From Polyangiaceae bacterium (GTDB taxonomy: Bacteria > Myxococcota_A > Polyangia > Polyangiales > Polyangiaceae), in contig JANXOF010000053.1 in the NCBI GenBank assembly GCA_025353725.1, positions 186,001-250,000 of the forward strand: a stretch of 64,000 nucleotides of DNA, in the 5' to 3' direction. The notes under the pieces were generated by a model. The model was not told where the DNA came from, searched no databases, and was given only the letters and a program-made list of their open reading frames with translations. This document shows, in pieces, positions 1 through 64,000 of the stretch (position 1 is its first letter; each line of letters opens with the position of its first letter). A program made the position numbers and the translations under genes.

Positions 1-112
1 CTTGTCGGAGGCGGGAGCGCTTTTTCGACGCGAAGAGCCACGGCATTCACCGCAGCGACGCCGCCTGCGCTCGAGTCGAGGGTGGAGGGGGTCGTCTCTA
101 CGTCCTTCATGG

Positions 113-1153
113 TCACGAACCGTCGCCGATCTGGATAAGGTAATTGACGACCGCAGCGCGGTCATCGAGGGCGTTGACCGGCGGGGTGGTGATCCCAGCG
201 GAAGACGTGTTGTCGAACACTACGTAGTACATCCCGGACGGAACCGGAATCGCACGCTTCCACTCCTGACCTTGGCGCACGACGTCAGAGACGATCGGCG
301 CTGCGGTGAGAGGCCCGCTTTGGGGGTAGTCAAAGTAGAGCTGCAACGAGGCGTCGCCCTCTTGCTTCCGCATGAGCAAGACGTCCACGGCAGGAGCGCC
401 GTCGACCGCGGCCGTCACGAATAGCGACTTGCCGTCACCCTCGACGCGAATCGGGCCTACGAAGTCTCGCTGGGCCTGATGAATTTCCGTACGCTCGTTT
501 TCGTACGTAATGCGCTCTTTGCCAGTGGCTTGGTAGGGGTGAAACGGCTTTTGACCGAGGGGTAGGATTCCCAGCGTAAAGTCGTCGACGTTCGTATCGG
601 TGACGTGGACCACGGTAAAGCCCTCGGCGAGCTTCTTTCCCATAAGCTGTTTGCCAAAGCCGTCGCCCATCTGCGTGAACTGATTGAGCAAATTCGCGGC
701 GCCTCCCTCGATGCGGTGAACCGTAAAGTTACTCGAGTCAACGCGACTCGTACGGAAGTAGGCATAGACGTCGCAGCGATCACCGTCTGTAACGAGAAAG
801 TCATATTTGTAGAGCGCCGAGGCTTGCATACGAAACGTCGTTTTCTTCGCCACGTTGGTGTACGCATAGCCGATGCCACTAAAGTTCAGGGCGAGTTCGT
901 CGCCTTCGGGGGAGGCGCACTGCGTCGGGTAAAATCGACCGATAATCGGAGAATCAGGCGACAAGCGGAGCGGCGCGTTCCGGTCGAGCATCTGCGGGCA
1001 AACATCTCCCATGCCTTTTTTGAGCATCGCGTGCCGCATCGACCGGTTCGCCGGGTCGTTTATCGTTCCGCGGAAGGTGCAATAAGGAGGACCGCAGCCG
1101 GTCGCGGTGACGGCGGCGACCGACATCACTGTCACGGCTGTCATCGCTGTCAT
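113..1153 (-). CDS. Putative exported lipoprotein, function unknown
   Basis: I chose the ATG at 1153 because it gives a short hydrophobic signal peptide ending in a lipobox (A-T-G-C, with the Cys followed by G-P-P), which predicts lipidation and export. The frame stays open up to 1297, but that longer start would overlap the divergent gpsA gene and add a non-signal N-terminus. The mature part of about 325 residues has no motif I recognise. Its last third contains alternating hydrophobic strands ending in a segment like the bacterial pre-peptidase beta-sandwich (P-S-G-x-Y-Y-V-V-F-D-N-T), which suggests a beta-rich domain, but this is only an impression. It is transcribed away from gpsA, with about 140 bp between the two starts. 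Bases 1-112 hold nothing I can call. Confidence 0.7.
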   Translation of the reverse strand: MTAMTAVTVMSVAAVTATGCGPPYCTFRGTINDPANRSMRHAMLKKGMGDVCPQMLDRNAPLRLSPDSPIIGRFYPTQCASPEGDELALNFSGIGYAYTNVAKKTTFRMQASALYKYDFLVTDGDRCDVYAYFRTSRVDSSNFTVHRIEGGAANLLNQFTQMGDGFGKQLMGKKLAEGFTVVHVTDTNVDDFTLGILPLGQKPFHPYQATGKERITYENERTEIHQAQRDFVGPIRVEGDGKSLFVTAAVDGAPAVDVLLMRKQEGDASLQLYFDYPQSGPLTAAPIVSDVVRQGQEWKRAIPVPSGMYYVVFDNTSSAGITTPPVNALDDRAAVVNYLIQIGDGS

Positions 1154-1295
1154 CGCCAGCGGCAGCGACCCCACGCCACCGAACGCGTGGCGGACCGAAC
1201 GCGCGTTCGCTTTCGCGTTCGCGAGCTGAAGAACGAGCCAACTTACTAAACGCAAGGCATCGCGACCGTACCACGGGACTGATAGCGTGGGTCGC

Positions 1296-2357
1296 ATGAC
1301 GAGCTACGCGGGCGGGGGTGGGGCAAGGGTCGCAGTACTCGGTGCCGGCGCGTGGGGCACCGCACTTGCGAAGGTTCTTGCGGACAAAGGCGACACTGTG
1401 TCGATGTACTGCAGACGACCGGAGCTTGTTGCGCAGATCAACGAGGCGCACGTCAATCACATCTATCTTCCTGACGTGAAGCTACCGGCCTCTCTCCGGG
1501 CGAGCGTTGACCCCGAAGCTGTCCTCAGCGGCGCTTCGCTGGTCGTGTTTGTCGCGCCGAGTCATGCAACGAGGGAAGTCGCGAAGCTCGTCGCGCGAAA
1601 GGTTCCGACCGACGCGCCCATCGTGAGCGCGACCAAAGGCATCGAAAACGATTCGCTCACGTTCGTCGACGAGATTCTTGCCGCGGAACTTCCCGGCGCC
1701 ACCCACCGCCACTTTGCCTTTCTTAGCGGACCGTCCTTCGCGAAAGAACTCGCGGCCGGACTCCCCACGGGCGTGGTGATTGCGGCGACGGATGACCGAG
1801 TCCGAAACCACGTCATGAAGCGCTTTCACACGCCGTACATGCGTACGTACGCGAGCCGGGACATTCCGGGCGTCGAATGCGGGGGGGCTCTGAAAAATGT
1901 CATCGCCATTGCGGCTGGAGCCGCCGACGGCCTCGGGTTTGGCCACAACACACGCGCCATGCTCATTACGCGTGGACTTGCCGAGATGGTGAAACTGTCC
2001 CTCGCGCGGGGGGGCGAAGCCATCACTCTCGCGGGCCTCGCGGGCATGGGCGACCTTGTTTTGACCTGTACGGGAGAGCTCTCCCGAAACCGCACGGTCG
2101 GCGTCGAGCTCGGACGTGGACACAAGCTCCACGCGATCGTCGCGGGTCTCGGCCACGTCGCTGAGGGCATAAAAACAGCGAAAAGTGCTTACGATCTGGC
2201 CAAGCGGCTTGGCCTCGAGCTGCCGATTTGTGAAGAAGTCTATAAAGTTCTGTATGAGGACAAACCCGTCCTTCAGGCCGTACGCGACCTCATGGGCCGC
2301 GAGCTTAGCGAAGAGTTCGCCGGGCTCAGCACCGCGCAGGCGCCTCCTCTGCGCTAG
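1296..2357 (+). CDS. gpsA: Glycerol-3-phosphate dehydrogenase [NAD(P)+]
   Basis: Reduces dihydroxyacetone phosphate to sn-glycerol-3-phosphate in the cytoplasm, the entry step for phospholipid synthesis. The N-terminus carries the Rossmann motif V-L-G-A-G-A-W-G-T-A at about residues 14-23. The catalytic Lys lies in the conserved G-G-A-L-K-N-V-I-A-I-A-A-G segment, followed by the family motif G-L-G-F-G-H-N-T-R-A. The ATG at 1296 is preferred over the in-frame GTG at 1287. Length (353 residues) is slightly above the usual 330-340 because of the N- and C-terminal tails. The next gene starts 63 bp downstream on the same strand, so co-transcription is possible. Confidence 0.96.
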   Translation: MTSYAGGGGARVAVLGAGAWGTALAKVLADKGDTVSMYCRRPELVAQINEAHVNHIYLPDVKLPASLRASVDPEAVLSGASLVVFVAPSHATREVAKLVARKVPTDAPIVSATKGIENDSLTFVDEILAAELPGATHRHFAFLSGPSFAKELAAGLPTGVVIAATDDRVRNHVMKRFHTPYMRTYASRDIPGVECGGALKNVIAIAAGAADGLGFGHNTRAMLITRGLAEMVKLSLARGGEAITLAGLAGMGDLVLTCTGELSRNRTVGVELGRGHKLHAIVAGLGHVAEGIKTAKSAYDLAKRLGLELPICEEVYKVLYEDKPVLQAVRDLMGRELSEEFAGLSTAQAPPLR

Positions 2358-2420
2358 CGCTTGCGCAAAAGCCGCAGTCGACCTCAGCTCTCGCCTCCTC
2401 TACGCTCTCGCCGAGTCGAC

Positions 2421-3539
2421 ATGCGCCATTTACCTACGCTTTACTTCACTTCTCTTACTCTTCTTGCGAGCTCCTTGTTCTACGCGAGTTCCGCCCACGC
2501 GCAGCAACCAGCGCCAGGGGGCGAGCCGCAGCAGAGCCTCCAGCCGCAGTCAAGCGTACCGACGCAGCTGACCTATCAGCCGCAGCCAAACTATCAGCCG
2601 CAACCGAGCTATCAGCCGCAGCAAGTCGGGTTTGGCCCGTCGGCGCCCTCTCCGATGCGAAGCTCGGGCGAAATGACGGCGCTCTACGTGAGCAGCGCGA
2701 TCTGGGGAGTTGGTTCGGGGATCTGGCTCGACTCGCTTTTCAAGATCGACAACCCGGGCGGCGCTATCGTCATGCCGCTGCTTCTCGGTGCAGCAGCGCC
2801 CGTGGGTGTATTTTTTTGGGACGACCGAGGCGGCCCGCTCCACCGCGGTGTCCCGCTATCGACGTCTACGGGACTAGTCCTCGGCGCCGTGGAGGGGCTC
2901 GCGATCTCTGGAGTGCAGTGGCAGTACACGCATGAAAAAGATAAAGACTGGAAATTTAGCACGCAAACAAGCGTCATGTGGCTGTTCGCCACGGCCGGTG
3001 GCGTAGGCGGCTGGGCGTTCGGCGAGGCTGTCAGGCCCGACCCCAGGAGTATGAGCTTCATCGCCAGCGGCGCGGGGTGGGGCGCGCTCAGCGGGTCAAT
3101 GCTCGGGATTGCGGTAAGTGGCAAAGACTGGAAGGATGGCGCTTCGGTCGCAGGTCTTGTGGGCTACAATCTCGGTATTCTCGGTGCTGGAGCATTAAGT
3201 CTCGTGCACACGCCATCATGGGAATCGCAAAAGTACATGTGGCTTGGTTACGGGGCGGGCGCCCTAGCCGGGTGTCTGGTATTCCCCTTCTACCTCTTCG
3301 CTCAGGACTCCGACGCAAAGACGGGATTCATCGGCCCGGCTCTCGGAGGCCTCGCGGGCGTTGGCATTGCGGGTGCGCTCACGGCGAGTTTGAAAGATCC
3401 CGAAGACCGAATGGGCAAGAGCTTCAAAGCCCCGTTCGACATCGCGGTCCTTCCCGCGCCAAAGCTTGACCCCAGCCAATCGCAGGTCCGTGGAGAGTCG
3501 CCCGGTGGCGCCATGCTTACCGGGCTCGGCACCTTCTAA
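2421..3539 (+). CDS. Secreted or outer-surface protein with Gln/Pro repeat and Gly-rich hydrophobic segments
   Basis: The ATG at 2421 gives a classic signal peptide (M-R-H-L-P, hydrophobic core, cleavage near A-H-A-Q). After it comes a Gln/Pro-rich linker with three copies of a Y-Q-P-Q-P-like unit. The remaining 280 residues contain about seven Gly/Ala-rich hydrophobic segments of 18-22 residues (for example around G-A-A-A-P-V-G-V-F-F-W and L-G-G-L-A-G-V-G-I-A-G), so the mature protein is either a multi-pass membrane protein or a Gly-rich periplasmic domain. I do not recognise a family. It follows gpsA on the same strand and converges with the small lipoprotein gene ending at 3545. Confidence 0.75.
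   Translation: MRHLPTLYFTSLTLLASSLFYASSAHAQQPAPGGEPQQSLQPQSSVPTQLTYQPQPNYQPQPSYQPQQVGFGPSAPSPMRSSGEMTALYVSSAIWGVGSGIWLDSLFKIDNPGGAIVMPLLLGAAAPVGVFFWDDRGGPLHRGVPLSTSTGLVLGAVEGLAISGVQWQYTHEKDKDWKFSTQTSVMWLFATAGGVGGWAFGEAVRPDPRSMSFIASGAGWGALSGSMLGIAVSGKDWKDGASVAGLVGYNLGILGAGALSLVHTPSWESQKYMWLGYGAGALAGCLVFPFYLFAQDSDAKTGFIGPALGGLAGVGIAGALTASLKDPEDRMGKSFKAPFDIAVLPAPKLDPSQSQVRGESPGGAMLTGLGTF
2571..2624 (+). repeat. In-gene Tyr-Gln-Pro-Gln repeat
   Basis: Three imperfect 18-bp units, each starting tatcagccgca or a close variant, encode (T/N/S)-Y-Q-P-Q-(P/Q). They form the linker between signal peptide and mature domain. Such linkers often act as cell-wall or periplasm spacers; the role here is inference. 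Confidence 0.7.
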
Positions 3540-3544
3540 GTGCT

Positions 3545-3733
3545 CTACTTGAGATTGACCGACCGGGGTAATTCTAGATTCGGCGGAAGCGCGGCGGCAT
3601 CGGAGTCTTGCCGTTCCAGCAAGGGGTCGACGCCGTCTGGCGTCAGGGGAGGCTTCTCGTTGCCGCCGCAAGCCATGAGAGCGACGGTACCCATGGTGAC
3701 CATAAGCGTTAGAAAAACGACGAGTCCTCTCAT
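3545..3733 (-). CDS. Small putative lipoprotein (62 aa)
   Basis: The ATG at 3733 gives a short signal peptide with lipobox L-M-A-C followed by a Pro/Asp-rich tail of about 40 residues. An in-frame TTG lies two codons upstream at 3739. There is no recognisable domain. The gene converges on the secreted-protein gene with only five bases between the stop codons. Small lipoproteins of this size are common in myxobacterial genomes; a spurious ORF cannot be ruled out, but the hydrophobic core plus lipobox is good evidence for a real gene. Confidence 0.55.
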   Translation of the reverse strand: MRGLVVFLTLMVTMGTVALMACGGNEKPPLTPDGVDPLLERQDSDAAALPPNLELPRSVNLK

Positions 3734-3941
3734 GAGCAAAGACTACACGGGCTACGCTGACTGTCGCCACCGCGGACGAAGTCTCGCTTCAGGTCGAAGG
3801 TCGACATTCGAGGTCGTCTAAACTATCTCACTCGTGCGTACTGCGCTCTCTAGCCTTACACTGCTTACCTCCAACCCCTGTCGACGCTCTCGACACCCTC
3901 GGCGCCCTCGTCGCGTCGGGTGGAGCACGTGACCCACGACC

Positions 3942-5879
3942 ATGCCGATCCTAAAGTGGTTTCCGCCTCAAGGCTCGCCGCGCACCTACGTGCTCTACAA
4001 GCCGATGTCCACCATCGGCCGAGCCCTCGGAAACGACGTAGCGGTCATGACTGGGGGTATCTCCGACACCCACGCCCAAGTACTCTTCGACGGCCGCGAC
4101 TTTAATCTGGAAGAAGTCGATAAGCTCGGCGAGATTCTCATCAACGGGAAGAAGAAACGGCGCGCGCGCTTGGTTCACGGAGACCGACTGACGCTCGGCG
4201 ACGCCGAACTCCAGTTCAGCATTTTCGACGAGCCTCACGGACCCTCACGGCCCGTGCTCACAGACGTCTCAGCCTCCTCGGACCCTGAGGGCGCGTCAGC
4301 CGACCGCGCGGCCATCGCGGAGACAGGGACGCGCCAGGCTAACGCGTCGCAGCTCGCTGGCGTTCGCAAGCTCCACGAGTTTAGCGAAACGCTCATGACG
4401 CTCAAGCACCTTGACCCGCTTCTCGAGGCCATGCTCGACGCTGTCATTGACGTCACCGGAGCCGAAAAGGGACTTCTGTTGCTCCTTGACGAGGCGTACA
4501 GTTCCGACGGGGGTCCCTCGGGTCAGAAGGGCAAACCTATCCTTCGTGCCTCGCGTCACGTGAGCCGGGAGGTCCTCACCGACAAGACCGGAATGATTTC
4601 CGACAGCATCGTGCGGCGCGTGCTCGATTCAGGGCGCCCACTTATCGTTTCCGACGCGCTTTCGGATGACGTGTTCCGCACGAGCGAGAGCGTGGTCGCA
4701 CTTCGCCTTTCGTCCGTCATGTGCGCGCCGCTCGTCTCACAGGGCCAAGTCACTGGCGCGCTCTACGTGGGCAACGACCGCGTCAAAGGGCTTTTCCGAA
4801 AATCACAGCTCGAACTGTTGAGTATTTTTGCCGGGCAGGCGTCGCTCATTCTGCAGAATGCCATGCTCTTGAGCGGGCTTCGCGCGGACAAGGAGAAGCT
4901 GTCGTCGGAGCTCAAAGACAAGCGCTTCGGCGACATTATCGGCGTCTGTCCGTCGATGATGGAAGTTTTCCGAAAGCTTCAAAAAGTAGCGACAACGGAT
5001 ATCTCCGTACTGATTACGGGCGAGACCGGAACAGGCAAAGAGCTCATTGCACGTGAAGTGCATCGTCGCTCGAATCGCGCGAGCGGCCCGTTCATCGTGA
5101 TTAACTGTGGGGCCATCCCTGAAAACTTGATTGAGAGTGAGCTCTTCGGCCACGTGAAAGGAGCCTTCACGGGTGCTATCGCTTCGCGCCCGGGAAAGTT
5201 CCAGGCAGCCGACAAGGGAACGCTGTTTCTCGACGAAATTGGCGAACTGCCACTCAACTTGCAGGTAAAGCTTCTTCGCGCTCTTCAAGAGCGCATCGTG
5301 TTTCGCGTGGGTGATAGCAAACCCGAGAAGGTCGACATTCGTATCGTGGCTGCGACGAACCGCGTCCTCGAAGAGGAGATTCGTGCGGGTCGATTCCGCG
5401 AAGACCTCTATTACCGCCTCAACGTCGTGAACATTTTCTGCCCTCCTCTTCGCGAGCGCGGTGACGACGTCCTCATCATCGCAAAAGCACTCCTCACGAA
5501 GTTCGCGGAGGAGCTTCATTCCGCCGTTCACGGTTTCACGCCGCAGGCGCTCGGCGGTATCCGCAAGCACAATTGGCCGGGGAACATCCGCCAGCTTGAA
5601 AACCGCATCAAAAAGGCGCTCGTCCTTTGCGAGAAGACCCTCCTCGACGTCGAGGATCTCGAGCTCGACCAAGTCGGAGAAAGCTCGATTCTCCCGCTCG
5701 AGAAAGCGAAAGAGGAATTCCAACGCAAGTATGTCCTCGATGTCCTCGAGCGTAACAACGGCAACCGCACGCAAACCGCGCGTGATCTCGGCGTCGACCC
5801 GCGCACGATTTTCCGCTACCTTGAGCGCGAGGCGAACCCGATGCCGAGCGGTGCGGGCGGGACAAGCGGCGAGACCTAG
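3942..5879 (+). CDS. Sigma-54-dependent transcriptional activator: FHA-GAF-AAA+-Fis
   Basis: A 645-residue enhancer-binding protein. An N-terminal FHA domain (residues about 10-95, with G-R at 26 and the S-D-T-H motif near 45) binds phosphothreonine peptides. A GAF-like sensory domain follows at about 140-310. The sigma54 AAA+ domain spans about 330-560, with Walker A G-E-T-G-T-G-K-E, the sigma54-contact loop G-A-F-T-G-A and Walker B L-F-L-D-E-I. A Fis-type helix-turn-helix is at the C-terminus (T-A-R-D-L-G-V-D-P-R-T-I-F-R-Y-L). No response-regulator receiver is present, so control is probably through a Ser/Thr kinase acting via the FHA domain and a ligand acting via GAF, as known for myxobacterial FHA activators. 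The gene has a 100-bp upstream region of its own; mutS2 follows after 68 bp. Target genes are unknown. Confidence 0.93.
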   Translation: MPILKWFPPQGSPRTYVLYKPMSTIGRALGNDVAVMTGGISDTHAQVLFDGRDFNLEEVDKLGEILINGKKKRRARLVHGDRLTLGDAELQFSIFDEPHGPSRPVLTDVSASSDPEGASADRAAIAETGTRQANASQLAGVRKLHEFSETLMTLKHLDPLLEAMLDAVIDVTGAEKGLLLLLDEAYSSDGGPSGQKGKPILRASRHVSREVLTDKTGMISDSIVRRVLDSGRPLIVSDALSDDVFRTSESVVALRLSSVMCAPLVSQGQVTGALYVGNDRVKGLFRKSQLELLSIFAGQASLILQNAMLLSGLRADKEKLSSELKDKRFGDIIGVCPSMMEVFRKLQKVATTDISVLITGETGTGKELIAREVHRRSNRASGPFIVINCGAIPENLIESELFGHVKGAFTGAIASRPGKFQAADKGTLFLDEIGELPLNLQVKLLRALQERIVFRVGDSKPEKVDIRIVAATNRVLEEEIRAGRFREDLYYRLNVVNIFCPPLRERGDDVLIIAKALLTKFAEELHSAVHGFTPQALGGIRKHNWPGNIRQLENRIKKALVLCEKTLLDVEDLELDQVGESSILPLEKAKEEFQRKYVLDVLERNNGNRTQTARDLGVDPRTIFRYLEREANPMPSGAGGTSGET

Positions 5880-5947
5880 GCTTTTGCCAGATTCCTTGCG
5901 AGCGCAAGGTCGTTGCGGACGCTCGGGTAACTGCCTAAGTCTTCGGG

Positions 5948-8512
5948 GTGACTTCTAAGACCCCCGCGTCAAGCCAGGTTCATGAGAGCCGCGAGCTCGG
6001 TTTTCCCTGTCCACCAAAAACCCACGATGACCTCGAGTGGAGTCGCCTGCTCGGCGCACTTGCCGAACGGTGCACGTCCGTCATGGGCCACGATCTCGCC
6101 CAACGTTTGCCGTTTGCGCGAACGACAGCGGAGACGCGACGGCTTGCCGCGGAGGCAAGGGAGGCAACGCTCTTGCTCGTTGAAGGCGAGCCCCTTCCGT
6201 TGGTCGCACTCGGCGACGTGTCAGTCGCCACGGGCCGCGTGGCTGCGGCGGGTGTGCTCGCGGCCGCCGAAATCCGAGAGATTGCCAAAGCTCTGAGCTC
6301 GGCGCGCGTCTTGCGGCGTTTTCTCAGCACGCGGCGCGCTCGTGTTCCCGCTCTCTACGAAGCGTGCGCGACCGATCCGACGCTCGACGCCCTCGCCGAC
6401 GAACTGGCACAGGCGTTCGACGCTGATGGGCTCTTGTCGGATCGCGCAAGCCCTCGCCTTCGGGAGCTCAGAGGCGAATACAGCGCGGCACGGACTCGCC
6501 TTTTAGCGCGCCTTGAAGACCTGATGTCGAAGTACGAGGGAATTCTCCAAGACCACTATGTCACGGAGCGCGAAGGCCGCTATGTCGTACCCGTGCGTTC
6601 CGATGCTCACGAACGCTTTCCTGGTATCGTTCACACCTCGAGTTCGAGCGGCGCGACACTTTTCGTCGAACCCCGCGCGGTCATCTCCATGGGAAACCGC
6701 CTCAAAGTTCTCGAAGCCGAAGTGCAACGCGAAGAAGCGGCTATCTACACGCGCTTGTCGGCTCGCATAGGCGAATCGCTCGCGAGCGTGATGGGCGCGG
6801 TCGACGCTTTGGCGTGTGCCGACGTAAGGGCCGCGACGGCTTCCCTCGCGCACGATCTTCGCCTCGAATTTCCCGCGATTACCGATGACGCGCGGCTTGA
6901 ACTCCGCAGCGCACGCCACCCCCTTCTCCTTCTCGATGTACTCGAGGCCTCGCGTCTTCAAAAAGGCAACGAGCGAGCGGCTTCGGAACGTGCCTTCGAC
7001 GACGTGGTGCCGAGCGATCTCTGCATTTCTGCCCACCACGCGGTGGTCGTAAGCGGCCCCAACGCCGGTGGAAAGACCGTCGCGCTGAAGACGATGGGAC
7101 TTGCCGCTCTCATGGTTCGCGCGGGGCTTCCTGTCGCGTGTGGCGCCGGCAGCCGAGTCGGCATTTTTGGAATCATTCTCACGGACGTCGGAGACGATCA
7201 AAACCTAACGAAGAACCTGTCTACCTTCAGCGCGCACGTGCGCAATCTCGTTCGTATTCTCGAGGATACCCAAACAGGCGCTCTTGTCTTACTCGATGAA
7301 CTTGCAGGCGGAACGGATCCGCGCGAGGGCGAGGCGCTCGCCGCAGGAATGCTCGACTCGCTGACGGCGCGCGGCGGCGCCGTGGTCGTCACGACGCACT
7401 ATGAGGGATTAAAGGCTTTAGCCCTCGCCGATAACCGATTCGAAAACGCGAGCATGGGTTTCAACCTCGCCGAAATGAGCCCGACCTTTCGACTTGCCCA
7501 GGGCGCTCCCGGCAGCTCGAGTGCGCTCGCCGTCGCGCGCAAGTTCGGAATGCCTTCGACGGTCATCGAACGCGCTGAAAAATTCCTTACGCGGGAAGAC
7601 ATTCAGTTCGAGAGTGTCGTCAAAAAACTCAATGACGAACGCGCCGCGGTCGAACTCGCGCGCGCCGCCGCCGCGCAGCGCGAGGAAGCGGCCGAAGACT
7701 TGCGCGTCCAGCTTGATGCCGAGCTAAGGTCCGCGCGTGACCGCGAGCGGCGTCAGCTCTCCAAGGAGGCGCTTGCGCTCTTCGAGGGAGTGCGCCGTGC
7801 GCGCGACGAGCTGCGTGAAGTTCAGGTCAAGCTGCGCATGAAGAAGCTCGACCTCGCGGGCGCGAAGGAGGTCGAACGATCGCTCGACCGCGTCGCCGCG
7901 AAGGGCGCCCTCGGTGGAGAACTCGAATCGCTCCTCATCCGAGACGACGCCACCTCGGTAGGAATCGTGGGCCGGGGCAGCTCGGATGAGGGGACGGCCG
8001 TAACGGATGCCGCGGTTCTTAAAAAGGGCGCGCGCGTCTGGGTAACCCGCCTACGCGCAGAAGCAGAAGTCATCGAACCGCTGGCGGATGGGTCAGTGCG
8101 CGTGCAGGCCGGTCCTCTGCGTCTTGTCGTAGCCGCCGTGGAACTGCGCATTAAGTCCGCCAAAGCCGACGAGAGCGACCCGAAAAAAAAGGCCACTCGT
8201 CCAGGCGAGACCCCGAAGGCTACGTTTGGCGCCGGAGATCCTGCAGGTCTTGAGGTCGCTGTGCAAACGAGCGACAACACGTGCGACCTTCGGGGTTTGC
8301 GGGCGGACGACGCGGTTACGCTCGCCATCACGTTTCTCGACCGGTCGTTGAACGACAACCGCCGCGTCTGCTTTCTTCTCCACGGTCACGGAACTGGAGC
8401 GCTTAGAGAGGTCACGCGACGCGAACTCAAATCGAGCCCGTACGTCAGGTTTTTCCGCGCCGGCCACGCGAGTGAAGGCGGCGACGGCGTCACTGTAGCT
8501 TGGCTCACGTAA
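5948..8512 (+). CDS. mutS2: MutS2 family protein, ATPase and Smr endonuclease
   Basis: A MutS paralogue of 854 residues linked in other bacteria to suppression of recombination and to rescue of collided ribosomes. It lacks the mismatch-recognition domain of MutS1. The clamp and lever helices occupy about residues 20-340, with a V-R-S-D-A-x-E-R-F-P-G-I-V-H-T-S-S-S-G-A-T stretch typical of MutS2. The ABC ATPase follows, with Walker A G-P-N-A-G-G-K-T near 370 and Walker B L-V-L-L-D-E-L-A-G-G-T-D-P. A long charged coiled coil lies at about 540-640. The C-terminal Smr domain begins at the C-D-L-R-G-L motif near 777 and has the L-L-H-G-H-G-T-G-A-L motif. Start is the GTG at 5948. Confidence 0.95.
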   Translation: MTSKTPASSQVHESRELGFPCPPKTHDDLEWSRLLGALAERCTSVMGHDLAQRLPFARTTAETRRLAAEAREATLLLVEGEPLPLVALGDVSVATGRVAAAGVLAAAEIREIAKALSSARVLRRFLSTRRARVPALYEACATDPTLDALADELAQAFDADGLLSDRASPRLRELRGEYSAARTRLLARLEDLMSKYEGILQDHYVTEREGRYVVPVRSDAHERFPGIVHTSSSSGATLFVEPRAVISMGNRLKVLEAEVQREEAAIYTRLSARIGESLASVMGAVDALACADVRAATASLAHDLRLEFPAITDDARLELRSARHPLLLLDVLEASRLQKGNERAASERAFDDVVPSDLCISAHHAVVVSGPNAGGKTVALKTMGLAALMVRAGLPVACGAGSRVGIFGIILTDVGDDQNLTKNLSTFSAHVRNLVRILEDTQTGALVLLDELAGGTDPREGEALAAGMLDSLTARGGAVVVTTHYEGLKALALADNRFENASMGFNLAEMSPTFRLAQGAPGSSSALAVARKFGMPSTVIERAEKFLTREDIQFESVVKKLNDERAAVELARAAAAQREEAAEDLRVQLDAELRSARDRERRQLSKEALALFEGVRRARDELREVQVKLRMKKLDLAGAKEVERSLDRVAAKGALGGELESLLIRDDATSVGIVGRGSSDEGTAVTDAAVLKKGARVWVTRLRAEAEVIEPLADGSVRVQAGPLRLVVAAVELRIKSAKADESDPKKKATRPGETPKATFGAGDPAGLEVAVQTSDNTCDLRGLRADDAVTLAITFLDRSLNDNRRVCFLLHGHGTGALREVTRRELKSSPYVRFFRAGHASEGGDGVTVAWLT

Positions 8513-8524
8513 GGCCAAGGCGCA

Positions 8525-8541
8525 CCAAACGACCCGTTTGG
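8525..8541. terminator. Weak hairpin at the convergent mutS2 / radical SAM junction
   Basis: CCAAAC at 8525-8530 pairs with GTTTGG at 8536-8541 around a five-base loop. It lies between two convergent genes whose stops are 36 bp apart. There is no T-tract on either strand, so it may be only part of a terminator. Confidence 0.3.
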
Positions 8542-8548
8542 CGCATTC

Positions 8549-10675
8549 TCAGGTGCGCGTCGCGTTCGACGCGTGTGACGGGCGACGTCCCCGGGGCTTC
8601 GAGGACTTCGCGCCCGGCAGACTCGTCGCGCGCGCAGCATCGCTCTCGTTTCGACGCGGGAGCTGCGCCTGTCTTCGAGGTAGCAGGTTGGGCTGCTGCG
8701 CGGCCAGCTCGTCATAGGGCGCTCGCCCGACTCGGCGTTGGTCGTTTACAAGGGTCGCCCAAATCGCGCCGTCACGGGCTTCGGCGCGTGACGCTGCGCG
8801 CGCGTCAAATCGGAGTGGCACTTTCAAGGGTTGCACGCTGACATTCGTAGGCCCCGGGGCAATCCCGGAGGCGCTGAAGATCTGCGAGCGATCGTCACGC
8901 GTTGCGAGATCACGAAAGACATTCGAACCACCGCGCTCGTAATACAGAATCGTGTGCGCCGTCGAGACCGCTCCCGCCCACGGATACGTCCGAAGCGCCC
9001 ACCCTTTCGAGAGCTCCTCGAGCTCCTCATTCACCTTCGCGCGCTCAACGTCGGTCTTCCACGGCGCGCTTGCGGCGAAGAACAGACCGAGTCCGAGGTG
9101 GTCTCCCTCGAGCTCCCAAGTTTCACGAATGCCAAATTTGGAGGGCGTTTGAGCGACGAGAGACCCATGTGTGAGTCCGAACTCGCCCACGATGTAGACT
9201 GCAATTTTCTCACGTCGGTCGCCGAGAAAATCAAGAGTTTCAAGAGCCTCTTCGCCGCTCTCCGTCGGGAAGTCTGTAAAGCACATCGCCTCGGCTGCAA
9301 TACCTGCCTCGGAGAGGTGATCCACAACGCTAGAAACGACGGCCAGCGGCGCGCCTTTATCAATCAACTTCAAGACTCGGTCGGAGCCCGATTCGACGCC
9401 GAGCGCGCATGCGACGGCGCCCGCACGTCGCAGTGTCTCGGCTCGTTCTTTCGTGAGGTACTTCTCAGGCTTCAGGTCCGTAGCCCAGCGAATGTCGAGC
9501 CCAGCATCGATAATAGCCTGAGAGAGCTTGATAAGCGTCTTCGGTGCGACAGAATCCTGAGAAAAGTAAAAGTAGCGCGTCTTGTACTTCTCGGAGAGTT
9601 CACGGAGGTGCCCCGCTATCGCCCGCACCTCGCGCTCGCGGTACGCCGCTGTTCCTACCTCGGCAAGTCCGTAGTGGCAAAACGTACACTTGCCCCAGTA
9701 ACAGCCCCGCGTCGGATCATACGGAATCACGAGATGCGGCGCGAAATACGTTGCAAGGGGGAGCCCATCGAAGTCCGGCGGCGGAAGCGCTTTCAAGTCC
9801 TCCATGCCGTGCCCCGCGAGCCATCGGGCGCCCATGAGCTTGTCGCGCACGACAACGTTCGCGCACTCACGGAGCGGCCTTTTTTCTTCGAGCGCGCGAA
9901 CGAGCGCGAGGAGCGTATGCTCTCCCTCGAATACGCAGGCTGAATCGAACGGGCCGAGCGCGCGCGCAAGGCGCTTTCCGGCGAGCCGAATAAGCATCTG
10001 CGTAATGCCAGGACCGCCGCACGTCACGTGAACACCGGGAAGTTCGCGCTTGATCTTGAGCGCAAACGCGTAGGCCGGCTGGAGCTGCCCCGGAAAGCAC
10101 ACGGAGAGTCCGACGACATCGACTTTGGCCTCCCGCAGACGCGGAATGAGCGTCTGCATGACATAGTCATCGAACGGGTCGGCGCCGGGGCGACTGGCAA
10201 GTTCAACTTCCTCCATCGTCGTTAGACCAAACGGCGTCCGATACGCTGTAAAGTCCAGATGCAGCGGATAGTGCGTCGCGGAGACGACCCGAAGCGCGGC
10301 CTCCACCGTGGCCACAGCGCAGCCATAGGCCTCCGGATCGTGAAACGCGACCTCATCACGGAAGGTCGCCTTGGCCTGCGCGATGCCATCGGGCACGGCG
10401 TGGGCATCGGCGCGGCTCCGAACGAGCGAGGCGTATTCGAGTTGGTCGGAATGGGAAAGCGCGCGCTTTCCGTCGAGCTCAGCGAGGCGCAATTCAAGCC
10501 GGTCGCGAAGCTGCCCCAGCGCCGTGGGGTCGAGAAGCGCGTCGAACGCCTCGACGTTGGCATCCACAGGCAGCACCTCGACGCCGTTTGCGCGAAGAAA
10601 CCCCGTGAGCGTCGGCAGTGCGAGATAAGGCGCCGTGGGATCGCATGTAGGCGGATAGACGAGTGCAACGCGCAT
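8549..10675 (-). CDS. Cobalamin-binding-domain radical SAM protein
   Basis: About 708 residues. The N-terminus (M-R-V-A-L-V-Y-P-P) and the segment D-V-V-G-L-S-V-C-F-P-G-Q near residue 195 fit a Rossmann-like B12-binding domain; I do not see the DxHxxG base-on motif. The radical SAM cluster motif is C-Y-W-G-K-C-T-F-C near residue 323, with the spacing CX4CX2C typical of this B12-dependent branch. It is followed by a TIM-barrel stretch (F-S-Q-D-S-V and A-L-G-V-E-S-G-S). The last 70 residues are Arg/Pro-rich and low complexity. The ATG at 10675 gives the family-like start; a longer frame reaches 11110 but overlaps a divergent gene. No substrate-peptide, hopanoid or other biosynthetic gene is adjacent, so the substrate (methylation or similar) is unknown. 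Confidence 0.88.
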   Translation of the reverse strand: MRVALVYPPTCDPTAPYLALPTLTGFLRANGVEVLPVDANVEAFDALLDPTALGQLRDRLELRLAELDGKRALSHSDQLEYASLVRSRADAHAVPDGIAQAKATFRDEVAFHDPEAYGCAVATVEAALRVVSATHYPLHLDFTAYRTPFGLTTMEEVELASRPGADPFDDYVMQTLIPRLREAKVDVVGLSVCFPGQLQPAYAFALKIKRELPGVHVTCGGPGITQMLIRLAGKRLARALGPFDSACVFEGEHTLLALVRALEEKRPLRECANVVVRDKLMGARWLAGHGMEDLKALPPPDFDGLPLATYFAPHLVIPYDPTRGCYWGKCTFCHYGLAEVGTAAYREREVRAIAGHLRELSEKYKTRYFYFSQDSVAPKTLIKLSQAIIDAGLDIRWATDLKPEKYLTKERAETLRRAGAVACALGVESGSDRVLKLIDKGAPLAVVSSVVDHLSEAGIAAEAMCFTDFPTESGEEALETLDFLGDRREKIAVYIVGEFGLTHGSLVAQTPSKFGIRETWELEGDHLGLGLFFAASAPWKTDVERAKVNEELEELSKGWALRTYPWAGAVSTAHTILYYERGGSNVFRDLATRDDRSQIFSASGIAPGPTNVSVQPLKVPLRFDARAASRAEARDGAIWATLVNDQRRVGRAPYDELAAQQPNLLPRRQAQLPRRNESDAARATSLPGAKSSKPRGRRPSHASNATRT

Positions 10676-10836
10676 GGGTGCGCGGGAGATAGCACACGGT
10701 TCGGCAGGTGCCTGAAAAGGCGGAAGGTCTCTGAGACGATCCCCGAAAGAAGCAAAACGAGTACAGAAAACCCGTTCCTCCGTCCAACAGGACGCCTTTG
10801 GTTGCCCTCTCACGTTCGGCAACGAATACTTCGAGC

Positions 10837-11760
10837 ATGGGTCCCCGCCGAGGCGCGTCCGTTCTTGGTGCAGTCGTTGCGCTATGCGGATTCGCCTCAG
10901 CGCCTGCGTGCGGCTTGACCGAAGATGGCACGGCCGACGTCGCGCCGGATGCCGCTCCCGGCGGATCCGTCTGTAACCCGCCGGCATGTGCACTCCCGTC
11001 GAGCGTTGCGGGATGGAGGTCGGTCCTTTTCGCGAATTCGCGCGTCGATGCGTGTCCATCAGGGTACGCGACAGCCGACGCGGTCGAAGGCCTGACCGCC
11101 GGGCCGACATCCTGCACGTGTGGTGCGTGCGTGCCGACCGGGACGGACTGCGCGATCGGACCGTCTTCCCTCTCGTTCGACAGGGGCGACGGAACGTGCG
11201 CCGCGGGCGAACTGCCGCTGAACATCCTCGGTGACCGTTGCGTCAATAATCCTTTCAACGCAAGCGTGCAGCTTACCGAGCATACGCGGATTACGGCTCC
11301 CGCAACGACGCTCGGGACGTGTACTTCCGCGGCTGCGGCGGATACAAAAGCCGCCGCGACCAAGGTGCGCCGCCTGTGCACGGCCGTGACGGCGACGTGC
11401 GCCGGTAGCGCCTGCAGCGCTCCCGCCTCGATGAGGGCGTGTCTAGCGGCAAAGGGAGATCTGAAATGCCCGCCCGAGACTCCAACAAAGCATCTCATCG
11501 GACAAGGCCGCATCGACACGTGTCCAGCCTGCGTGTGCACGGTAGCCTCCGCAACGTGCAGCGGTGCCGTCGACCTCTTCCCAGACGTGGACTGCGGCGG
11601 AACACCCAAAGCGATCGCAGCTGAGACATGCACGAACACTCAGTCGGTCAAGTTCAAGTCGAGTCGGTGGAAGTCCTCCGTCTCGAACATTCAGTGCACG
11701 ACCGTGCCGGCCGCCGCCGTCGTCACGCTCTCAGAGATGGAGACCGTGTGCTGTCCATAG
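10837..11760 (+). CDS. Cys-rich secreted protein, putative lipoprotein
   Basis: The ATG at 10837 gives an N-terminus with R-R, a hydrophobic core and a Cys after A-S-A-P-A, which is a non-standard lipobox, so either lipidation or ordinary secretion is possible. The 307-residue product has more than 25 Cys, many in pairs such as C-T-C-G-A-C and C-P-A-C-V-C, and ends C-C-P. This suggests a disulfide-stabilised extracytoplasmic protein of the kind abundant in myxobacteria. No enzymatic motif seen. It is transcribed divergently from the radical SAM gene with 160 bp between starts. Confidence 0.72.
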   Translation: MGPRRGASVLGAVVALCGFASAPACGLTEDGTADVAPDAAPGGSVCNPPACALPSSVAGWRSVLFANSRVDACPSGYATADAVEGLTAGPTSCTCGACVPTGTDCAIGPSSLSFDRGDGTCAAGELPLNILGDRCVNNPFNASVQLTEHTRITAPATTLGTCTSAAAADTKAAATKVRRLCTAVTATCAGSACSAPASMRACLAAKGDLKCPPETPTKHLIGQGRIDTCPACVCTVASATCSGAVDLFPDVDCGGTPKAIAAETCTNTQSVKFKSSRWKSSVSNIQCTTVPAAAVVTLSEMETVCCP

Positions 11761-11823
11761 TCACGAAGGTCTGGTTGACTCATCCACGGATTTTACCTCG
11801 CGAAGGGCCGAACTTGAATCCGC

Positions 11824-13473
11824 TCAGACGCTGATAGCGCCCTTGCGAAAGTCGCTTTTCGCAATCTTGACGTTGACACATGCCGGCTTGCCACAGGCAA
11901 ACGCCTCGTCGAGCGCGGGACCGATCGCATCGACGGTCTCCACCCAAAAACCTCGCCCTCCGCAGGCTTCGACCACCTTGTCGTAGCGGGTATAGTCAAG
12001 AGACGTTGCTACTGCACGTTCGACTCCGTAGAGGCCGATTTGACCGCGACGGATCTGCGTCCACCCGGCGTCATTGCCAATCACCGCGATGACCGGGATG
12101 TTCTGCCTCGCCATCGCCTCGAACTCGAGTCCGTGCAATCCAAAGCTTCCGTCGCCGTAGACAATCACGACATTCGAGTCAGGACGCGCGAGCTTCGCCG
12201 CCATCGCGTATCCCGGGCCCACACCGAGTGTCCCGAGCGGGCCGGGATCCATCCATAACTGCGGCCACTCCATTTCTAGAACGTTCGCCGCAGTGGCGAC
12301 GAAGTCTCCACCATCTCCGATGACGATATCGTCTTGCTTCAAACGCTTACCAAGTTCAGCGCAAACGCGTAGCGGGTTCGGAGGCGAGCTTTGCGCATCG
12401 ATCTCGCTCTGCATCTTCGCGCGGCGTGTCTCTTCATCCACGCGAAGCTCGGCGAGCCAACCGGAAAAGTCGAGTGATGTTCCCTCCCACTCCGACACTT
12501 CTCTCGCGAGTTGCTCGAGGAACAGGCCGGAGTCAGCGTGGATTCCTAGCTCTACGCTACGGTTCCTTCCGACCTCGGCGCCGTCGAGGTCCACGTGTAC
12601 GAGAAGCGCGTTGGGCGACCACGTCGGAGACCGTCCGTAGTCCACACGAAAATCGAAGGGAGTGCCGAGGACGAACACGACGTCGGCACGAGAGAGAGCA
12701 AAACGGCGCGAGCGACGAAACAGCAACGAATGCGCGGCCGGAAGCGCGCCGCGAGCCATGCCGTTGACGTAGACGGGCGCACCAAATCGTTCGAGCGCGG
12801 CCGCGACTCGTTCGCGCGCGGGCGACCATCGGACCTGAGTCCCCAAGAGAAAACACGGAAACCGCGCCCCTCGAAGAAGGGCTGCGGCTCTCCTCACCAT
12901 TTGCGGATCGCCGGCAGGCCGCGGCGGCTCCTCGAGCGGGTGTGTAGCCGCGAGGTCGGCGTCGTCGTGAACGTTCATCAACAAGTCGAGCGGCATTTCG
13001 AGAAACACGGGGCCCGGCACCCCAGCCTGCGCCACCCGAAACGCAGCATCGACGTATTCTGGAATACGACGCGTCTCCGGGACTTGAACGCTCCACTTCG
13101 TTATCGAACGCATGAGCGTCACGTGATCCATATCCTGCAAGGACCCCATGTCGCAAAGCTGCCTCGGCCCCGCTCCGCCGAGGCAGACCAGCGGAACGCC
13201 CGCGCGCTGCGCATTCGCTATCGCGGTCACTACGTCAGTCACGCCGGGCCCCGCCGTCACAGCACACACACCAGGCCTCCCTGTCACGCGCGCGTAGCCA
13301 TCCGCGGCGTGCCCGGCCGTCTGCTCGTGCCTTACGTCGACGACGCGAATTCCTTCATCGAGACAGCCGTCGTAGATCGCCTGAATATGGCCACCGCAAA
13401 GCGTAAAGAGATGAGTCGTCCCGTAGCGTTTTAGCGACTGCGCGACCAAGCGACCACCGTGCACCAACGCCAT
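11824..13473 (-). CDS. Thiamine-diphosphate-dependent enzyme, HACL2/ILVBL-like (acetolactate synthase family)
   Basis: A 549-residue member of the acetolactate synthase-like superfamily. The N-terminal pyrimidine-binding domain carries the catalytic Glu in V-R-H-E-Q-T-A-G-H-A-A-D-G-Y-A-R near residue 50. The C-terminal pyrophosphate domain has G-D-G-S-F-G-L-H followed about 25 residues later by N-D, the Mg-ThDP motif. The opening F-T-L-C-G-G-H-I and the C-terminal S-D-F-R-K-G-A-I-S-V resemble animal ILVBL/HACL2, a 2-hydroxyacyl-CoA lyase, more than biosynthetic IlvB. No ilvN-type regulatory subunit or ilvC gene is adjacent, which argues against a role in branched-chain amino-acid synthesis. 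Oxalyl-CoA decarboxylase or benzaldehyde lyase-type activity remains possible. Confidence 0.85.
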   Translation of the reverse strand: MALVHGGRLVAQSLKRYGTTHLFTLCGGHIQAIYDGCLDEGIRVVDVRHEQTAGHAADGYARVTGRPGVCAVTAGPGVTDVVTAIANAQRAGVPLVCLGGAGPRQLCDMGSLQDMDHVTLMRSITKWSVQVPETRRIPEYVDAAFRVAQAGVPGPVFLEMPLDLLMNVHDDADLAATHPLEEPPRPAGDPQMVRRAAALLRGARFPCFLLGTQVRWSPARERVAAALERFGAPVYVNGMARGALPAAHSLLFRRSRRFALSRADVVFVLGTPFDFRVDYGRSPTWSPNALLVHVDLDGAEVGRNRSVELGIHADSGLFLEQLAREVSEWEGTSLDFSGWLAELRVDEETRRAKMQSEIDAQSSPPNPLRVCAELGKRLKQDDIVIGDGGDFVATAANVLEMEWPQLWMDPGPLGTLGVGPGYAMAAKLARPDSNVVIVYGDGSFGLHGLEFEAMARQNIPVIAVIGNDAGWTQIRRGQIGLYGVERAVATSLDYTRYDKVVEACGGRGFWVETVDAIGPALDEAFACGKPACVNVKIAKSDFRKGAISV

Positions 13474-13633
13474 GAGACGCTCCTTCCCAAATCGATAAAT
13501 TACCGAGTAACGAGACAGAGAGCCGCGGACAACACGAACCGCACAAAGTGCTAAGACTCACACCCGTCCGCCGCCGCAGCCATGGTCCTCGAAGGTTCGT
13601 GGTTCCCGGGTACCCCGCAACGGATCCCTGGGG

Positions 13634-14524
13634 CTAACGCGCACACACCGTGATGGACGGGGAGCGTGAGCAAGCGAAATCCTGACAGTCAGTATAGCCG
13701 TTTCCGTCGTTGTCGAGACCATCGCTACACGTAGAGTCTAAGTTCTCGCGCCTGCAGTCACCGACCGTCTGACAGCGCGGGTCCCGACAGTCGATGAGTC
13801 CGTCCCCGTTGTTGTCTTTGCGATCGGTACAGTTCTCCTGGCACTCCGGCACCCCAAAGCAGCCCTTGTCGCCGCAATCGGTAAAGCCATCGCCGTCGTT
13901 GTCTTTACCGTCTCGACAAGTTGCGGAGCTATCTTCGACGAAAGGGGCGCACGCTTTTACGTCGGCGCAATCTCGATCTTTGCAGTCAACGAATCCGTCG
14001 CTGTCGTTATCGATACCATCCGAGCACGCGTTGTCCGATGATTCTGCCTTGCAATAGCCGGCCGATAGATAAACGTCGCGTGTTTGATTGCAGAGTGCTT
14101 CGGGATCACTTTGGCCAACGATTCGCGTTGTTTGCTCGATGCAAAGCGCCGTTGCCGTCGCGGTACCAAGGTCTGCGCAACACGAGCGAAGCGCGCGGCA
14201 GCGAGGCCCGTTCGTGCCGGAGTCTCTACCGGTCGCCAGCGCCGCGTCCGCAGGCGGCGGAGCGATCATGCGGCAGCCACCGGCGGCAGAGAGCCTGTCG
14301 AGCGTGGCGTTGCACTCGGCTTCGCTTGCTCCACGGCGAACAGCCTCCGCATACGAAGCGTCACAGGCGGCCCGAGCGGCGTCGGGCATGCTCGAACAAC
14401 AGGTCGCGAGCGCGCCGCAACCTGGGGCGCTTGGGCTGTCGGAACATCCCAGTCCGGGAGCGAGCGCTGCGAGGCTGGCGACGGAGACCCCCACCGCCAC
14501 AGAAAAAGATCGAGCGAGCTTCAT
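13634..14524 (-). CDS. Lipoprotein with four Cys-flanked D-x-D-x-DG repeats
   Basis: Starts at the ATG at 14524. The signal peptide ends in a lipobox-like L-G-C followed by S-D-S-P. The N-terminal half has Cys pairs (C-C-S-S-M and C-C-A-D-L in two similar approximately 70-residue units, suggesting an internal duplication). The C-terminal half has four repeats of about 28-35 residues of the form C-x-D-G-x-D-N-D-x-D-G-x-x-D-C-x-D-x-x-C. The Asp spacing is that of EF-hand-like or thrombospondin type-3-like calcium loops, so calcium binding at the cell surface is a reasonable inference. Such repeats are frequent in Myxococcota surface proteins. It is divergent from the alcohol dehydrogenase gene. 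Confidence 0.8.
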   Translation of the reverse strand: MKLARSFSVAVGVSVASLAALAPGLGCSDSPSAPGCGALATCCSSMPDAARAACDASYAEAVRRGASEAECNATLDRLSAAGGCRMIAPPPADAALATGRDSGTNGPRCRALRSCCADLGTATATALCIEQTTRIVGQSDPEALCNQTRDVYLSAGYCKAESSDNACSDGIDNDSDGFVDCKDRDCADVKACAPFVEDSSATCRDGKDNDGDGFTDCGDKGCFGVPECQENCTDRKDNNGDGLIDCRDPRCQTVGDCRRENLDSTCSDGLDNDGNGYTDCQDFACSRSPSITVCAR

Positions 14525-14692
14525 GTCCGATGGAACCTCTGTCTGCGAACCGCTCGCAGGGTTAGCGCGAGGGGTTAGCACGAATCGGGTGCTGCGCTGA
14601 GCGCTAAGCTCAGGCTTGAACGCCAGGGCGACAGGCGTGTCGCAGTACTTTAGTGGTTCCCGCGCTGTCGCTATGAGAGCAGGCTTCGGCAC

Positions 14693-15736
14693 ATGAAAAC
14701 TTTGGCTTATGCGGCGCAAAAAGCAGGCGCCGAACTCGCGACGTTCTCGATCGACCGCCGTGAACCTTCGGAGACCGATGTGGTCATCGACATCCTTTTT
14801 TGCGGCATTTGCCACTCCGACTTGCACCAACTGAAAGACGAGTGGGGCGGTGCGACGTTCCCGATGGTACCCGGCCACGAGATCGTCGGGCGCGTTAAGC
14901 ACGCGGGAAAGGCCGTCACCAAGTTTAAGACCGGCGACCTTGTCGGCGTGGGGTGCATGGTCGACTCCTGCCGCGCGTGCCGGCAGTGTGACGAACACCA
15001 CGAACAGTTTTGCGAAAAGGGCTGCGCCTATACCTACAACGGCACAGCCATGGACCGAACGACGCGCACGTTCGGCGGGTATTCGAAACAAGTCGTCGTC
15101 ACTGAATCCTTCGTGCTGCGTATCCCGGATTCGCTCGACCCGGCTTCGGCAGCGCCGTTGCTCTGCGCAGGGGTTACGACGTGGTCACCCCTTCGGCAAT
15201 GGGGATGCAAAAAGGGCGACCGGGTCGGCGTCGTGGGTCTGGGCGGTCTTGGGCATATGGCCGTTAAGCTCGCAGCATCCATGGGCGCAGAGGTCACGAT
15301 GCTCAGCACGTCGACGGCGAAAGAGGCCGACGCGCGTCGTCTCGGCGCGACGGAGTTCGCCGTCACGCGGGACCCGAATACGTTTAAGCGCCTCGCGGGC
15401 ACGTTCGATCTCCTCATCGATACGATCTCCGCCGAACACGACGTCGCCGCCCATCTCGGACTCTTGAAGCCCTTTGGAACGATGGTGCTCCTCGGGGTTC
15501 CGCCCAAACCCTCGGCGATTGGCGCATTTTCGCTCATCGGCGGCAACAAACGCTTAGTGGGCTCCCTCATCGGCGGAATCAAAGAAACGCAAGAGATGCT
15601 CGATTATTGCGGCAAGCACGGCATCGTCTCCGACGTCGAAGTCATTGCCATGAAGGACGCGAACGCAAGCTTCGAGCGTATGCTCAAAGGCGATGTGCGG
15701 TATCGGTTCGTGCTCGACCTGAGTACGCTCACCTGA
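14693..15736 (+). CDS. Zinc-dependent NAD(P) alcohol dehydrogenase, YahK/CAD type
   Basis: A 347-residue medium-chain dehydrogenase that interconverts primary alcohols and aldehydes. Catalytic zinc ligands are in C-G-I-C-H-S-D near residue 37 and G-H-E near 60. The structural zinc site is the four-Cys cluster C-R-A-C-R-Q-C-x7-C near 94-108. The cofactor motif G-L-G-G-L-G-H lies near 183, and the segment around S-T-S-T-A-K suggests NADPH preference, as in YahK/CAD enzymes. Start ATG 14693. It is a single-gene unit with a 168-bp divergent upstream region; the stop codon lies inside a small inverted repeat that could help termination. Confidence 0.92.
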   Translation: MKTLAYAAQKAGAELATFSIDRREPSETDVVIDILFCGICHSDLHQLKDEWGGATFPMVPGHEIVGRVKHAGKAVTKFKTGDLVGVGCMVDSCRACRQCDEHHEQFCEKGCAYTYNGTAMDRTTRTFGGYSKQVVVTESFVLRIPDSLDPASAAPLLCAGVTTWSPLRQWGCKKGDRVGVVGLGGLGHMAVKLAASMGAEVTMLSTSTAKEADARRLGATEFAVTRDPNTFKRLAGTFDLLIDTISAEHDVAAHLGLLKPFGTMVLLGVPPKPSAIGAFSLIGGNKRLVGSLIGGIKETQEMLDYCGKHGIVSDVEVIAMKDANASFERMLKGDVRYRFVLDLSTLT

Positions 15737-15765
15737 GCGTGCGACCTGCGTGCCGGAGCGAAAGC

Positions 15766-16941
15766 CTACTGAGCCGCGCCGGCGGAAGGTCCGAGCTTCG
15801 GCACCGGGGTTACCGTCGGGTTTGGCGGCTCGCGAACAGGCTCCGTGACGCTAGCTTGCGGTCGGGCCTCGTTTTGCCTAATCGAATAGCGAACAAGTGC
15901 GCGGAGCACCTGGTTACGTTCGACGTTACCGACGAGGCTCTTGATGTCCTCGTAAACGCTAGGGTCGACTAAAAGCGCGCCAAGCGTGCCGCGCCCGGCC
16001 TTCATGTTAGCCACGAGCTGTCTGAGATCATCGCTCATCGCGCTGACATTCCCCAAAACGTGCTGGGTAGAATCGTCTCCATAAATCACGGCGTGACCCA
16101 ATCCGTTGCTCGTGCGAAGCGCGGCAAGGCTCTTATTTAGCTCGACCATGGTACCGGTCGTGCTCGCGCCTAGCTGGTCATCGTAGACAAGCGTGTGAAC
16201 GAGCCCGGGGCCATTCTTCGACCTCGCCGTAATCTCGCGCGCGTCAGCCGACAGGGAGGCGAGACTCGCACTCGCGACGTCCAAGTTACCGAGAATGTGA
16301 TCGATGCGACTTCCCTCCTCCGCGTCGAAGAGCACCTTATGCGCCGCGCCCTGCTTGTTGTTCACGACGCCGTCAAGGATGGCCCTGAGCGACCTCACAC
16401 TCCCTTTGATGTCTTCCGCCATCTGCGGGTCCGCGAGCTGCTCGCTGGTCTTTCTGACGGCATCCATCGTCAAATCGGCTTTGCGCGCGATATCGGACAT
16501 CTTCTCGATGGCCTTCCCCATGTCGCTCGGGTCTTCCTCGCTCTTGATAAACGAGCCATCACCGGCGGGCTCGAGTGAGGCGTCGCCCCCTTGGAGGTCG
16601 ATCATCTTATCGCCAAGCAGGCCCTTGTTAACGACACGCGCGATCGTGTCTGGACGCACGCGCCCGGCCTCGTTACGCGCAACGCTGACGGTGACGTAAA
16701 TCTTCGCGTCCTCCGCATTCGCCGCGTGGGAAACGTCGGCGACTGTACCGACGTCGATCCCTCCCATGCGTACCGCAGAGCCCACGCGCAAGCCGACCAC
16801 GTCGGTGAAGCGGGCACGAAAGGTCCGCTTTCGATCCCACGCGCGGCGATTGTCTCCGATGAGAAATACCGCCGCGGTCGCGAGAACGAACGCGACGAGG
16901 ACAAAGCCTCCCACCTTGAGCGAGCGGTTTTTCGCAGTCAC
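15766..16941 (-). CDS. mlaD: MCE/MlaD-family substrate-binding protein
   Basis: Periplasmic, membrane-anchored lipid-binding component of an Mla-like transporter. One N-terminal transmembrane helix (residues about 9-28) is followed by a single MCE domain (about 40-120, with V-G-L-R-V-G-S-A-V-R-M-G-G-I-D-V-G and L-L-G-D-K-M-I-D-L). A long alpha-helical tail to residue 391 resembles the extended C-terminal helices of MCE proteins that form tunnels across the periplasm. The GTG start at 16941 overlaps the mlaF stop by four bases. No permease gene (mlaE) is adjacent. Confidence 0.9.
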   Translation of the reverse strand: MTAKNRSLKVGGFVLVAFVLATAAVFLIGDNRRAWDRKRTFRARFTDVVGLRVGSAVRMGGIDVGTVADVSHAANAEDAKIYVTVSVARNEAGRVRPDTIARVVNKGLLGDKMIDLQGGDASLEPAGDGSFIKSEEDPSDMGKAIEKMSDIARKADLTMDAVRKTSEQLADPQMAEDIKGSVRSLRAILDGVVNNKQGAAHKVLFDAEEGSRIDHILGNLDVASASLASLSADAREITARSKNGPGLVHTLVYDDQLGASTTGTMVELNKSLAALRTSNGLGHAVIYGDDSTQHVLGNVSAMSDDLRQLVANMKAGRGTLGALLVDPSVYEDIKSLVGNVERNQVLRALVRYSIRQNEARPQASVTEPVREPPNPTVTPVPKLGPSAGAAQ

Positions 16942-17729
16942 GACGAGGAGAGTAGCACGTCGACGTCCTCTGTTTCGGGGGCCTTACCTTCGATAAAATC
17001 ACGCACATAGGCGTTCGAGGTGGTCCGAAACTCTTCCGGAGTGCCGAACATAAGCACACGGCCTTTGCCAAGCATGACGAGAAAGTCCGAAACGGCGAAC
17101 GCCGTTCCCATGTCGTGGGTCACGACGACGCTCGTCAGTCCGAGCGTCTTCTTAATACCGACGATCAGGTGATTGATACGCGCCGTATTGATCGGGTCGA
17201 GGCCGGTCGTAGGCTCGTCGTAGAGAATCACCTCGGGTTGTAGCGCGAGAGTGCGCGCGAGACCGACTCGCTTTTTCATTCCGCCCGAAAGGTCGCTCGG
17301 CCGCATCGACTCGATGCCGGGCAAGCCGACCATAGCAAGCGATTGCGCCACGCGACGACGCACCTCCTCATCCGACATCGTGTCCCAATTTTGCTCGCGA
17401 AGTCCGTACGCGACGTTTTCACCCACATCGAGAGAGTCAAACAGCGCTGCACCTTGGAACAAGTAGGCGACCCGCCGGCGCACTTCGTAAAGTTCGCGCT
17501 CCTCCATCTTGGTGACATCTTTGCCGTCGAAGAGTATCTGGCCTGCGTCAGCCTCGAACAGGCCAATGAGCATTTTGAGCATGACGCTCTTTCCGCTTCC
17601 CGACGCGCCCATAATCGTTACGGTCGATCCGCGCGGTATGGTGAGGTCGAGCCCGGTGTAGACCACCTTCGCGCCGAAGGATTTGACCACTTGCTCGAAC
17701 TGGATGAGAGGCTCTCCGGGCGACGCCAT
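16938..17729 (-). CDS. mlaF: ABC transporter ATP-binding protein, MlaF family
   Basis: Cytoplasmic ATPase predicted to drive lipid transfer with the adjacent MlaD. It has Walker A G-A-S-G-S-G-K-S near residue 40, signature L-S-G-G-M-K-K-R-V, Walker B V-I-L-Y-D-E-P-T-T-G-L-D-P and an H-loop (V-T-H-D). L-S-G-G-M-K-K-R is characteristic of the MlaF branch. The 263-residue length is normal. It is translationally coupled to mlaD downstream and lies 26 bp after a SnoaL-like gene on the same strand. Confidence 0.93.
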   Translation of the reverse strand: MASPGEPLIQFEQVVKSFGAKVVYTGLDLTIPRGSTVTIMGASGSGKSVMLKMLIGLFEADAGQILFDGKDVTKMEERELYEVRRRVAYLFQGAALFDSLDVGENVAYGLREQNWDTMSDEEVRRRVAQSLAMVGLPGIESMRPSDLSGGMKKRVGLARTLALQPEVILYDEPTTGLDPINTARINHLIVGIKKTLGLTSVVVTHDMGTAFAVSDFLVMLGKGRVLMFGTPEEFRTTSNAYVRDFIEGKAPETEDVDVLLSSS

Positions 17730-17755
17730 CGTTTTAGTCTAGCGCCCGCGCGGAA

Positions 17756-18148
17756 CTAAAACATTGTATTGGAGTTGGCCGACACGGCGGGAACGGTCTG
17801 AAGGACGTCCCAATGCTCAACGATCTTTCCTTGAGCGTCGAAGCGAAAAATATCGATCCCTGCCCACTCCTGGACGCCATCGCCGGGCCAAAGTTGCAAA
17901 CAGTGGAGAACCACCAAGTCTCCCTCCGCGACAACCCTCTTAAACGCGACGCGCTTGCCCGGGTACTCGCGCGCCATTTGGCGAAAGTAATCAATGAACG
18001 CCTCTTTACCGTCCGCGACGACCGGGTTGTGTTGAATGTAGGTATCACCGACATACAAAGCGATGGCCTCCTCAGGTTCGCAACGATTGAACATCGCGTC
18101 GTAGAACGCCATCGCCGTTCGTTTGTTCTGCTCCAACCGATCGTTCAT
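17756..18148 (-). CDS. SnoaL-like / NTF2-fold protein
   Basis: A 130-residue protein with the sequence pattern of the SnoaL-like family: an N-terminal helix with A-F-Y-D-A-M-F-N, a Y-I-Q-H-N-P motif, F-I-D-Y-F-R, and a C-terminal strand with [14 protein letters not shown]. Members are cone-shaped alpha+beta proteins used as cyclases, isomerases or uncharacterised ligand binders; no specific activity can be assigned. I used the ATG at 18148 rather than the in-frame TTG at 18172. It sits between secF and mlaF on the same strand. Confidence 0.83.
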
Positions 18149-18203
18149 CGAATTCTCGCTGGGGATATCCAAAGCGCCGTCGAAGAGAGTGAGCGGAATG
18201 CGC

Positions 18204-19418
18204 CTAGGCTTTCGCCGGACTTAATCGCTTTTTGGCTGCGCTGGCATCTTGCCGAGACATCTTCGAGTCGATCCATTCCGTTAGAGGAGCCGCGACATAA
18301 ATGCTCGAATACGTCCCCGCGATAATGCCGACGACCATCGCAAACGCGAAGTCCTTGATCACGCCAGTTCCCCAGATAAAGAAGGCGAGAACGGAAAGCA
18401 TGGTCGCGCCTGACGTCAAAATCGTCCGGCTAAGCGTCTCGGACACGCTCATATTGATGATCGTTCCGAATGATTTACCGCGATGCTTCCCGAGGTTTTC
18501 CCGAATGCGATCGTAAACGACGACCGTGTCGTTCATCGAATATCCGACGATCGTGAGCACCGCGGCGATGGTGGAAAGCGTGACCTCTTTATGGAAGATA
18601 ACGAACGCGCCGAGAACGACGAGCGCATCGTGCACGCACGCGAGGACCACGCCAGGAGCGAACCTGAGGTCGAACCGGAACGCGAGGTAGAGCATGATGA
18701 ACACGATCGCGAGCGCGACCGAATTGCGAGCGCTGTCGCGGAGCTGTTTGCCCGCTTTGGGTCCCACCCACTCGACACGAAGTGCCGCTTCGGGAACACG
18801 ATTCTCCCCGAGCTCTTGCCGAAGCACGTCGAGGAGTTGGTCGCCCTTGCTCTGCAGCTGAACCTCGACGCGGTGGTCGCGTGGGTTCACGATTTGCGGG
18901 TTATTCGGTGCAACGCGAAGCTTTATATTTGGAACGCCGCCGAGCTGTGATTTTAACTTTTCAAGGTCGGGATCGGAGTCATAGCGAACGGAGAGCTTGT
19001 CTCCGCCCGCGCTAAACTTCACCTCCGTCGCACGCGCATTCGCGGGACAGCGTGCATCCTCGCCCTCGACCCCTAAGCAAAGAGCCTTTTTAAGTGCATC
19101 CTTGCTTGCTTCATCGACCGTGCTGATCTCCTGTACACGGATGAGATAGCGGTATGGGTTGGATGGATCCGTGACTTGGACGACGTCAGGCTCTGAGAAT
19201 GCGCCGCTCTTGGTTACCGCGCTGCGAATTTCACCGCCGTCCACAGACTTCGTGAAGGCAACTTCGATTTCGGTGCCCCCTTTGAAGTCGGTGCCGTAGT
19301 TCGGTCCCGGGAAAAACAGCAAGATGAGTGACCCCAGCGCGAGGGCGACACTCAGCGCTATCCAGTACTTCCGGACACGCATGAAGTCATAGGTCTTGCC
19401 TGGCTTGAATAGCTCCAT
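18204..19418 (-). CDS. secF: Protein translocase subunit SecF
   Basis: Inner-membrane partner of SecD that uses proton motive force to help release secreted proteins on the periplasmic side. It has six predicted transmembrane helices, the first at residues 16-36, then a periplasmic domain starting [11 protein letters not shown]. The membrane motif [16 protein letters not shown] is diagnostic of SecF. At 404 residues it is longer than E. coli SecF (323) because of an expanded periplasmic region (residues about 90-210). It starts one base after the secD stop. Confidence 0.96.
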
Positions 19419-19419
19419 C

Positions 19420-21429
19420 TCAGAACTCCGCGCCTACGCTGAGCCGCTTCGCCTTTGCCCCGCGAACCCACCAGTCAAAGACGAGGCGAGTGCAGAACAC
19501 ACCGGTGAATAGACTGGCAATAATGCCTATGATGAGGGTGTAGGCGAAGCCCTTCACGGGGCCCGTGCCGTACTGGGAAAGAATAAGACCCGAGATGAAG
19601 ATGGTGACGTGACCGTCGATAATCGCCGTGAAGGCTTTGTCGTAGCCTGCCTCAACCGCGGCGCGAAGACTGCGGCCCGCGCGCAACTCTTCGCGAATGC
19701 GTTCGTTGATGAGTACGTTTGCGTCGACAGCCATACCGATGGTGAGCGCGAGACCCGCGATGCCAGGCAGCGTCAAGGTGCCGCTCAGCGAGGCAAGAAT
19801 CGCGAGCTGGATGAGGAGATTGAAGAGCACTGCACCGTCCGCCACGAAACCCGCCTTGCGATAGTAAACGAGCATGAACAGCAGGACGAGACTCGCACCG
19901 CCAAGAGCGCCGAGCGCGCCCTTCCGAATGGCGTCTTGTCCGAGCGTCGGGCCAATGAGCGACTCGTTCGACGGGGTAATCGGTGCGGGCAGCGCGCCCG
20001 ACCGAAGCACCATTTCAAGCTTCTCAGCATTTTTTAGCTGCGTGTCCGGATCGCCCGCTCCCATCGTAATGCTTGCGCGGCCTCCTCCGATTTTCGACTT
20101 GATGACCGGTGCAGAATTGATCACGTCATCGAGGATAATCGCGAATCGGCGCTGGATATTCGCGCCGGTGACCTCCTCGAATCTGTCGGCTCCAGCAGGA
20201 CTGAACGTTATCGCCACGTATACTTCGGGCATACCGCTCTGCGTGTTCACCGAGCGTGCGGCATCGGTGATGTACTCGCCAGTCACCTCGGCGCGCTGGT
20301 AGAGGTAGAAGGTCCTCCAGCCTTTCTCGACGGACTTCCCGTCCTCGTCTTCGTCGACGATTTTCTCGTACCCGATGGTGTGATCGTCGGGAACCGTGAG
20401 TGACGCTGACCACTTTTTCAGTCGTTCGAGCGCCTGAGTCATCGACTCGTCTTGACGCTTGTCCAATCGCGCGAAGTGATTTTTCACGCTCTTGCCGGGA
20501 CCTGCCGGAGCGTTCTCGAAGCGAATCTCTATGTTCTCCGAGGTCGGTACGTCAGATTCGGGAATTTTCCCGAAAAAATCCGCGTCGTCGTCGAGCATCT
20601 TGAACTCGAGGCGGGCCGTCTTTCGAACGATTTCTTTCACCCGATCGAACTCGCTGTTGTCCTTCCCAGGGACCTCAATGATGATGTCTTCGTCGCGCGT
20701 GACCACGCTTGTCTCTTTGAGACCAAGCTCGTCAACCCGCCGGTTGATGGTCTCCTTCGCCTGCGTAACGGCTTTCTCTCGAATCTGCGTCTCGACCTCT
20801 TGGCGCACCTTGAAGATCACCTCGCCGGCACCGCCAGGGACCATCGAAAGCTCGCCGCCGAACTTCTTCTTAAACCGGTCGTCGACCAGCTTCACGTCAT
20901 CGACGTTTTTAAACGCGATTTTTACGACCGCCGTATCTGGTGACGAGACGTGAACTTTCTCTTCGAGTTTTTGAAGGTCTTCGCGCTTGAGAAGCCCCTC
21001 GCCCTCTTTGATCTTAAGCGTGGTCGCGAGCTCGTGGCGCATCTCGTCCGCGAACTTATCGCGCTTGTCTCGGATGGCCTCTTCAACTTCTACCGTGTAG
21101 ACCAAACGAAGCCCGCCTTGGAGGTCAAGGCCTTTGACAATCCCGAACGTGATTCGATCTTTCACGTAGCTCGGGCACTTGATTCTGCCCTCGCTCATTC
21201 CCTCGAACGTTGGCCAAAGGACGACCAGCGAGCCCAAAAACACGGCGACGACGAACCCAACTTTCGTTCGCCACGCGCCATCCATGATCGGGAGCGCGCC
21301 GATCAGCGCCCAGACCACAATGAGGGAAGCGATGACGAGCCCCCAGAAGTTGTCTGCCTGGTAGAAGAGGTAGGTCGCGATGGCGGACGCAACGGCAAGG
21401 GCCAGCGTGTTTCGTCTCGAGGGAGTCAT
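19420..21429 (-). CDS. secD: Protein translocase subunit SecD
   Basis: Works with SecF and YajC in the Sec translocase accessory complex. An N-terminal helix is followed by D-L-Q-G-G-L-R-L-V-Y near residue 100 (the conserved D-L-x-G-G-x), a large periplasmic P1 domain, and the C-terminal membrane domain with G-M-A-V-D-A-N-V-L-I-N-E-R-I-R-E-E. At 669 residues it is of normal length for an expanded P1 domain. Residues 20-58 hold extra hydrophobic helices before the usual SecD body. Operon order is yajC-secD-secF, with four bases between yajC and secD. Confidence 0.96.
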   Translation of the reverse strand: MTPSRRNTLALAVASAIATYLFYQADNFWGLVIASLIVVWALIGALPIMDGAWRTKVGFVVAVFLGSLVVLWPTFEGMSEGRIKCPSYVKDRITFGIVKGLDLQGGLRLVYTVEVEEAIRDKRDKFADEMRHELATTLKIKEGEGLLKREDLQKLEEKVHVSSPDTAVVKIAFKNVDDVKLVDDRFKKKFGGELSMVPGGAGEVIFKVRQEVETQIREKAVTQAKETINRRVDELGLKETSVVTRDEDIIIEVPGKDNSEFDRVKEIVRKTARLEFKMLDDDADFFGKIPESDVPTSENIEIRFENAPAGPGKSVKNHFARLDKRQDESMTQALERLKKWSASLTVPDDHTIGYEKIVDEDEDGKSVEKGWRTFYLYQRAEVTGEYITDAARSVNTQSGMPEVYVAITFSPAGADRFEEVTGANIQRRFAIILDDVINSAPVIKSKIGGGRASITMGAGDPDTQLKNAEKLEMVLRSGALPAPITPSNESLIGPTLGQDAIRKGALGALGGASLVLLFMLVYYRKAGFVADGAVLFNLLIQLAILASLSGTLTLPGIAGLALTIGMAVDANVLINERIREELRAGRSLRAAVEAGYDKAFTAIIDGHVTIFISGLILSQYGTGPVKGFAYTLIIGIIASLFTGVFCTRLVFDWWVRGAKAKRLSVGAEF

Positions 21430-21433
21430 GGCG

Positions 21434-21862
21434 TCATTTCTTGTCCGCCGCGACTACCTTCAGGTCCGCAAGGTCCTTCTCACCGTTCTTTTGGCTAGCG
21501 CTTGCCTCCACGAAAGGGGAGAGCGAGGTCGCGAGAACCTGCACTGTCGTCCCCGGCGCAATTTTGACTTTCCCAATGCGCTCATCGAGGTCAACCAGCT
21601 CGCCGATGAGGCCAGCTTGAGTGACGACGCGGTCGCCTTTCTTGAGTGAAGAGCGGGCTGCTGCCTCCTTCTTTTGCCTTCGGAAGCTCAAGAATAGAAA
21701 TGGCACAAGAATCAAGAACGGGAGCAGCATCGTGACCATGCTCGGAGGCGAAGCGGCGCTGCCGCCGCTGCCACTAGCTGACGGGATAGACCCGCTGGTC
21801 GACTCGGAAACGCCGGTCGTGCCTACCTTGGGCTGCACGGCTTGATAGAAGGAGAGGGACAT
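21434..21862 (-). CDS. yajC: Preprotein translocase subunit YajC
   Basis: A small single-pass membrane protein that associates with SecDF. The N-terminal 35 residues are a Ser/Gly/Pro-rich extension not seen in E. coli YajC. A hydrophobic helix (M-L-L-P-F-L-I-L-V-P-F-L-F-L) follows at about 45-60, then R-R-Q-K-K-E-A-A-A and the family segment L-K-K-G-D-R-V-V-T-Q-A-G-L-I-G. Start ATG 21862. It is the first gene of the yajC-secD-secF operon. Confidence 0.93.
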   Translation of the reverse strand: MSLSFYQAVQPKVGTTGVSESTSGSIPSASGSGGSAASPPSMVTMLLPFLILVPFLFLSFRRQKKEAAARSSLKKGDRVVTQAGLIGELVDLDERIGKVKIAPGTTVQVLATSLSPFVEASASQKNGEKDLADLKVVAADKK

Positions 21863-22776
21863 CGGGGCTACTCCGGCGCGAATTCACGTCGCGCGGCGAA
21901 AGCGGGACGTAGTCGAGATGCCGAAGTGGGTCAATCGTGAGGGGCTCAACCCGTTCCTGCGGCACGGTGGCTTTCGAGCGTCACCGAACGTGCGATCGGG
22001 GACCGTCGTTACGCGGCTCAGTCGTTTGGTCGGCCGTGTGGTCGGCTCACCGAGTACCGAACGCCTGAAGTTCGGACCTGGCTAGTGCTGCGGCGCGAGC
22101 GTCCAGGGAAACTGGAGGTGAGATTGAGCCTCACGTCAAAGGAGGCGGCAATCCTTCGCCGGTCGACGTCGCGGAGCGTCAGCGCGTGATGGCGATGTAT
22201 CCGGACGCTGTCACCGGTTTCACACTCAATTGGGCTGACGTAGCCGATCGCTGAGTGGCGCCTGCACGGGTTATGGAACCCGTCAACCTTGCTGAATACG
22301 TGCGTAGCGCGTCGACCAATCAACTCGCCGCCATGTCTGCTTCTCGAGCGTTCCCATTTTTGGAAGGGGATATTTGTTTCGGTGCGTGCCCGGAGGGGTG
22401 AGCTCGTTCCGGAGCCGCTCGACATCGCACCTTTATCCGACAGAAATCTATGAGGTGCACCGAGGAAAACTTGGACTGTCGCCATCAGCGACGGAACCCT
22501 CCGCGGACGCGGGACGAGCATTGTCGACCAACAGCGCGCGCCTTCACAACTGTCAGTCCTACCATCCGACCAAATCGGGAGCTCGCCCTCCTTAAGACTC
22601 AATACCTCTGGAGACTTCGTCCGCGTTCAGCGCTCTGGCTTGCGTCACTGCGGCTCGTCGCATTGACTCGCGCCTGCGGGCTGATGAAAGACGGCGCAGG
22701 CGAGCAGGACCACGAAACGGCGCGCACCTCATTGCGGACTTCGCAAGCGCTGCTGGAGCACCAGCATCAAAGGTAC
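21863..22776. other. Gene-poor stretch between yajC and a lipoprotein gene
   Basis: About 900 bases with no intact gene that I can support. It should hold the yajC operon promoter near its left end. The only recognisable coding trace is the IS3-type transposase remnant at 22216-22362. The open frame from 22450 that leads into the lipoprotein gene has a charged, non-signal N-terminus and is probably not translated from there. Confidence 0.6.
22216..22362 (-). pseudogene. Remnant of IS3-family transposase (OrfB C-terminus)
   Basis: The minus-strand frame reads H-G-G-E-L-I-G-R-R-A, then about ten degenerate residues, then D-G-F-H-N-P-C-R-R-H-S-A-I-G-Y-V-S-P-I-E. This matches the C-terminal end of IS3-type integrases (usual form: E-x-F-Y-N-x-x-R-R-H-S-A-L-G-Y-x-S-P-x-x-F-E). 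The DDE core is absent and a short deletion seems to lie between the two blocks. It belongs to a different IS3 subgroup from the remnant at 26.5-27.0 kb. Confidence 0.7.
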
Positions 22777-23712
22777 GTGCACGTAGGTCCAGAACGGGCT
22801 TCGTGCGCTACCAAGGAGAATGTTGCTACGAGCCTGGTAAAAAAAGCCGGCTGTCTCTTCGTGCTCGCGTTTGGCCTCGGCTCGACGACCGGCTGTTCGG
22901 TGGGCGATGAAGTCAGCGGCGGCTTCGCCGAAAGTGAAGTCCGCGCGGCAGACCGGTTGGTGGGCACCTGGGTCGCGACAGCCGCAGAAAGGCCCGTACT
23001 CTCGGACCCGGAGCTTCGCGAGCTCACGCTCACCGCTTCGACGGTTGCACCAGGCGCGTTTAGGTTTTCGGCGGAAGTCGACACCGGTTTGCGGCCCCTC
23101 TGTTTACCAGGCGGCCCATGCCCGTCTGGGCTTCAGCATCTTGAAGGATCTTTCACCGCATCTGCGCTTCGCCTAAACCTGAAAAGTGCAAGCGCCCAGG
23201 ACGCGGTTTCTGAACGGATTTTAGTCAGCTATGTTTACAAATTTGCGTCTGACGAGGCGCTTGCTTTGACGCTGAACGGTAAAACGGCATCGTTCGCCAA
23301 GCGGTCGACGCCAGCCTTCTGCGCCGGTGGGCGCGTAGAAATCGAGCAGGTTTTTGAGAGTAACCGCGACGGAAAGACAACGCTCCGCGAGGTCAAGCAT
23401 TGCATGACGACGGCGAACAACACGTGTCTGAAGCCGGTGCGCCCGCCGCCTGATTACTGCAGACCTGGCAGCCATTTGGTCATGGGAGCGATTCAATACT
23501 CTGCGTCGTCTGACGGCAAAGAATGCGCGTTGGCCGAGGGTGTTCACTGCGTCTCGACGGATGATCGCGCTTGCCCCCAACCTGTCGCGCCTGGCCCTGA
23601 CTATTGTCCAAACGGAACTGTGTACCAGGGACCGTCACGTTTCATTGATTCAACCAATGGGTTCGAGTGCGAGATTGGCAGTCTGGCCTGCGTCCGCAGC
23701 GGAGCGACATAA
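22777..23712 (+). CDS. Putative Cys-containing lipoprotein, function unknown
   Basis: The coding region clearly includes a signal peptide (K-K-A-G, hydrophobic core, lipobox-like T-T-G-C followed by S-V-G-D). The start is uncertain: the frame is open back to an ATG at 22450, the GTG at 22777 is the nearest usual start, and a CTG at 22834 lies 15 nt after a good AAGGAG. Mature part: a beta-rich segment starting L-V-G-T-W-V-A (typical of lipocalin-like or META-like domains), then a C-terminal third with three Cys-containing units similar to Y-C-x-x-G-x-x-x-x-G. No enzyme motif. It lies between two transposase remnants. Confidence 0.65.
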   Translation: MHVGPERASCATKENVATSLVKKAGCLFVLAFGLGSTTGCSVGDEVSGGFAESEVRAADRLVGTWVATAAERPVLSDPELRELTLTASTVAPGAFRFSAEVDTGLRPLCLPGGPCPSGLQHLEGSFTASALRLNLKSASAQDAVSERILVSYVYKFASDEALALTLNGKTASFAKRSTPAFCAGGRVEIEQVFESNRDGKTTLREVKHCMTTANNTCLKPVRPPPDYCRPGSHLVMGAIQYSASSDGKECALAEGVHCVSTDDRACPQPVAPGPDYCPNGTVYQGPSRFIDSTNGFECEIGSLACVRSGAT

Positions 23713-23918
23713 CGCCAAAAGGTCCGGCCGTTCGAACGTCGGAGCGGCGGCACGGATACACGCAACGGGCCTGCATTTTGCCGTACTTGTCGAAGAGGCA
23801 TTCTCCGCCGAGCTCGACGCTCCTCGTGACGGGGGCGGCGCTTTCGGTCGCCCCGAACATCCTCTGTCTCGCGCTCTGGGACCGACTCTTCGGCGGCGAG
23901 CTCTACGCGCCGCTTTCT

Positions 23919-24088
23919 CGTGTCGATTGGGCCACCCTCTTGCGTCGAACTTTTGACGTGAACGTCACGCGCTGCACCCGGTGCGAACGGCGCATGACGA
24001 TGCGCGCCGTCGTGTCACGGACACGGCATCTATCGACCGCCTTCTCGACGCGCTCCGTCGCTCCCGCGACCCACCCGTCGCCGCCTGA
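23919..24088 (+). pseudogene. C-terminal remnant of an IS91-family (Y2) transposase with a frameshift
   Basis: Frame one reads R-V-D-W-A-T-L-L-R-R-T-F-D-V-N-V followed by C-T-R-C-E-R-R-M-T-M-R-A-V-V. A shift of frame near 24014 then gives V-T-D-T-A-S-I-D-R-L-L-D-A-L, D-P-P-V-A-A and a TGA at 24086. Together this matches the usual IS91/IS801-type C-terminus (W-A-x-L-L-R-R-x-F-x-x-D-V-x-x-C-P-x-C-G-G-R-M, then I-x-D-P-x-x-I-x-R-I-L, then a Pro-rich end). The catalytic part is absent. Confidence 0.65.
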
Positions 24089-24917
24089 CCTCGCCCGACC
24101 ACGCGCGCTACGTCGCGCCGTGGCCGCCCCATGTCCGGCGCTCGACAAGCGCACGCACTCCGTCCAGCGTCAGCGGAATGTCCGCCCTTCGCCCACGTGC
24201 TCTCCTGACTCTCGCCCCTCCCTTGACCGCCATCGACTCCTAACTCGGGCGACTCTCTCGGATTCAATCGATGAATTGAGGAAAAAACACCACAAGACCT
24301 GGCCGCGCAGGTTCGCGCCGCGGTGGAGGCGCTTCGAGCGCTCGCCGCGGCTGGAACGGTGTCGACCATGCGCCCCGAGGAGAAGTTGGGCCCCCGTGAG
24401 TGAGGAGGCGAGGGAGACGCGGCGGCAGACCCCGCAGGCGTAAGGGTCATCCACCGTTGCGCGGCGACCCCGGCGCGAGCGAGGCCCGAGAAGTGATGAC
24501 GAACGGCCTGTTCGGGCGCGCTCCAGTGTCAGGAAAGCTTCCATGACGAAGTGCGATCCTCGCCAAGCGGCGACGCCGGGCGAGCGCCTCGTGACCGGCA
24601 ACCGCGACCGCCTTCGTCCGAGAACGTACCGGTAGGCCCATCGTCGCCAAAGCGCCCGAAGCGAGCCGCTTCGCGGGCGCCCTCTTCGAGGCAACGGTCC
24701 CGTCTAACGCCGTTCAGCGCCGTGGGCGAAGCGGATGAGTCGCGCAATCGGGTAGCTTTGGGGAGGTCACCGTACGGTTTGGCTACCCGTTGATCACATC
24801 ATTCTCAATGATTTCAGCCTATTTCGATAAACAATAGGGGGCTGTTTGCGCCCGCGTTTTGATCGGCTCCGTGATTACCAAGAAGCATGAGACGAGCTCA
24901 ACTCTTTCCGGACGTAG

Positions 24918-24937
24918 CTACCACGTCTGCGTGGTGG
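24918..24937. terminator. Hairpin downstream of the DUF1554-like gene
   Basis: CTACCACG pairs with CGTGGTGG (one G-T wobble) around the tetraloop TCTG, about 70 bases past the minus-strand stop at 25009. There is no T-tract, so termination is only suggested by position. Confidence 0.3.
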
Positions 24938-25008
24938 CGACAGCGTGACGCGGACATCGCGACGTGCGGCTGCAGGATCTGAGGTCAACGCAGAGGTGGC
25001 AGTGCTTG

Positions 25009-25701
25009 CTACAACTCGAAGCAATAAAGTGATGCCATACCGTTGCACGCTAGCTCGCCGAAATCGGTCCACTTCGAGTTTGATTCGGAGCCACTGCTCG
25101 TAGTGCCGACCTTTCCTTGGACGTCCTGCAAATCACTCGTCCAGCCCTTGCAGGTATTCGCGGCGACCGCACCATTTTTATCTGTGCCAGTCCACACGTC
25201 TTGAGATTGAAGTGCCACTCTGCCGGTGGTTAAATTGATGGGGTGGGAGACGTCTAAATCACCAAGCCCGTTTCGAAAAACATTTAACTTATCGGTATTT
25301 AAAAAGATATATTGGTGCCTGTTCGAAATTCGATCAGAGCCGGCGACACCGCTGTTGCTTAGCCAAGCGACGTACTTTCCTCTGCGCACAAGTTCGTCGA
25401 CCGATTGTGCTGCGTCATCGTTGCACCTTTTGTCTGCACCCGACAAGCCACCGAGGTTGCCCGTGAACCTATCTGTCGTGACAAAGACGTATCGCGTGCA
25501 AGCGCCTGTCTTAGGGCATGGTCTCAGCCCGGCGTCGTCTACGGAGCTCGTCGTCGAATCGGACTTTTCGGCCACTTCGATACCCGCGTCGAACGCAGTT
25601 GAGCTGCTTTCGCTAAAGGATTGACAAGCGGCAAACCGAAGCATGAAGACACAGCCGGTCAGAACTCGCACCAATACGTCATTTACACTAATGTTTATCA
25701 C
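25009..25701 (-). CDS. Exported protein with DUF1554-like (lectin-fold) domain
   Basis: About 230 residues. I chose the GTG at 25701 because AGGA lies eight bases upstream; it gives a hydrophobic N-terminus ending R-F-A-A-C, compatible with a lipoprotein. The mature domain reads Y-V-F-V-T-T-D-R-F-T-G-N-L-G-G-L-S-G-A-D, then C-N-D-D-A-A, Y-V-A-W-L-S, D-V-W-T-G-T, and ends with N-S-K-W-T and L-Y-C-F. This order is typical of DUF1554 proteins, which have a C-type-lectin-like fold and are known from Leptospira and myxobacteria. Ligand unknown. The start region and upstream DNA (25.68-25.80 kb) are clearly AT-richer than the chromosome, a possible sign of transfer. Confidence 0.75.
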   Translation of the reverse strand: MINISVNDVLVRVLTGCVFMLRFAACQSFSESSSTAFDAGIEVAEKSDSTTSSVDDAGLRPCPKTGACTRYVFVTTDRFTGNLGGLSGADKRCNDDAAQSVDELVRRGKYVAWLSNSGVAGSDRISNRHQYIFLNTDKLNVFRNGLGDLDVSHPINLTTGRVALQSQDVWTGTDKNGAVAANTCKGWTSDLQDVQGKVGTTSSGSESNSKWTDFGELACNGMASLYCFEL

Positions 25702-26488
25702 TTGTATTATCCTGAAACAAATGTCCGTTGTCCGCGACGAACGCTCCTCTTCACGATACCGGCAAACAAAAAGCAACGCCGCCAAAAGCAAACGTACTCA
25801 AAACCGACTTGCCTCAATGGCGGTGGTGGGTGGGTAAGGGGGGGACGCACCGCGCCGCCGACATGTCGAACGACCTCTCTGCTTGAAGCGCCTTCCTGAC
25901 GTTGGTGGAAGCGTGATCGCGGTCACATGCGTAGCCGACCGCCCAGTCAAAACTTGAGTCGGCCAGGATGTCCGAACGCGTCTGAACTCCACGGGTGACG
26001 GAAACATAGTTTATTCATGGGCCACATCGAGCGCGACTCGGCCCCTGCGAGACGTCGTGCGCGTCTCCGGGGGGTATCTCAGGCGGCTATCATCAATGGT
26101 GCGCGTGGGCATCAGAGGGTGGTGAGGGAGGTCGGCTAGGTAAAGGCGGCACGGACGGAAAGCTTGCCTCCGCGAGCGACGCACACACGCAGATTTGCTC
26201 CCGATGAATGTCAAAGTGGTTGTCGCGTTTTCCCGGTGAACGTTCAGCCTCTAGCTCTACCTTCGCAGTTCTCGATGTCTTCGTGGTAACTGACGTGGAT
26301 CCCATTCTTCGGACCAGATGGGCGTCAGGTTATGGTGGCGCCTGCATGTTCTTTCATGGTCTCGTCAAATCATAAATCATTCTAAATTCGTTATCGCTAG
26401 ACGACAGCGTGCGGTCCCAAGCGGTACGTCACCTGACGCAAAGCGTAGGTCGCGGCCGGACACTCAAGGGTTCTTGTAGCTCCGCGGC
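25702..26488. other. Gene-poor stretch
   Basis: About 790 bases without a gene I can support. The left 100 bases are AT-rich and should hold the promoter for the DUF1554-like gene. One arm of a 13-bp inverted repeat lies at 25828-25840. Short open frames here lack start sites and recognisable content. Confidence 0.6.
25828..25840 (+). repeat. Left arm of a 13-bp inverted repeat flanking the IS3 remnant
   Basis: gggtgggtaaggg here is exactly reverse-complementary to cccttacccaccc at 27109-27121. The two arms are about 1.27 kb apart, close to IS3 element size, with the broken transposase gene between them. They may be terminal inverted repeats, but coding DNA fills only the right half of the interval, so this is tentative. 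Confidence 0.35.
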
Positions 26489-27034
26489 TCATGCTCCTCG
26501 CTTGGTCGCTCGTTTTGTAACGTCGTGTTCGTAGAAGGCCTTGGGCATCATGCCGCCCAGCCCCTGGTACGGTCTGTCGTCATTGTAGAATTTGAGATGT
26601 CGGTCGACACCCGCGCGGGCATCTTACGGGTCGTCGTACGCGTGGAGGTAGACCTCTTCGTACTTCACGGAGCGCCACAGTCTCTCGATAAAGATGGTGT
26701 CGAGAAATCGACCTTTGCCGTCCATGCGGAGGGCGACGCCGTGCTTCCTGAGCACGCCGGTGAACGCGTCGCTCGTGAAGTGAGCGCCTTGGTCGGCGTT
26801 GAAAATGTCGGGTGACCCAGAACGCTGCAAGGCCTCACGGAGCGCCTCAATGCAGAACTCGGTATCCATGGTCGTCGACAGGCGCCACGACAAAACCCGC
26901 CTTGAGAACCAGTCCATCACGCAGACGAGGTAGACGAAGCCGGCCTTCATGGGGATGTACGTGAGGTCGGTCGCCCACACTCGATTGGCTCTGCAAATGG
27001 GCAGGCCTCGAATCAAATAAGGGTGCTTTGCATG
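26489..27034 (-). pseudogene. IS3-family transposase (OrfB), truncated and with an in-frame stop
   Basis: The reading frame begins in mid-protein at H-A-K-H-P-Y-L-I-R-G-L-P-I and runs V-W-A-T-D-L-T-Y-I-P, F-N-A-D-Q-G-A-H-F-T-S and F-I-E-R-L-W-R-S-V-K-Y-E-E-V-Y, so all three DDE residues are present. After H-A-Y-D-D-P a TAA codon interrupts the frame at about 26624; the same frame then continues with H-L-K-F-Y-N-D-D-R-P-Y-Q-G-L-G-G, the family C-terminus, to a TGA at 26489. The integrase N-terminus and OrfA are missing. The sequence style is that of the IS407-like subgroup. The element cannot be active on its own. Confidence 0.85.
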
Positions 27035-27108
27035 TATGCAACGGGTGAAAGGTCTGCAAGAAGCGACCGTCCAGCAACGTTTTGCGCCTAGTGGGGTGGA
27101 TCGACCGA

Positions 27109-27121
27109 CCCTTACCCACCC
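27109..27121 (-). repeat. Right arm of a 13-bp inverted repeat flanking the IS3 remnant
   Basis: cccttacccaccc, the exact inverse of 25828-25840. It lies about 75 bases upstream of the truncated transposase reading frame, where the left end of an IS3 element would be expected. The surrounding bases also form a small local hairpin (ggggtgg at 27093 with ccacccc at 27117). Confidence 0.35.
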
Positions 27122-27203
27122 CGGGGCTTTGGCCGGTCGACGCAGCTTAATGCCGAATTGAGGCCTTCGACTCGTCGGACTGATTCTTGCAGAGCCTTAG
27201 GGT

Positions 27204-28193
27204 ATGTTCCTGCCTTGGAGACTCCCCATCGTCGCCGCCCTGACTGCATCTCTCAGCTGTATCGGTTGCGCCACCGAAGCCGATCCCGAACCGCCTGCCG
27301 CGAGCGAGCAGGGGATTGGGGTCGCTATCGCGGGAACTTACCCTCTCTTGGCTGGAGCAGAGGGGTTGCTAGCAGGAACAGGCGTGACCGCGTGCTTCGC
27401 GTCCGTCGCCTGCGGCGTCGTTGTCGTGACCGGAGTGGTCCTCGTCGGAACCGTTTACTGGCTCACCGTTAGACCCGCGGAAGTAGGCGAGCTGCCGGTA
27501 CGACGCATCGAGTTTCCGGCATGGCTGTCGGCAAACACGTACTGCCCGAACGTTCCGAGCGCCGAGTGGTTTCCGATCCTCAACGCCCGTTACGACCGCT
27601 GCATAGCAGCGTCAGGCGGGAGTGCGTGTGGCCCGAGGACGGTCGCCGAAGCAGGCACACTCGTCAAGCGTCTCGCAAAGTGCATTCAGTCAGGCGGCGG
27701 AAGCGGTTGTGGGACTCCCGCGTGGGTTTCGACGATTCTCCGCGCATCGGACAGCGTCTCACCCGTTCCGGAGTGGGATCGGCAAAACCTCAATCCAGGT
27801 GCATCGAGCATTCTCGAAAAGCTCGACACGCTTTACTCGAGCTTGTTGCCAGCGCTCGAATGCCGCGAAAAAAACGGCGGTGAAAATAAAGACTTGGGAC
27901 AAGCGTGGTCTTCCGCAAGAAACCTGCTTTTCACCGCGAAGAACAATGGCGGGCCATTACACAAAGTCGTACGAGATGTTGTCGAAGCGGCAAAGCTAGC
28001 CGAGAGTAAACGCGCGGATAAGTGCGTACCAGAAGAGGACGCCGCGGCTAGAGCTCTAAGACAGACGATATGTGCAATGTACAATATTATCCGGAATATT
28101 CCGGAGAAGAATCCGACCGGATCTGTCGCGACGGCGCGCGCCACAATGGAGGTCTTTTTCGCCGCAGCCGGGTTCACGTGCGAGCCGAACTAA
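27204..28193 (+). CDS. Putative lipoprotein with internal hydrophobic segment, function unknown
   Basis: The ATG at 27204 gives a signal peptide (W-R-L-P-I-V-A-A-L) ending S-C-I-G-C, a good lipobox, followed by A-T-E-A-D. Residues about 45-95 contain a long Gly/Val-rich hydrophobic stretch (V-A-C-G-V-V-V-V-T-G-V-V-L-V-G-T-V-Y-W-L) that could be a membrane hairpin. The C-terminal 230 residues are soluble with evenly spaced Cys (C-P-N-V, C-I-A-A, C-G-P-R, C-I-Q-S, C-G-T-P, and a final C-E-P-N). A hydrophobic linker followed by a soluble domain is also seen in some toxin-like proteins, but no toxin motif is visible. The family is unknown to me. Confidence 0.65.
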   Translation: MFLPWRLPIVAALTASLSCIGCATEADPEPPAASEQGIGVAIAGTYPLLAGAEGLLAGTGVTACFASVACGVVVVTGVVLVGTVYWLTVRPAEVGELPVRRIEFPAWLSANTYCPNVPSAEWFPILNARYDRCIAASGGSACGPRTVAEAGTLVKRLAKCIQSGGGSGCGTPAWVSTILRASDSVSPVPEWDRQNLNPGASSILEKLDTLYSSLLPALECREKNGGENKDLGQAWSSARNLLFTAKNNGGPLHKVVRDVVEAAKLAESKRADKCVPEEDAAARALRQTICAMYNIIRNIPEKNPTGSVATARATMEVFFAAAGFTCEPN

Positions 28194-28549
28194 GGGCAAA
28201 GGGTTAGCAACCTGTTCGAGAATCCGGCCGTTCACGCACTCGTTGCGAGACGCAACGTCCTGAATCGACGTCGACGCATTTCAGATGCGCGCCGTGAAAG
28301 CGAGCGCGACGGTAAGTTTGGCGGTGGTAGCTGGGGCAAGGGTTGAGACAGTCTCGATATGCAAAATAGAATTTTCAAATTGACAAGACACCAAGAGCGC
28401 GACGCGCACGCCCGCAACTAGCAGAGCCGTAGCAAGAAGAAGGTCGGCGAGAGCTGATGCAATTGAAGTCTTCGAGCGTCGAGAGTACGGCATGAGCCTT
28501 GTCGCAGCGCTGGCGTGAATTACGCTGCGTACGGATAAGGGAGATTCAG
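28194..28549. other. Intergenic stretch upstream of the first hydrolase lipoprotein
   Basis: About 355 bases. It must hold the promoter of the 28550 gene, which has a clear AAGGGAG ribosome site nine bases before its ATG. A 70-codon minus frame from 28493 contains one hydrophobic helix, but I do not trust it as a gene. Confidence 0.5.
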
Positions 28550-29746
28550 ATGGCGAAGGTACGACGTTCGTGGTTCGGCGGGCTCATAGTCCCCACGCTG
28601 CTCGCGTGTGGCGCATGCGCAACGCAGGATGCTGAATTGGGGCGCGGCACAAGCGACGCGCTCGCCGTCACGGCATCCGGCGCTGCCGAAATCCAACTCA
28701 CGTGCGACGACCGCCCGTTTCTGGACGGGCCCGCAGACAAGAGCGCCCGTGGCCCGTGGGCGGTTGGCGTCAAGCGAGCCACTGTCTCTGGCCTAATGGT
28801 CGACGTTTGGTATCCGGCCGTACCAGGCAGCGAAGTCGATAGAGAAAAAGTCAACTACGACGTGCGCGAAGATTTACCCCCCGAACAGGCCGCAAAGATC
28901 AGCGATGCGGACGCGCCGAAGCAGCCATGCGACTGCGTGCGTGACTTGCCCATCGATACGGCTCACGGCCCTTATCCATTAGTGATTTTCATCCATGGAA
29001 CCGCAGGGTTCAAGACTCAAAACCTGGACAATGCGGTGCACTGGGCGAGTCACGGCTTCGTCGTCATGGCAGCCAATCATCCCGGCCTAACGATAGCGTC
29101 TTTCGTCGGCGGAGGCGGCGTTCAGGACCTGAGGGGGAACGTCGAAGCAGAGATCGCCGGCATCACCGCCGCGGCAGGAGAGCTTGCGATGTTCGCCGGC
29201 AGGGTGGATACGGCGCGAATCGGCCTCGCGGGACATAGCGCGGGAGGCAACGGCGTGGCCGGGTTGGGAAATTTGCCGGGCGTAAAGGTCATCATCCCCA
29301 TGTCTTCCGGAGCGGCCACGACGGGGGCGTCGGTCGAATCGAGCCTTTTTGTGAGCGGCGGGGCCGACGGGCTTGTTTCTCTTGCGCGCGTTGCGGACGG
29401 GTACGCGTCGACGGCGGCGCGACGGCACAAGCGCTTCGTCGGCATCACTGGCGCGGGTCACACCGGCGTGACATCGCTGTGTGGGATACGCAATCGCGAA
29501 GGAAAATCAATCCTCGACGTCGCGAAGGCAAGTCGAGTTCTCACGGGGCCGATTGCCTTCTTCGCCGATACGCTTTTTGATTGCACGAAGAACACGACCC
29601 CTGCGTCGGAGCTACTTGCCATTGTCAACGAGGTCACGACGGCAACACTCCAGGAGACCCTGCAATGCGACGCCTCGGGCACCACTGATCTCCAAACGAT
29701 TGCGTCGAAATACTCAAAAGTCGAAGACTACCGCCAGGAACCCTAG
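28550..29746 (+). CDS. Alpha/beta hydrolase, chlorophyllase/PAF-acetylhydrolase-like, exported
   Basis: Start ATG 28550 with AAGGGAG upstream. The signal peptide has K-V-R-R and a hydrophobic core, with a Cys after L-L-A and again at G-A-C, so lipidation is likely. The hydrolase core (398 residues in all) has the oxyanion region I-F-I-H-G-T-A-G near residue 145 and the nucleophile elbow G-H-S-A-G-G near 227. An Asp after F-V-S-G-G-A-D and a His in T-G-A-G-H-T-G complete a plausible Ser-Asp-His triad. The dienelactone/PAF-acetylhydrolase branch acts on ester or thioester substrates; the true substrate is unknown. First of four exported hydrolases in 10 kb. Confidence 0.85.
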   Translation: MAKVRRSWFGGLIVPTLLACGACATQDAELGRGTSDALAVTASGAAEIQLTCDDRPFLDGPADKSARGPWAVGVKRATVSGLMVDVWYPAVPGSEVDREKVNYDVREDLPPEQAAKISDADAPKQPCDCVRDLPIDTAHGPYPLVIFIHGTAGFKTQNLDNAVHWASHGFVVMAANHPGLTIASFVGGGGVQDLRGNVEAEIAGITAAAGELAMFAGRVDTARIGLAGHSAGGNGVAGLGNLPGVKVIIPMSSGAATTGASVESSLFVSGGADGLVSLARVADGYASTAARRHKRFVGITGAGHTGVTSLCGIRNREGKSILDVAKASRVLTGPIAFFADTLFDCTKNTTPASELLAIVNEVTTATLQETLQCDASGTTDLQTIASKYSKVEDYRQEP

Positions 29747-30077
29747 AGACATGTTCGTAGCGGAGGCGCTCGCGCGCTTTCGCGCAGCTTCTGGGAGGCG
29801 CTACACCGGCGCCACCGGCGCTGGGCGAAACGCGCCGGGGACGCAACGGCTTGCGTGATAGTTTATCGCGGTTGAGCCCTTTTGAGACTGAAAGCAGAAG
29901 CGACCGGCGGGGTCGGCCTCGGCGCAGAGTCGGCCGGCCGCGACGGGAACGTGTAGACGCGCGAAAAGATGGCTCGAAGCAAGACGATCGGCTGGGCGTC
30001 GGGCCTGGGCATGGACCCCAGGCAGACCGAGCCCAATCGCGTTAATTCAACCGGGGACGAACTTCAGGCGTTCGGTA
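29747..30077. other. Intergenic stretch without recognised features
   Basis: About 330 bases between the hydrolase gene and a decayed gene on the other strand. It includes a short direct repeat (accggcgcc/accggcgct near 29814) and no gene or terminator that I can support. Confidence 0.5.
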
Positions 30078-30588
30078 CTAGCTTTCGGGCGCAACCGCCT
30101 TGTCACGGGACGGCGCACAAGGTACCGAAAGCGCCGGGGCGCGTGACGCGCTTGGTGACAACGGCGCTGGTATTTGAGAATCGCGGAGGCGGGCCTCGCG
30201 GTCCGTGTCGCTCGCGAGCGTGCTGAGCGACTGCGAAGCGTGGTCGATGCCAAACGTGCCCGCCGGGTTTGGGCGCCAATCGCGCATACGCAAATGGGGT
30301 ATCGGCAAGAATCGAATCGTCGAGCGTGCCGGCGGTGTGGGCAACCTTGCCCGTCAAGAGACGCATCGAGCGTCTGGGACACCGAAAACCAATCCAGCCA
30401 TGGCTTGTTTGCCGCGTTGACGTCCGCCTCGTCATCGTAAACCACCGCCCGCCCCCGCTGCCGTAAAGGCGGTTTTGCTGCTCCGCGAGCGTTTGCAGGT
30501 TCAGCGCGTACATCTTGCCGTTTTGCGTCGCGGTGCGCTCGGTGTTCTGCACCGTGGTGCCCGCTGCAATCGCGTCCACTGGCACCAT
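30078..30588 (-). pseudogene. Decayed protein gene read across four frame segments
   Basis: On the minus strand, four consecutive pieces in different frames join into one coherent protein: N-M-V-P-V-D-A-I-A-A-G-T-T-V-Q to L-Y-G-S-G-G-G; then V-V-Y-D-D-E-A-D-V-N-A-A-N-K-P-W-L-D-W-F; then L-L-T-G-K-V-A-H-T-A-G-T-L-D-D-S-I; then G-T-F-G-I-D-H-A-S-Q-S-L-S-T-L-A-S-D and onward to a TAG at 30078. Switches occur near 30450, 30360 and 30255. Each piece has coding-like composition and the pieces abut without overlap, which is unlikely by chance. I cannot name the family. Its 5' end may extend into the kinase gene that starts at 30625 on the other strand. Confidence 0.45.
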
Positions 30589-30624
30589 GTTGATTTCATA
30601 CAGCTCCCGTGCGATCGATAAGGA

Positions 30625-31728
30625 ATGCAGCCGCTTCACGATGTGCTCAATACTCGCCGTGAAGAGGTCATTGTCCGGTGGAAAACGATGGTCGAGCAAA
30701 CGATTGTCCCGGCTGGAACATCGTCAACGGAGCTTGTCGATCACTTACCCCTTTTCGTGCAGGAGGTGATCCGAGCCTTAAAAGCGCACGCAGGCTCGGG
30801 TGCGACGCCGCCCAGCTCGGACGATGGCAGAGTGGCCGCAGAACATGGCGAACAGCGACTTCGTTTAGGCTTTAGTCTCGACTCGGTGGTGCGCGAATAC
30901 GGAGCACTGCACGACGCGATGGTTGCCACGGCCCAAGCCGCGGGCGCAACCCTCACGTTTGGCGAGTTCGAGGTTCTCGCGCACGCGACGACGACAGGAA
31001 TCGCAAACGCCGTCGTCGAATACTCACGCCAGCGCGACGCCGAGCTCCAGCGCCAACACAACGAGCACGTCGCGTTTATCGCCCACGAGCTCCGAAATCC
31101 GCTCGGCACTGCTACGTCAGCCTTGCACTTACTGAAGTCGAGCAGGCAGCTTCCAGCAGAATCGCGAGAGGCCGCGGCGCTCGATCGGAGCTTACATCGG
31201 ATGTCAGAGCTTATTGACCATTCGCTCACCGTGGCTCGCGTCGCATCGGGCATCGCGTTGCGCCTCGAACGCATTCGTTTAGACCAGCTTCTCGAGGAAG
31301 CAGAAACGCTGGCGGTCCCGGAGGCCGAACAAAAGCAGATCGCTATCCGCGTCGATGTCGACCCGCCGAGCGGAGGTGAATGCGAGCTCACGCTCGACCT
31401 CCGGTTGGTCCGATCAGCCTTGAGCAACTTGGTTCGCAACGCCGTAAAATACAGCGACCCCGGTGGTCTCGTACACCTGCGCGGCCGCGTCGCGAGGGAT
31501 CGCGTGTACATCGAGGTTGAAGACTGTTGCGGCGGGCTTCCCCCTGGCAAGGTGGAAGAGGCTTTTGCTCCGTTTGTTCGACTGAACAGTTCGGAAGCGG
31601 GTTTTGGGCTTGGCCTCGCGATAGCCAAGCAAGCCGCCGACGCCCACGGAGGGGCCATTCGCGTTCAAAACCTACCCGGCAAAGGCTGCATCTTCGTCCT
31701 CGAAATCCCTCTCACTCCACTCCGCTAG
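30625..31728 (+). CDS. Orphan sensor histidine kinase with RsbRD-like N-terminal domain
   Basis: A soluble 367-residue kinase without transmembrane helices. The N-terminal region (about 1-135) is all-helical, with L-G-F-S-L-D-S-V-V-R-E-Y-G-A-L-H, the pattern of the RsbRD/RsbR N-terminal-type sensor found in many myxobacterial kinases. The HisKA domain has the phosphoacceptor in F-I-A-H-E-L-R-N-P-L-G near residue 157. The ATPase has the N box L-V-R-N-A-V-K-Y-S, a G1-like E-D-C-C-G-G-L-P-P-G and G2 G-F-G-L-G-L-A-I-A-K. No response regulator is adjacent. The AAGGA sits directly against the ATG at 30625, so the true start may be slightly downstream. Confidence 0.9.
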   Translation: MQPLHDVLNTRREEVIVRWKTMVEQTIVPAGTSSTELVDHLPLFVQEVIRALKAHAGSGATPPSSDDGRVAAEHGEQRLRLGFSLDSVVREYGALHDAMVATAQAAGATLTFGEFEVLAHATTTGIANAVVEYSRQRDAELQRQHNEHVAFIAHELRNPLGTATSALHLLKSSRQLPAESREAAALDRSLHRMSELIDHSLTVARVASGIALRLERIRLDQLLEEAETLAVPEAEQKQIAIRVDVDPPSGGECELTLDLRLVRSALSNLVRNAVKYSDPGGLVHLRGRVARDRVYIEVEDCCGGLPPGKVEEAFAPFVRLNSSEAGFGLGLAIAKQAADAHGGAIRVQNLPGKGCIFVLEIPLTPLR

Positions 31729-31784
31729 ACCCGGCGATATCGCGATCACGGCGGCGTCGTCAATCGCGTTCGCAAGAAGCTGAC

Positions 31785-32750
31785 TCAGTCGTCGCGCGCG
31801 CAACGGAGGCCCACGTTCGGGCCGGCTTCACGAACGGACCCCCAACTGCGGCTCGTCGTGCGCGATAGTGAGGGGGCGCTAAGCCAGCCGCCGCCACGCA
31901 ACACGTGACTCGCACCGGCACGTGGCGACAGTTCGGAGGCGCCGTCCGCGTACCAATCGGAGACCCACTCTTCGACATTGCCGCTCAGGTCGAGCACACC
32001 GTAAGGGCTTGCTCCGGCCGGGTGCGTGCCCACGGGCGACGGATGAGAGCCAGAGCATGTTCGATTTGTGCCTTCGGCAGACAGCGTCGCGGCAAGGCCG
32101 CAGCCGTAGCCGCTCCCCCAAGGGTAAATGTTTTGCGTCGTTCCGCGCGCTGCGAACTCCCATTCGACCTCTCGAGGGAGTCGCCTATGTGCCGCGAGGC
32201 AGTAAACTTGAGCCGCCTCCCAGGAGATGCAAGAAATCGGCAGCGAGGGATCGCCGAGATCAAATGTGCAACTCGGGCTCGTTCGCGGCGGACGTGAGCA
32301 AGGGCCTCGCTCGACGCACGCGCGGTAAGCGGCGACCGACACCTCCGTCCGGTCAACCCAGAAAGGTGCGACAGTCAGCGTCCGTAAAGGGAGCTTTTTT
32401 AACACATCACTCGTCGGAGGCGGGCCCATCGTAAACCGCCCTCCGGGAATGCGAAGCATCCCATCCTTCAACCCGCTGGAAGGCCGTTGCGAGAGCGATC
32501 CTGTCGAAAGCGCGGACGGCTGAATTGCGGCGTGCTCGCCCTCGTGGCCCTCACCTTCCGCGCCTCCCGTAACCGTAGGAAGTGAAACCGAACCTGCACG
32601 CGCCCGTGAGGGTGGTGGTGTTGGGGAAACCACCGTTTGGGCTGTCGCTACGCCTGACCACCCAGGAATGCCGACATGGAAAGCCGCCGACCCAATGGCT
32701 ATGACGGCGACCACTGGGCCTGAGACGCTGAACAAACGACAGATTTGCAC
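31785..32750 (-). CDS. Exported formylglycine-generating-enzyme-like (SUMF1) domain protein
   Basis: Start is the GTG at 32750. A hydrophobic N-terminal segment (residues about 9-35, ending A-T-A-Q) suggests export. After a Pro/Ser-rich linker, the FGE-sulfatase domain runs from M-L-R-I-P-G-G-R-F-T-M-G (near 98) through F-W-V-D-R-T-E-V-S-V, C-I-S-W-E-A-A-Q-V-Y-C, R-L-P-R-E-V-E-W-E-F-A-A-R-G and G-N-V-E-E-W-V-S-D-W to G-L-R-C-A-R. The redox or copper-binding Cys pair that true formylglycine-generating enzymes carry near the C-terminus is not visible (S-R-S-W-G-S replaces the usual C-R-S-A-x-R region), so it is probably a non-catalytic or differently acting family member. Confidence 0.86.
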   Translation of the reverse strand: MQICRLFSVSGPVVAVIAIGSAAFHVGIPGWSGVATAQTVVSPTPPPSRARAGSVSLPTVTGGAEGEGHEGEHAAIQPSALSTGSLSQRPSSGLKDGMLRIPGGRFTMGPPPTSDVLKKLPLRTLTVAPFWVDRTEVSVAAYRACVERGPCSRPPRTSPSCTFDLGDPSLPISCISWEAAQVYCLAAHRRLPREVEWEFAARGTTQNIYPWGSGYGCGLAATLSAEGTNRTCSGSHPSPVGTHPAGASPYGVLDLSGNVEEWVSDWYADGASELSPRAGASHVLRGGGWLSAPSLSRTTSRSWGSVREAGPNVGLRCARDD

Positions 32751-32999
32751 GCGCTGCAGCGCTTACGCGTCGACGAGCGCGACGGCAAGTCTGCCGAGCT
32801 CCCTCTGGCCAGTTCCATCGAGCACCGGCCGCCGTGCGTGGGGTGGGACATCCGTCCACCGGGTGATTTTCGACGAACCTCGCGACTCCCACGATATCAG
32901 CCAGAATCAGCAAATTCTTACACTGGCTTACAGGTTGCACCCGACCGAGGAGCGCACGAACGCATCGAGCGAACGCAAACATCAAAAGGAGACAATCAT

Positions 33000-33995
33000 A
33001 TGGTTATACGTAACATTTTGCTCGGCGCGGCTCTGAGCACAGTTTTCGTCGTAGGTTGCAGCGCCTCGAGCGCGGGTGACCCCGAAACTTCTGCAAGCGC
33101 CGAATCAGGATTACAGGGGCCCGACTCGGCCGATCCGAGCGCAACGGTTCTCCTGCTGCACGGATTTCACTCGCATCTCAACGGCCGAGGGTGGGACTGC
33201 AAGAGCTTCTGGAAGACGCAAAACGCCCACTTGCAACGTGCCGGGTTCAACGGCCCCGTACGCACCGTCGGCTACTATTCGAAGAATACCAATTGTGATC
33301 GAAATGCCGACGACCCAGCCTTCACCAAAGACGGCGACGTGACGCTTGAGCAGGGCGACGCCGGTAACACTCTCAACCCGGCGACCCCGATTGAGCACGC
33401 AGCCTACCGCGTGGCGTGGGTCGTCGCGAGTGAGCACGCTGCCAACCCGCAACACTCCGTCCGAATGATTGCGGACTCGCTCGGAGGAAACGTCGTGCGC
33501 TGGCTCGTCATGCAAGCCTCGGCGAAGAACCCAAACTATCCTTCGCTCACGCAGCTCGGCCTCACGCGCGTCTATGCCTATGGCGCTCCCTACGGCGGCA
33601 CCACGCTTGCCTCGCTTGGACCGTGGCCTCAGGCGCAGCAGATGATGCCGGGCTCGCCGTTCACGTCCGAAATGCAGGAAAGTCGAAGTGTTGGGAGCGC
33701 GAAGTGGTTCAACTTCACGAGCAGCCGCACCACAATGAAGAACCAACTTACCCAGCCCGGCGACGGGTTCATCAGCAATGACAGCGCGTGCTTCGAAGGG
33801 AGCACCTGCCTTCGCTACGAAGCGCCAAAGTACATTCACGGAACGTACGCGCTCGACACGGAGGAGGTCGACAAGGCGGACGCCTACCGCGTGCGGAATC
33901 CCGACGGCAGCTGGGGGCCACTCGCCAAAGCGCCCGCGGCTGGCGCTCTCGTCGCGCGATCGCTGGCTTCCAATGCTGAAATCACGATTCCCTGA
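33000..33995 (+). CDS. Alpha/beta hydrolase lipoprotein, lipase-like
   Basis: The ATG at 33000 has AAGGAG eight bases upstream. The signal peptide ends F-V-V-G-C, a strong lipobox. The 331-residue product has the oxyanion motif V-L-L-L-H-G-F-H near residue 50 and a nucleophile elbow I-A-D-S-L-G-G near 160, with Ala in the first position of GxSxG, as in some lipases. A His in K-Y-I-H-G-T-Y may complete the triad. Four Cys could form disulfides (C-K-S-F-W, N-C-D-R, C-F-E-G, C-L-R-Y). The frame is open far upstream, but the signal peptide fixes this start. Possible surface esterase or lipase; substrate unknown. Confidence 0.85.
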   Translation: MVIRNILLGAALSTVFVVGCSASSAGDPETSASAESGLQGPDSADPSATVLLLHGFHSHLNGRGWDCKSFWKTQNAHLQRAGFNGPVRTVGYYSKNTNCDRNADDPAFTKDGDVTLEQGDAGNTLNPATPIEHAAYRVAWVVASEHAANPQHSVRMIADSLGGNVVRWLVMQASAKNPNYPSLTQLGLTRVYAYGAPYGGTTLASLGPWPQAQQMMPGSPFTSEMQESRSVGSAKWFNFTSSRTTMKNQLTQPGDGFISNDSACFEGSTCLRYEAPKYIHGTYALDTEEVDKADAYRVRNPDGSWGPLAKAPAAGALVARSLASNAEITIP

Positions 33996-34502
33996 AACGG
34001 GTTTTGGCGTCAAACGGACCGCGCGTGAGTTTCGAAGGGAGGACTGCCAAGATCCATAGAATGGAAGTTGGCAGTTCATGCGTACAGCTGAAGCAATGCT
34101 AGTGCCTCTCTTGAAGCAGCCATAAATTACGTTCAATTCATTCGAGCGCGCACCTCTCCGTGGATCGAAACGCATCCGCCAACGCACGGCTCGATCCACT
34201 CCGCACGGGGCCTCATCCGCGAATGCGGTCTTGTGCGGAACGGGCGGGTTACCAAGCACGGAACCTTCATTCCTCCGAGCGATTCCGACGCACGGACGCG
34301 CGCGGCCACCGCTCACACTTCGGCCGATAGCTTTCGGCCGCCGTTTCAGCGGGATGACTTCTCCATCGCTCCGCGCTCGCACTTCGCTCGCTTAGGCATA
34401 TTTTCTGCTCCCCGGAGAGTTGACGCGTCCGCGAGCGACGCCTGCCGCGCCGAGCGAGGAACTTCAGCGATCGATGTCAACCGCCAACTCCACGAGGAAT
34501 CC
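33996..34502. other. Intergenic stretch after the lipase-like gene
   Basis: About 500 bases with a strong hairpin at 34044-34074 and otherwise no gene that I can support. The right end carries GAGGA before the TTG start at 34503. Confidence 0.5.
34044..34074 (+). terminator. Strong hairpin downstream of the lipase-like gene
   Basis: Two 14-base arms around a three-base loop form 12 base pairs: CTGCCAA at 34044 with TTGGCAG at 34068, and TCCAT with ATGGA inside, separated by two mismatches. It lies 49 bases after the stop at 33995. There is no long T-run, so factor-independent termination is likely but not certain. Confidence 0.5.
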
Positions 34503-35283
34503 TTGAACCTTCGAAGAGTCCTACTTGCGATCGCGCTACCCTGTGCTCTCGCGTGTTTCCAAGCCGCCGCGGGCCTGACCGAGCACCCCGGTGGCAGCGA
34601 GCAACGCGACCCTGCAGGTGCCATTCCAGGCGAAGGCAACGCACCTGGGGCCGGAAACAACGGTGACGTAGCGGGACCGGGCGTCGACGCCAACGCCTCG
34701 CCTCTCGCCGAATGCCCGTCACCGGAGCTCGCGCTTGCGACGTTGGGAGCAGTCGCCGTGCCGATGGTTGCAAGGCTGACTACCTTACGGCGGTCAAGGA
34801 CTCCAGTTTCGGTACGTCCGTCACACGGATTTCGGACGTGAGTGAGTTCAACCTGAAGCGAGTTACGGTACCACCAGGAGGAGGCGTCTCGTCTCCGCAT
34901 TTGCGACACCTTTACGCAAAAAGTCAAACTTGGAATTGAAATGAGAACGTGACCATGCTCGAAGGTTTTGGAGGCGAGCAACTTTCTATTCTCGACGGGA
35001 CCAACTTCAAACTTATCCGCTCCTTTCCGGCACTCGGTATCGAGCAAAAGACGTGGTCCAACACTGACAATAATGCGAGTTATGGAATAAATGAGCCGAC
35101 GTCAATGGACAATGCGGCTCTGTGGCAGTGGGTAAGGCTCGACACCTCTTCGGGTGCTGTGCGGCCAATGCACACATTTTCGGATTTTTCTCAGGTGAGT
35201 TACGAATCATACGAAGGCGATTGGAGCAAAGATGGTCAGTATGTCGCGCTCAAGGCCAGAAAAGCCGACGGAACTACGTTTTG
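34503..35283 (+). pseudogene. Broken lipoprotein gene, beta-propeller (PD40-like) type
   Basis: A TTG at 34503 with GAGGA upstream starts N-L-R-R-V-L-L-A-I-A-L-P-C-A-L-A-C, a lipoprotein signal. Coding sense then moves to another frame near 34760 (K-A-D-Y-L-T-A-V-K-D-S-S-F-G-T-S-V-T-R-I). That frame meets an in-frame TGA at about 34937 right after Y-A-K-S-Q-T-W-N, continues N-E-N-V-T-M-L-E-G-F, L-D-G-T-N-F-K-L-I-R-S-F and G-D-W-S-K-D-G-Q-Y-V-A-L-K, and is lost near 35283, just before IS5-type DNA. S-K-D-G-Q-Y-V-A and the repeated strand pattern resemble TolB/PD40 propeller blades. At least one frameshift, one stop and a truncation make it a pseudogene. Confidence 0.5.
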
Positions 35284-35383
35284 CGCTAGGGGTATCCCTA
35301 GCTCGCGACGCCCGTTAGGTCGCTCAAATCGATCACTTGCACGAATGGATTGTGTCCGGGCACGCGCATGATCAAAAATCGCG

Positions 35384-35713
35384 GTGCACCGACACGCGCT
35401 CACCGACGATAAGTGGTGTCACTTGCAAGCCGTCCTACCGAAGCAGAAGGCCGGGCCCGAAGCGATGCGAGGCGACCGACTCTTATACTTCGTAAGAGTA
35501 TGGCCTCCCGTGCGCACTCCAGTCTGCAAAAACGGAAAGCTCGGGCACGCCGCCCGTGCCCGAAGCGCAGACACTGCAGCGGGCGATAGGCCCACGCGAA
35601 AGCCAGCGCGTTTGACGATTCGCCCTCACGCAAACGCGCGCCACCGCCGCTCCGCCGCTCGTTATGGGGCAGTTATGGCTTGCCAGGCCCGACTCTCACG
35701 ACAGCGCACGTGA
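35384..35713 (+). pseudogene. N-terminal remnant of an IS5-family transposase
   Basis: From a GTG at 35384 the frame reads R-H-A-L-T-D-D-K-W-C-H-L-Q-A-V-L-P-K-Q-K and then G-D-R-L-L-Y-F-V, the classic IS5-type N-terminal (DUF4096) block (R-H-x-L-T-D-x-Q-W-x-x-L-x-P-L-L-P). The expected K-T-G-x-P-W-R-D-L-P that should follow is corrupted, and the DDE domain is absent; the remaining frame is Arg-rich noise. It lies directly after the broken propeller gene. Confidence 0.65.
35541..35563 (-). terminator. Perfect 9-bp hairpin inside IS5-type debris
   Basis: TCGGGCACG (35541-35549) and CGTGCCCGA (35555-35563) pair perfectly around CCGCC. On the minus strand the stem is followed by CTTTCCGTTTTT, so it resembles an intrinsic terminator for leftward transcription. 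No minus-strand gene is close, so it may belong to the mobile element. Confidence 0.4.
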
Positions 35714-35842
35714 GTCCGCCAGCCGCCAACCCCGGGATCAACCGATCCAGATCTAACGCAACTCCCGCCCCCTTTCGCTTCCATCTGCGCAGCCGGACAT
35801 TGTGGAAATCGTTCATGTTTCGGAAGACCTAGAGCGCAAGAT

Positions 35843-36298
35843 TTGGAGACGGTGACCGACGACCTGAAAAATACAGACTATGTGATTGCTTCGTGCGATT
35901 ACGACGGCGATGTTGCCGGGCATGTGGAAGTTTTAATCAGCACCGACAAAGCGTTCAATGCCGCTGGCGCAAAGGTTCAATCAGTAAACTTTGCCATCGG
36001 CATCAAAGGCACGACAAAGGTGCAAACGCTGAAGGCACAGGTAACTTCGAGCTTGCGGGGGACCGAGAATGGCGAAACTCCAGGCGACACAAACGATTAC
36101 GGGACTTCGTATTGGATGACACTCGCACCCGGAGCCAAAATGGCTGGAGGTTTTGATGTTTCAAAGGTCGTCGTAAAATCGAAAGACTTTATGGATATTT
36201 TTCAACCTCGCAATTCTCTCGTGCGTCGCCAGGAAATCGGAACATGCGGCCTGAAGAATGTGAAGGTGCTTGAGAAGGTCATGCCATTGGCCGGTTAG
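35843..36298 (+). CDS. Hypothetical protein, probably a partial beta-rich domain
   Basis: The open frame begins in transposon debris and has no signal peptide or good ribosome site; the TTG at 35843 is the first possible start. The 151 residues are rich in beta-strand patterns (Y-V-I-A-S-C-D-Y-D-G-D, G-H-V-E-V-L-I-S, V-Q-S-V-N-F-A-I-G-I, Y-W-M-T-L-A-P-G-A-K). Base composition is AT-richer than neighbouring genes. It may be the C-terminal part of a gene cut by the IS5-type element, perhaps the broken lipoprotein gene at 34503 or another one. No family recognised. Confidence 0.45.
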   Translation: METVTDDLKNTDYVIASCDYDGDVAGHVEVLISTDKAFNAAGAKVQSVNFAIGIKGTTKVQTLKAQVTSSLRGTENGETPGDTNDYGTSYWMTLAPGAKMAGGFDVSKVVVKSKDFMDIFQPRNSLVRRQEIGTCGLKNVKVLEKVMPLAG

Positions 36299-36568
36299 TG
36301 CTGAGCAGAAAAGCCGGGGCCACGACGTTGGCTCTAAAGTCAAGCAAGCGTTATGTCTGCGGACATCGGCAACTTTAGTAGCAGCGCGGTATTTCGTTGC
36401 GGCGCCCTGATGCGTAGGGGCCTCTAACTTCAACGGCCTATACGTTGGCGCCGCGGCGGCGCTCTTCGAACCGCCGCCTGGGTAACGTTTGGGCATCGAG
36501 CCACGAGCCATGTTCGTGGCCCTCGTTTTTGCCTAATGAACGCAGTTTGCCTCCAGCTCTGGTTCGGC

Positions 36569-37606
36569 TCAACGAGAGCGGCAGTGCGGAAACGACGCAA
36601 CGCGGCTTTTGTCGAGAGCGTCGAACGGTTGGCCGGTCGCGAGAAAGCGACGCGCTTGTCCAAGCAGCGCCGGCAACCAGTATTTAGGCATGCTGAGATT
36701 CTCCTTGCGGGAGAGAATTGAATGGGGAATCCCCGCTTCGAAGAAGCACGCTTTCGCCCCTTGAATCGCAGTCGCTGCGGCACCGGTGGCTCTTGGCATA
36801 GCCGCGCTGTCGTCCTCAATGCCGACGACCTGCGTGTTGGACCCGATGCGGGCCGCCAGAGCAAGCGTCTCGTTGCCGAAGCGCTGCGCGGCCCTCAGGT
36901 TGGTGACCTCGAATTGGCAAAACCCTCGGCGACCCGCGCTTCGCTCATCCTCGCAGCCCGGAAATGCCACGCGGAGCGAAGGCAGCGGCCCATTGAGGCT
37001 GGGAACAGCCCATGTGAAAGGCTGCGAAGCGTCGAAGTACGGGTTGATGAGCAAAACGCGATCGAAAACGCCCGGGACCTGCTCCGTGGCACTCGCCGCA
37101 ACAACTCCGCCCACGGAGAGGCCGGCGACCACGTGTTCGCCAGCTGGCGCGGCCCCCACGAGCAACGCCATGCGCTTCGCGAACGCGGCGTAAGCGCTTC
37201 GATGCCCTTCGTCCGGGAGCTCCGTGACATCGTCCAAGACCTTTCCGTCCGCGCTTCGCGAAGCCGGTCGGCCATGGCCAGGCAGCAGCGCCGAGAGAAC
37301 AACGAACCCCGAGGCCGCGAGCTGCGGGACGAGTTCGTCGAATTGCTCCGGACACGCGGAATAGCCGTGAAGCAGCAACGCGACGCCCTTGTAAGCGCCT
37401 GCGGGGGGAAACGCGGCGACGGGCTTACATCCTTCTTGAAGCGGATTCGACGCGACCTCGCTGACGTAGGCGTCCCAGAGCGGTTGGGCCGCCCCAAGCG
37501 GTGAGATCGAAAGCGCCGTTCCAGACTCATCCAGCGAGTCCGCCGGAGCAGAGCATCCCATGAGAGCGACAAGCGCCAACCCTCCGACCGTTCCAGATAC
37601 CTTCAT
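36569..37606 (-). CDS. Alpha/beta hydrolase lipoprotein
   Basis: The ATG at 37606 gives a signal peptide ending A-L-M-G-C, a clear lipobox. The 345-residue product has V-A-L-L-L-H-G-Y near residue 75, a G-H-G-R-P loop, the nucleophile elbow G-L-S-V-G-G near 164 and a His in G-I-P-H-S near 302, so a Ser-Asp-His triad is plausible. The layout resembles monoacylglycerol lipase/esterase-type serine hydrolases. The gene lies 158 bp downstream of the LipA-like lipase gene on the same strand and could share its transcript. Confidence 0.85.
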   Translation of the reverse strand: MKVSGTVGGLALVALMGCSAPADSLDESGTALSISPLGAAQPLWDAYVSEVASNPLQEGCKPVAAFPPAGAYKGVALLLHGYSACPEQFDELVPQLAASGFVVLSALLPGHGRPASRSADGKVLDDVTELPDEGHRSAYAAFAKRMALLVGAAPAGEHVVAGLSVGGVVAASATEQVPGVFDRVLLINPYFDASQPFTWAVPSLNGPLPSLRVAFPGCEDERSAGRRGFCQFEVTNLRAAQRFGNETLALAARIGSNTQVVGIEDDSAAMPRATGAAATAIQGAKACFFEAGIPHSILSRKENLSMPKYWLPALLGQARRFLATGQPFDALDKSRVASFPHCRSR

Positions 37607-37764
37607 GGAGGTCGGAAGAGCACGGTGTGTGCCCAACGTGCCTATTTAGAAACGAGCTCGAAAACCCCGACATTGCCTACGTTACGGCGCTGGCAAGCAA
37701 GGTCCTTCAAATTTCACTGGGTGGACCCGCGATCCACCGGCGGCCACGGGTTTGTGCGTTCTGC

Positions 37765-38826
37765 CTAAAGCCCGCGATCACGCAGGTCGGCGACAATTTC
37801 GCGGAAGAGCCCTACGTGATCGAAGCCGGAGGCGAACGGGCTGCGCTGGCCTACCTCGGTCATGTGGTCCGCGGGGACGCACCGCTGAAACTCTCCCCAC
37901 TTCGCACTCTCGACCGTCACGGCGCCGTCGTTCGGCTTAAACCGCCCTTCCTCTAGGAAAAGGGCCGTCGGCGCGAGCAACGGGCTGAACGCGACTTGAA
38001 ACGGGTTGTTCCAATAGACGCCGTCGTCGCACGCACCCATTCCTGTTTGAAAGTTGGTGCGCCCCGCATAACTTGCATACCGAATACCGCGAGCATTTCG
38101 GTACTTCGGGTTGAAGACCTCCGTCATGTACTTCTCGCTCAGCTCGGTGACCTGAGCCCGGAGGCGAGGGTCTGTCTGGACTCCGTAAACGGCTTTTTGA
38201 AGCACTCCGAGCACGGCGCCAGTCACTCCGTCAAGGACGTCGGGAGGAACCATGCGCACCAGATCGAGGACGGTATCGGCGATCTTGCTTCCATGATGCG
38301 GAGTGGCGACGGTCGTGACAGACGCAATCCGGCGACCGTAACGGAGCCCCTGCGGACTCGCGATCACCCGAGCGTCGAGACCACCCTGGCTATGGGCAAT
38401 AATGTTGACCTTCGCTTTGCCCGTGCGCGCGAGAACCCAATCGATTTGTTTGATAAGGGCGGCGGCTCTTGCCTCGCTCGTGTCGAAAGGGGGAGCGACC
38501 GTCACGAACACGGAGTTTCCCCTACCTGCCAAATCCTCGGCGACTCCGTTCCAATACGAGATTTCAATCGGACCAATCTCGAGTGTCTTGAATCCACCCA
38601 TTCCATGCAGCAAGACAATTGGATAAGGGCCGTCACGGTCGGCGCGACTTTCATCTTGCGCCTCTCTGGAAAGCGCTGCGGAAAGCACAGACGTCGCTTC
38701 GCCATTCGCCTCGACGCGCTCACCGCGCGGATCGAGCTCAGGGGTATCGGCCGCACACGCAGCGGTGCCGCTCGTGAGAAGTACGGACAACGCGGCGAAG
38801 GAAAGGCGTGATTTGAGGGCCTTCAT
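37765..38826 (-). CDS. Triacylglycerol lipase-like exported protein (family I type)
   Basis: The ATG at 38826 gives a signal peptide (K-A-L-K-S-R, hydrophobic core) with A-A-C-A-A-D near residue 24, compatible with lipidation or ordinary cleavage. Mature enzyme: Y-P-I-V-L-L-H-G-M-G-G near residue 70 (oxyanion HG), N-I-I-A-H-S-Q-G-G-L-D-A-R near 142 (nucleophile) and V-A-T-P-H-H-G-S, which is typical of true lipases of family I (Pseudomonas/Burkholderia LipA type). An Asp in N-D-G-A-V and a His in F-D-H-V-G near the C-terminus complete the triad. No lipase-specific foldase gene is adjacent. Probably hydrolyses long-chain esters outside the inner membrane. Confidence 0.88.
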   Translation of the reverse strand: MKALKSRLSFAALSVLLTSGTAACAADTPELDPRGERVEANGEATSVLSAALSREAQDESRADRDGPYPIVLLHGMGGFKTLEIGPIEISYWNGVAEDLAGRGNSVFVTVAPPFDTSEARAAALIKQIDWVLARTGKAKVNIIAHSQGGLDARVIASPQGLRYGRRIASVTTVATPHHGSKIADTVLDLVRMVPPDVLDGVTGAVLGVLQKAVYGVQTDPRLRAQVTELSEKYMTEVFNPKYRNARGIRYASYAGRTNFQTGMGACDDGVYWNNPFQVAFSPLLAPTALFLEEGRFKPNDGAVTVESAKWGEFQRCVPADHMTEVGQRSPFASGFDHVGLFREIVADLRDRGL

Positions 38827-39083
38827 TTTGAGGGCCTTAGGATGTCTTAATCAAAGAAATATTAGCGCGTCCCGGCACCGTCTCCGTGACGGTCTGGTGC
38901 GATACGTAAGACTAAGACATTCACGCGGTTAGCAGGCGCAAAAAAACATGACACATGCAGACGTCGTATTGACGCAGGAGGCCAATTTGGCCGAATTCAT
39001 GCTCGGGCTTTCTCGCCAATTCGCATCAAATCATGCCGCCAATATGCCAATTGGAGCGTGCAAGAAAACGATTACGCGAAGCG

Positions 39084-39575
39084 TCAGCGCCCCTGACGCG
39101 ACGAAGAGGGCAAAGGCTCCAGCCGCGGAGTGGGAGCCGGGCGCATCGGCGGCGGCGGCGGATTTCGCTCGGGCGCGGCCGGGAGAATGGGAGCGTCATC
39201 TCTCGGCGTGCTCGCGGCGCCGTCCAAAAATCGCACGCAGATGCCTGCGGCATGCGCTCGCGTATAGCCAAGATCGATAGAGACGCGAACGACGGCTTCA
39301 CAACCAAGCGTCGCCGCTTTGTCGGAAAGAGCTCGCACAACGGCCTCAGGGGTCGCGTCAGCGCCGAACCCGACCGCTTGTACAATCGCGAGGTCCATAA
39401 ACGGCCTCGACGGCTGCGCTTGATTAACGAGGTAGAGCTCGACGTCCTTTCCGTTGCGCAACGGCTTCGCGGCGGGGCGAAGCATCGCGACGTGGCTCTC
39501 CACATGACCGCAACCGCCAAGGGCGGTAAGCGTCGCCGCTGCAGAAAGCGCCGCGACAGCAGAGCGCCACGTCAT
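39084..39575 (-). CDS. Small lipoprotein with Pro-rich tail
   Basis: The ATG at 39575 gives a signal peptide ending A-L-G-G-C, a strong lipobox. The core has V-E-L-Y-L-V-N-Q-A-Q-P-S-R-P-F and L-G-C-E-A-V-V-R-V-S-I-D-L-G-Y, similar in pattern to small domains that sample metal or envelope stress (an alternating beta-alpha unit where a Cys precedes a strand), followed by a 40-residue Pro/Arg tail. The start overlaps the stop of the next gene upstream by four bases (ATGA), so both are co-translated. A rival frame at 39026-39520 is Arg-rich noise. Confidence 0.75.
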   Translation of the reverse strand: MTWRSAVAALSAAATLTALGGCGHVESHVAMLRPAAKPLRNGKDVELYLVNQAQPSRPFMDLAIVQAVGFGADATPEAVVRALSDKAATLGCEAVVRVSIDLGYTRAHAAGICVRFLDGAASTPRDDAPILPAAPERNPPPPPMRPAPTPRLEPLPSSSRQGR

Positions 39576-40198
39576 GGAACAACCCCTGTCGGAGTGCGAG
39601 ACGAGTCGGCTCCAGGCGGTTCATCGCTATCTTCCAGCAGTTCGTCGCTCGGGTTCGGCAGGAGCGGCGACGCGGATGGTGCAACCACCTGCGTCGAAAA
39701 GGCGCGCCCAAAGACAGACACGACCATGAGTTCATCGTTGGCCGAATAGGCACGCGTTCCGGCACACGTCGCACCGAGCCCGCAAGCGTAATAGAAAGTC
39801 TCAACCTGCATGCGGCCGACGAGCTCGAACCGAGCGCGAATACCGTCGAGCACGGCTACGTTTCCCCCAATCTGAGCCACTTTCCCAGCAAACTGCGGCA
39901 TGAGGGTGTCGACGGTGGCCTCCTGCTGGGTGGCGTGGACCTCGACCACTCCCAAGTCGACCGCCCCCGCAGGCGGCTGCCCCAAGGAGTAAATCGCGAC
40001 GGGGCCGACATAGGCAGGAAGGACAACCCCACCCGTTCGAATCGCGCTTCCCCGGACGGACGAGCACCCCGCGAGCTCCAGCGCCAAGCAGAGACCCGCG
40101 ACGCACGAACGCAACGCGCGGCCAGGCGTGATAACGGCAAACCGAGCAAGGCGCGGTGAGCGATGCAAAGTTGCGGCCTGGGTCATGACCGAGATCAT
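39572..40198 (-). CDS. Putative lipoprotein, paired with the gene at 39084
   Basis: Two ATGs (40198 and 40186) and a TTG (40222) are possible starts; none has a clear ribosome site. A hydrophobic stretch ends E-L-A-G-C at about residue 45, a good lipobox, but the preceding n-region is long, so a still later start is possible. The core segment G-A-V-D-L-G-V-V-E-V-H-A followed by L-M-P-Q-F-A-G-K-V-A-Q-I-G-G-N-V-A-V-L-D has the same beta-alpha-beta pattern as its downstream partner (D-L-A-I-V-Q-A, then a helix, then G-C-E-A-V-V-R-V), suggesting the two are distant paralogues. Function unknown. Confidence 0.72.
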   Translation of the reverse strand: MISVMTQAATLHRSPRLARFAVITPGRALRSCVAGLCLALELAGCSSVRGSAIRTGGVVLPAYVGPVAIYSLGQPPAGAVDLGVVEVHATQQEATVDTLMPQFAGKVAQIGGNVAVLDGIRARFELVGRMQVETFYYACGLGATCAGTRAYSANDELMVVSVFGRAFSTQVVAPSASPLLPNPSDELLEDSDEPPGADSSRTPTGVVP

Positions 40199-40264
40199 GG
40201 GTGCAGGCCGCAATTCTGGCAATGCGAAAGAAGGCCGTCAGTCGAACGCCGCCGCGAGCGCGAG

Positions 40265-41647
40265 CTAGAGCAGATTTGCCGCGATGTCGGCGAGCTCGCT
40301 CCGCTCTCCCCGGGTAAGTACGATATGGGCGGCGACCTTCTCGCCTCGAAAGCGATCGGCGGCGATCGCTAGGCCGTTTGACTGACTGTCGACGTAAGGA
40401 TTGTCGATCTGCCCGGGGTCGCCGGTAAGAACGATCTTCGTTCCGTCGCCGGAACGCGTGATAATCGTTTTTACCTCGTGCGGCGTGAGGTTCTGGGCTT
40501 CGTCGACAATAATATATTGCTGAGGAAGTGAACGGCCTCGAATGTACGTGAGCGGCTCGACTTGAAGCTGGCCGCTCTCGAGCAATTCGGCATACGCGCG
40601 TGGCCCTTTCTTCGTTCCACTCGAGAAGAGAAACTCGAGGTTATCGAAGATCGGCTGCATCCACGGGTTGAGCTTTTCGTCGACGTCTCCGGGGAGAAAA
40701 CCGATGTCGCGCCCCAGGGGCATAACTGGGCGCGAGACAAGCATGCGCGTATAGGCACCGTCCTCGACGGTGCGCTTGAGCCCCGCCGCGAGCGCGAGCA
40801 ACGTCTTGCCCGTACCTGCCTTACCGACCAGGGTTACAAGGCGAATGCTGTCGTCGAGAAGGAGGTCGAGAGCGTGGCTCTGTTCCTTGTTGCGAGGTCG
40901 TATTCCGAGCAGGCCCTCGCGCGGCGTGCGGAGGGCAAGAATTTCGCGCTTGGTCGCGTCATACCGACCGAGCGCCGTGTGAGAAGGGTTCGCTCGGTCG
41001 CGCAACAGCACGCATAGGTTTGCGCTGAGAATGCCGCGCGAGCTCGATTCCCCTAGCGAGCTCGCCGAACGCTCAGACCGCTCCCCGCGTTCGGGGGCAA
41101 TGAGAGCGGCATCGGGCGCGAACGTTCCGTCATGAAAAAAGCTGTCAATGTCTTCCGCGGAAACTTCGAGTTCAGCGACTCCCGTCTCGACGCGCTCCGT
41201 ATCCACGCGTTGGTTTTCATACGTTTCCGCGAGCATCCCGAGCGCATCGGCTCGGATGCGCAAATTCGTATCCATCGTGACGAAAATCGTCGGGTGGCTG
41301 ATGTCGGCATCGCGCACTTCAAACGCAGTTTGAAGGATTGCGTTATCCATCGACCCCTTGTCGATAGCCGTCGGCAGCTCGGGCCTACGGTCGGGAACGG
41401 CGACTTTGAGAAAACCGCCGGACTTGGTCGTCACCCCCTTCGACAAAGACCCGCCGGTCTCGCGGAGCTCATCAAGAAGACGAACGATGTGCCGGGCATT
41501 ACGCCCTCGCTCCGACCCCTCTCGCTTGAATTTGTCGACCTCTTCAATGCAATAAATCGGGATAATGACGTTGTTGTCATCAAACCTGAAAATTGCGTTG
41601 GGATCGTGGAGAAGGATATTCGTGTCGAGAACGTAGTTCTTCTTCAT
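40265..41647 (-). CDS. PhoH-family protein with N-terminal PIN domain
   Basis: A 460-residue PhoH2/YlaK-type protein. The PIN-like ribonuclease domain (residues about 4-150) has the acidic site V-L-D-T-N-I-L-L-H-D-P at the start and V-T-M-D-T-N-L-R near 120. The PhoH ATPase/helicase domain follows, with Walker A G-K-A-G-T-G-K-T near 255 and I-I-V-D-E-A-Q-N near 365. PhoH2 proteins from other bacteria are RNA helicases/RNases. The ATG at 41647 fits the PIN start; the open frame back to 42220 is a shadow of the divergent gene. 116 bp separates it from that gene. Confidence 0.92.
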   Translation of the reverse strand: MKKNYVLDTNILLHDPNAIFRFDDNNVIIPIYCIEEVDKFKREGSERGRNARHIVRLLDELRETGGSLSKGVTTKSGGFLKVAVPDRRPELPTAIDKGSMDNAILQTAFEVRDADISHPTIFVTMDTNLRIRADALGMLAETYENQRVDTERVETGVAELEVSAEDIDSFFHDGTFAPDAALIAPERGERSERSASSLGESSSRGILSANLCVLLRDRANPSHTALGRYDATKREILALRTPREGLLGIRPRNKEQSHALDLLLDDSIRLVTLVGKAGTGKTLLALAAGLKRTVEDGAYTRMLVSRPVMPLGRDIGFLPGDVDEKLNPWMQPIFDNLEFLFSSGTKKGPRAYAELLESGQLQVEPLTYIRGRSLPQQYIIVDEAQNLTPHEVKTIITRSGDGTKIVLTGDPGQIDNPYVDSQSNGLAIAADRFRGEKVAAHIVLTRGERSELADIAANLL

Positions 41648-41763
41648 CCGTTGCCGACCTTCGGACGTATCCTTACAGCCCCGGTCTTGCAAGGAAAACG
41701 AGGCATCCTCCGCGTGGGTCGCGTATCCTCGGGCAGGAGGGGTCTCTCGAAAGGTCCGAGTGC

Positions 41764-42942
41764 ATGAACCCACGGCCAACCATACGAAAAAACGGACCGA
41801 GCGATTTGCCCCCGTGGCTCGTGCGAGCTGAACGACTGCTCGTCGAGGCTGTGCGCTCGGTTCGACTTCTCGGCGCAGTCGTTCCGCGAAACGCGCAGCA
41901 AGAAAGGTCGCGCATCCTCGCGGCCCTCGAAGCAGGTCAGGTGGTGTCCCCACGCTGGTCCTACGCGCGCACCGACCATACCCTCCTGCGCCAGGCACTC
42001 GCACGCGCCGCCCAACGGCTGGGAGCGGAGCCCCACCCGTTGGCCCAGCTCTACGCCGCGCGGACGCGCGAGTTGGAAGTCGAGGCGGCATTGTCCACCG
42101 AAGCCGGCACCGCCGTGCTCGGAGCCTTAGCGCGGGCTCGATTTCGGTCACTGAACGCGCACACCGCCGGTGAAGCCACGGTCCTGGCGCGAAAGTGGAT
42201 AGCCGAGGGTCATGAAGCACTCGCCAACCTCGACCCCGCCGAGGCCGGCCAAGTCCTCACACGGAGCGATGATCCCGTTCCTGGCTCGCTACTGACGCGG
42301 ATGCGCGAAGAGGTAAGCCGACTCGGTCTACCGTTTGCCGTCGTCGTCCAACCGTCGCTGTCGGCGCTCGCGGCCACCGGCGAGCGTCACATTCTTATCG
42401 CGGCGGGACGCATGACACGACCGGAAGATGTCGAGCGCACCGTCATGCATGAGGTCGAGGCTCACGCCATACCGCGTGCGCGCGCAGCCCTCGCGCGACT
42501 CGCGATCTTTCAAATCGGAACCGCGCGCGGAATCGATGACCAAGAAGGGTTGGCGTTACTCCTTGAAGAGCGCGGAAATTTTCTCCAACCCCGGCGGAAG
42601 CGTGAGCTCGCGGCGCGCCACTTGGCGGTCGAGGCCATGGACGGAGGAGCGACATTTGCGGACGCGCTGAGTGCCCTCGTCAAGGAGCACGGCCTACCGC
42701 CATCCGAAGCCGTTCTCGTGGCAGAGCGCGCGTTCCGGGGCGGAGACGGAACATCTCCAGGCCTTGGCCGCGAGCGCATCTACCTCGAGGCGTTCCTCCG
42801 AGTGCGCGAGCATCTCGCCCGAAAACCGACCGACGAGGGCATTTTAACAAGCGGTCAGGTGAGCCTCGACGCCATCGCTGTTCTTGGGCCTCTGGTGCGG
42901 AAGGGACGGCCCACGGAGCCTCCGCCGGCCGCGAGCCCGTAA
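41764..42942 (+). CDS. DUF1704 / MATCAP-like metallopeptidase
   Basis: A 392-residue protein of the DUF1704 family, once called the flavohemoglobin expression-modulating QEGLA-motif family. The zinc motif is H-E-V-E-A-H near residue 228, and the hallmark D-D-Q-E-G-L-A-L-L-L-E-E lies near 259. Eukaryotic relatives (MATCAP) are tubulin-tyrosine carboxypeptidases, so a C-terminal-trimming protease is the likely activity; the bacterial substrate is not known to me. Start ATG 41764. Cytoplasmic, no signal peptide. It is divergent from the PhoH gene. Confidence 0.85.
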   Translation: MNPRPTIRKNGPSDLPPWLVRAERLLVEAVRSVRLLGAVVPRNAQQERSRILAALEAGQVVSPRWSYARTDHTLLRQALARAAQRLGAEPHPLAQLYAARTRELEVEAALSTEAGTAVLGALARARFRSLNAHTAGEATVLARKWIAEGHEALANLDPAEAGQVLTRSDDPVPGSLLTRMREEVSRLGLPFAVVVQPSLSALAATGERHILIAAGRMTRPEDVERTVMHEVEAHAIPRARAALARLAIFQIGTARGIDDQEGLALLLEERGNFLQPRRKRELAARHLAVEAMDGGATFADALSALVKEHGLPPSEAVLVAERAFRGGDGTSPGLGRERIYLEAFLRVREHLARKPTDEGILTSGQVSLDAIAVLGPLVRKGRPTEPPPAASP

Positions 42943-42964
42943 CGCTCAACCTCACCCTGGTCAC

Positions 42965-42989
42965 CACGGGGAGCCGTGGGTTCCCCGTG
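42965..42989. terminator. Hairpin between convergent genes
   Basis: CACGGGGA (42965-42972) and TCCCCGTG (42982-42989) form a perfect 8-bp stem around a nine-base loop, 22 bases after the metallopeptidase stop and 57 bases past the lipoprotein stop on the other strand. No T-run. It may serve both transcripts. Confidence 0.45.
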
Positions 42990-43046
42990 ATGCGGCGCCT
43001 CGACTTGGTTGCGCTACGCCCGTCGCTCGCTCCGCCAATCGGCCGC

Positions 43047-44177
43047 TCAGCGAATGTGAAGGGGCGCGGAAACCCAGGCCGCGCCGCCGCGGTTGTCGTG
43101 GACGACAGCCCAGAGGGTGCCGTCCGCAGCGTCCTTCGGTGCGCGATACTTCACGTCGCTCTCCGAAACACGACCCTGTCGGGTATCGAACAGCAAGCGG
43201 GCCTCATCGTCAAACGTTCCAAGGTCGGCGTAGTAGTCGACCCAAATCTGCTCACGCAGCTCGCCGTCTCGCGTGACCTCCGACGGGTTTGGCTCCCAGC
43301 TTGCTTCCGAAACGCGCAGGCCAATTTTATTTTCGGCGCATTCGCTTTCTTTCGCGGACGTGCATCGATCAAGGGTGATCCCCGCGGTTAGGTCAACGTC
43401 GTTTCCGCCCGCAGTAAGGCTCTCGACGACGGGATTCGTATTGACCCGGTCGGCCCAGGCATAAACGCGCGCAATCCCTATCACGTAATCACTCGGTGGC
43501 AGTCTCTTGCCGCTCTCGTCACTGCAGAGAACCGGAACCTGCTGCGCACCGCCGCTCGCATCTCGCGCCGCAAATTCAACGCGCCCCGCGCAAGCGATGT
43601 TGAACACGATAGCGAGTCCGTAGGGTGGTATGCCTTTGCGCTCTTGGACAGAATCCTCGGGCATTGTGAACGCGAACGTCGGCCCTTGCGGAAGAAACGG
43701 AGCAAGGTCGACCCCGGTGGGAAGACTTGCGAACAAATTCGCCCCGCTCACGCCCGCACTGCTAGCCATTGCACCCCCCGGCGAGCTCGATGAAATAGGG
43801 ATCAAGCGCGCGGCCTGGGCGTCGGCGCTTGCGCTTCCCGGCGGCGCAAAGCAGAGGTAATAAAGGTCGTCGGGCGGATTGAGGCAGAGAATCGGAATCC
43901 AGTAAAGCTTTGCCGCGCGCGTCTTCTCCTTGCGCGCATCGGTGGTTAGCCCCTCAAGCGTCACGGTTTCGCCTGGCTTCGCAAACGGCTTATCTGCCTT
44001 GACTACGAAAAGACGTACGCTGTCGACCTTACTCGCAGGGTCGAACCCTGCGGCGCCGCAGGCGACGGCCACGACGGCAAAGAGCGCGACACGCGCGACA
44101 CCCGCGACACCCGCGACTGAACTCGACGATACACCGCGCGCCGCTGCGCCCGAACGCGTGCTCAAAGCTGCCTTCAT
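43047..44177 (-). CDS. Putative lipoprotein, partner of the TonB-dependent receptor
   Basis: The ATG at 44177 lies one base past the receptor stop codon, so the two are one operon. A long signal peptide has a Val/Ala-rich repeat from a 9-bp DNA repeat (near 44090-44120) and ends V-A-C-G, a lipobox. The mature protein starts D-S-V-R-L-F-V-V-K-A-D-K-P-F-A-K-P-G and ends in strands like W-A-V-V-H-D-N-R-G-G-A-A-W, the pattern of Ig-like or fibronectin-like beta domains. It has paired Cys (L-C-L-N, L-C-F-A, I-A-C-A, L-C-S-D). By position it is probably a surface-exposed or periplasmic accessory that helps substrate capture. Confidence 0.78.
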   Translation of the reverse strand: MKAALSTRSGAAARGVSSSSVAGVAGVARVALFAVVAVACGAAGFDPASKVDSVRLFVVKADKPFAKPGETVTLEGLTTDARKEKTRAAKLYWIPILCLNPPDDLYYLCFAPPGSASADAQAARLIPISSSSPGGAMASSAGVSGANLFASLPTGVDLAPFLPQGPTFAFTMPEDSVQERKGIPPYGLAIVFNIACAGRVEFAARDASGGAQQVPVLCSDESGKRLPPSDYVIGIARVYAWADRVNTNPVVESLTAGGNDVDLTAGITLDRCTSAKESECAENKIGLRVSEASWEPNPSEVTRDGELREQIWVDYYADLGTFDDEARLLFDTRQGRVSESDVKYRAPKDAADGTLWAVVHDNRGGAAWVSAPLHIR

Positions 44178-44178
44178 C

Positions 44179-47022
44179 TTACAGTTCTCCTCGGAGACCT
44201 AGACTTGGGAGAAACGGAATCCCCGCCGCATTCGTACTCAGCGTCTGGTTGTAGTTGTAACTCACACCTTCGACATTAGCCTGGTTGTAGGCATTAAGAA
44301 TATCGAGGTACGCGCTGAGCTTCAGACCGCCGTGAAGCTGCCAGGTTTTGTCGACCCGCACGTCGAGCTGGTGAAAGGCGGGATTGCGGCGCCCAAACGG
44401 AGGAAACTCTGCGAGCGGGATGTACGAACCCACCGTCGCATCGTAGAAACCATATTGCTGAGGCGTATTGAGACTGCCGGAGATGTAGCGAAAGCGCGCA
44501 CCAATCTCCCAGCCGTTGCCGAGTCGATAACTGCCTACGGCCGTAAGAATATGGGTCTGGTCAAAGTTGAAAAGCCGCTCCGGCTCGTCGGGGCTGTCCT
44601 TCCGAACGCTCCTCGACAGCGTGTACGCCAGAAAACCGAAAAAGCGATCGTCGGGTTTGTACCGTAGAAGAGTCTCTAGGCCGAACGCGCGCCCTTCTCC
44701 GACATTGCCCAGCCGCTGAACGACGCGCCGATCGTACTGACGAAAAAACGCGTCTACGCCGATTTCGAGCTGCCTCGTGATCTCTTGCTCGAAGCCTCCG
44801 CCGTAGTGGTGAGCGACGTTCGAAACCAAACCGGGACTGCCGAAGACCCGATTGGTTTCTTGCGGCTGCGGCGGCTGCGCAAACCGCCCTACGCCGCCTT
44901 TGAGGGTTGTCCGCGGGAACTCGCGTCGCACGTCTTGCCGAACCGTCACGCGCGGTTGCACGTCCCAACTGCGAATGTCCTTCGCGTAGTCGAGACGAAC
45001 ACCCGGCACGATCCGCGTTCCGGCAAACGGTGTGAGCTCGAGTTCGTCGTACATTCCCGGACGATAAATGGCGTCCGAATCCGAAACGACGAGAGGCGGC
45101 TGGCTGCCAAACGGACCCGCAGGCGGTGACCCGGGCCTGGGCGGCGGGGGCAGTCGCAAATTGACGGTATAAGGGGCATAGAGAATATCGAGTCCGAAGT
45201 TGTTCCGCGCGCCGGGGGCGAGACGATGCGAAAGCTCGGCACGCGGGTTCACGGGCGATGAGGACAAGACGAAAAAGTTGTCGCCGATCGAAAAATCGAT
45301 GGCGTCTTTGCCTACTGCGGCGGTGAGTCTTAGCTCGGTATCTTCGCTGAATTTCCCGACGTAGCGCGCCTGCAATCGGTAGAAAGCCGTGCCAAGCGTG
45401 ATGTTGCCGCCGATGCCCGGGTTCGACCCATTCACGGTACGAGTCAGCAGCGAGAGTCGGTCATCCGACCCGAAGAAGAAAAATCGGAGCGAGTTTTTCT
45501 TGTCGAAATCACGCTGAACAATCGCTTGGTAGTCGTAATAGACAGGCGCAGTCGTCACGCCTGCACCGGCCTTTTCAAGAACAGGCTTCAGCCACAAGTC
45601 GACATACGACCGACGCCCGGCCACGGCGAACGTCCACCCGGTGTTGAAGATCGGACCTTCGGCGAGAACGCGTGCATCGATGAGGTCTGCCTGAGCCAGA
45701 CCATGAATTCCGCGATCTTTTCTTACTTTCGGATCGCGAACCCCAACGTCGACAATCGCACCCGTGACGCGCCCGTACGTCGTACTGAAGTTACCGGGGT
45801 AAAAATCGATCTTCTCGAGCATCTCCGTCGGGATGACGCTCGAAAGTCCGCCAAAGTGATAAACAAGCGGAACGAGCGTGCCGTCGACGTAGATGTTGGT
45901 CTCGTTGGGCGCTGCACCGCGAACGATGAGCAGTCCCGCGATGGCGGGCGGCCGCGCGACTCCGGGCAAGTTCTGAATGGCACGAAGAGCGTCTCCGTTT
46001 GTGCCTGGGATCCGCGAGAGCTCGCGCTGCTCGAGCGTCCGCTTTGTGACCTCGCGTGGCGGGCGCTTGCCGCGAATTTCGACTTCGTCGACCTCCTCGC
46101 CTTTGGCGGACGGGAGAGGGGCAACGACTTCGCGCGCGAGCCGCACATCGATGGTCGCTTCTTGGCCGGCCTCGAGTGTCTCCTCGTAGGACTGCGGGAC
46201 GAACCCAGCGGCTGCGACCACGATTCGGTACGATCCAGCTGGTACGTCGTCGAGACGAAACGTCCCGTCCGACTGAGCCGTCGCGCTAAACGTGGAGACG
46301 CTCCCGCTGCTCCCGGCGTTTAGCGGCGACAGCGAGCTCGACGAACGTGAGTCAGGCGGCGCCGGCACGACACCAAGCGATGTCAGCGTGAGGGTCGCAC
46401 CTTGAACGGGAGACTCTCGACCGGCCCCTCCGCGCTCGGTGGCGACACGCCCGCGTACGCGCGACGCCGGCGGGTTGAAGACGTACGTATGGCGAATCTT
46501 TGCCGCGATAGCCTGACCGTTACGCTTCGCGGGTTCGTACTGCAGCGCTTTCGCGGCCTCGGTGGCGGCTTCTTCGAAACCGTGTCCAACAGGCTTGTCG
46601 ACCGTTACGCGCGTGACGGCCCCCGTGGCATCAAGCTCGAGTATCAAGTCGATGGTGACTTGCTCTTTGATTTTGTCGGCAATGGCCTGTTGGGGGTACG
46701 CCGCGCCCGCGTCTTTGGTGACCACGGGCATCGTAATCGTCGGGCGATTCGTGCGACCAGGATCCGCCGCGGTGGCCGCGCCTCGGTCGGAGACGTCGCG
46801 CTGAACCGGCGCTCCCCCAGGCTGCGCAAAAGCGGCCCGGCTTGAGGTGAAGGTTGCCGTCGACAAGGCGAGCACGAGCACGGCCCCGCGGTAGCCGGCC
46901 TTCGTCGCGGAAAACCCCACTACGTAAGTCTTGTTCAAAGGAGAAGGCACGTCGCCCGCTTTCGCTTTCGGAGCCACACGTTCAGGCCCGATTTGACCCC
47001 CGAGTCGCGGTACGGAATCCAT
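44179..47022 (-). CDS. TonB-dependent receptor with N-terminal TonB C-terminal domain
   Basis: A 947-residue outer-membrane transporter. A hydrophobic signal segment lies at about 44-66. Then comes a TonB_C-like domain (about 98-185, with Y-P-Q-Q-A-I-A-D-K-I-K-E-Q-V-T-I-D-L and Y-E-P-A-K-R-N-G), a carboxypeptidase-regulatory-like beta domain (about 188-290, D-G-T-F-R-L-D-D-V-P-A-G-S-Y), the plug (about 325-440, with V-R-G-A-A-P-N-E-T-N-I-Y-V-D-G) and a beta barrel to the end (N-A-Y-N-Q-A-N near the C-terminus). Having an energy-transducer domain on the receptor itself is unusual in Gram-negatives but recurs in Myxococcota. The start may lie downstream of 47022, since the n-region is long. Confidence 0.9.
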   Translation of the reverse strand: MDSVPRLGGQIGPERVAPKAKAGDVPSPLNKTYVVGFSATKAGYRGAVLVLALSTATFTSSRAAFAQPGGAPVQRDVSDRGAATAADPGRTNRPTITMPVVTKDAGAAYPQQAIADKIKEQVTIDLILELDATGAVTRVTVDKPVGHGFEEAATEAAKALQYEPAKRNGQAIAAKIRHTYVFNPPASRVRGRVATERGGAGRESPVQGATLTLTSLGVVPAPPDSRSSSSLSPLNAGSSGSVSTFSATAQSDGTFRLDDVPAGSYRIVVAAAGFVPQSYEETLEAGQEATIDVRLAREVVAPLPSAKGEEVDEVEIRGKRPPREVTKRTLEQRELSRIPGTNGDALRAIQNLPGVARPPAIAGLLIVRGAAPNETNIYVDGTLVPLVYHFGGLSSVIPTEMLEKIDFYPGNFSTTYGRVTGAIVDVGVRDPKVRKDRGIHGLAQADLIDARVLAEGPIFNTGWTFAVAGRRSYVDLWLKPVLEKAGAGVTTAPVYYDYQAIVQRDFDKKNSLRFFFFGSDDRLSLLTRTVNGSNPGIGGNITLGTAFYRLQARYVGKFSEDTELRLTAAVGKDAIDFSIGDNFFVLSSSPVNPRAELSHRLAPGARNNFGLDILYAPYTVNLRLPPPPRPGSPPAGPFGSQPPLVVSDSDAIYRPGMYDELELTPFAGTRIVPGVRLDYAKDIRSWDVQPRVTVRQDVRREFPRTTLKGGVGRFAQPPQPQETNRVFGSPGLVSNVAHHYGGGFEQEITRQLEIGVDAFFRQYDRRVVQRLGNVGEGRAFGLETLLRYKPDDRFFGFLAYTLSRSVRKDSPDEPERLFNFDQTHILTAVGSYRLGNGWEIGARFRYISGSLNTPQQYGFYDATVGSYIPLAEFPPFGRRNPAFHQLDVRVDKTWQLHGGLKLSAYLDILNAYNQANVEGVSYNYNQTLSTNAAGIPFLPSLGLRGEL

Positions 47023-47172
47023 GGCGTTTGAGGCGGCGACCCTACCACGCTTTCAAAGATCGCGGCGGGCTCGGATACCGCCCCGTGGTAGAAGCTGCCC
47101 CCCGCTGCAGCACCGCCGAGTTCCGTCTCTCAACGCAGTCGCCCGGCCTCGCCTGACATCTGCGCGCTTCAC

Positions 47173-49602
47173 ATGATGCGCAACGTAAACCGCTTTTCTT
47201 CGTTCCACTGCTTTGCCCGCTTCACACGTTTCGCACATGTGGTGCCCCACGTGACGCCTGGGCTGCGTCGCGTCGACCCCTTCGCTTACACGGCATGGGC
47301 GGCGTTCGTAACGCTTGCGTCGGCACGCATGTTCTACGGCTACATGCTCGCGCAAACGGGCGGCGAGTGGAGCGCACCGCTCGACGACGTCTTCATTCAC
47401 TTTGATTACGCGCGCGCAACGGCACTCGGACACCCCTTCGAGTGGGTGGCCGGGAACGGGTACTCCTCAGGCAACACGAGCCTCTCGTACCCGTTCGTAC
47501 TCGCCGTCGGATGGCTCGTCGGGTTCAAGGGGCGCGCGCTGATGGTGTGGGCGGCCATGGTTGCCGCGACGAGCGTGTTCGGGATTCTCCTTGCCGCGCG
47601 GCGACTCTTCGTCGAGCGACTACGCGACACCTGGGGCCGCGCCTCGTCCTATTTACTACCGCCCGTGTTCCTCGGCGTAGGCGCGCTTGATTGGTCCTTG
47701 TGGAGCGGAATGGAAGTGTCGTTCTTCCTCGCGGCGTGGGCTCTTGCGCTCGTCGCGTGGCAAACGCTCGAGACCGATGCGCGCAGGGGCACGCGGCCCT
47801 CGCGCGCCGACCTTGACGCGTGGGGGCTCGGGCTCGCGGGCGCGCTCCTCGTCACGACCCGTCCAGAGGCCTTCGCTACGCTGGCCATTTTCGGCCTCGC
47901 CGCCGTTGACGCCCATCGGCGCGCCCACGCGAGCGCTTGGCGGTGCCTGGGCCTCCTCTCGCGCATAGGACTGCCCGCGCTGGCGGCGTTGATGCTCCAG
48001 GCACTCGCCAACAAGTCTTTCACTGGCGAATGGAGCGCAAACGGGGCCATCGTCAAACTCGCGCTCAATAATCCGTACATGACTGGGCAGGAGAAACTCG
48101 ACGATTACGTCGGCAATCTCGTTTACGCCGCGCTGCGCAACCTAGATTACCACTTTGCACACATTGAGGGCGAGCATCTGACCGAGCTCGTCCCCGCGAC
48201 TTGGAGTACGCGGAACCCCTTTGTTTATCTCGCCCGAACGGCCTGGTGGGCTGGCGTCGTGCCAGTCGCTCTGGCGTTGGTTCCACTCGCCTTTTCGCGT
48301 ACACGGCGAGCGGCCGTCGTTCTTTGGGGCCAAATCATCGCCTGGCTAGCCGTCGTTGCGCTCAACGGGCAAGTGCGTTGGCAGAACGAGCGCTACGTGA
48401 TGCCCGCCGTCGCGTGGCTGCTCATCCTTACAGCGCTCGGCGTTTCGGTCGCACTCCGCACGCCGTCGTCCTCGCTCTCGCGCCGAAGTGCGCCTTGGTT
48501 GAGCGCGCGTCCAACGTTTCTCGTGGTGGTCCTTCTCGGTGCGTTGGTGGTCCAGCTCATTGGCATACTCACGCGTCCGTCCGGATCCGTCCCGACGTTC
48601 CGCTGGCCTTGGGCGCTTGCCATCGCTTTTGGCGGACTTGCCGCGCTTGCGATGCGCGCGTGGAGTGTCCGAGCGGCCCTCGTCAGCCTCGCGTTGCTTT
48701 TTGCATGGGACCACCAGATTCCCAAAATGCGCGACCAAAAGTGGTTTTTCGGCCGCGCATCGCGGAACATTCGGGACCAACACCTCGCCCTCGGCCACTA
48801 CCTCGGCGAGCTCCAGCCGCGCCGGGTGCTCGTAGGTGACGCGGGCGCCATTCTCTACGAATCGGGCAGGCCCGGCCTCGACATCATCGGGCTTGGTGGC
48901 TTCCGTGGACTTCCCTTCGCACGCGCGGGGGTTCACGGGCTCCCGGCCTCACTCGAGTTAATCGAGCGACTCAAACCGGCGGACAGACCCGACGTGCTCG
49001 CGATCTTTCCGACCTGGTTCGGCGCGCTCCCGGCGTGGTTCGCGAGCGACGTCCTCAAGCGCTTTCCGGTCGAAGGCAACGTCATTTGTGGCGGCTACGA
49101 GCATGTTGTTTACCGTGCTGACTGGCATTTACTCGGCACCGGAGATCGCATTCTCCGAGTTCCGGAAGGTGATTTGGGCGTTCGTGCACACGTCGACGTC
49201 GCCGACCTCGTGAGCGAAGGTCAGAGCAAATACACCTTTCAGCGCCCTTCGAACGGATTCACCGAGATGCGCGTGCTCCCCGACCCCAACGACGCTCGCC
49301 GCGATATTTTCGACGCAGGGCGCAGAATCAAAGTAGGAAAGGCTGAGGGGTGGACCGCGCGAGGGTTATCCCTCGGAAAAGCGGTTCACCTCGTCGTGCG
49401 GGCCGTCCCGGAATCGACGACGCGCGTGAGCGTTCGTGTCGATGACGTCAACGCCGGCGACGTCACCATCGTACCGGGCTTAGCGTGGAGCGAGGTCGTG
49501 CTCGAGATCCCCGCCGACCGCGTGAGACCATCGCTGCGTATCACCCTCACCAATGAGGGTCCCGGCGACTTCGTCGACGTCCACGAGTGGGTGACGCAGT
49601 GA
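47173..49602 (+). CDS. Multi-pass membrane glycosyltransferase-like protein (GT-C fold)
   Basis: 809 residues with about 10-12 transmembrane helices in the first 530, then a soluble C-terminal domain. The first periplasmic loop has the acidic motif S-A-P-L-D-D-V-F-I-H-F-D-Y-A-R near residue 65, typical of GT-C enzymes that use polyprenyl-linked sugars (GT39-like). The C-terminal part (about 690-809) has a beta-sandwich pattern. Start is one of two adjacent ATGs at 47173/47176. The stop overlaps the next gene by four bases. It may decorate surface polysaccharide or protein; donor and acceptor are unknown. Confidence 0.82.
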   Translation: MMRNVNRFSSFHCFARFTRFAHVVPHVTPGLRRVDPFAYTAWAAFVTLASARMFYGYMLAQTGGEWSAPLDDVFIHFDYARATALGHPFEWVAGNGYSSGNTSLSYPFVLAVGWLVGFKGRALMVWAAMVAATSVFGILLAARRLFVERLRDTWGRASSYLLPPVFLGVGALDWSLWSGMEVSFFLAAWALALVAWQTLETDARRGTRPSRADLDAWGLGLAGALLVTTRPEAFATLAIFGLAAVDAHRRAHASAWRCLGLLSRIGLPALAALMLQALANKSFTGEWSANGAIVKLALNNPYMTGQEKLDDYVGNLVYAALRNLDYHFAHIEGEHLTELVPATWSTRNPFVYLARTAWWAGVVPVALALVPLAFSRTRRAAVVLWGQIIAWLAVVALNGQVRWQNERYVMPAVAWLLILTALGVSVALRTPSSSLSRRSAPWLSARPTFLVVVLLGALVVQLIGILTRPSGSVPTFRWPWALAIAFGGLAALAMRAWSVRAALVSLALLFAWDHQIPKMRDQKWFFGRASRNIRDQHLALGHYLGELQPRRVLVGDAGAILYESGRPGLDIIGLGGFRGLPFARAGVHGLPASLELIERLKPADRPDVLAIFPTWFGALPAWFASDVLKRFPVEGNVICGGYEHVVYRADWHLLGTGDRILRVPEGDLGVRAHVDVADLVSEGQSKYTFQRPSNGFTEMRVLPDPNDARRDIFDAGRRIKVGKAEGWTARGLSLGKAVHLVVRAVPESTTRVSVRVDDVNAGDVTIVPGLAWSEVVLEIPADRVRPSLRITLTNEGPGDFVDVHEWVTQ

Positions 49603-51791
49603 CGCTTCCGGCGTTCGTGCAAACCTTCAGGGTGCTGGCAGGTGCCTGGGATTTCCCACCCGACGTTCCTTCAACCGTCGCCGCAGGGCTCGCCCTCACC
49701 GCCCTCGCCCTCGCCCTTTTTGGCCGTGGTCGCTTCATCCTCGGGTTGGGCCCCGCGCCGCTTACGAGAAAGCTCTTTTTGTGGACGACCGCATTCGCTG
49801 CCGCGCTCTCGTCGGTCGCCTATATCGCGGTGTACCTCCGCGGAGGTCCTCGAATCATCGACGCGACGACGTACTTCCTCCAAGGACGCGCGCTCTCGCA
49901 TTTCGATTTCGCGTGGACAGAACTCGGCCCGTCCTCGAGCTTTCGCGGGCGGTTTCTTCTTTCTCGCGAATTGCCCGACGGTACGAGCTTAATAGGCGGG
50001 ATTTTTCCGCCCGGGTTCCCTCTTCTTCTCTCGTTCGGGTTTGCACTTGGAGCGCCGATGGTCGTCGGACCGGCCCTCGCGGCGGGCCTCGTCGTAGCGA
50101 CCTACCGTCTCGCACACTCACTCGCGGAGGAAGCGTTCGGCGAGAGTCCATCGTGCGAGGTCACGGCACGCACAGCCGCACTGCTTTCCGTTTTTTGTGG
50201 CGCGTTGCGCTACCACACCGCGGACACCATGGCCCACGGCGCCGCGGCGCTCGGAGTCGTCATCGCCTTCGACGCCGCGTCGAAGCGGCAATGCACGTGG
50301 GCCGGGCTTATCGTCGGTGCGGTAGCCGCAACGAGGCCGATGTCGGCTTTGCCCATCGCGGTCGTCTCTCTTTGGCTACTCCGCAAAGGGGGCCTACGCG
50401 CGCTCACGAGCTTCGTCGTCGCAACGCTTCCGGGTGTGGCTTTCCTTCTCCTCGCGCAGCACGCCGTCACGGGGACATGGTTTACGTCGTCGCAGCGCAT
50501 GTATTATGCACTAAGCGATGGCCCGCCGGACTGCTTCCGATGGGGGTTTGGCCACGCTATAGGGTGCGTTTACGAGCACGGCGAATTCGTGGCAGCGCGC
50601 CTTTCAAAGGGTTTTGGGCTCACTTCGGCGCTCGGTACCACCGTGAGGCGCCTCGCCATGCATCTGCGCGACGTGGCGAACCTGGAGCCGCTTGCGCTTC
50701 TGATCATGGTCCCCGCGTGGAGGTCGGCGAGCCGGTCGGGCCCGCACGCGCATCCGCGCAAAGCAGGAGGCGACACGCAACTCGCAGGCGCGGCCGTCGC
50801 GCTCGTCGGCCTTCATATCCTTGCCTATTTCCCTTTCTACTTCGACGGCAACTACCCTGGCGGCGGCGCACGAATGTTCGCCGACATGCTTCCTATCGAG
50901 CATGCACTTGTCGCTGTCGCGATCGTTTTGTTCGCCTCGAAAGCTCGACCGACGCAGGCGCCGTTACTCGTGCTCTCTCTTTCGCTCGGTGGCTTTGCGA
51001 CGCATGCTGCATTCGACCACCTGAAGCTCCAAGCGCGCGACGGAGGGCGCCCGATGTTCGAGCCGGATCTGCTCGCCAAGGCCGGCGTGTCCACCGGCCT
51101 CGTGTTCGTCGACACAGACCATGCGTTCAACCTGGGACACGATCCGAGCGCGGTAGCCTTGCGCCATGTGGTCGTGGCGCGCTTACGGAACGACGATCGC
51201 GACAGCCTTCTGTTCAACCGCCTCGGACGTCCGCCGAGCTACCTCTACAAGTTCGACGCATCAACGTCGCCTGCGGAACGAACGACGACAGTGATCACGC
51301 CCGCGACGGACAGCGTGACCAAGCCCGAAATCGTACCGTGGACGCCGCCCTCGCCGACAAGCACCTGGCGGTTTGAAGCCGAAGCCGCGTGGCCTCCGCT
51401 TTCGCAAAATGCCGCGTTTGCCGTACCGGTTTTCACCGACACATGTGCTTCAAATGGCAAAGCGTTGCTCGTAACCCCCGCTTCCGTGGAATCCAGTGGG
51501 AGTGCAACCATCGACCTCCCCGTGCCTGAGTCCGGCCTCTATGAAGTGGTCCCAAGAGTCGTCCATCGAGCGAGGCTTCCGCACATGACGCCGCGGAGCC
51601 CTCTAACGCCGAGCGGCAAACTTTCGCTCGTAGAATCGAGCTGGGAATGGGTCGCGAGCGAAGGCGCGGAGGCGTGCGTCGATCTTCTCGCCAAAGAAGT
51701 GCGGCTCGTTGCGCCGACCGCCCGAATGACGGTCGATGCCCAAGGCGGAGCCGTCGCTGTCGACCGCGTGATGCTTCGGCGCATCAAGTAA
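49599..51791 (+). CDS. Multi-pass membrane protein, GT-C glycosyltransferase-like, coupled to the preceding gene
   Basis: The GTG at 49599 overlaps the upstream stop (GTGA); the longer start at 49587 is less likely. 730 residues: about 10 transmembrane helices in the first 460, with a first-loop acidic site I-I-D-A-T-T-Y-F-L-Q-G-R near residue 88 that parallels the D-D motif of its partner, followed by a P-P-G-F-P-L motif common in GT39/GT83-like proteins. The C-terminal 170 residues form a soluble domain with Cys. Together with the preceding gene it probably acts in cell-envelope glycosylation. The next gene is 119 bp away. Confidence 0.8.
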   Translation: MTLPAFVQTFRVLAGAWDFPPDVPSTVAAGLALTALALALFGRGRFILGLGPAPLTRKLFLWTTAFAAALSSVAYIAVYLRGGPRIIDATTYFLQGRALSHFDFAWTELGPSSSFRGRFLLSRELPDGTSLIGGIFPPGFPLLLSFGFALGAPMVVGPALAAGLVVATYRLAHSLAEEAFGESPSCEVTARTAALLSVFCGALRYHTADTMAHGAAALGVVIAFDAASKRQCTWAGLIVGAVAATRPMSALPIAVVSLWLLRKGGLRALTSFVVATLPGVAFLLLAQHAVTGTWFTSSQRMYYALSDGPPDCFRWGFGHAIGCVYEHGEFVAARLSKGFGLTSALGTTVRRLAMHLRDVANLEPLALLIMVPAWRSASRSGPHAHPRKAGGDTQLAGAAVALVGLHILAYFPFYFDGNYPGGGARMFADMLPIEHALVAVAIVLFASKARPTQAPLLVLSLSLGGFATHAAFDHLKLQARDGGRPMFEPDLLAKAGVSTGLVFVDTDHAFNLGHDPSAVALRHVVVARLRNDDRDSLLFNRLGRPPSYLYKFDASTSPAERTTTVITPATDSVTKPEIVPWTPPSPTSTWRFEAEAAWPPLSQNAAFAVPVFTDTCASNGKALLVTPASVESSGSATIDLPVPESGLYEVVPRVVHRARLPHMTPRSPLTPSGKLSLVESSWEWVASEGAEACVDLLAKEVRLVAPTARMTVDAQGGAVAVDRVMLRRIK

Positions 51792-51910
51792 GAAATTGCC
51801 TCAAGGCGTGATGAAATTGTGCGACATCGAGATGGGAGAACGAGGGCGTGACGGGAACTCGTTGACGACCCCGTCGAACGTCGCTTCACTAGCTTTGGGG
51901 GACCCTCGAG

Positions 51911-52234
51911 ATGACCAAGAGTGAACTCATCGACGCCATGGCGCTTCGCAGTCAGCTCACGAAGGCGCGTGCCGAGCTTGTCGTCAACTGCGTGTTCGAC
52001 TCGATGACCGAGGCCCTCCAACGCGGCGAAGGCATAGAGATTCGTGGATTCGGTAGCTTTACTGTGCGCCCCTACAAGGCCTACTCCGGCCGCAACCCGC
52101 GCACCGGCGAGCCGGTTACGGTTCCGCCGAAGCGGCTCCCGTTTTTTAAAGTTGGCAAAGAGCTGAAGGAGCTCGTGAACGCGAGCCGCATCACGCACGC
52201 GACGATCACGGGCGGCGACGACAAAGACGACTGA
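51911..52234 (+). CDS. HU/IHF-family DNA-binding protein (IHF beta-like)
   Basis: A 107-residue nucleoid protein. It starts M-T-K-S-E-L-I-D as IHF beta subunits do, has the I-E-I-R-G-F-G-S-F-T-V block near residues 40-50, the DNA-intercalating arm with G-R-N-P-R-T-G-E-P-V, and F-F-K-V-G-K-E-L-K-E. An acidic tail (D-D-K-D-D) extends past the usual end. ATG 51911 has GGGGGA upstream. It binds and bends DNA. A CBS-domain gene follows after 93 bp. Confidence 0.93.
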   Translation: MTKSELIDAMALRSQLTKARAELVVNCVFDSMTEALQRGEGIEIRGFGSFTVRPYKAYSGRNPRTGEPVTVPPKRLPFFKVGKELKELVNASRITHATITGGDDKDD

Positions 52235-52327
52235 CCCTCCGGCACGCACCCGGCTGAACATGGGATGCGTGCAGGACGCGAATCCGGCACGGCGTTTGCT
52301 CAAAACAGGCTTGGGGAGCCAAGCGCC

Positions 52328-52768
52328 ATGAGTGAACTTCGCAGCATCTTGGAGGAAAAGCGCAGGCCGGTCGAGTACGTCGGCCCCGAAGCGACCGCGT
52401 TCGAGGCGGTCGCCAAGATGTGCCGAAGTCGCATCGGTTCACTTCTCGTAGAGGAATACGAAAAGCCCATTGGGATCATCTCCGAGCGCGACGTCCTGAC
52501 GCGCCTCGTCCTCGAGCAGCTCGACGCCTCAGCCACCAGCGTTCGGGCGATCATGACCACCGATGTACTTTGCATTGATCCGGACGTGGAGCTCGAGCAA
52601 ATTATGGAGCTCATGACAGAACATCGCGTCCGCCACCTGCCGGTCGTGGAGCAGGGAAAAGTCATCGGCATCGTCTCTATCGGCGATCTCGTCCGTTGGG
52701 TGAGTCGCAACCAGGACGTAGAAATCCGCGCCATGCGCGACTACGTCTGCGGCGTGTACCCGGGTTAA
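52328..52768 (+). CDS. CBS-domain pair protein
   Basis: A 146-residue stand-alone protein with two CBS repeats: the first ends R-I-G-S-L-L-V-E-E-Y-E-K-P-I-G-I-I-S-E-R-D (about residues 36-56), the second V-R-H-L-P-V-V-E-Q-G-K-V-I-G-I-V-S-I-G-D (about 101-120). Such Bateman modules bind adenine nucleotides and often sense energy state; the partner is unknown. The ATG at 52328 gives the family start. It lies between the IHF-like gene and tyrS on the same strand. Confidence 0.9.
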   Translation: MSELRSILEEKRRPVEYVGPEATAFEAVAKMCRSRIGSLLVEEYEKPIGIISERDVLTRLVLEQLDASATSVRAIMTTDVLCIDPDVELEQIMELMTEHRVRHLPVVEQGKVIGIVSIGDLVRWVSRNQDVEIRAMRDYVCGVYPG

Positions 52769-52875
52769 GTCTCGAAACGCGCATTCGAAACGCGCTGCAG
52801 CGGTCTCGGCAGGCCCAAACGGGTCTCAGCGGTCTCGACAAGCAAGGTCGGTTCGGCTTACTTCTGTTCGAGTCC

Positions 52876-54129
52876 ATGCCCGATTTTCTTCCCGTTTCCG
52901 AGCAAATGGTCGAGCTCACGCGCGGCGTCGTCGACCTGCACGTCAAGAGCGAGCTGGAGCAACGTCTCGAAGCGTCACGAAAGAGCGGTAAGCCGCTTCG
53001 CGTGAAGGCGGGGTTCGATCCGACGAGGCCCGATCTTCATATCGGTCACGCGGTGCTCCTCGCCAAGATGAGGCAGTTCCAAGATCAAGGTCACCAGGCG
53101 ATTCTGCTCGTCGGCGAATTCACGGCGATGGTCGGCGACCCCACTGGAAAAAGCGAGTTGCGGCCTCGCCTCACGCGCGAAGAGGTCGCGGCGGCGGCGG
53201 CTACGTATACCGATCAGGCCTTCAAAGTACTCGACCGCGACAGGACGGAAGTACGCTCTAATTCGGAATGGCTCGACAAGCTTTCGCCCGTCGACGTCAT
53301 CGAACTCATGGCGAAGACCACAGTCTCGCGCATGCTCGAGCGTAACGACTTTGCGAAGCGTTACGCGGAAGGTCGTCCTATCTACCAACACGAATTTCTC
53401 TATCCGCTACTCCAAGGATACGATTCGGTCGCGCTCGATTGCGATATCGAATTAGGCGGCACGGACCAGCTCTTCAACTTGCTCGTCGGGCGCGACTTGA
53501 TGAGCAAGTACGGACAGCGTCCGCAAATCGTCATGACCACGCCGCTCCTTGAAGGGATCGACGCGAAAATCGAACGCGGCGTGGTCGTGGGCGCCAAAAT
53601 GTCGAAAAGTTCCGACAACTACGTCGGTCTTACCGAGCCGCCGCTGACGATGCACCGGAAGCTCATGCAGGTCGATGACGACGTCATCTTTCGCTACTTC
53701 GAGCTCTTGTCGCTCCTCCCGGCCGACGACATCACGAAGCTGAAAGCCGAACGAGCAGCCGGGCGTCACCCGAAAGAGGTCAAAGCTCTCTTCGCGCGCG
53801 AGATGATCACGCGCTTTCACAACGCCGACGCGGCCTCGAACGCCGCCGCCGAATTCGAGAAAATCTACGCGGCAGATGCCATCCCTGCCGACGTTGAGGA
53901 ACACACGCTCACCACAGACACGGCAACCCTCTGGCTCGCGAAGGCACTTTCAAGCGCTAAGCTCGTCAAATCGACGGGCGAGGGAAAGCGACTTGTCGAG
54001 CAAGGCGGCGTCGAGGTCGATCAGGAACGGGTGACCGACGGGAATTTTCAGCTGGAGAAGGGACGGCGCTACCTGCTTCGCGTCGGCTCCAAAAACCGAC
54101 GCTTCGCGTACGTGGTAGTGACCCCGTGA
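52876..54129 (+). CDS. tyrS: Tyrosine--tRNA ligase
   Basis: Charges tRNA-Tyr. The class I signature D-L-H-I-G-H is near residue 54 and the A-K-M-S-K-S motif near 247. The C-terminal S4 RNA-binding domain spans about 350-410 (K-S-T-G-E-G-K-R-L-V-E-Q-G-G-V-E-V). The H-I-G-H and K-M-S-K-S spelling, the G-F-D-P-T-R-P-D-L opening and the length (417) place it in the TyrZ-like branch rather than the E. coli TyrS branch. The ATG at 52876 fits the family N-terminus; the long frame upstream overlaps the CBS gene. Its stop overlaps the next gene by GTGA. Confidence 0.96.
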   Translation: MPDFLPVSEQMVELTRGVVDLHVKSELEQRLEASRKSGKPLRVKAGFDPTRPDLHIGHAVLLAKMRQFQDQGHQAILLVGEFTAMVGDPTGKSELRPRLTREEVAAAAATYTDQAFKVLDRDRTEVRSNSEWLDKLSPVDVIELMAKTTVSRMLERNDFAKRYAEGRPIYQHEFLYPLLQGYDSVALDCDIELGGTDQLFNLLVGRDLMSKYGQRPQIVMTTPLLEGIDAKIERGVVVGAKMSKSSDNYVGLTEPPLTMHRKLMQVDDDVIFRYFELLSLLPADDITKLKAERAAGRHPKEVKALFAREMITRFHNADAASNAAAEFEKIYAADAIPADVEEHTLTTDTATLWLAKALSSAKLVKSTGEGKRLVEQGGVEVDQERVTDGNFQLEKGRRYLLRVGSKNRRFAYVVVTP

Positions 54130-55166
54130 ATTCACCGCGCGCGGTCGCGTTCGCCGCTGCGCTGTTCGGCTTGGTCGTCGGTTGTGGCTCACCCATCGCG
54201 CCGCGTTCGGCGACTCCCTCGCCTATCGATTTGCACTTGGACGCCGCCTGCGATCTCGCTCCCTCGGCTGCGGTCGAGTGGGTGCTTGACGCGAAACCTC
54301 GCGCGATAGCGGAAATGCCCGACCTCATTCCCGCTATCGCACGGGTCGTGTCGGAGGCCCGGTTTGCCTCGTTCGCGGCCGCACATGGCGGCATTGATGT
54401 CCGGCAACTCACGGCGCTGTGCATCGCGAAGTACCCAACGTCGACGCTCGCGGTAGCTCGTACGCTTTTCGACCCGTTGCGCGTCGAGCGCGCGTTCACG
54501 GAACGCGTGACGAACCCGAGCACGCTAGGCCGTGCGGTCGATCTCCCGAATCCTCTCGTCGTACGAACGTGGGGAGACGTAAACGGGGAGGCGCAAGAAA
54601 TCGTGCTTTTCGGGCGCGAAGCCCTCGTTTTCGAGCAAGGTCACATTGGCCGCGCGCGCGTGGCCGAGGCCTTCGCACTTCGCAAACTTCGCCGCGCAGC
54701 CCCCGCACTCCGGGGTCCGGGACTCACGCAAGCTGTTGCTCTTGCCGGCGAGGCTCCGGTGCGGTTCTTCATTCCCGGCCCTTTTGAGGGCGAGGCCGCC
54801 GCGGCGTTGGGAGGCCTCCTGCGGGCAAGCACCGCCGTCGCGATCACGGCGAGGTTCAACGAGCGCCTTACGCTGAGCCTCATTCTGACGGGCGCGTGGG
54901 GCAAAGACGCTTCCGCCGCGGCCGAGCGCTTGTCGGCCGCCGTGAACGTCGTTTGCGAGAGCCCGCTCGGCCATCTCTTGGGCTTTCATCGTCCCCTTGC
55001 CCCTCCACACGTTCGTGCCACTGAAGATGCCCTTGTGCTCGACATCACAGTCGACGCCGAAACGCTCGCGCGTGGCCTTCATGACGCCTTGGATGCCCCA
55101 CTCGAGGACATGATGAGCGCAGTCAAGCCGCTACCCGGGAAGAGCCTCCCGCGCGCTGCGGAGTGA
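54126..55166 (+). CDS. Putative lipoprotein coupled to tyrS
   Basis: The GTG at 54126 overlaps the tyrS stop. The signal peptide ends L-V-V-G-C, a strong lipobox. The 346-residue product has an L-D-A-A-C-D-L-A-P segment after the signal and a repeated alpha/beta pattern of about 150 residues (residues 60-200 and 200-340), similar to proteins described only as hypothetical in myxobacteria. There are few Cys and no catalytic motif. Co-translation with a housekeeping tRNA synthetase gives no clue to function. Confidence 0.78.
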   Translation: MNSPRAVAFAAALFGLVVGCGSPIAPRSATPSPIDLHLDAACDLAPSAAVEWVLDAKPRAIAEMPDLIPAIARVVSEARFASFAAAHGGIDVRQLTALCIAKYPTSTLAVARTLFDPLRVERAFTERVTNPSTLGRAVDLPNPLVVRTWGDVNGEAQEIVLFGREALVFEQGHIGRARVAEAFALRKLRRAAPALRGPGLTQAVALAGEAPVRFFIPGPFEGEAAAALGGLLRASTAVAITARFNERLTLSLILTGAWGKDASAAAERLSAAVNVVCESPLGHLLGFHRPLAPPHVRATEDALVLDITVDAETLARGLHDALDAPLEDMMSAVKPLPGKSLPRAAE

Positions 55167-55225
55167 CGGCCCCTACGCGCCGTCTCCGTTGACGCCGAGC
55201 GCCTAGCAGTGCTACCCGCGCGACC

Positions 55226-56065
55226 GTGGTACAACCGTCCGCTCGCTCCCCTCGGTCTGCGTCTTCGTCCACCTCATCCGCTGCGCTGCTCGTGACGCCC
55301 CTGCCCAGTGCGAGTCCGACTCGCACGCCGCGTACGACGCACACGCCCGCGAAAACGGGGAAGCCCAAAGCGAGTCCAGCGGCAGGCAAAAGCGTAAAAG
55401 CCGCCGCAACCACGAAGCGCCCCGTCCTTCGTCCAGTCGCAGGCGGTGCGGCAAAGAGCGTCAGAGCTACGTCGGCCGCGACCACCGCGGAGGAACCCGC
55501 GAAGCGTGTTTCGACGGTTGCTCCGCGCGGGTACGTGCCGCTCATCGACATCCCGAAGCCGCCGCCGCCCCCGAAAGACTTTACTCTCAACGTCGGGGAC
55601 AAGGCCGTGCACCCTTCGCACGGCCTCGCCGAGGTGACGGCCATCGAGCACCGCGAGATAGGTAGCATGAAGGGTGAGTTCTACATCCTTCGCATTGTCG
55701 ATAACGGAATGCGCATCATGGTGCCTCGCGCGTCGTCGAGCGCGGCGGGAATCAGGCCGGTCATGAGCGCGAAGGAGGCCGACGCCGTGCTCGAGACCAT
55801 GAAGGCCCGCGAGGTCGCCGTCGACTTGCAACCCTGGAGCCGTCGCTTTCGCGCCTACACGGAGATGATCAAGTGCGGGTCGCCACAAGAGGTCGCAAAG
55901 GTGCTTCGCGACATGTATCGCCTCAAGTTCGACAAAGACTTGTCATTCGGAGAGCGACGACTCCTCGACCAAGCAAAAAGCCTCCTGATGAAGGAGCTCG
56001 CGGCGGCCAAGGGAGTCACCGAGGCCGTGCTCCAGGCGCAAGTCGACGACATGTTCCGCGCGTGA
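55226..56065 (+). CDS. CarD/CdnL-family transcription regulator with basic N-terminal extension
   Basis: The C-terminal 160 residues are CarD_CdnL-like. The RNA-polymerase-interacting Tudor-like part reads F-T-L-N-V-G-D-K-A-V-H-P-S-H-G-L-A-E-V near residue 120, followed by M-R-I-M-V-P-R-A and the helical DNA-binding part with W-S-R-R-F-R-A-Y and L-S-F-G-E-R-R-L-L-D-Q-A. These proteins stabilise promoter open complexes. The first 110 residues are Ser/Thr/Pro/Ala/Lys-rich and disordered-looking (P-A-K-T-G-K-P-K-A-S-P). The GTG at 55226 has no good ribosome site, so part of this extension could be untranslated. Its stop overlaps the next lipoprotein gene. Confidence 0.9.
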   Translation: MVQPSARSPRSASSSTSSAALLVTPLPSASPTRTPRTTHTPAKTGKPKASPAAGKSVKAAATTKRPVLRPVAGGAAKSVRATSAATTAEEPAKRVSTVAPRGYVPLIDIPKPPPPPKDFTLNVGDKAVHPSHGLAEVTAIEHREIGSMKGEFYILRIVDNGMRIMVPRASSSAAGIRPVMSAKEADAVLETMKAREVAVDLQPWSRRFRAYTEMIKCGSPQEVAKVLRDMYRLKFDKDLSFGERRLLDQAKSLLMKELAAAKGVTEAVLQAQVDDMFRA

Positions 56066-56724
56066 GCTCAAAGACTTCCACGCCCCGTTTCGTGTGGACG
56101 ACAGCAGGCGTTACGCTGCTGCTCGCGCTCGTCAACGGGTGCGGGTTCGGCCCCTCAAAGGGGCAAGCGCTCGAAGCTATCCAACGCGAGATCAAAGAAG
56201 ATGCAAACTGCATGCTACCTCTCGACGTGTTCTCGCGTGTAAAAGTGCAGCATACAACCAAGGCGGTGTGCGTACTCAAAGCGGCACCCGCGAAGGCACG
56301 GGCGTGTTTCGACGCGCTCGTCGCCGCGGGCGTGACCCGAGCGATGCCTGAGTCGTACCTGCTCGCCTGGCCTGACGAAGTGGCCGGAGCAAGCCTCAGC
56401 GATCTCCCCGCCTACGATCGTCGCGCGCGAAACGTGACCTACAGCGCGTGTTTCGAGCTCGCCTCGGACCTTCGCGCAGGTCGCTTTTCGTGCGCCGACG
56501 TCCGCGCGGCAAAGGTCGTTAGCGTAAGCGAGCAGGGCGAAGCCAAGGCCGATGTGCGCTACGAGCGCGAGGTTTTGATGCACGCCTCACTCGCGGCGAT
56601 CGATGGCGCGTGCGGTGAGGTGACGAGGCCACTCGCAACGGCCCACGCAGAGTTTGTAAAGAACGCTTCAGGTTGGGTCTTATCGGCGAAGGCGGACGCG
56701 GTCGGCGGTGGCGCCCACTGGTAG
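56062..56724 (+). CDS. Putative lipoprotein coupled to the carD-like gene
   Basis: The GTG at 56062 overlaps the carD-like stop (GTGA). The signal peptide ends L-V-N-G-C with G-F-G after the Cys, a lipobox. The mature 190 residues include C-M-L-P-L, a Cys in V-C-V-L-K and K-A-R-A-C-F, and an all-helical middle. A conserved-looking W-D-E-V/W-P-D-E motif is present but I recognise no family. Confidence 0.75.
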   Translation: MSSKTSTPRFVWTTAGVTLLLALVNGCGFGPSKGQALEAIQREIKEDANCMLPLDVFSRVKVQHTTKAVCVLKAAPAKARACFDALVAAGVTRAMPESYLLAWPDEVAGASLSDLPAYDRRARNVTYSACFELASDLRAGRFSCADVRAAKVVSVSEQGEAKADVRYEREVLMHASLAAIDGACGEVTRPLATAHAEFVKNASGWVLSAKADAVGGGAHW

Positions 56725-56744
56725 GCGTGCGACTCGGATCTCGA

Positions 56745-56776
56745 GCGACAACGCGACAACGCGACAATGCGACAAC
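56745..56776. repeat. Four tandem copies of an 8-bp unit before the adenosyltransferase gene
   Basis: gcgacaac, gcgacaac, gcgacaat and gcgacaac follow each other without gaps, ending 56 bp before the GTG start. An 8-bp unit in a promoter region could vary in number by slippage; no effect on the reading frame. Confidence 0.8.
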
Positions 56777-56832
56777 AAGAGCCAGCGTGACCAGCCTGGT
56801 CTCCGAACGCTCGAAATGAGAACGTAGGGACT

Positions 56833-57399
56833 GTGAAAATATACACAAAAACCGGCGACGACGGCACGACGGGACTCTTTGGCGGCGTACGCGTAAAAAA
56901 GGCGTCAGCGCGCGTCGAGGCTTACGGGACCGTCGACGAGCTCAACGCGACGGTCGGCATCGCACGAGCGACCGCGCTCGACCCCATGGCCGACCGCGTC
57001 CTCGCGCAAACGCAGGTCGACCTTTTCACGCTGGGCGCAGAGCTCGCATGCGCGCCCGGAAAAGAAGACAAGCTGGGCATGCCCCTTATCAATGGAGACG
57101 ATGCCCTACGCCTCGAGCGCGCTATCGACGACGCCGAAAAGGAACTCCCACCCCTGAAAACGTTCGTTTTGCCCGGGGGAAGTGCACAGGCGGCCGCGCT
57201 TCACCTGGCACGCACCGTGTGCCGACGCGCCGAGCGCGACGTGCTGTCGATGGACGACTTCGACCCGCGCGATGACGTCGTGATTTACCTCAATCGCCTA
57301 AGCGACTTGCTGTTTACACTCGCGCGCCATGCAAACCTCAAAGCCGGCGTAGCGGATGTGCCGTGGGTCGCACGAACCGCGACGTCGCCGAAGACCTGA
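56833..57399 (+). CDS. Cob(I)alamin adenosyltransferase, PduO type
   Basis: Transfers the adenosyl group of ATP to cob(I)alamin to make coenzyme B12. The N-terminus I-Y-T-K-T-G-D-D-G-T-T-G-L-F-G-G is the PduO ATP-binding block, Y-G-T-V-D-E-L-N-A follows near residue 36, and R-T-V-C-R-R-A-E-R near 130 is also conserved. Length 188 is normal. Start GTG 56833. The presence of a B12-binding radical SAM protein elsewhere in the window shows a B12 user in this genome, though radical SAM methylases use methylcobalamin rather than adenosylcobalamin. It converges with the ECF sigma gene with 11 bp between stops. Confidence 0.94.
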   Translation: MKIYTKTGDDGTTGLFGGVRVKKASARVEAYGTVDELNATVGIARATALDPMADRVLAQTQVDLFTLGAELACAPGKEDKLGMPLINGDDALRLERAIDDAEKELPPLKTFVLPGGSAQAAALHLARTVCRRAERDVLSMDDFDPRDDVVIYLNRLSDLLFTLARHANLKAGVADVPWVARTATSPKT

Positions 57400-57410
57400 A
57401 CGCGAAGCGA

Positions 57411-58001
57411 TCAAGCCGCCAGCTGGGGTTCCACCATCTGCGACGCCAGCAAGCGACGACCCCGATGCAGGCGACTCATGACCGTACCGACCGGTACGCC
57501 AAGTTCGGTGGCCGCTTCGCGATACGTAAGTTGGTCGAGATCCACAAGGACGACCACGGTGCGGAACGGGCCTGGCAGCGCGTCGAGCTTCTCCTTCGTG
57601 CTCGGCATGAGCGACGTACCCGCTTCGGGCGGAGCAAAGCTCTCGGGGGTCGTCCACGCACACGGGTCGAGCGAAAGCGCGCGGAGGGCCGTTTTTTCGC
57701 GACGCGTACGCCTGTAGCGCGTGACAAACACGCTAAAGAGAATTTGGTAGACCCACGCGCGAAGGTTCGAGCCACGGTCGTATTGCGCCGAAAACTTCAA
57801 CGCGCGTTCGACCGTGTCTTGCGCGATGTCGTCGGCCGTCGTCGTATCTGCCGCAAGCCGAAAGGCCCGACCGCGCAGCTCCGGCAGGAGCGTGACAAGA
57901 CCGCGTTGGAGGCTCGGCAAATCCGTCGCGACGAGCGGCGCGCGACGGGCACGACGGTCACTACAGGCACGGGGTTCGGTCGCTTGATGAGGCATCGACA
58001 T
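57411..58001 (-). CDS. ECF-type RNA polymerase sigma factor
   Basis: A 196-residue sigma70 family protein with regions 2 and 4 only. Region 2 reads A-D-D-I-A-Q-D-T-V-E-R-A-L-K and L-R-A-W-V-Y-Q-I-L-F-S-V-F near residues 45-85. Region 4 reads L-T-Y-R-E-A-A-T-E-L-G-V-P-V-G-T-V-M-S-R-L-H-R with the usual helix-turn-helix. ATGs at 58001 and 57995 are possible starts; the longer frame to 58076 is less likely. No anti-sigma gene is adjacent, so its control is not visible here. Confidence 0.9.
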   Translation of the reverse strand: MSMPHQATEPRACSDRRARRAPLVATDLPSLQRGLVTLLPELRGRAFRLAADTTTADDIAQDTVERALKFSAQYDRGSNLRAWVYQILFSVFVTRYRRTRREKTALRALSLDPCAWTTPESFAPPEAGTSLMPSTKEKLDALPGPFRTVVVLVDLDQLTYREAATELGVPVGTVMSRLHRGRRLLASQMVEPQLAA

Positions 58002-58164
58002 TCTGAAAGCGCATCTCGCAACGTGCGTGCCACGAGCGATGCCTCGCGAAGGATGCGGAGTTGGCCTCGAGGACACGTCCTGGCGTGTCTGAGGGGCGAT
58101 TCACGCGTGGCCGCAAAGACGCAGACGCGTCGTGTTTGTGCCCGAGCTCGATGAAGACACGCGC

Positions 58165-59709
58165 CTACAAGGTCACCAACGCGCGAAGGGCGCGCGGAAC
58201 GTAATCCGCAATTTCGTGAGCGAGCAGCCCGCGATCGCCAAACTCCGAGGACCACACGTCGGCCGCGGCGCCGTGCACGTAAGCCGCGCACCATGCGGCC
58301 TCGAACGGGGGTAGAAACGTCAAAAACGCGGCCGTAATGCCTGCGAGCGTGTCACCGGATCCAGCGGTAGCGAGAGCTGGATTCCCTGTCGGGTTGACGA
58401 CTACCTTTCCGTCGGGCCCGGCGATGACGGAAAACGGCCCCTTCAGCAGCACCACACACTGGGCACGTGCAGCCGCCTCGCGCGCCGCTGTGAAGCGGTC
58501 GCTTTCGACCTGCTCGCTCGTCGTGTCGAGCAAACGCGCGAGCTCCCCGGCGTGAGGCGTGAGGACAACGCGCCCTGACGCGACGTTGAAGTCGGCCAAC
58601 GCGCCCGCGTGCAACGTGAGGGCGTCCGCGTCGACCACCATCGGGCCCGGATAGTGCGCGAGAATATGGCTCACGGCGACGCGAGCGCGCGCGTCGGTCC
58701 CGAAGCCCGGTCCGACGACCACGGCGCGCTTGTTCGACAGGATACTGTCGATGGCGCGAGCAAGCGCCCCTACACCTTCTGCATCGTCGACGAGGCGTGC
58801 CACCATGACCTCGGCTATGCGTGTCTCGAGCGCCGAGGCGACGTCAGGCCAGGTTGCAAGAGTCACCGCCCCCGCGCCTGCACGCATGGCTCCGTGGGCG
58901 GCAAGCACCGCGGCGCCAGGCTTGCCACGCGAGCCCGCGAACACCGCGACGTGACCGACGCGATATTTGTGTGCGTCAAGCGGGCGGGGCACCAAGAGCG
59001 CGCGGAGGTCGAAGGCCTCGGCGACCCACGCGGCGGGCTCGGTATGCAGCGCGCTTGGTACGCCAATGTCCACGACGTGAACGGCGCCCGCGAAATGCGC
59101 GCCTTGCCCCGTCACGTGACCGAGCTTCCGGTGCGCAAACGTGACCGTGCACGTTGCACGTACTGCGGGACCTAACGCGACGCCTGTATCGGCGTTCATT
59201 CCCGAGGGCACGTCGAGGGCTAGCGTGGGGGCTGTCGCTTCATTCATGAGCGAGACGACCCGCGCGGCAACGTCCGTGATCGGTCGGTCGAGTCCCGTGC
59301 CGAAGAGCGCGTCGACCAACGCGTCCGACTTCGCGAGCGATGCCGCGACGACGTCGAGGTTTGTGAGAAAGGCCGCATCGACCTTTCCGCCGACTCCGAC
59401 GAACGCGTCGTGGTTCGCGCGGCAGTCGGCCGTCAACTTAGCGGGACTTCCAAGGAGCCACGCTTTTACCTTTGCGCCGCGCAAAAGTAGGTGACGGCCG
59501 ACGACGAAACCATCGCCGCCGTTGTTGCCGGTACCGCACATCACCGTGACGCGCTTGTCTTGAACGCTTCCCGCGAAAATTTCACGTTCGAAGACGTCGG
59601 CCGCACCGCGTCCTGCGTTTTCCATCAGCACGAGGCTTAGGACCTTGCACGTCGACGTGGCGCGCGCGTCGAACGCACGCATCTGGGCGCAAGACAGAAC
59701 CGGAATCAT
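58165..59709 (-). CDS. nnr: Bifunctional NAD(P)H-hydrate epimerase / ADP-dependent hydratase
   Basis: Repairs damaged, hydrated NAD(P)H. The N-terminal YjeF-N epimerase (about 1-215) has G-T-G-N-N-G-G-D-G-F-V-V-G near residue 60 and A-L-D-V-P-S-G-M-N-A-D-T-G near 150. The C-terminal carbohydrate-kinase-like dehydratase (about 225-514) has G-A-G-A-V-T-L-A-T, L-T-P-H-A-G-E and the nucleotide motif A-G-S-G-D-T-L-A-G-I. Length 514 is normal for the fused form. It is the last gene of pdxJ-acpS-nnr; the ATG at 59709 overlaps the acpS stop by four bases (ATGA). Confidence 0.95.
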   Translation of the reverse strand: MIPVLSCAQMRAFDARATSTCKVLSLVLMENAGRGAADVFEREIFAGSVQDKRVTVMCGTGNNGGDGFVVGRHLLLRGAKVKAWLLGSPAKLTADCRANHDAFVGVGGKVDAAFLTNLDVVAASLAKSDALVDALFGTGLDRPITDVAARVVSLMNEATAPTLALDVPSGMNADTGVALGPAVRATCTVTFAHRKLGHVTGQGAHFAGAVHVVDIGVPSALHTEPAAWVAEAFDLRALLVPRPLDAHKYRVGHVAVFAGSRGKPGAAVLAAHGAMRAGAGAVTLATWPDVASALETRIAEVMVARLVDDAEGVGALARAIDSILSNKRAVVVGPGFGTDARARVAVSHILAHYPGPMVVDADALTLHAGALADFNVASGRVVLTPHAGELARLLDTTSEQVESDRFTAAREAAARAQCVVLLKGPFSVIAGPDGKVVVNPTGNPALATAGSGDTLAGITAAFLTFLPPFEAAWCAAYVHGAAADVWSSEFGDRGLLAHEIADYVPRALRALVTL

Positions 59710-60143
59710 GGTGCCTGCGAAATCGGTTCGCGTGGTTCGCTTGCGCGGACGAGTTCACGTGCTTCAGGCAGCCGCGCGGACTCGAGAATCACGACCGCTG
59801 CGGCAACGCCCGCATCGTGCGTAATGCTGACGTGCCACGAGTCCGCGCCGAACGCCGCGACCATCGCCATGGCTTTACCCTTCAACGCAAGCGTAGGGCG
59901 GCCGCTCGACGTGCGACGCACTTCGACCTCGTGCCAGCCCACCCCTTTTGCGCCGTCGAGCGCCTTCGCGAAGGCCTCTTTCGCGGCGAATCGGCCTGCG
60001 ACAGTGGTAGCAACATCCCGTCCTACGAGCTCGCTACGCTCTGACTCGCTGCAAATCCGCGCGATAAACCGCTCGCCGTTTCGCTCGATAACGCGACGCA
60101 TTCGCTCAATCGAGCAAACGTCGATTCCAAGCCCAACAATCAC
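59706..60143 (-). CDS. acpS: Holo-[acyl-carrier-protein] synthase
   Basis: Transfers phosphopantetheine from CoA to acyl carrier protein. It starts I-V-G-L-G-I-D-V-C-S-I-E-R-M, with the magnesium-binding Asp at residue 8, and has R-F-A-A-K-E-A-F-A-K-A-L near 52. About 20 extra C-terminal residues follow the usual 125-residue core. The GTG at 60143 overlaps the pdxJ stop. The pdxJ-acpS pair is a common bacterial arrangement. Confidence 0.95.
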   Translation of the reverse strand: MIVGLGIDVCSIERMRRVIERNGERFIARICSESERSELVGRDVATTVAGRFAAKEAFAKALDGAKGVGWHEVEVRRTSSGRPTLALKGKAMAMVAAFGADSWHVSITHDAGVAAAVVILESARLPEARELVRASEPREPISQAP

Positions 60144-60871
60144 CGGTGCGCGCGCCCGAGGGCGATGGCCGCGAGCAGCGAACGCACGGCGCCTGCAAGG
60201 CCAGCGAACACGGCATCCGCTATCACCGAGTGCCCGATGTTCAGCTCGATAATCTCAGGAATCGCGACGAGTGCCGCGGCATTTCGCGTCGTCAGTCCGT
60301 GACCGGCCGCGATCTCGAGACCGAGTTCGTGTCCGTACCGCGCCGCCACGGCGAGCCTGTCGAGCTCGCGTTGAAGGGTCTTTGGATCGCCAAGCGCATG
60401 CGCGTACTCGCCGGTATGAAGTTCGATTTGCTCGACTCCGAGGGCGCGCGACGCCTCGATTTGAGCGATTTCCGGCGCGACAAAAAGGCTAACTTTGATC
60501 GTCGCCGCCTGCAGCGCGGCCACATGAGCGCGCAGTTTGGGCGAAGCGTTGACGACCTCAAGCCCCCCTTCCGTGGTGCGTTCTTCGCGGCGCTCCGGGA
60601 CCAGCGTGACCGTGTCGGGATGCACTCTGCACGCGATAGCCACCATCTCGTCCGTGGCGGCCATCTCGAGATTAAAGGTCGCGGAGAGCATCGCGCGTAA
60701 CTGCTCCACGTCGGCGTCGCGGATATGACGGCGGTCTTCGCGAAGGTGAGCCGTGATGCCATGAGCGCCGGCCTCCAGACACACCCGCGCGGCCTCGACG
60801 GGGTCGGGGTAGGTCGTCCCCCGGGCATTACGGAGAGTCGCGACGTGATCAATATTAACGTGCAATCGCAT
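60140..60871 (-). CDS. pdxJ: Pyridoxine 5'-phosphate synthase
   Basis: Closes the pyridoxine ring in the DXP-dependent vitamin B6 pathway. It begins R-L-H-V-N-I-D-H-V-A-T-L-R-N-A-R-G, the PdxJ signature, and has I-T-A-H-L-R-E-D-R-R-H-I near 40, E-L-H-T-G near 150 and A-A-G-H-G-L-T near 190. Start ATG 60871; an in-frame TTG sits one codon upstream. It heads the pdxJ-acpS-nnr operon. Confidence 0.96.
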   Translation of the reverse strand: MRLHVNIDHVATLRNARGTTYPDPVEAARVCLEAGAHGITAHLREDRRHIRDADVEQLRAMLSATFNLEMAATDEMVAIACRVHPDTVTLVPERREERTTEGGLEVVNASPKLRAHVAALQAATIKVSLFVAPEIAQIEASRALGVEQIELHTGEYAHALGDPKTLQRELDRLAVAARYGHELGLEIAAGHGLTTRNAAALVAIPEIIELNIGHSVIADAVFAGLAGAVRSLLAAIALGRAHR

Positions 60872-61324
60872 CAAGCGCGAAAACTAGCACAACGCGGCGA
60901 ATCCCGAACGCGATGCCGTCCGGCCCACCCGCGTGATGCCTGCCGCGGTCGCCGCGTTCGAGCAGTTAGCGGTCGAGCACGACCCATGAGACCAAAGGCC
61001 AGGGTGAAGACCGTCTACGGCCACGAAAAACATCCAAGCTTTGCGCCCGACCGCAAGTCCGAGCTTCTTCTGCCGATGTCGCATTTCGCACGGAGGTCCA
61101 CTATCGCCGGCACCCCGGCCTTGCAGCACAATCGATGTTCACGCTCGCGACAAACGCGGCGAGCTGGAATTCTTCGTCTGCACACGAGTTGCCTCCAGCT
61201 TCGCAGCGCGTGAGGCTGAGCCACTGAGACACTGAGCCACGACGAAACCGAGCCCAAGCCGCAGTCCGATTCCCTTACTCGCGAGGCGGTTCGCCGCTAG
61301 CGGGGTGAGTGGTCGAAGAGCCCG
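60872..61324. other. Gap between the pdxJ operon and the brxHI-like gene
   Basis: About 450 bases with no gene that I can support. The left end should hold the pdxJ promoter. At 61217-61240 three tandem 8-bp units (tgagccac, tgagacac, tgagccac) occur. This gap marks the left boundary of the likely defence locus. Confidence 0.55.
61217..61240. repeat. Three tandem copies of an 8-bp unit
   Basis: tgagccac tgagacac tgagccac, directly adjacent, in the non-coding gap between pdxJ and the brxHI-like gene. Its role is unknown. Confidence 0.7.
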
Positions 61325-63433
61325 TCACTTCGCCTGCAAAATGATTGCAGCCGCACCGCGGACGTCCAGGGCCCTATCCGCAACGTATTCATGGAGTAAC
61401 GAGTCAGGCAAGCACGGTCGAAATTTCGAAAGGCGGGCGCGGCCGGCGGAGTTTTCGGCGAACCGTAAAGCATCCTCGCGCGTCGGCCCGCCGCGCACGG
61501 CAAGCTCGCGCGCGAAGGCCCGGAGCCGCACCACGCTCTCGCCCGCGCCGTCCTTGCACGTAATCGACTTGTCGTTGACGACGCACTTTCCGCCCAGTTC
61601 CACTTCGATCATCTTCGAGAGCAAAATATTCGCGCGGCCTCCGGCGAAGGTCCACCACCGGATCGTGTCATGATCCGCCACCATCGGTGAGGGTTCGTCG
61701 CGGAGGAAGGCATACTCCACGCGACTCCCCCGCATGATTTCTCGCGCGCGCGCCGACCAAGCGGGGCTCACTTCATCGGAGATCAAAACGCGCCGCATGG
61801 CCTGACATAGCTCGTAGCTTAGGAAAGCGGGCGACCCTGACCAGCGCGCAGATGGCGCGTAGTCCGCCGGCCTCACAGAACAAGTTCCTTTGCTCCAATC
61901 CGTGTGGATGACCTCCCAAGAGCGCCCCGCCAGCGAAAACGCGCTGCGGTTCGTGCCTGCGTCAAGCGACCCGAGGAACTCGGCATCCACCGTGCCGACG
62001 TCCTGCTTATCCCAGAGCACCGAGATGAAGCGCGGCGTTGAGAAGACAGCATAGAGCTCCGCGAAATTTCGCCGACCGTAGAGTTTTTCACCTGTCGGTC
62101 CGAGCGACAGCTTGCCTTCCTGGTCGAGCAGAATCTCTTTCTCAATCATGTGAGCCACGACCGCGTCGCGTTCGGCCGACGTGATGTCCGCGAACGGCGT
62201 CGCCCCTTCGATCCAGGCCGGCCAATCGGTTTTACCAACTCCGCCACGTTGAATCGAAAGGGCCAAGATCTGATGCGCCATGATGTGGAACGCTCGACGC
62301 GACGGACGCACCGACTCGACAAAGCCGTCTTGGTGCAGCTGCAAGATTGCCGCGGCTTGTAAAACCGCGTCGTCCTTCACGGCGAGAAATGTACAGTTCG
62401 ACGTCGTGCCTGCCCGACGGCCGGTGCGACCCATCCGCTGTAGAAAGCTTGCAACACTGCTCGGACTGTTAATCTGCAGCACGTAATCGAGGTCGCCGAT
62501 GTCGATCCCGAGCTCGAGCGCGCTCGTCGACACGATCACGCAATCGCTTTCGTCCCGAAAAGCGCGCTCCGAGTCGCGGCGCTCACTTGCGGCAAGGGAT
62601 CCATGTATCAAGAACGTATTGACCCCGTCGCGGCGGAGCAAGTGGCCGAGGTCTTCAACCCCCTTCCGCGAGTCGACGAACACGAGGCGTTTGCTGCCAG
62701 GATAAAGCTGACGAACGACTTGCGCCGAGTTTTCGAGCGTGGCGACGTAATCCAACTTCACGCCCGGCGAGGTCAGTGGCTTGGGCGGAGAAACGATAGC
62801 CGCATCACGCTTTGAGCGGCCTTGAATCCAGCGGAGTATTTCCTCAGGATTGCCGACCGTCGCCGAGAGGCCAATCCGTTGAACGTCGTTTCCGCAGAAC
62901 CGCGTCAGTCGCTCAAGTACCGACGCGAGGTGCGCGCCCCGGTCGTCCGCCGCAAACGCGTGAACTTCATCGATGACTACGGCTCGGAGCCCCGCGAAGA
63001 TCCGCGCCTCCGGCACACGCGCGCTCATTAGCATCGCTTCGAGCGACTCGGGAGTGGTCAACAGGATGTCGGCGGGCTCCCTAAGGAACGCCTTTCGCGC
63101 AGACGGGCCCGTATCTCCATGCCACTTGAATACACGCCGACCGACGGTCCCCGCGTAGCGAGCAACCCGGTCTTCTTGGTTATTCAGTAGTGCGCGAATC
63201 GGAGACAGGTAGAGGAGACTCACGGGTTTCCACTCGCCCGCCTCCATCGCCGAGAGCAGCGGGAAGAAGGCGGCCTCGGTTTTGCCACCCGCGGTCGGGG
63301 CAAGCACGACGCAGTTCTTCCCGTCGAGTACCGTTTCGATCGTCATCAGCTGCACGGGGCGCAGCTCGCGAAAACCGAGTGTGTTGACGACCTGGTACTG
63401 AAAAGCCGGAGTCAGGCGCTCGAAGGCGCTCAC
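61325..63433 (-). CDS. brxHI: Lhr-like DEAD/DEAH-box helicase, BrxHI type
   Basis: A 702-residue superfamily 2 helicase. Motif Q and I are at the N-terminus (F-R-E-L-R-P-V-Q and A-P-T-A-G-G-K-T, near residues 21-52). Motif II is V-V-I-D-E-V-H-A-F (near 153), motif III L-S-A-T-V-G-N, motif V A-L-E-L-G-I-D-I-G-D and motif VI Q-R-M-G-R-T-G-R-R-A. D-E-V-H with G-D-L-D-Y-V-L-Q after motif V is typical of Lhr-like enzymes. The C-terminal 300 residues match no common helicase extension that I know. The length and its place directly after a BrxD-like gene fit BrxHI of BREX type 2/6 loci. The GTG at 63433 overlaps the upstream stop (GTGA). Confidence 0.85.
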   Translation of the reverse strand: MSAFERLTPAFQYQVVNTLGFRELRPVQLMTIETVLDGKNCVVLAPTAGGKTEAAFFPLLSAMEAGEWKPVSLLYLSPIRALLNNQEDRVARYAGTVGRRVFKWHGDTGPSARKAFLREPADILLTTPESLEAMLMSARVPEARIFAGLRAVVIDEVHAFAADDRGAHLASVLERLTRFCGNDVQRIGLSATVGNPEEILRWIQGRSKRDAAIVSPPKPLTSPGVKLDYVATLENSAQVVRQLYPGSKRLVFVDSRKGVEDLGHLLRRDGVNTFLIHGSLAASERRDSERAFRDESDCVIVSTSALELGIDIGDLDYVLQINSPSSVASFLQRMGRTGRRAGTTSNCTFLAVKDDAVLQAAAILQLHQDGFVESVRPSRRAFHIMAHQILALSIQRGGVGKTDWPAWIEGATPFADITSAERDAVVAHMIEKEILLDQEGKLSLGPTGEKLYGRRNFAELYAVFSTPRFISVLWDKQDVGTVDAEFLGSLDAGTNRSAFSLAGRSWEVIHTDWSKGTCSVRPADYAPSARWSGSPAFLSYELCQAMRRVLISDEVSPAWSARAREIMRGSRVEYAFLRDEPSPMVADHDTIRWWTFAGGRANILLSKMIEVELGGKCVVNDKSITCKDGAGESVVRLRAFARELAVRGGPTREDALRFAENSAGRARLSKFRPCLPDSLLHEYVADRALDVRGAAAIILQAK

Positions 63434-64000
63434 TTCGGACCGTCACGCCCATCGGGCTTCGAGACGTCTAGCTCGAGGTCGTCCACGCTTGTCGCGATGC
63501 CTGCCGCAGCGCGCTCCTCCGCCGTCATTTCGCGACCCTCGAGCACGAGTCTAAAATGCACGCTCGGGTCGTATGCTTCGTGTTCGTCGACCTTGTCGAG
63601 GAGCTCTCCCACGAGTTTTCTTAGAAACAGGCGCGGCGCGATACCGACCGAACTGCCAAGCTTCCCCGTGATCCCGTTGGCGAGATCACGAATCACGCCG
63701 TCGCTCACTTTGGCTTCGATGCGCGCTGGATGGTCCGACGGATAGAGCGCCCGAACGCGCCGCCCCACCTCTACCAAGCGTTCTATATTGAACGGAGGGA
63801 GCCGGATTTGCACCGCGCGCGCGCTGTCGAAGTCCGAGTTGCCGGAGAAGTCGACGTGCAGGCGTTGCTCGAGCGGCGCGAGGCGCTTAATCCCTTGCGG
63901 CCCTTCGAAGAATTGTGTGGTCCCAGTGATAAGCAAGTAGAGGCCGGGGAACTGTCCTGCGTCGATGTCGTCCATCAGCTGCCGAAGCGCGTTCAGGCTA
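63430..64000 (-). CDS. brxD: BrxD-like P-loop ATPase, C-terminal part (runs off the window)
   Basis: The frame is open to the right edge (S-L-N-A-L-R-Q-L before the first Met), so only about the last 190 residues are seen; the ATP-binding P-loop should lie beyond base 64000. Visible motifs are L-M-D-D-I-D-A-G-Q-F-P-G-L-Y-L-L-I-T-G-T, L-A-P-L-E-Q-R-L-H-V-D-F, R-A-V-Q-I-R-L-P-P-F, V-G-R-R-V-R-A-L-Y and a C-terminal acidic tail, which I recognise from the BREX ATPase BrxD (DUF2791, BrxC/BrxD family). It is coupled to the helicase gene downstream. Related DUF2791 ATPases also occur in other defence loci, so the parent system needs the missing neighbours. Confidence 0.8.
   Translation of the reverse strand, partial: SLNALRQLMDDIDAGQFPGLYLLITGTTQFFEGPQGIKRLAPLEQRLHVDFSGNSDFDSARAVQIRLPPFNIERLVEVGRRVRALYPSDHPARIEAKVSDGVIRDLANGITGKLGSSVGIAPRLFLRKLVGELLDKVDEHEAYDPSVHFRLVLEGREMTAEERAAAGIATSVDDLELDVSKPDGRDGPK

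What the first reader, a model, noticed from the sequence alone, without database searches (positions are those of the whole stretch)
61325..64000. Tail of a BREX-type (or related) phage-defence operon at the right edge
A BrxD-like DUF2791 ATPase (C-terminal 190 residues) overlaps by GTGA an Lhr-like helicase of BrxHI length. In published BREX type 2 (Pgl-like) and type 6 loci brxD and brxHI are the last two genes, and here they are the last two in the transcript, with a gene-free gap after them. Core genes (pglZ, pglX, and brxC or pglY, perhaps pglW) should lie just beyond base 64000 on the same strand. If they do not, this ATPase-helicase pair may be a stand-alone or undescribed defence module.
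Basis: partly seen in the sequence, partly recalled or inferred. Interest (0 to 1): 0.75.

Follow-up and report, generated by a model that had tools for sequence, protein, structure and literature searches.

The report
Type-2 BREX with dead-methylase companion gene
The two genes at the window's edge are the end of a known kind of bacterial phage-defence system (type-2 BREX, or Pgl); the unexpected part is an unannotated companion gene beside its sensor kinase that looks like a methyltransferase without its active site and was not detected in relatives of the strains usually studied.

Summary
Observation right, interpretation mostly right. Window 61325-63433 (-) is BrxHI and 63430-64000 (-) the C-terminal part of BrxD, overlapping by GTGA. 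Just right of the window pglZ and pglY follow on the same strand (operon pglY-pglZ-brxD-brxHI). That contig ends in a cut IS4 element. The genome's one full PglX and one PglW lie on another contig that starts with a truncated copy of the same IS. All six type-2 BREX genes are present with intact motifs; linkage of the two halves is unproven. Relatives show the contiguous order W-X-Y-Z-D-HI.

Unexpected: directly upstream of pglW sits a 232-aa gene without a match in Pfam, NCBIfam or PADLOC. It precedes PglW in 23 of the 24 genomes (of 377) where it is clear, and is fused to PglW in one. Models of two subfamilies resemble N6-adenine DNA methyltransferases (HsdM; PglX for one model), yet 0 of 21 members keep NPPY. 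It is missing from one well-supported PglW clade and undetected in 394 of 394 actinomycete genomes, 52 of which carry PglW. I propose a pseudo-methyltransferase partner of PglW; its function is inferred, untested.

The parts
61325..63433 (-). brxHI, SF2 helicase, 702 aa, last gene of the operon; motifs APTAGGKT, DEVH, QRMGRTGR present
63430..64000 (-). brxD, C-terminal part of the AAA+ ATPase gene (from the GTG at L003:4782 the whole gene is 450 codons, L003:3430-4782, so it runs 782 bases past the window edge); followed upstream on the same strand by pglZ (L003:4779-7625) and pglY (L003:7622-11320 from an internal ATG), then divergently by an XRE-ImmA gene (L003:11610-12725) and a cut IS4 element to the contig end
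   Evidence: L003 position + 60000 = window position
60875..61324 (.). about 450 bases without a convincing gene between the end of brxHI and the next same-strand gene (60140-60874, -)
   Evidence: ORF list; sequence printed

Best explanation
brxD-brxHI are the 3' end of a type-2 BREX (Pgl) defence system. Shown: an operon pglY-pglZ-brxD-brxHI with overlapping genes on the window's contig, and pglW-pglX on a second contig, each half bounded by a copy of the same IS4 element. Inferred from the literature: PglX methylates adenine in DNA, PglW (NERD, kinase, DNA-binding and inactive STAND domains) senses and signals, PglY and BrxD are AAA+ ATPases, BrxHI a helicase perhaps loaded by BrxD, and PglZ the phosphatase-fold effector. 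New here: a conserved seventh gene directly upstream of pglW (own copy C81:11758-12456, -) encodes a truncated N6-adenine-methyltransferase fold without the catalytic NPPY motif. I propose that it works as PglW's partner: it holds PglW on PglX or on DNA, or reads DNA or SAM state, and so switches the kinase. Its fold, its missing catalytic motif and its tie to PglW are supported by computation; its role is inferred.
For: Six genes. Motifs: PglX DPTCGSG and NPPY, PglY and BrxD Walker A, PglW HRDIKPAN, PglZ FDG and SDHG. One PglY match, one full PglX and one PglW above cut-off in the genome, consistent with one system. Contiguous order in relatives. Companion gene: own copy without a hit in Pfam, PADLOC or NCBIfam; other members likewise. 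Found in 28 of 377 genomes of the phylum sample, 24 with E <= 1.5e-14; in 23 of those 24 it lies on the same contig and strand within 1 kb upstream of a PglW match. In one frame with PglW in G086. AlphaFold model pLDDT 91.8; VIA best row BREX PglX 8c45, Z 9.5 over 215 of 232 residues, and the first 16 rows are all DNA methyltransferases or methyltransferase-bearing restriction enzymes. A second model from the divergent subfamily: pLDDT 86.5, Foldseek E 5.6e-4, prob 1.00 to an HsdM-type protein, VIA Z 12.2 over 220 of 249. Motif count: 0 of 21 NPPY; 7 of 21 keep LELPG; PglX control 12 of 12 NPPY. PglW tree: 7 of the 8 rows without the gene form one clade, 100/99.
Against: Linkage of the two BREX halves in this genome is not shown: C35's end overlaps C52 and C53, C81's end overlaps C80 and C88, and the outer ends of C53 and C80 lie in sequence shared with other contigs. 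The first companion model has no Foldseek match at E <= 0.001 (best 0.057), and Z 9.5 is not far above the 7-8 that the tool calls common. The second model's 50 listed rows hold HsdM-type and type IIG proteins but no PglX, so 'methyltransferase fold' is better supported than 'PglX-like'. The two models share one alignment row (L081), so they are not fully independent. Profile comparison with PglX finds nothing. Exceptions to the link with PglW: G306 (homologue on a contig without a PglW match) and G013 (homologue beside a convergent brxHI). The own PglY scores below NCBIfam's PglY cut-off. No function is tested anywhere.
Confidence: 0.82

Rival explanations
1. Ordinary type-2 BREX; the companion gene is a lineage-specific passenger or remnant of a decayed methyltransferase with no role in defence.
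For: Missing from one PglW clade and not detected in 394 of 394 actinomycete genomes, although 52 of 394 have PglW. Two homologues sit away from PglW.
Against: Kept as an open frame at the same place before pglW across deep branches of the PglW tree, in one frame with PglW in one genome, with nearly invariant residues in alignment A2 such as W41, R31, R32, D52, R53 and D55. A decaying gene would not be expected to show this.
Confidence: 0.2
2. The companion is a decoy or guard for phage anti-restriction proteins such as Ocr, which bind HsdM and PglX: binding of the inhibitor to the dead methyltransferase would trigger PglW as a backup nuclease/kinase.
For: PglW carries NERD and kinase domains, and PMC12839542 proposes it as a sensory hub with effectors (section 22 with its sub-sections, read).
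Against: Nothing tested. Those entries are listed because the methyltransferase is in them. The companion lacks the rest of the methyltransferase, including the target-recognition parts.
Confidence: 0.12
3. Two separated BREX blocks: pglY-pglZ-brxD-brxHI and pglW-pglX were split by IS4-mediated rearrangement, and the system is dead or dormant in this strain.
For: Both contig ends are IS4 copies, one truncated. An IS end interrupts the short ORF after the XRE-ImmA gene. The contig-end overlaps of the two ends lead to different contigs.
Against: All six genes are full length with intact motifs. pglWX and pglYZ are separate operons 6 kbp apart in S. coelicolor (PMC4365076, passage), and in 9 of 19 relative loci with both genes in hand 1.5 kb or more separates pglX from pglY.
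Confidence: 0.25
4. Type 6 BREX or the Shango system rather than type 2.
For: SngB and SngC models match BrxD and BrxHI.
Against: PglZ matches the type-2 model (464 bits; type 3 only 48). PglW is present. SngC 417 bits against BrxHI 918, SngB 110 against BrxD 608.
Confidence: 0.02

Closest known systems
Type-2 BREX / phage growth limitation (Pgl) system of Streptomyces coelicolor
   Same: All six type-2 genes (pglW, X, Y, Z, brxD, brxHI); pglWX and pglYZ as separate blocks (PMC4365076, passage)
   Different: PglW from outside the clade that holds the one actinobacterial row, an extra companion gene before pglW, and an XRE-ImmA gene divergent from pglY; S. coelicolor's own sequence was not compared
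HsdM M subunits (2okc, 3khk) and PglX/BrxX methyltransferases (8c45, 8q56, 9ewz)
   Same: The companion gene's predicted fold: helical N-terminal domain followed by the Rossmann-like methyltransferase core
Shango (SngA-SngB-SngC; SngA recalled)
   Same: BrxD-like ATPase and BrxHI-like helicase pair
   Different: Model scores far lower than for BrxD and BrxHI; here PglY and PglZ are in the same operon

Membership tests
Type-2 BREX (Pgl) | PglZ of the type-2 subfamily | tested here: met
   NF033446 464.2 bits, cut-off 200
Type-2 BREX (Pgl) | PglY/BrxC large ATPase | tested here: met
   PADLOC PDLC02488 1169.7 bits over 39-1251; NCBIfam PglY is the best NCBIfam model at 758 bits but under its cut-off of 1700
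Type-2 BREX (Pgl) | PglX methyltransferase with SAM motif and NPPY | tested here: met
   NF033451 1164.7 bits with neighbours, cut-off 400; DPTCGSG and NPPY present; on contig C81
Type-2 BREX (Pgl) | PglW NERD-kinase protein | tested here: met
   NF033442 1015.5 bits, cut-off 990; NERD and kinase domains; on contig C81
Type-2 BREX (Pgl) | BrxD and BrxHI pair | tested here: met
   NF033438 597.8 bits, cut-off 350; PDLC02503 917.7 bits
Type-2 BREX (Pgl) | all six genes in one locus | tested here: inconclusive
   two contigs, both ending in IS4 copies; joins ambiguous
Type-2 BREX (Pgl) | phage restriction and DNA methylation | not testable with these tools
   needs phage assays and methylation data
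Type-6 BREX | brxE, brxA, brxB beside the core | tested here: inconclusive
   not among the hits of the six C35 proteins scanned; no genome-wide search for BrxE/A/B was run
Shango | SngB and SngC as best models | tested here: not met
   SngB 110.2 against BrxD 607.6; SngC 416.8 against BrxHI 917.7 bits
N6-adenine DNA methyltransferase (companion gene) | fold: helical domain plus methyltransferase core | tested here: met
   two predicted models; VIA Z 9.5 and 12.2; Foldseek best E 0.057 (not significant) and 5.6e-4
N6-adenine DNA methyltransferase (companion gene) | catalytic motif IV of the NPPY type | tested here: not met
   0 of 21 against 12 of 12 PglX
N6-adenine DNA methyltransferase (companion gene) | SAM motif I | tested here: inconclusive
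   LELPG in 7 of 21, degenerate in 14 of 21, own copy included; SAM binding not testable here

The most novel reading that the evidence does not exclude
Type-2 BREX has an undescribed seventh component: a truncated, catalytically dead N6-adenine-methyltransferase fold encoded just before, and once fused to, the sensor kinase PglW. It may be ancestral and have been lost in the lineage that includes the actinobacterial systems on which the Pgl model rests. It would couple PglW to methylation, either as a reader of DNA or SAM state, as a dock for PglX, or as a decoy for phage inhibitors of methyltransferases.
Probability: 0.5. Interest if true: 0.7.

Novelty: new variant of a known kind. Interest (0 to 1): 0.5.

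Why it matters
The BREX call itself is ordinary. The companion gene is not: how PglW senses infection and how it relates to PglX methylation is open in type-2 BREX (PMC12839542 proposes PglW as a sensory hub, section 22 read; PMC4365076 reports its kinase activity, passages). A dead methyltransferase tied to PglW gives a concrete, testable link between the methylation arm and the kinase arm, and would mean that the Streptomyces model lacks a part found in other lineages.

Tried and rejected
The search for related loci with the single PglY protein found nothing in genome contigs. With the PglW alignment it returned mostly other kinases; only L083 of the 80 loci listed matched nearly the whole query, so that set was not used for counts. 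hhalign of the companion against PglX and against PglW found nothing. The PDB sequence search found only marginal matches to fructose-bisphosphatase (E 0.17), and the viral fold library nothing at E <= 0.001. Tracing the assembly outward from C53 and C80 failed because their outer ends are shared with other contigs. A literature search for the MADS relative of PglW gave no paper on it among the 12 listed. RosmerTA was considered for the XRE-ImmA gene (PADLOC RmrA 100 bits; the system's name is recalled), but the cut 28-aa ORF after it matches nothing. One plasmid homologue has a 166-aa gene after it with a sub-threshold PIN match (20.8 bits, cut-off 23.6). That is a lead only.

Not in print: the claim rests on PMC12839542 (sections 12 and 22 read; three term searches of the main text, with no occurrence of 'upstream of PglW', 'HsdM', 'inactive methyltransferase' or 'inactive MTase'; figures and supplements not seen), passages of PMC4365076 and PMC9009780, and the listings of searches. 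A listing in the supplementary data of PMC12839542 is possible, since those data hold its gene neighbourhoods.

Full report
What is in the window. The right edge carries brxHI (61325-63433, -) and the C-terminal part of brxD (63430-64000, -), joined by a GTGA overlap. Profile searches place them clearly in BrxHI and BrxD. The window is G000:C35:186001-250000 and the contig ends at 259797. Beyond the window on the same strand follow pglZ (948 aa, overlapping brxD by GTGA) and pglY (1232 aa from the ATG at L003:11320, 1269 aa from the first start codon, overlapping pglZ by ATGA). Divergent from pglY is an XRE-ImmA (peptidase M78) gene, then a short ORF cut by the left end of an IS4-family element, which runs into the contig end.

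Where pglX and pglW are. The ORFs of C35 to its end hold neither. A search of the genome with the type-2 PglX model finds one full-length match, on C81:3933-7340. Upstream of it in the same direction lies PglW, 1442 aa. Downstream of pglX follow a TIGR04255-like gene (28.3 bits, cut-off 30) and three more genes without a convincing family. C81 begins with a truncated copy of the same IS4 element, 98 percent identical to the one that ends C35. If the two ends were joined, the six BREX genes would read in the same direction in the canonical order. But the 141-base overlaps lead from C35 to C52 or C53 and from C81 to C80 or C88, and the outer ends of C53 and C80 are shared with other contigs; other ends were not traced. 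Linkage is therefore plausible and unproven. In S. coelicolor pglWX and pglYZ are two operons 6 kbp apart (PMC4365076, passage seen).

Relatives. The PglY protein finds matches in 38 of 183 genomes of the order. I fetched the surroundings of 20 of the PglY places listed there, mostly by score, and later 18 more genomes, and mapped them by blastp against the own proteins. Several carry the whole contiguous order companion, W, X, Y, Z, D, HI: G169 (its PglY frame has one internal TGA), G016, G047, G051, G165 and G164. G197 has pglY directly after pglW in the stretch seen, so the order is not universal. In 19 loci with both pglX and pglY in hand (one pglX cut, G060), 9 have 1.5 kb or more between them (G047, G092, G069, first G164 locus, G014, G125, G212, G152, G426; my count). 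Ten proteins picked from seven of these slots match AAA_21 ATPases (5), DUF4276 (2, one just under its cut-off), Schlafen AlbA_2, a NERD-helicase protein and a DEAD helicase, in line with the auxiliary effectors described in PMC12839542 (passages).

The companion gene. Directly upstream of pglW (own copy C81:11758-12456, -, 232 aa) lies a gene with no match in Pfam, PADLOC or NCBIfam at E <= 0.1; members of its divergent subfamily also match nothing in Pfam (6 tested) or PADLOC (2 tested). With alignment A2 (11 rows) it is found in 28 of 377 genomes of the phylum sample. Twenty-four are clear (E <= 1.5e-14) and four are weak or partial (G179, G284, G466, G436). In 23 of the 24 it lies on the same contig and strand, within 1 kb upstream of a PglW match (coordinates). 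In G086 both lie in one frame of 1646 aa. The exception is G306, where the homologue lies on a contig without a PglW match and the PglW contig has only 530 bases upstream. Outside that sample, G013 has a homologue immediately beside a convergent brxHI, with no PglW on the contig.

Distribution. In the 377 genomes, 31 have a PglW match of 268 bits or more (my cut; the next match, 232 bits, covers only positions 13-714 of 1391). Of these 24 have the companion and 7 do not (G197, G257, G422, G395, G205, G366, G223). For 5 of the 7 at least 1.7 kb upstream was in hand and held no companion by profile; for 2 the contig ended. In the class of an actinobacterial genome reached through L083, 0 of 394 genomes have a companion match while 52 of 394 have PglW at E <= 1e-150 (apparently the same draw, as the handles coincide). 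The same profile does ring in the phylum sample, which serves as its positive control. Twelve of those PglW loci, searched with both companion profiles, gave nothing; one (L237) had under 200 bases before the longest frame. A PglW tree of 26 rows puts 7 of the 8 rows labelled as lacking it (including the actinobacterial one and one with no upstream data) in one clade with 100/99 support; the eighth is G306. Midpoint rooting would fit one loss, but the root is not established, two rows are long, and a gain cannot be excluded.

Its fold. AlphaFold gives a confident model (pLDDT 91.8, pTM 0.90): a helical N-terminal domain and a Rossmann-like domain. Foldseek's best PDB match is an HsdM-type protein, E 0.057, not significant alone. 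VIA-align 2 ranks first the Salmonella BREX PglX (8c45, Z 9.5, 215 of 232 aligned, rmsd 4.0); the first 16 rows are all DNA methyltransferases or restriction enzymes that carry one (N6-adenine type by recall), aligned over 173-216 residues from end to end, and below these most rows align the Rossmann part only. A model from the divergent subfamily (A4, 7 rows, of which L081 is also in A2) gives stronger matches: Foldseek E 5.6e-4, prob 1.00; VIA Z 12.2 over 220 of 249; the first ten rows are all of that kind, though PglX is not among the 50 listed. The two subfamilies find each other by profile. No profile match to PglX was found. The NPPY motif is absent in 21 of 21 members examined and present in 12 of 12 PglX. 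A motif-I-like LELPG stretch is kept in 7 of 21 and degenerate in 14 of 21, own copy included. That LELPGTGG resembles motif I of class I methyltransferases is recalled knowledge.

How it most likely works. From the literature: PglX methylates adenine, PglW is a kinase with NERD and DNA-binding parts, and BrxD may load BrxHI (PMC12839542, section 22, read; PMC4365076, passages). Inferred here: the companion is a pseudo-methyltransferase that partners PglW. The fusion and fixed gene order argue for physical or stoichiometric coupling. A methyltransferase fold without the catalytic motif suits reading or docking rather than modifying. I give about even odds that it is a true functional component of type-2 BREX in these lineages.

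Comparison and verdict. As a system this is type-2 BREX, with one feature (single locus) inconclusive and function untestable here. The variant part is the companion gene. I found no mention of it in the passages and sections seen of the most recent survey nor in four literature searches (listings), but that survey's figures and supplementary neighbourhood data were not seen.

Noticed in passing
L003:11610-12725 (+), window equivalent 71610-72725: XRE-ImmA (peptidase M78) gene divergent from pglY. A homologue on a Neotabrizicola plasmid (L229) is divergent from genes annotated as multiubiquitin, E2 and ThiF proteins and is followed by a 166-aa gene with a sub-threshold PIN match, which suggests a regulator module beside defence operons.
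   Followed up: partly
L003:12697-12780 and onward: A 28-residue ORF overlapping the end of the XRE-ImmA gene is cut by the left end of an IS4 element; it may be the start of a lost partner gene. Several contig ends of this genome lie in copies of that element.
   Followed up: partly
L008:602-3720 (-): Downstream of pglX: a TIGR04255-like gene (just under the cut-off) and three genes without a convincing family.
   Followed up: partly
L008:13055-14527 (-): Upstream of the companion gene: a protein with a sub-threshold PD-(D/E)XK match and a 230-aa protein whose start resembles AriA, GajA and OLD ATPases, perhaps a broken defence gene.
   Followed up: partly
L212:3999-4766 (+) (G306): A companion homologue away from PglW, followed by a gene that looks like DUF262 (name recalled, not searched) and an ATPase-like gene; possibly a second context for this pseudo-methyltransferase.
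   Followed up: partly
L067:5283-6017 (+) (G013): A companion homologue immediately beside a convergent brxHI, without pglW on the contig.
   Followed up: no
L195:3866-9999 (+) (G197): pglY directly follows pglW (overlapping ends) with no pglX between them in the stretch seen.
   Followed up: no
pglX-pglY interval in relatives, e.g. L054:14912-16986, L210:14823-16726: The interval holds varied cargo, in two genomes an AAA_21 ATPase paired with DUF4276, which looks like an insertion hot spot.
   Followed up: partly
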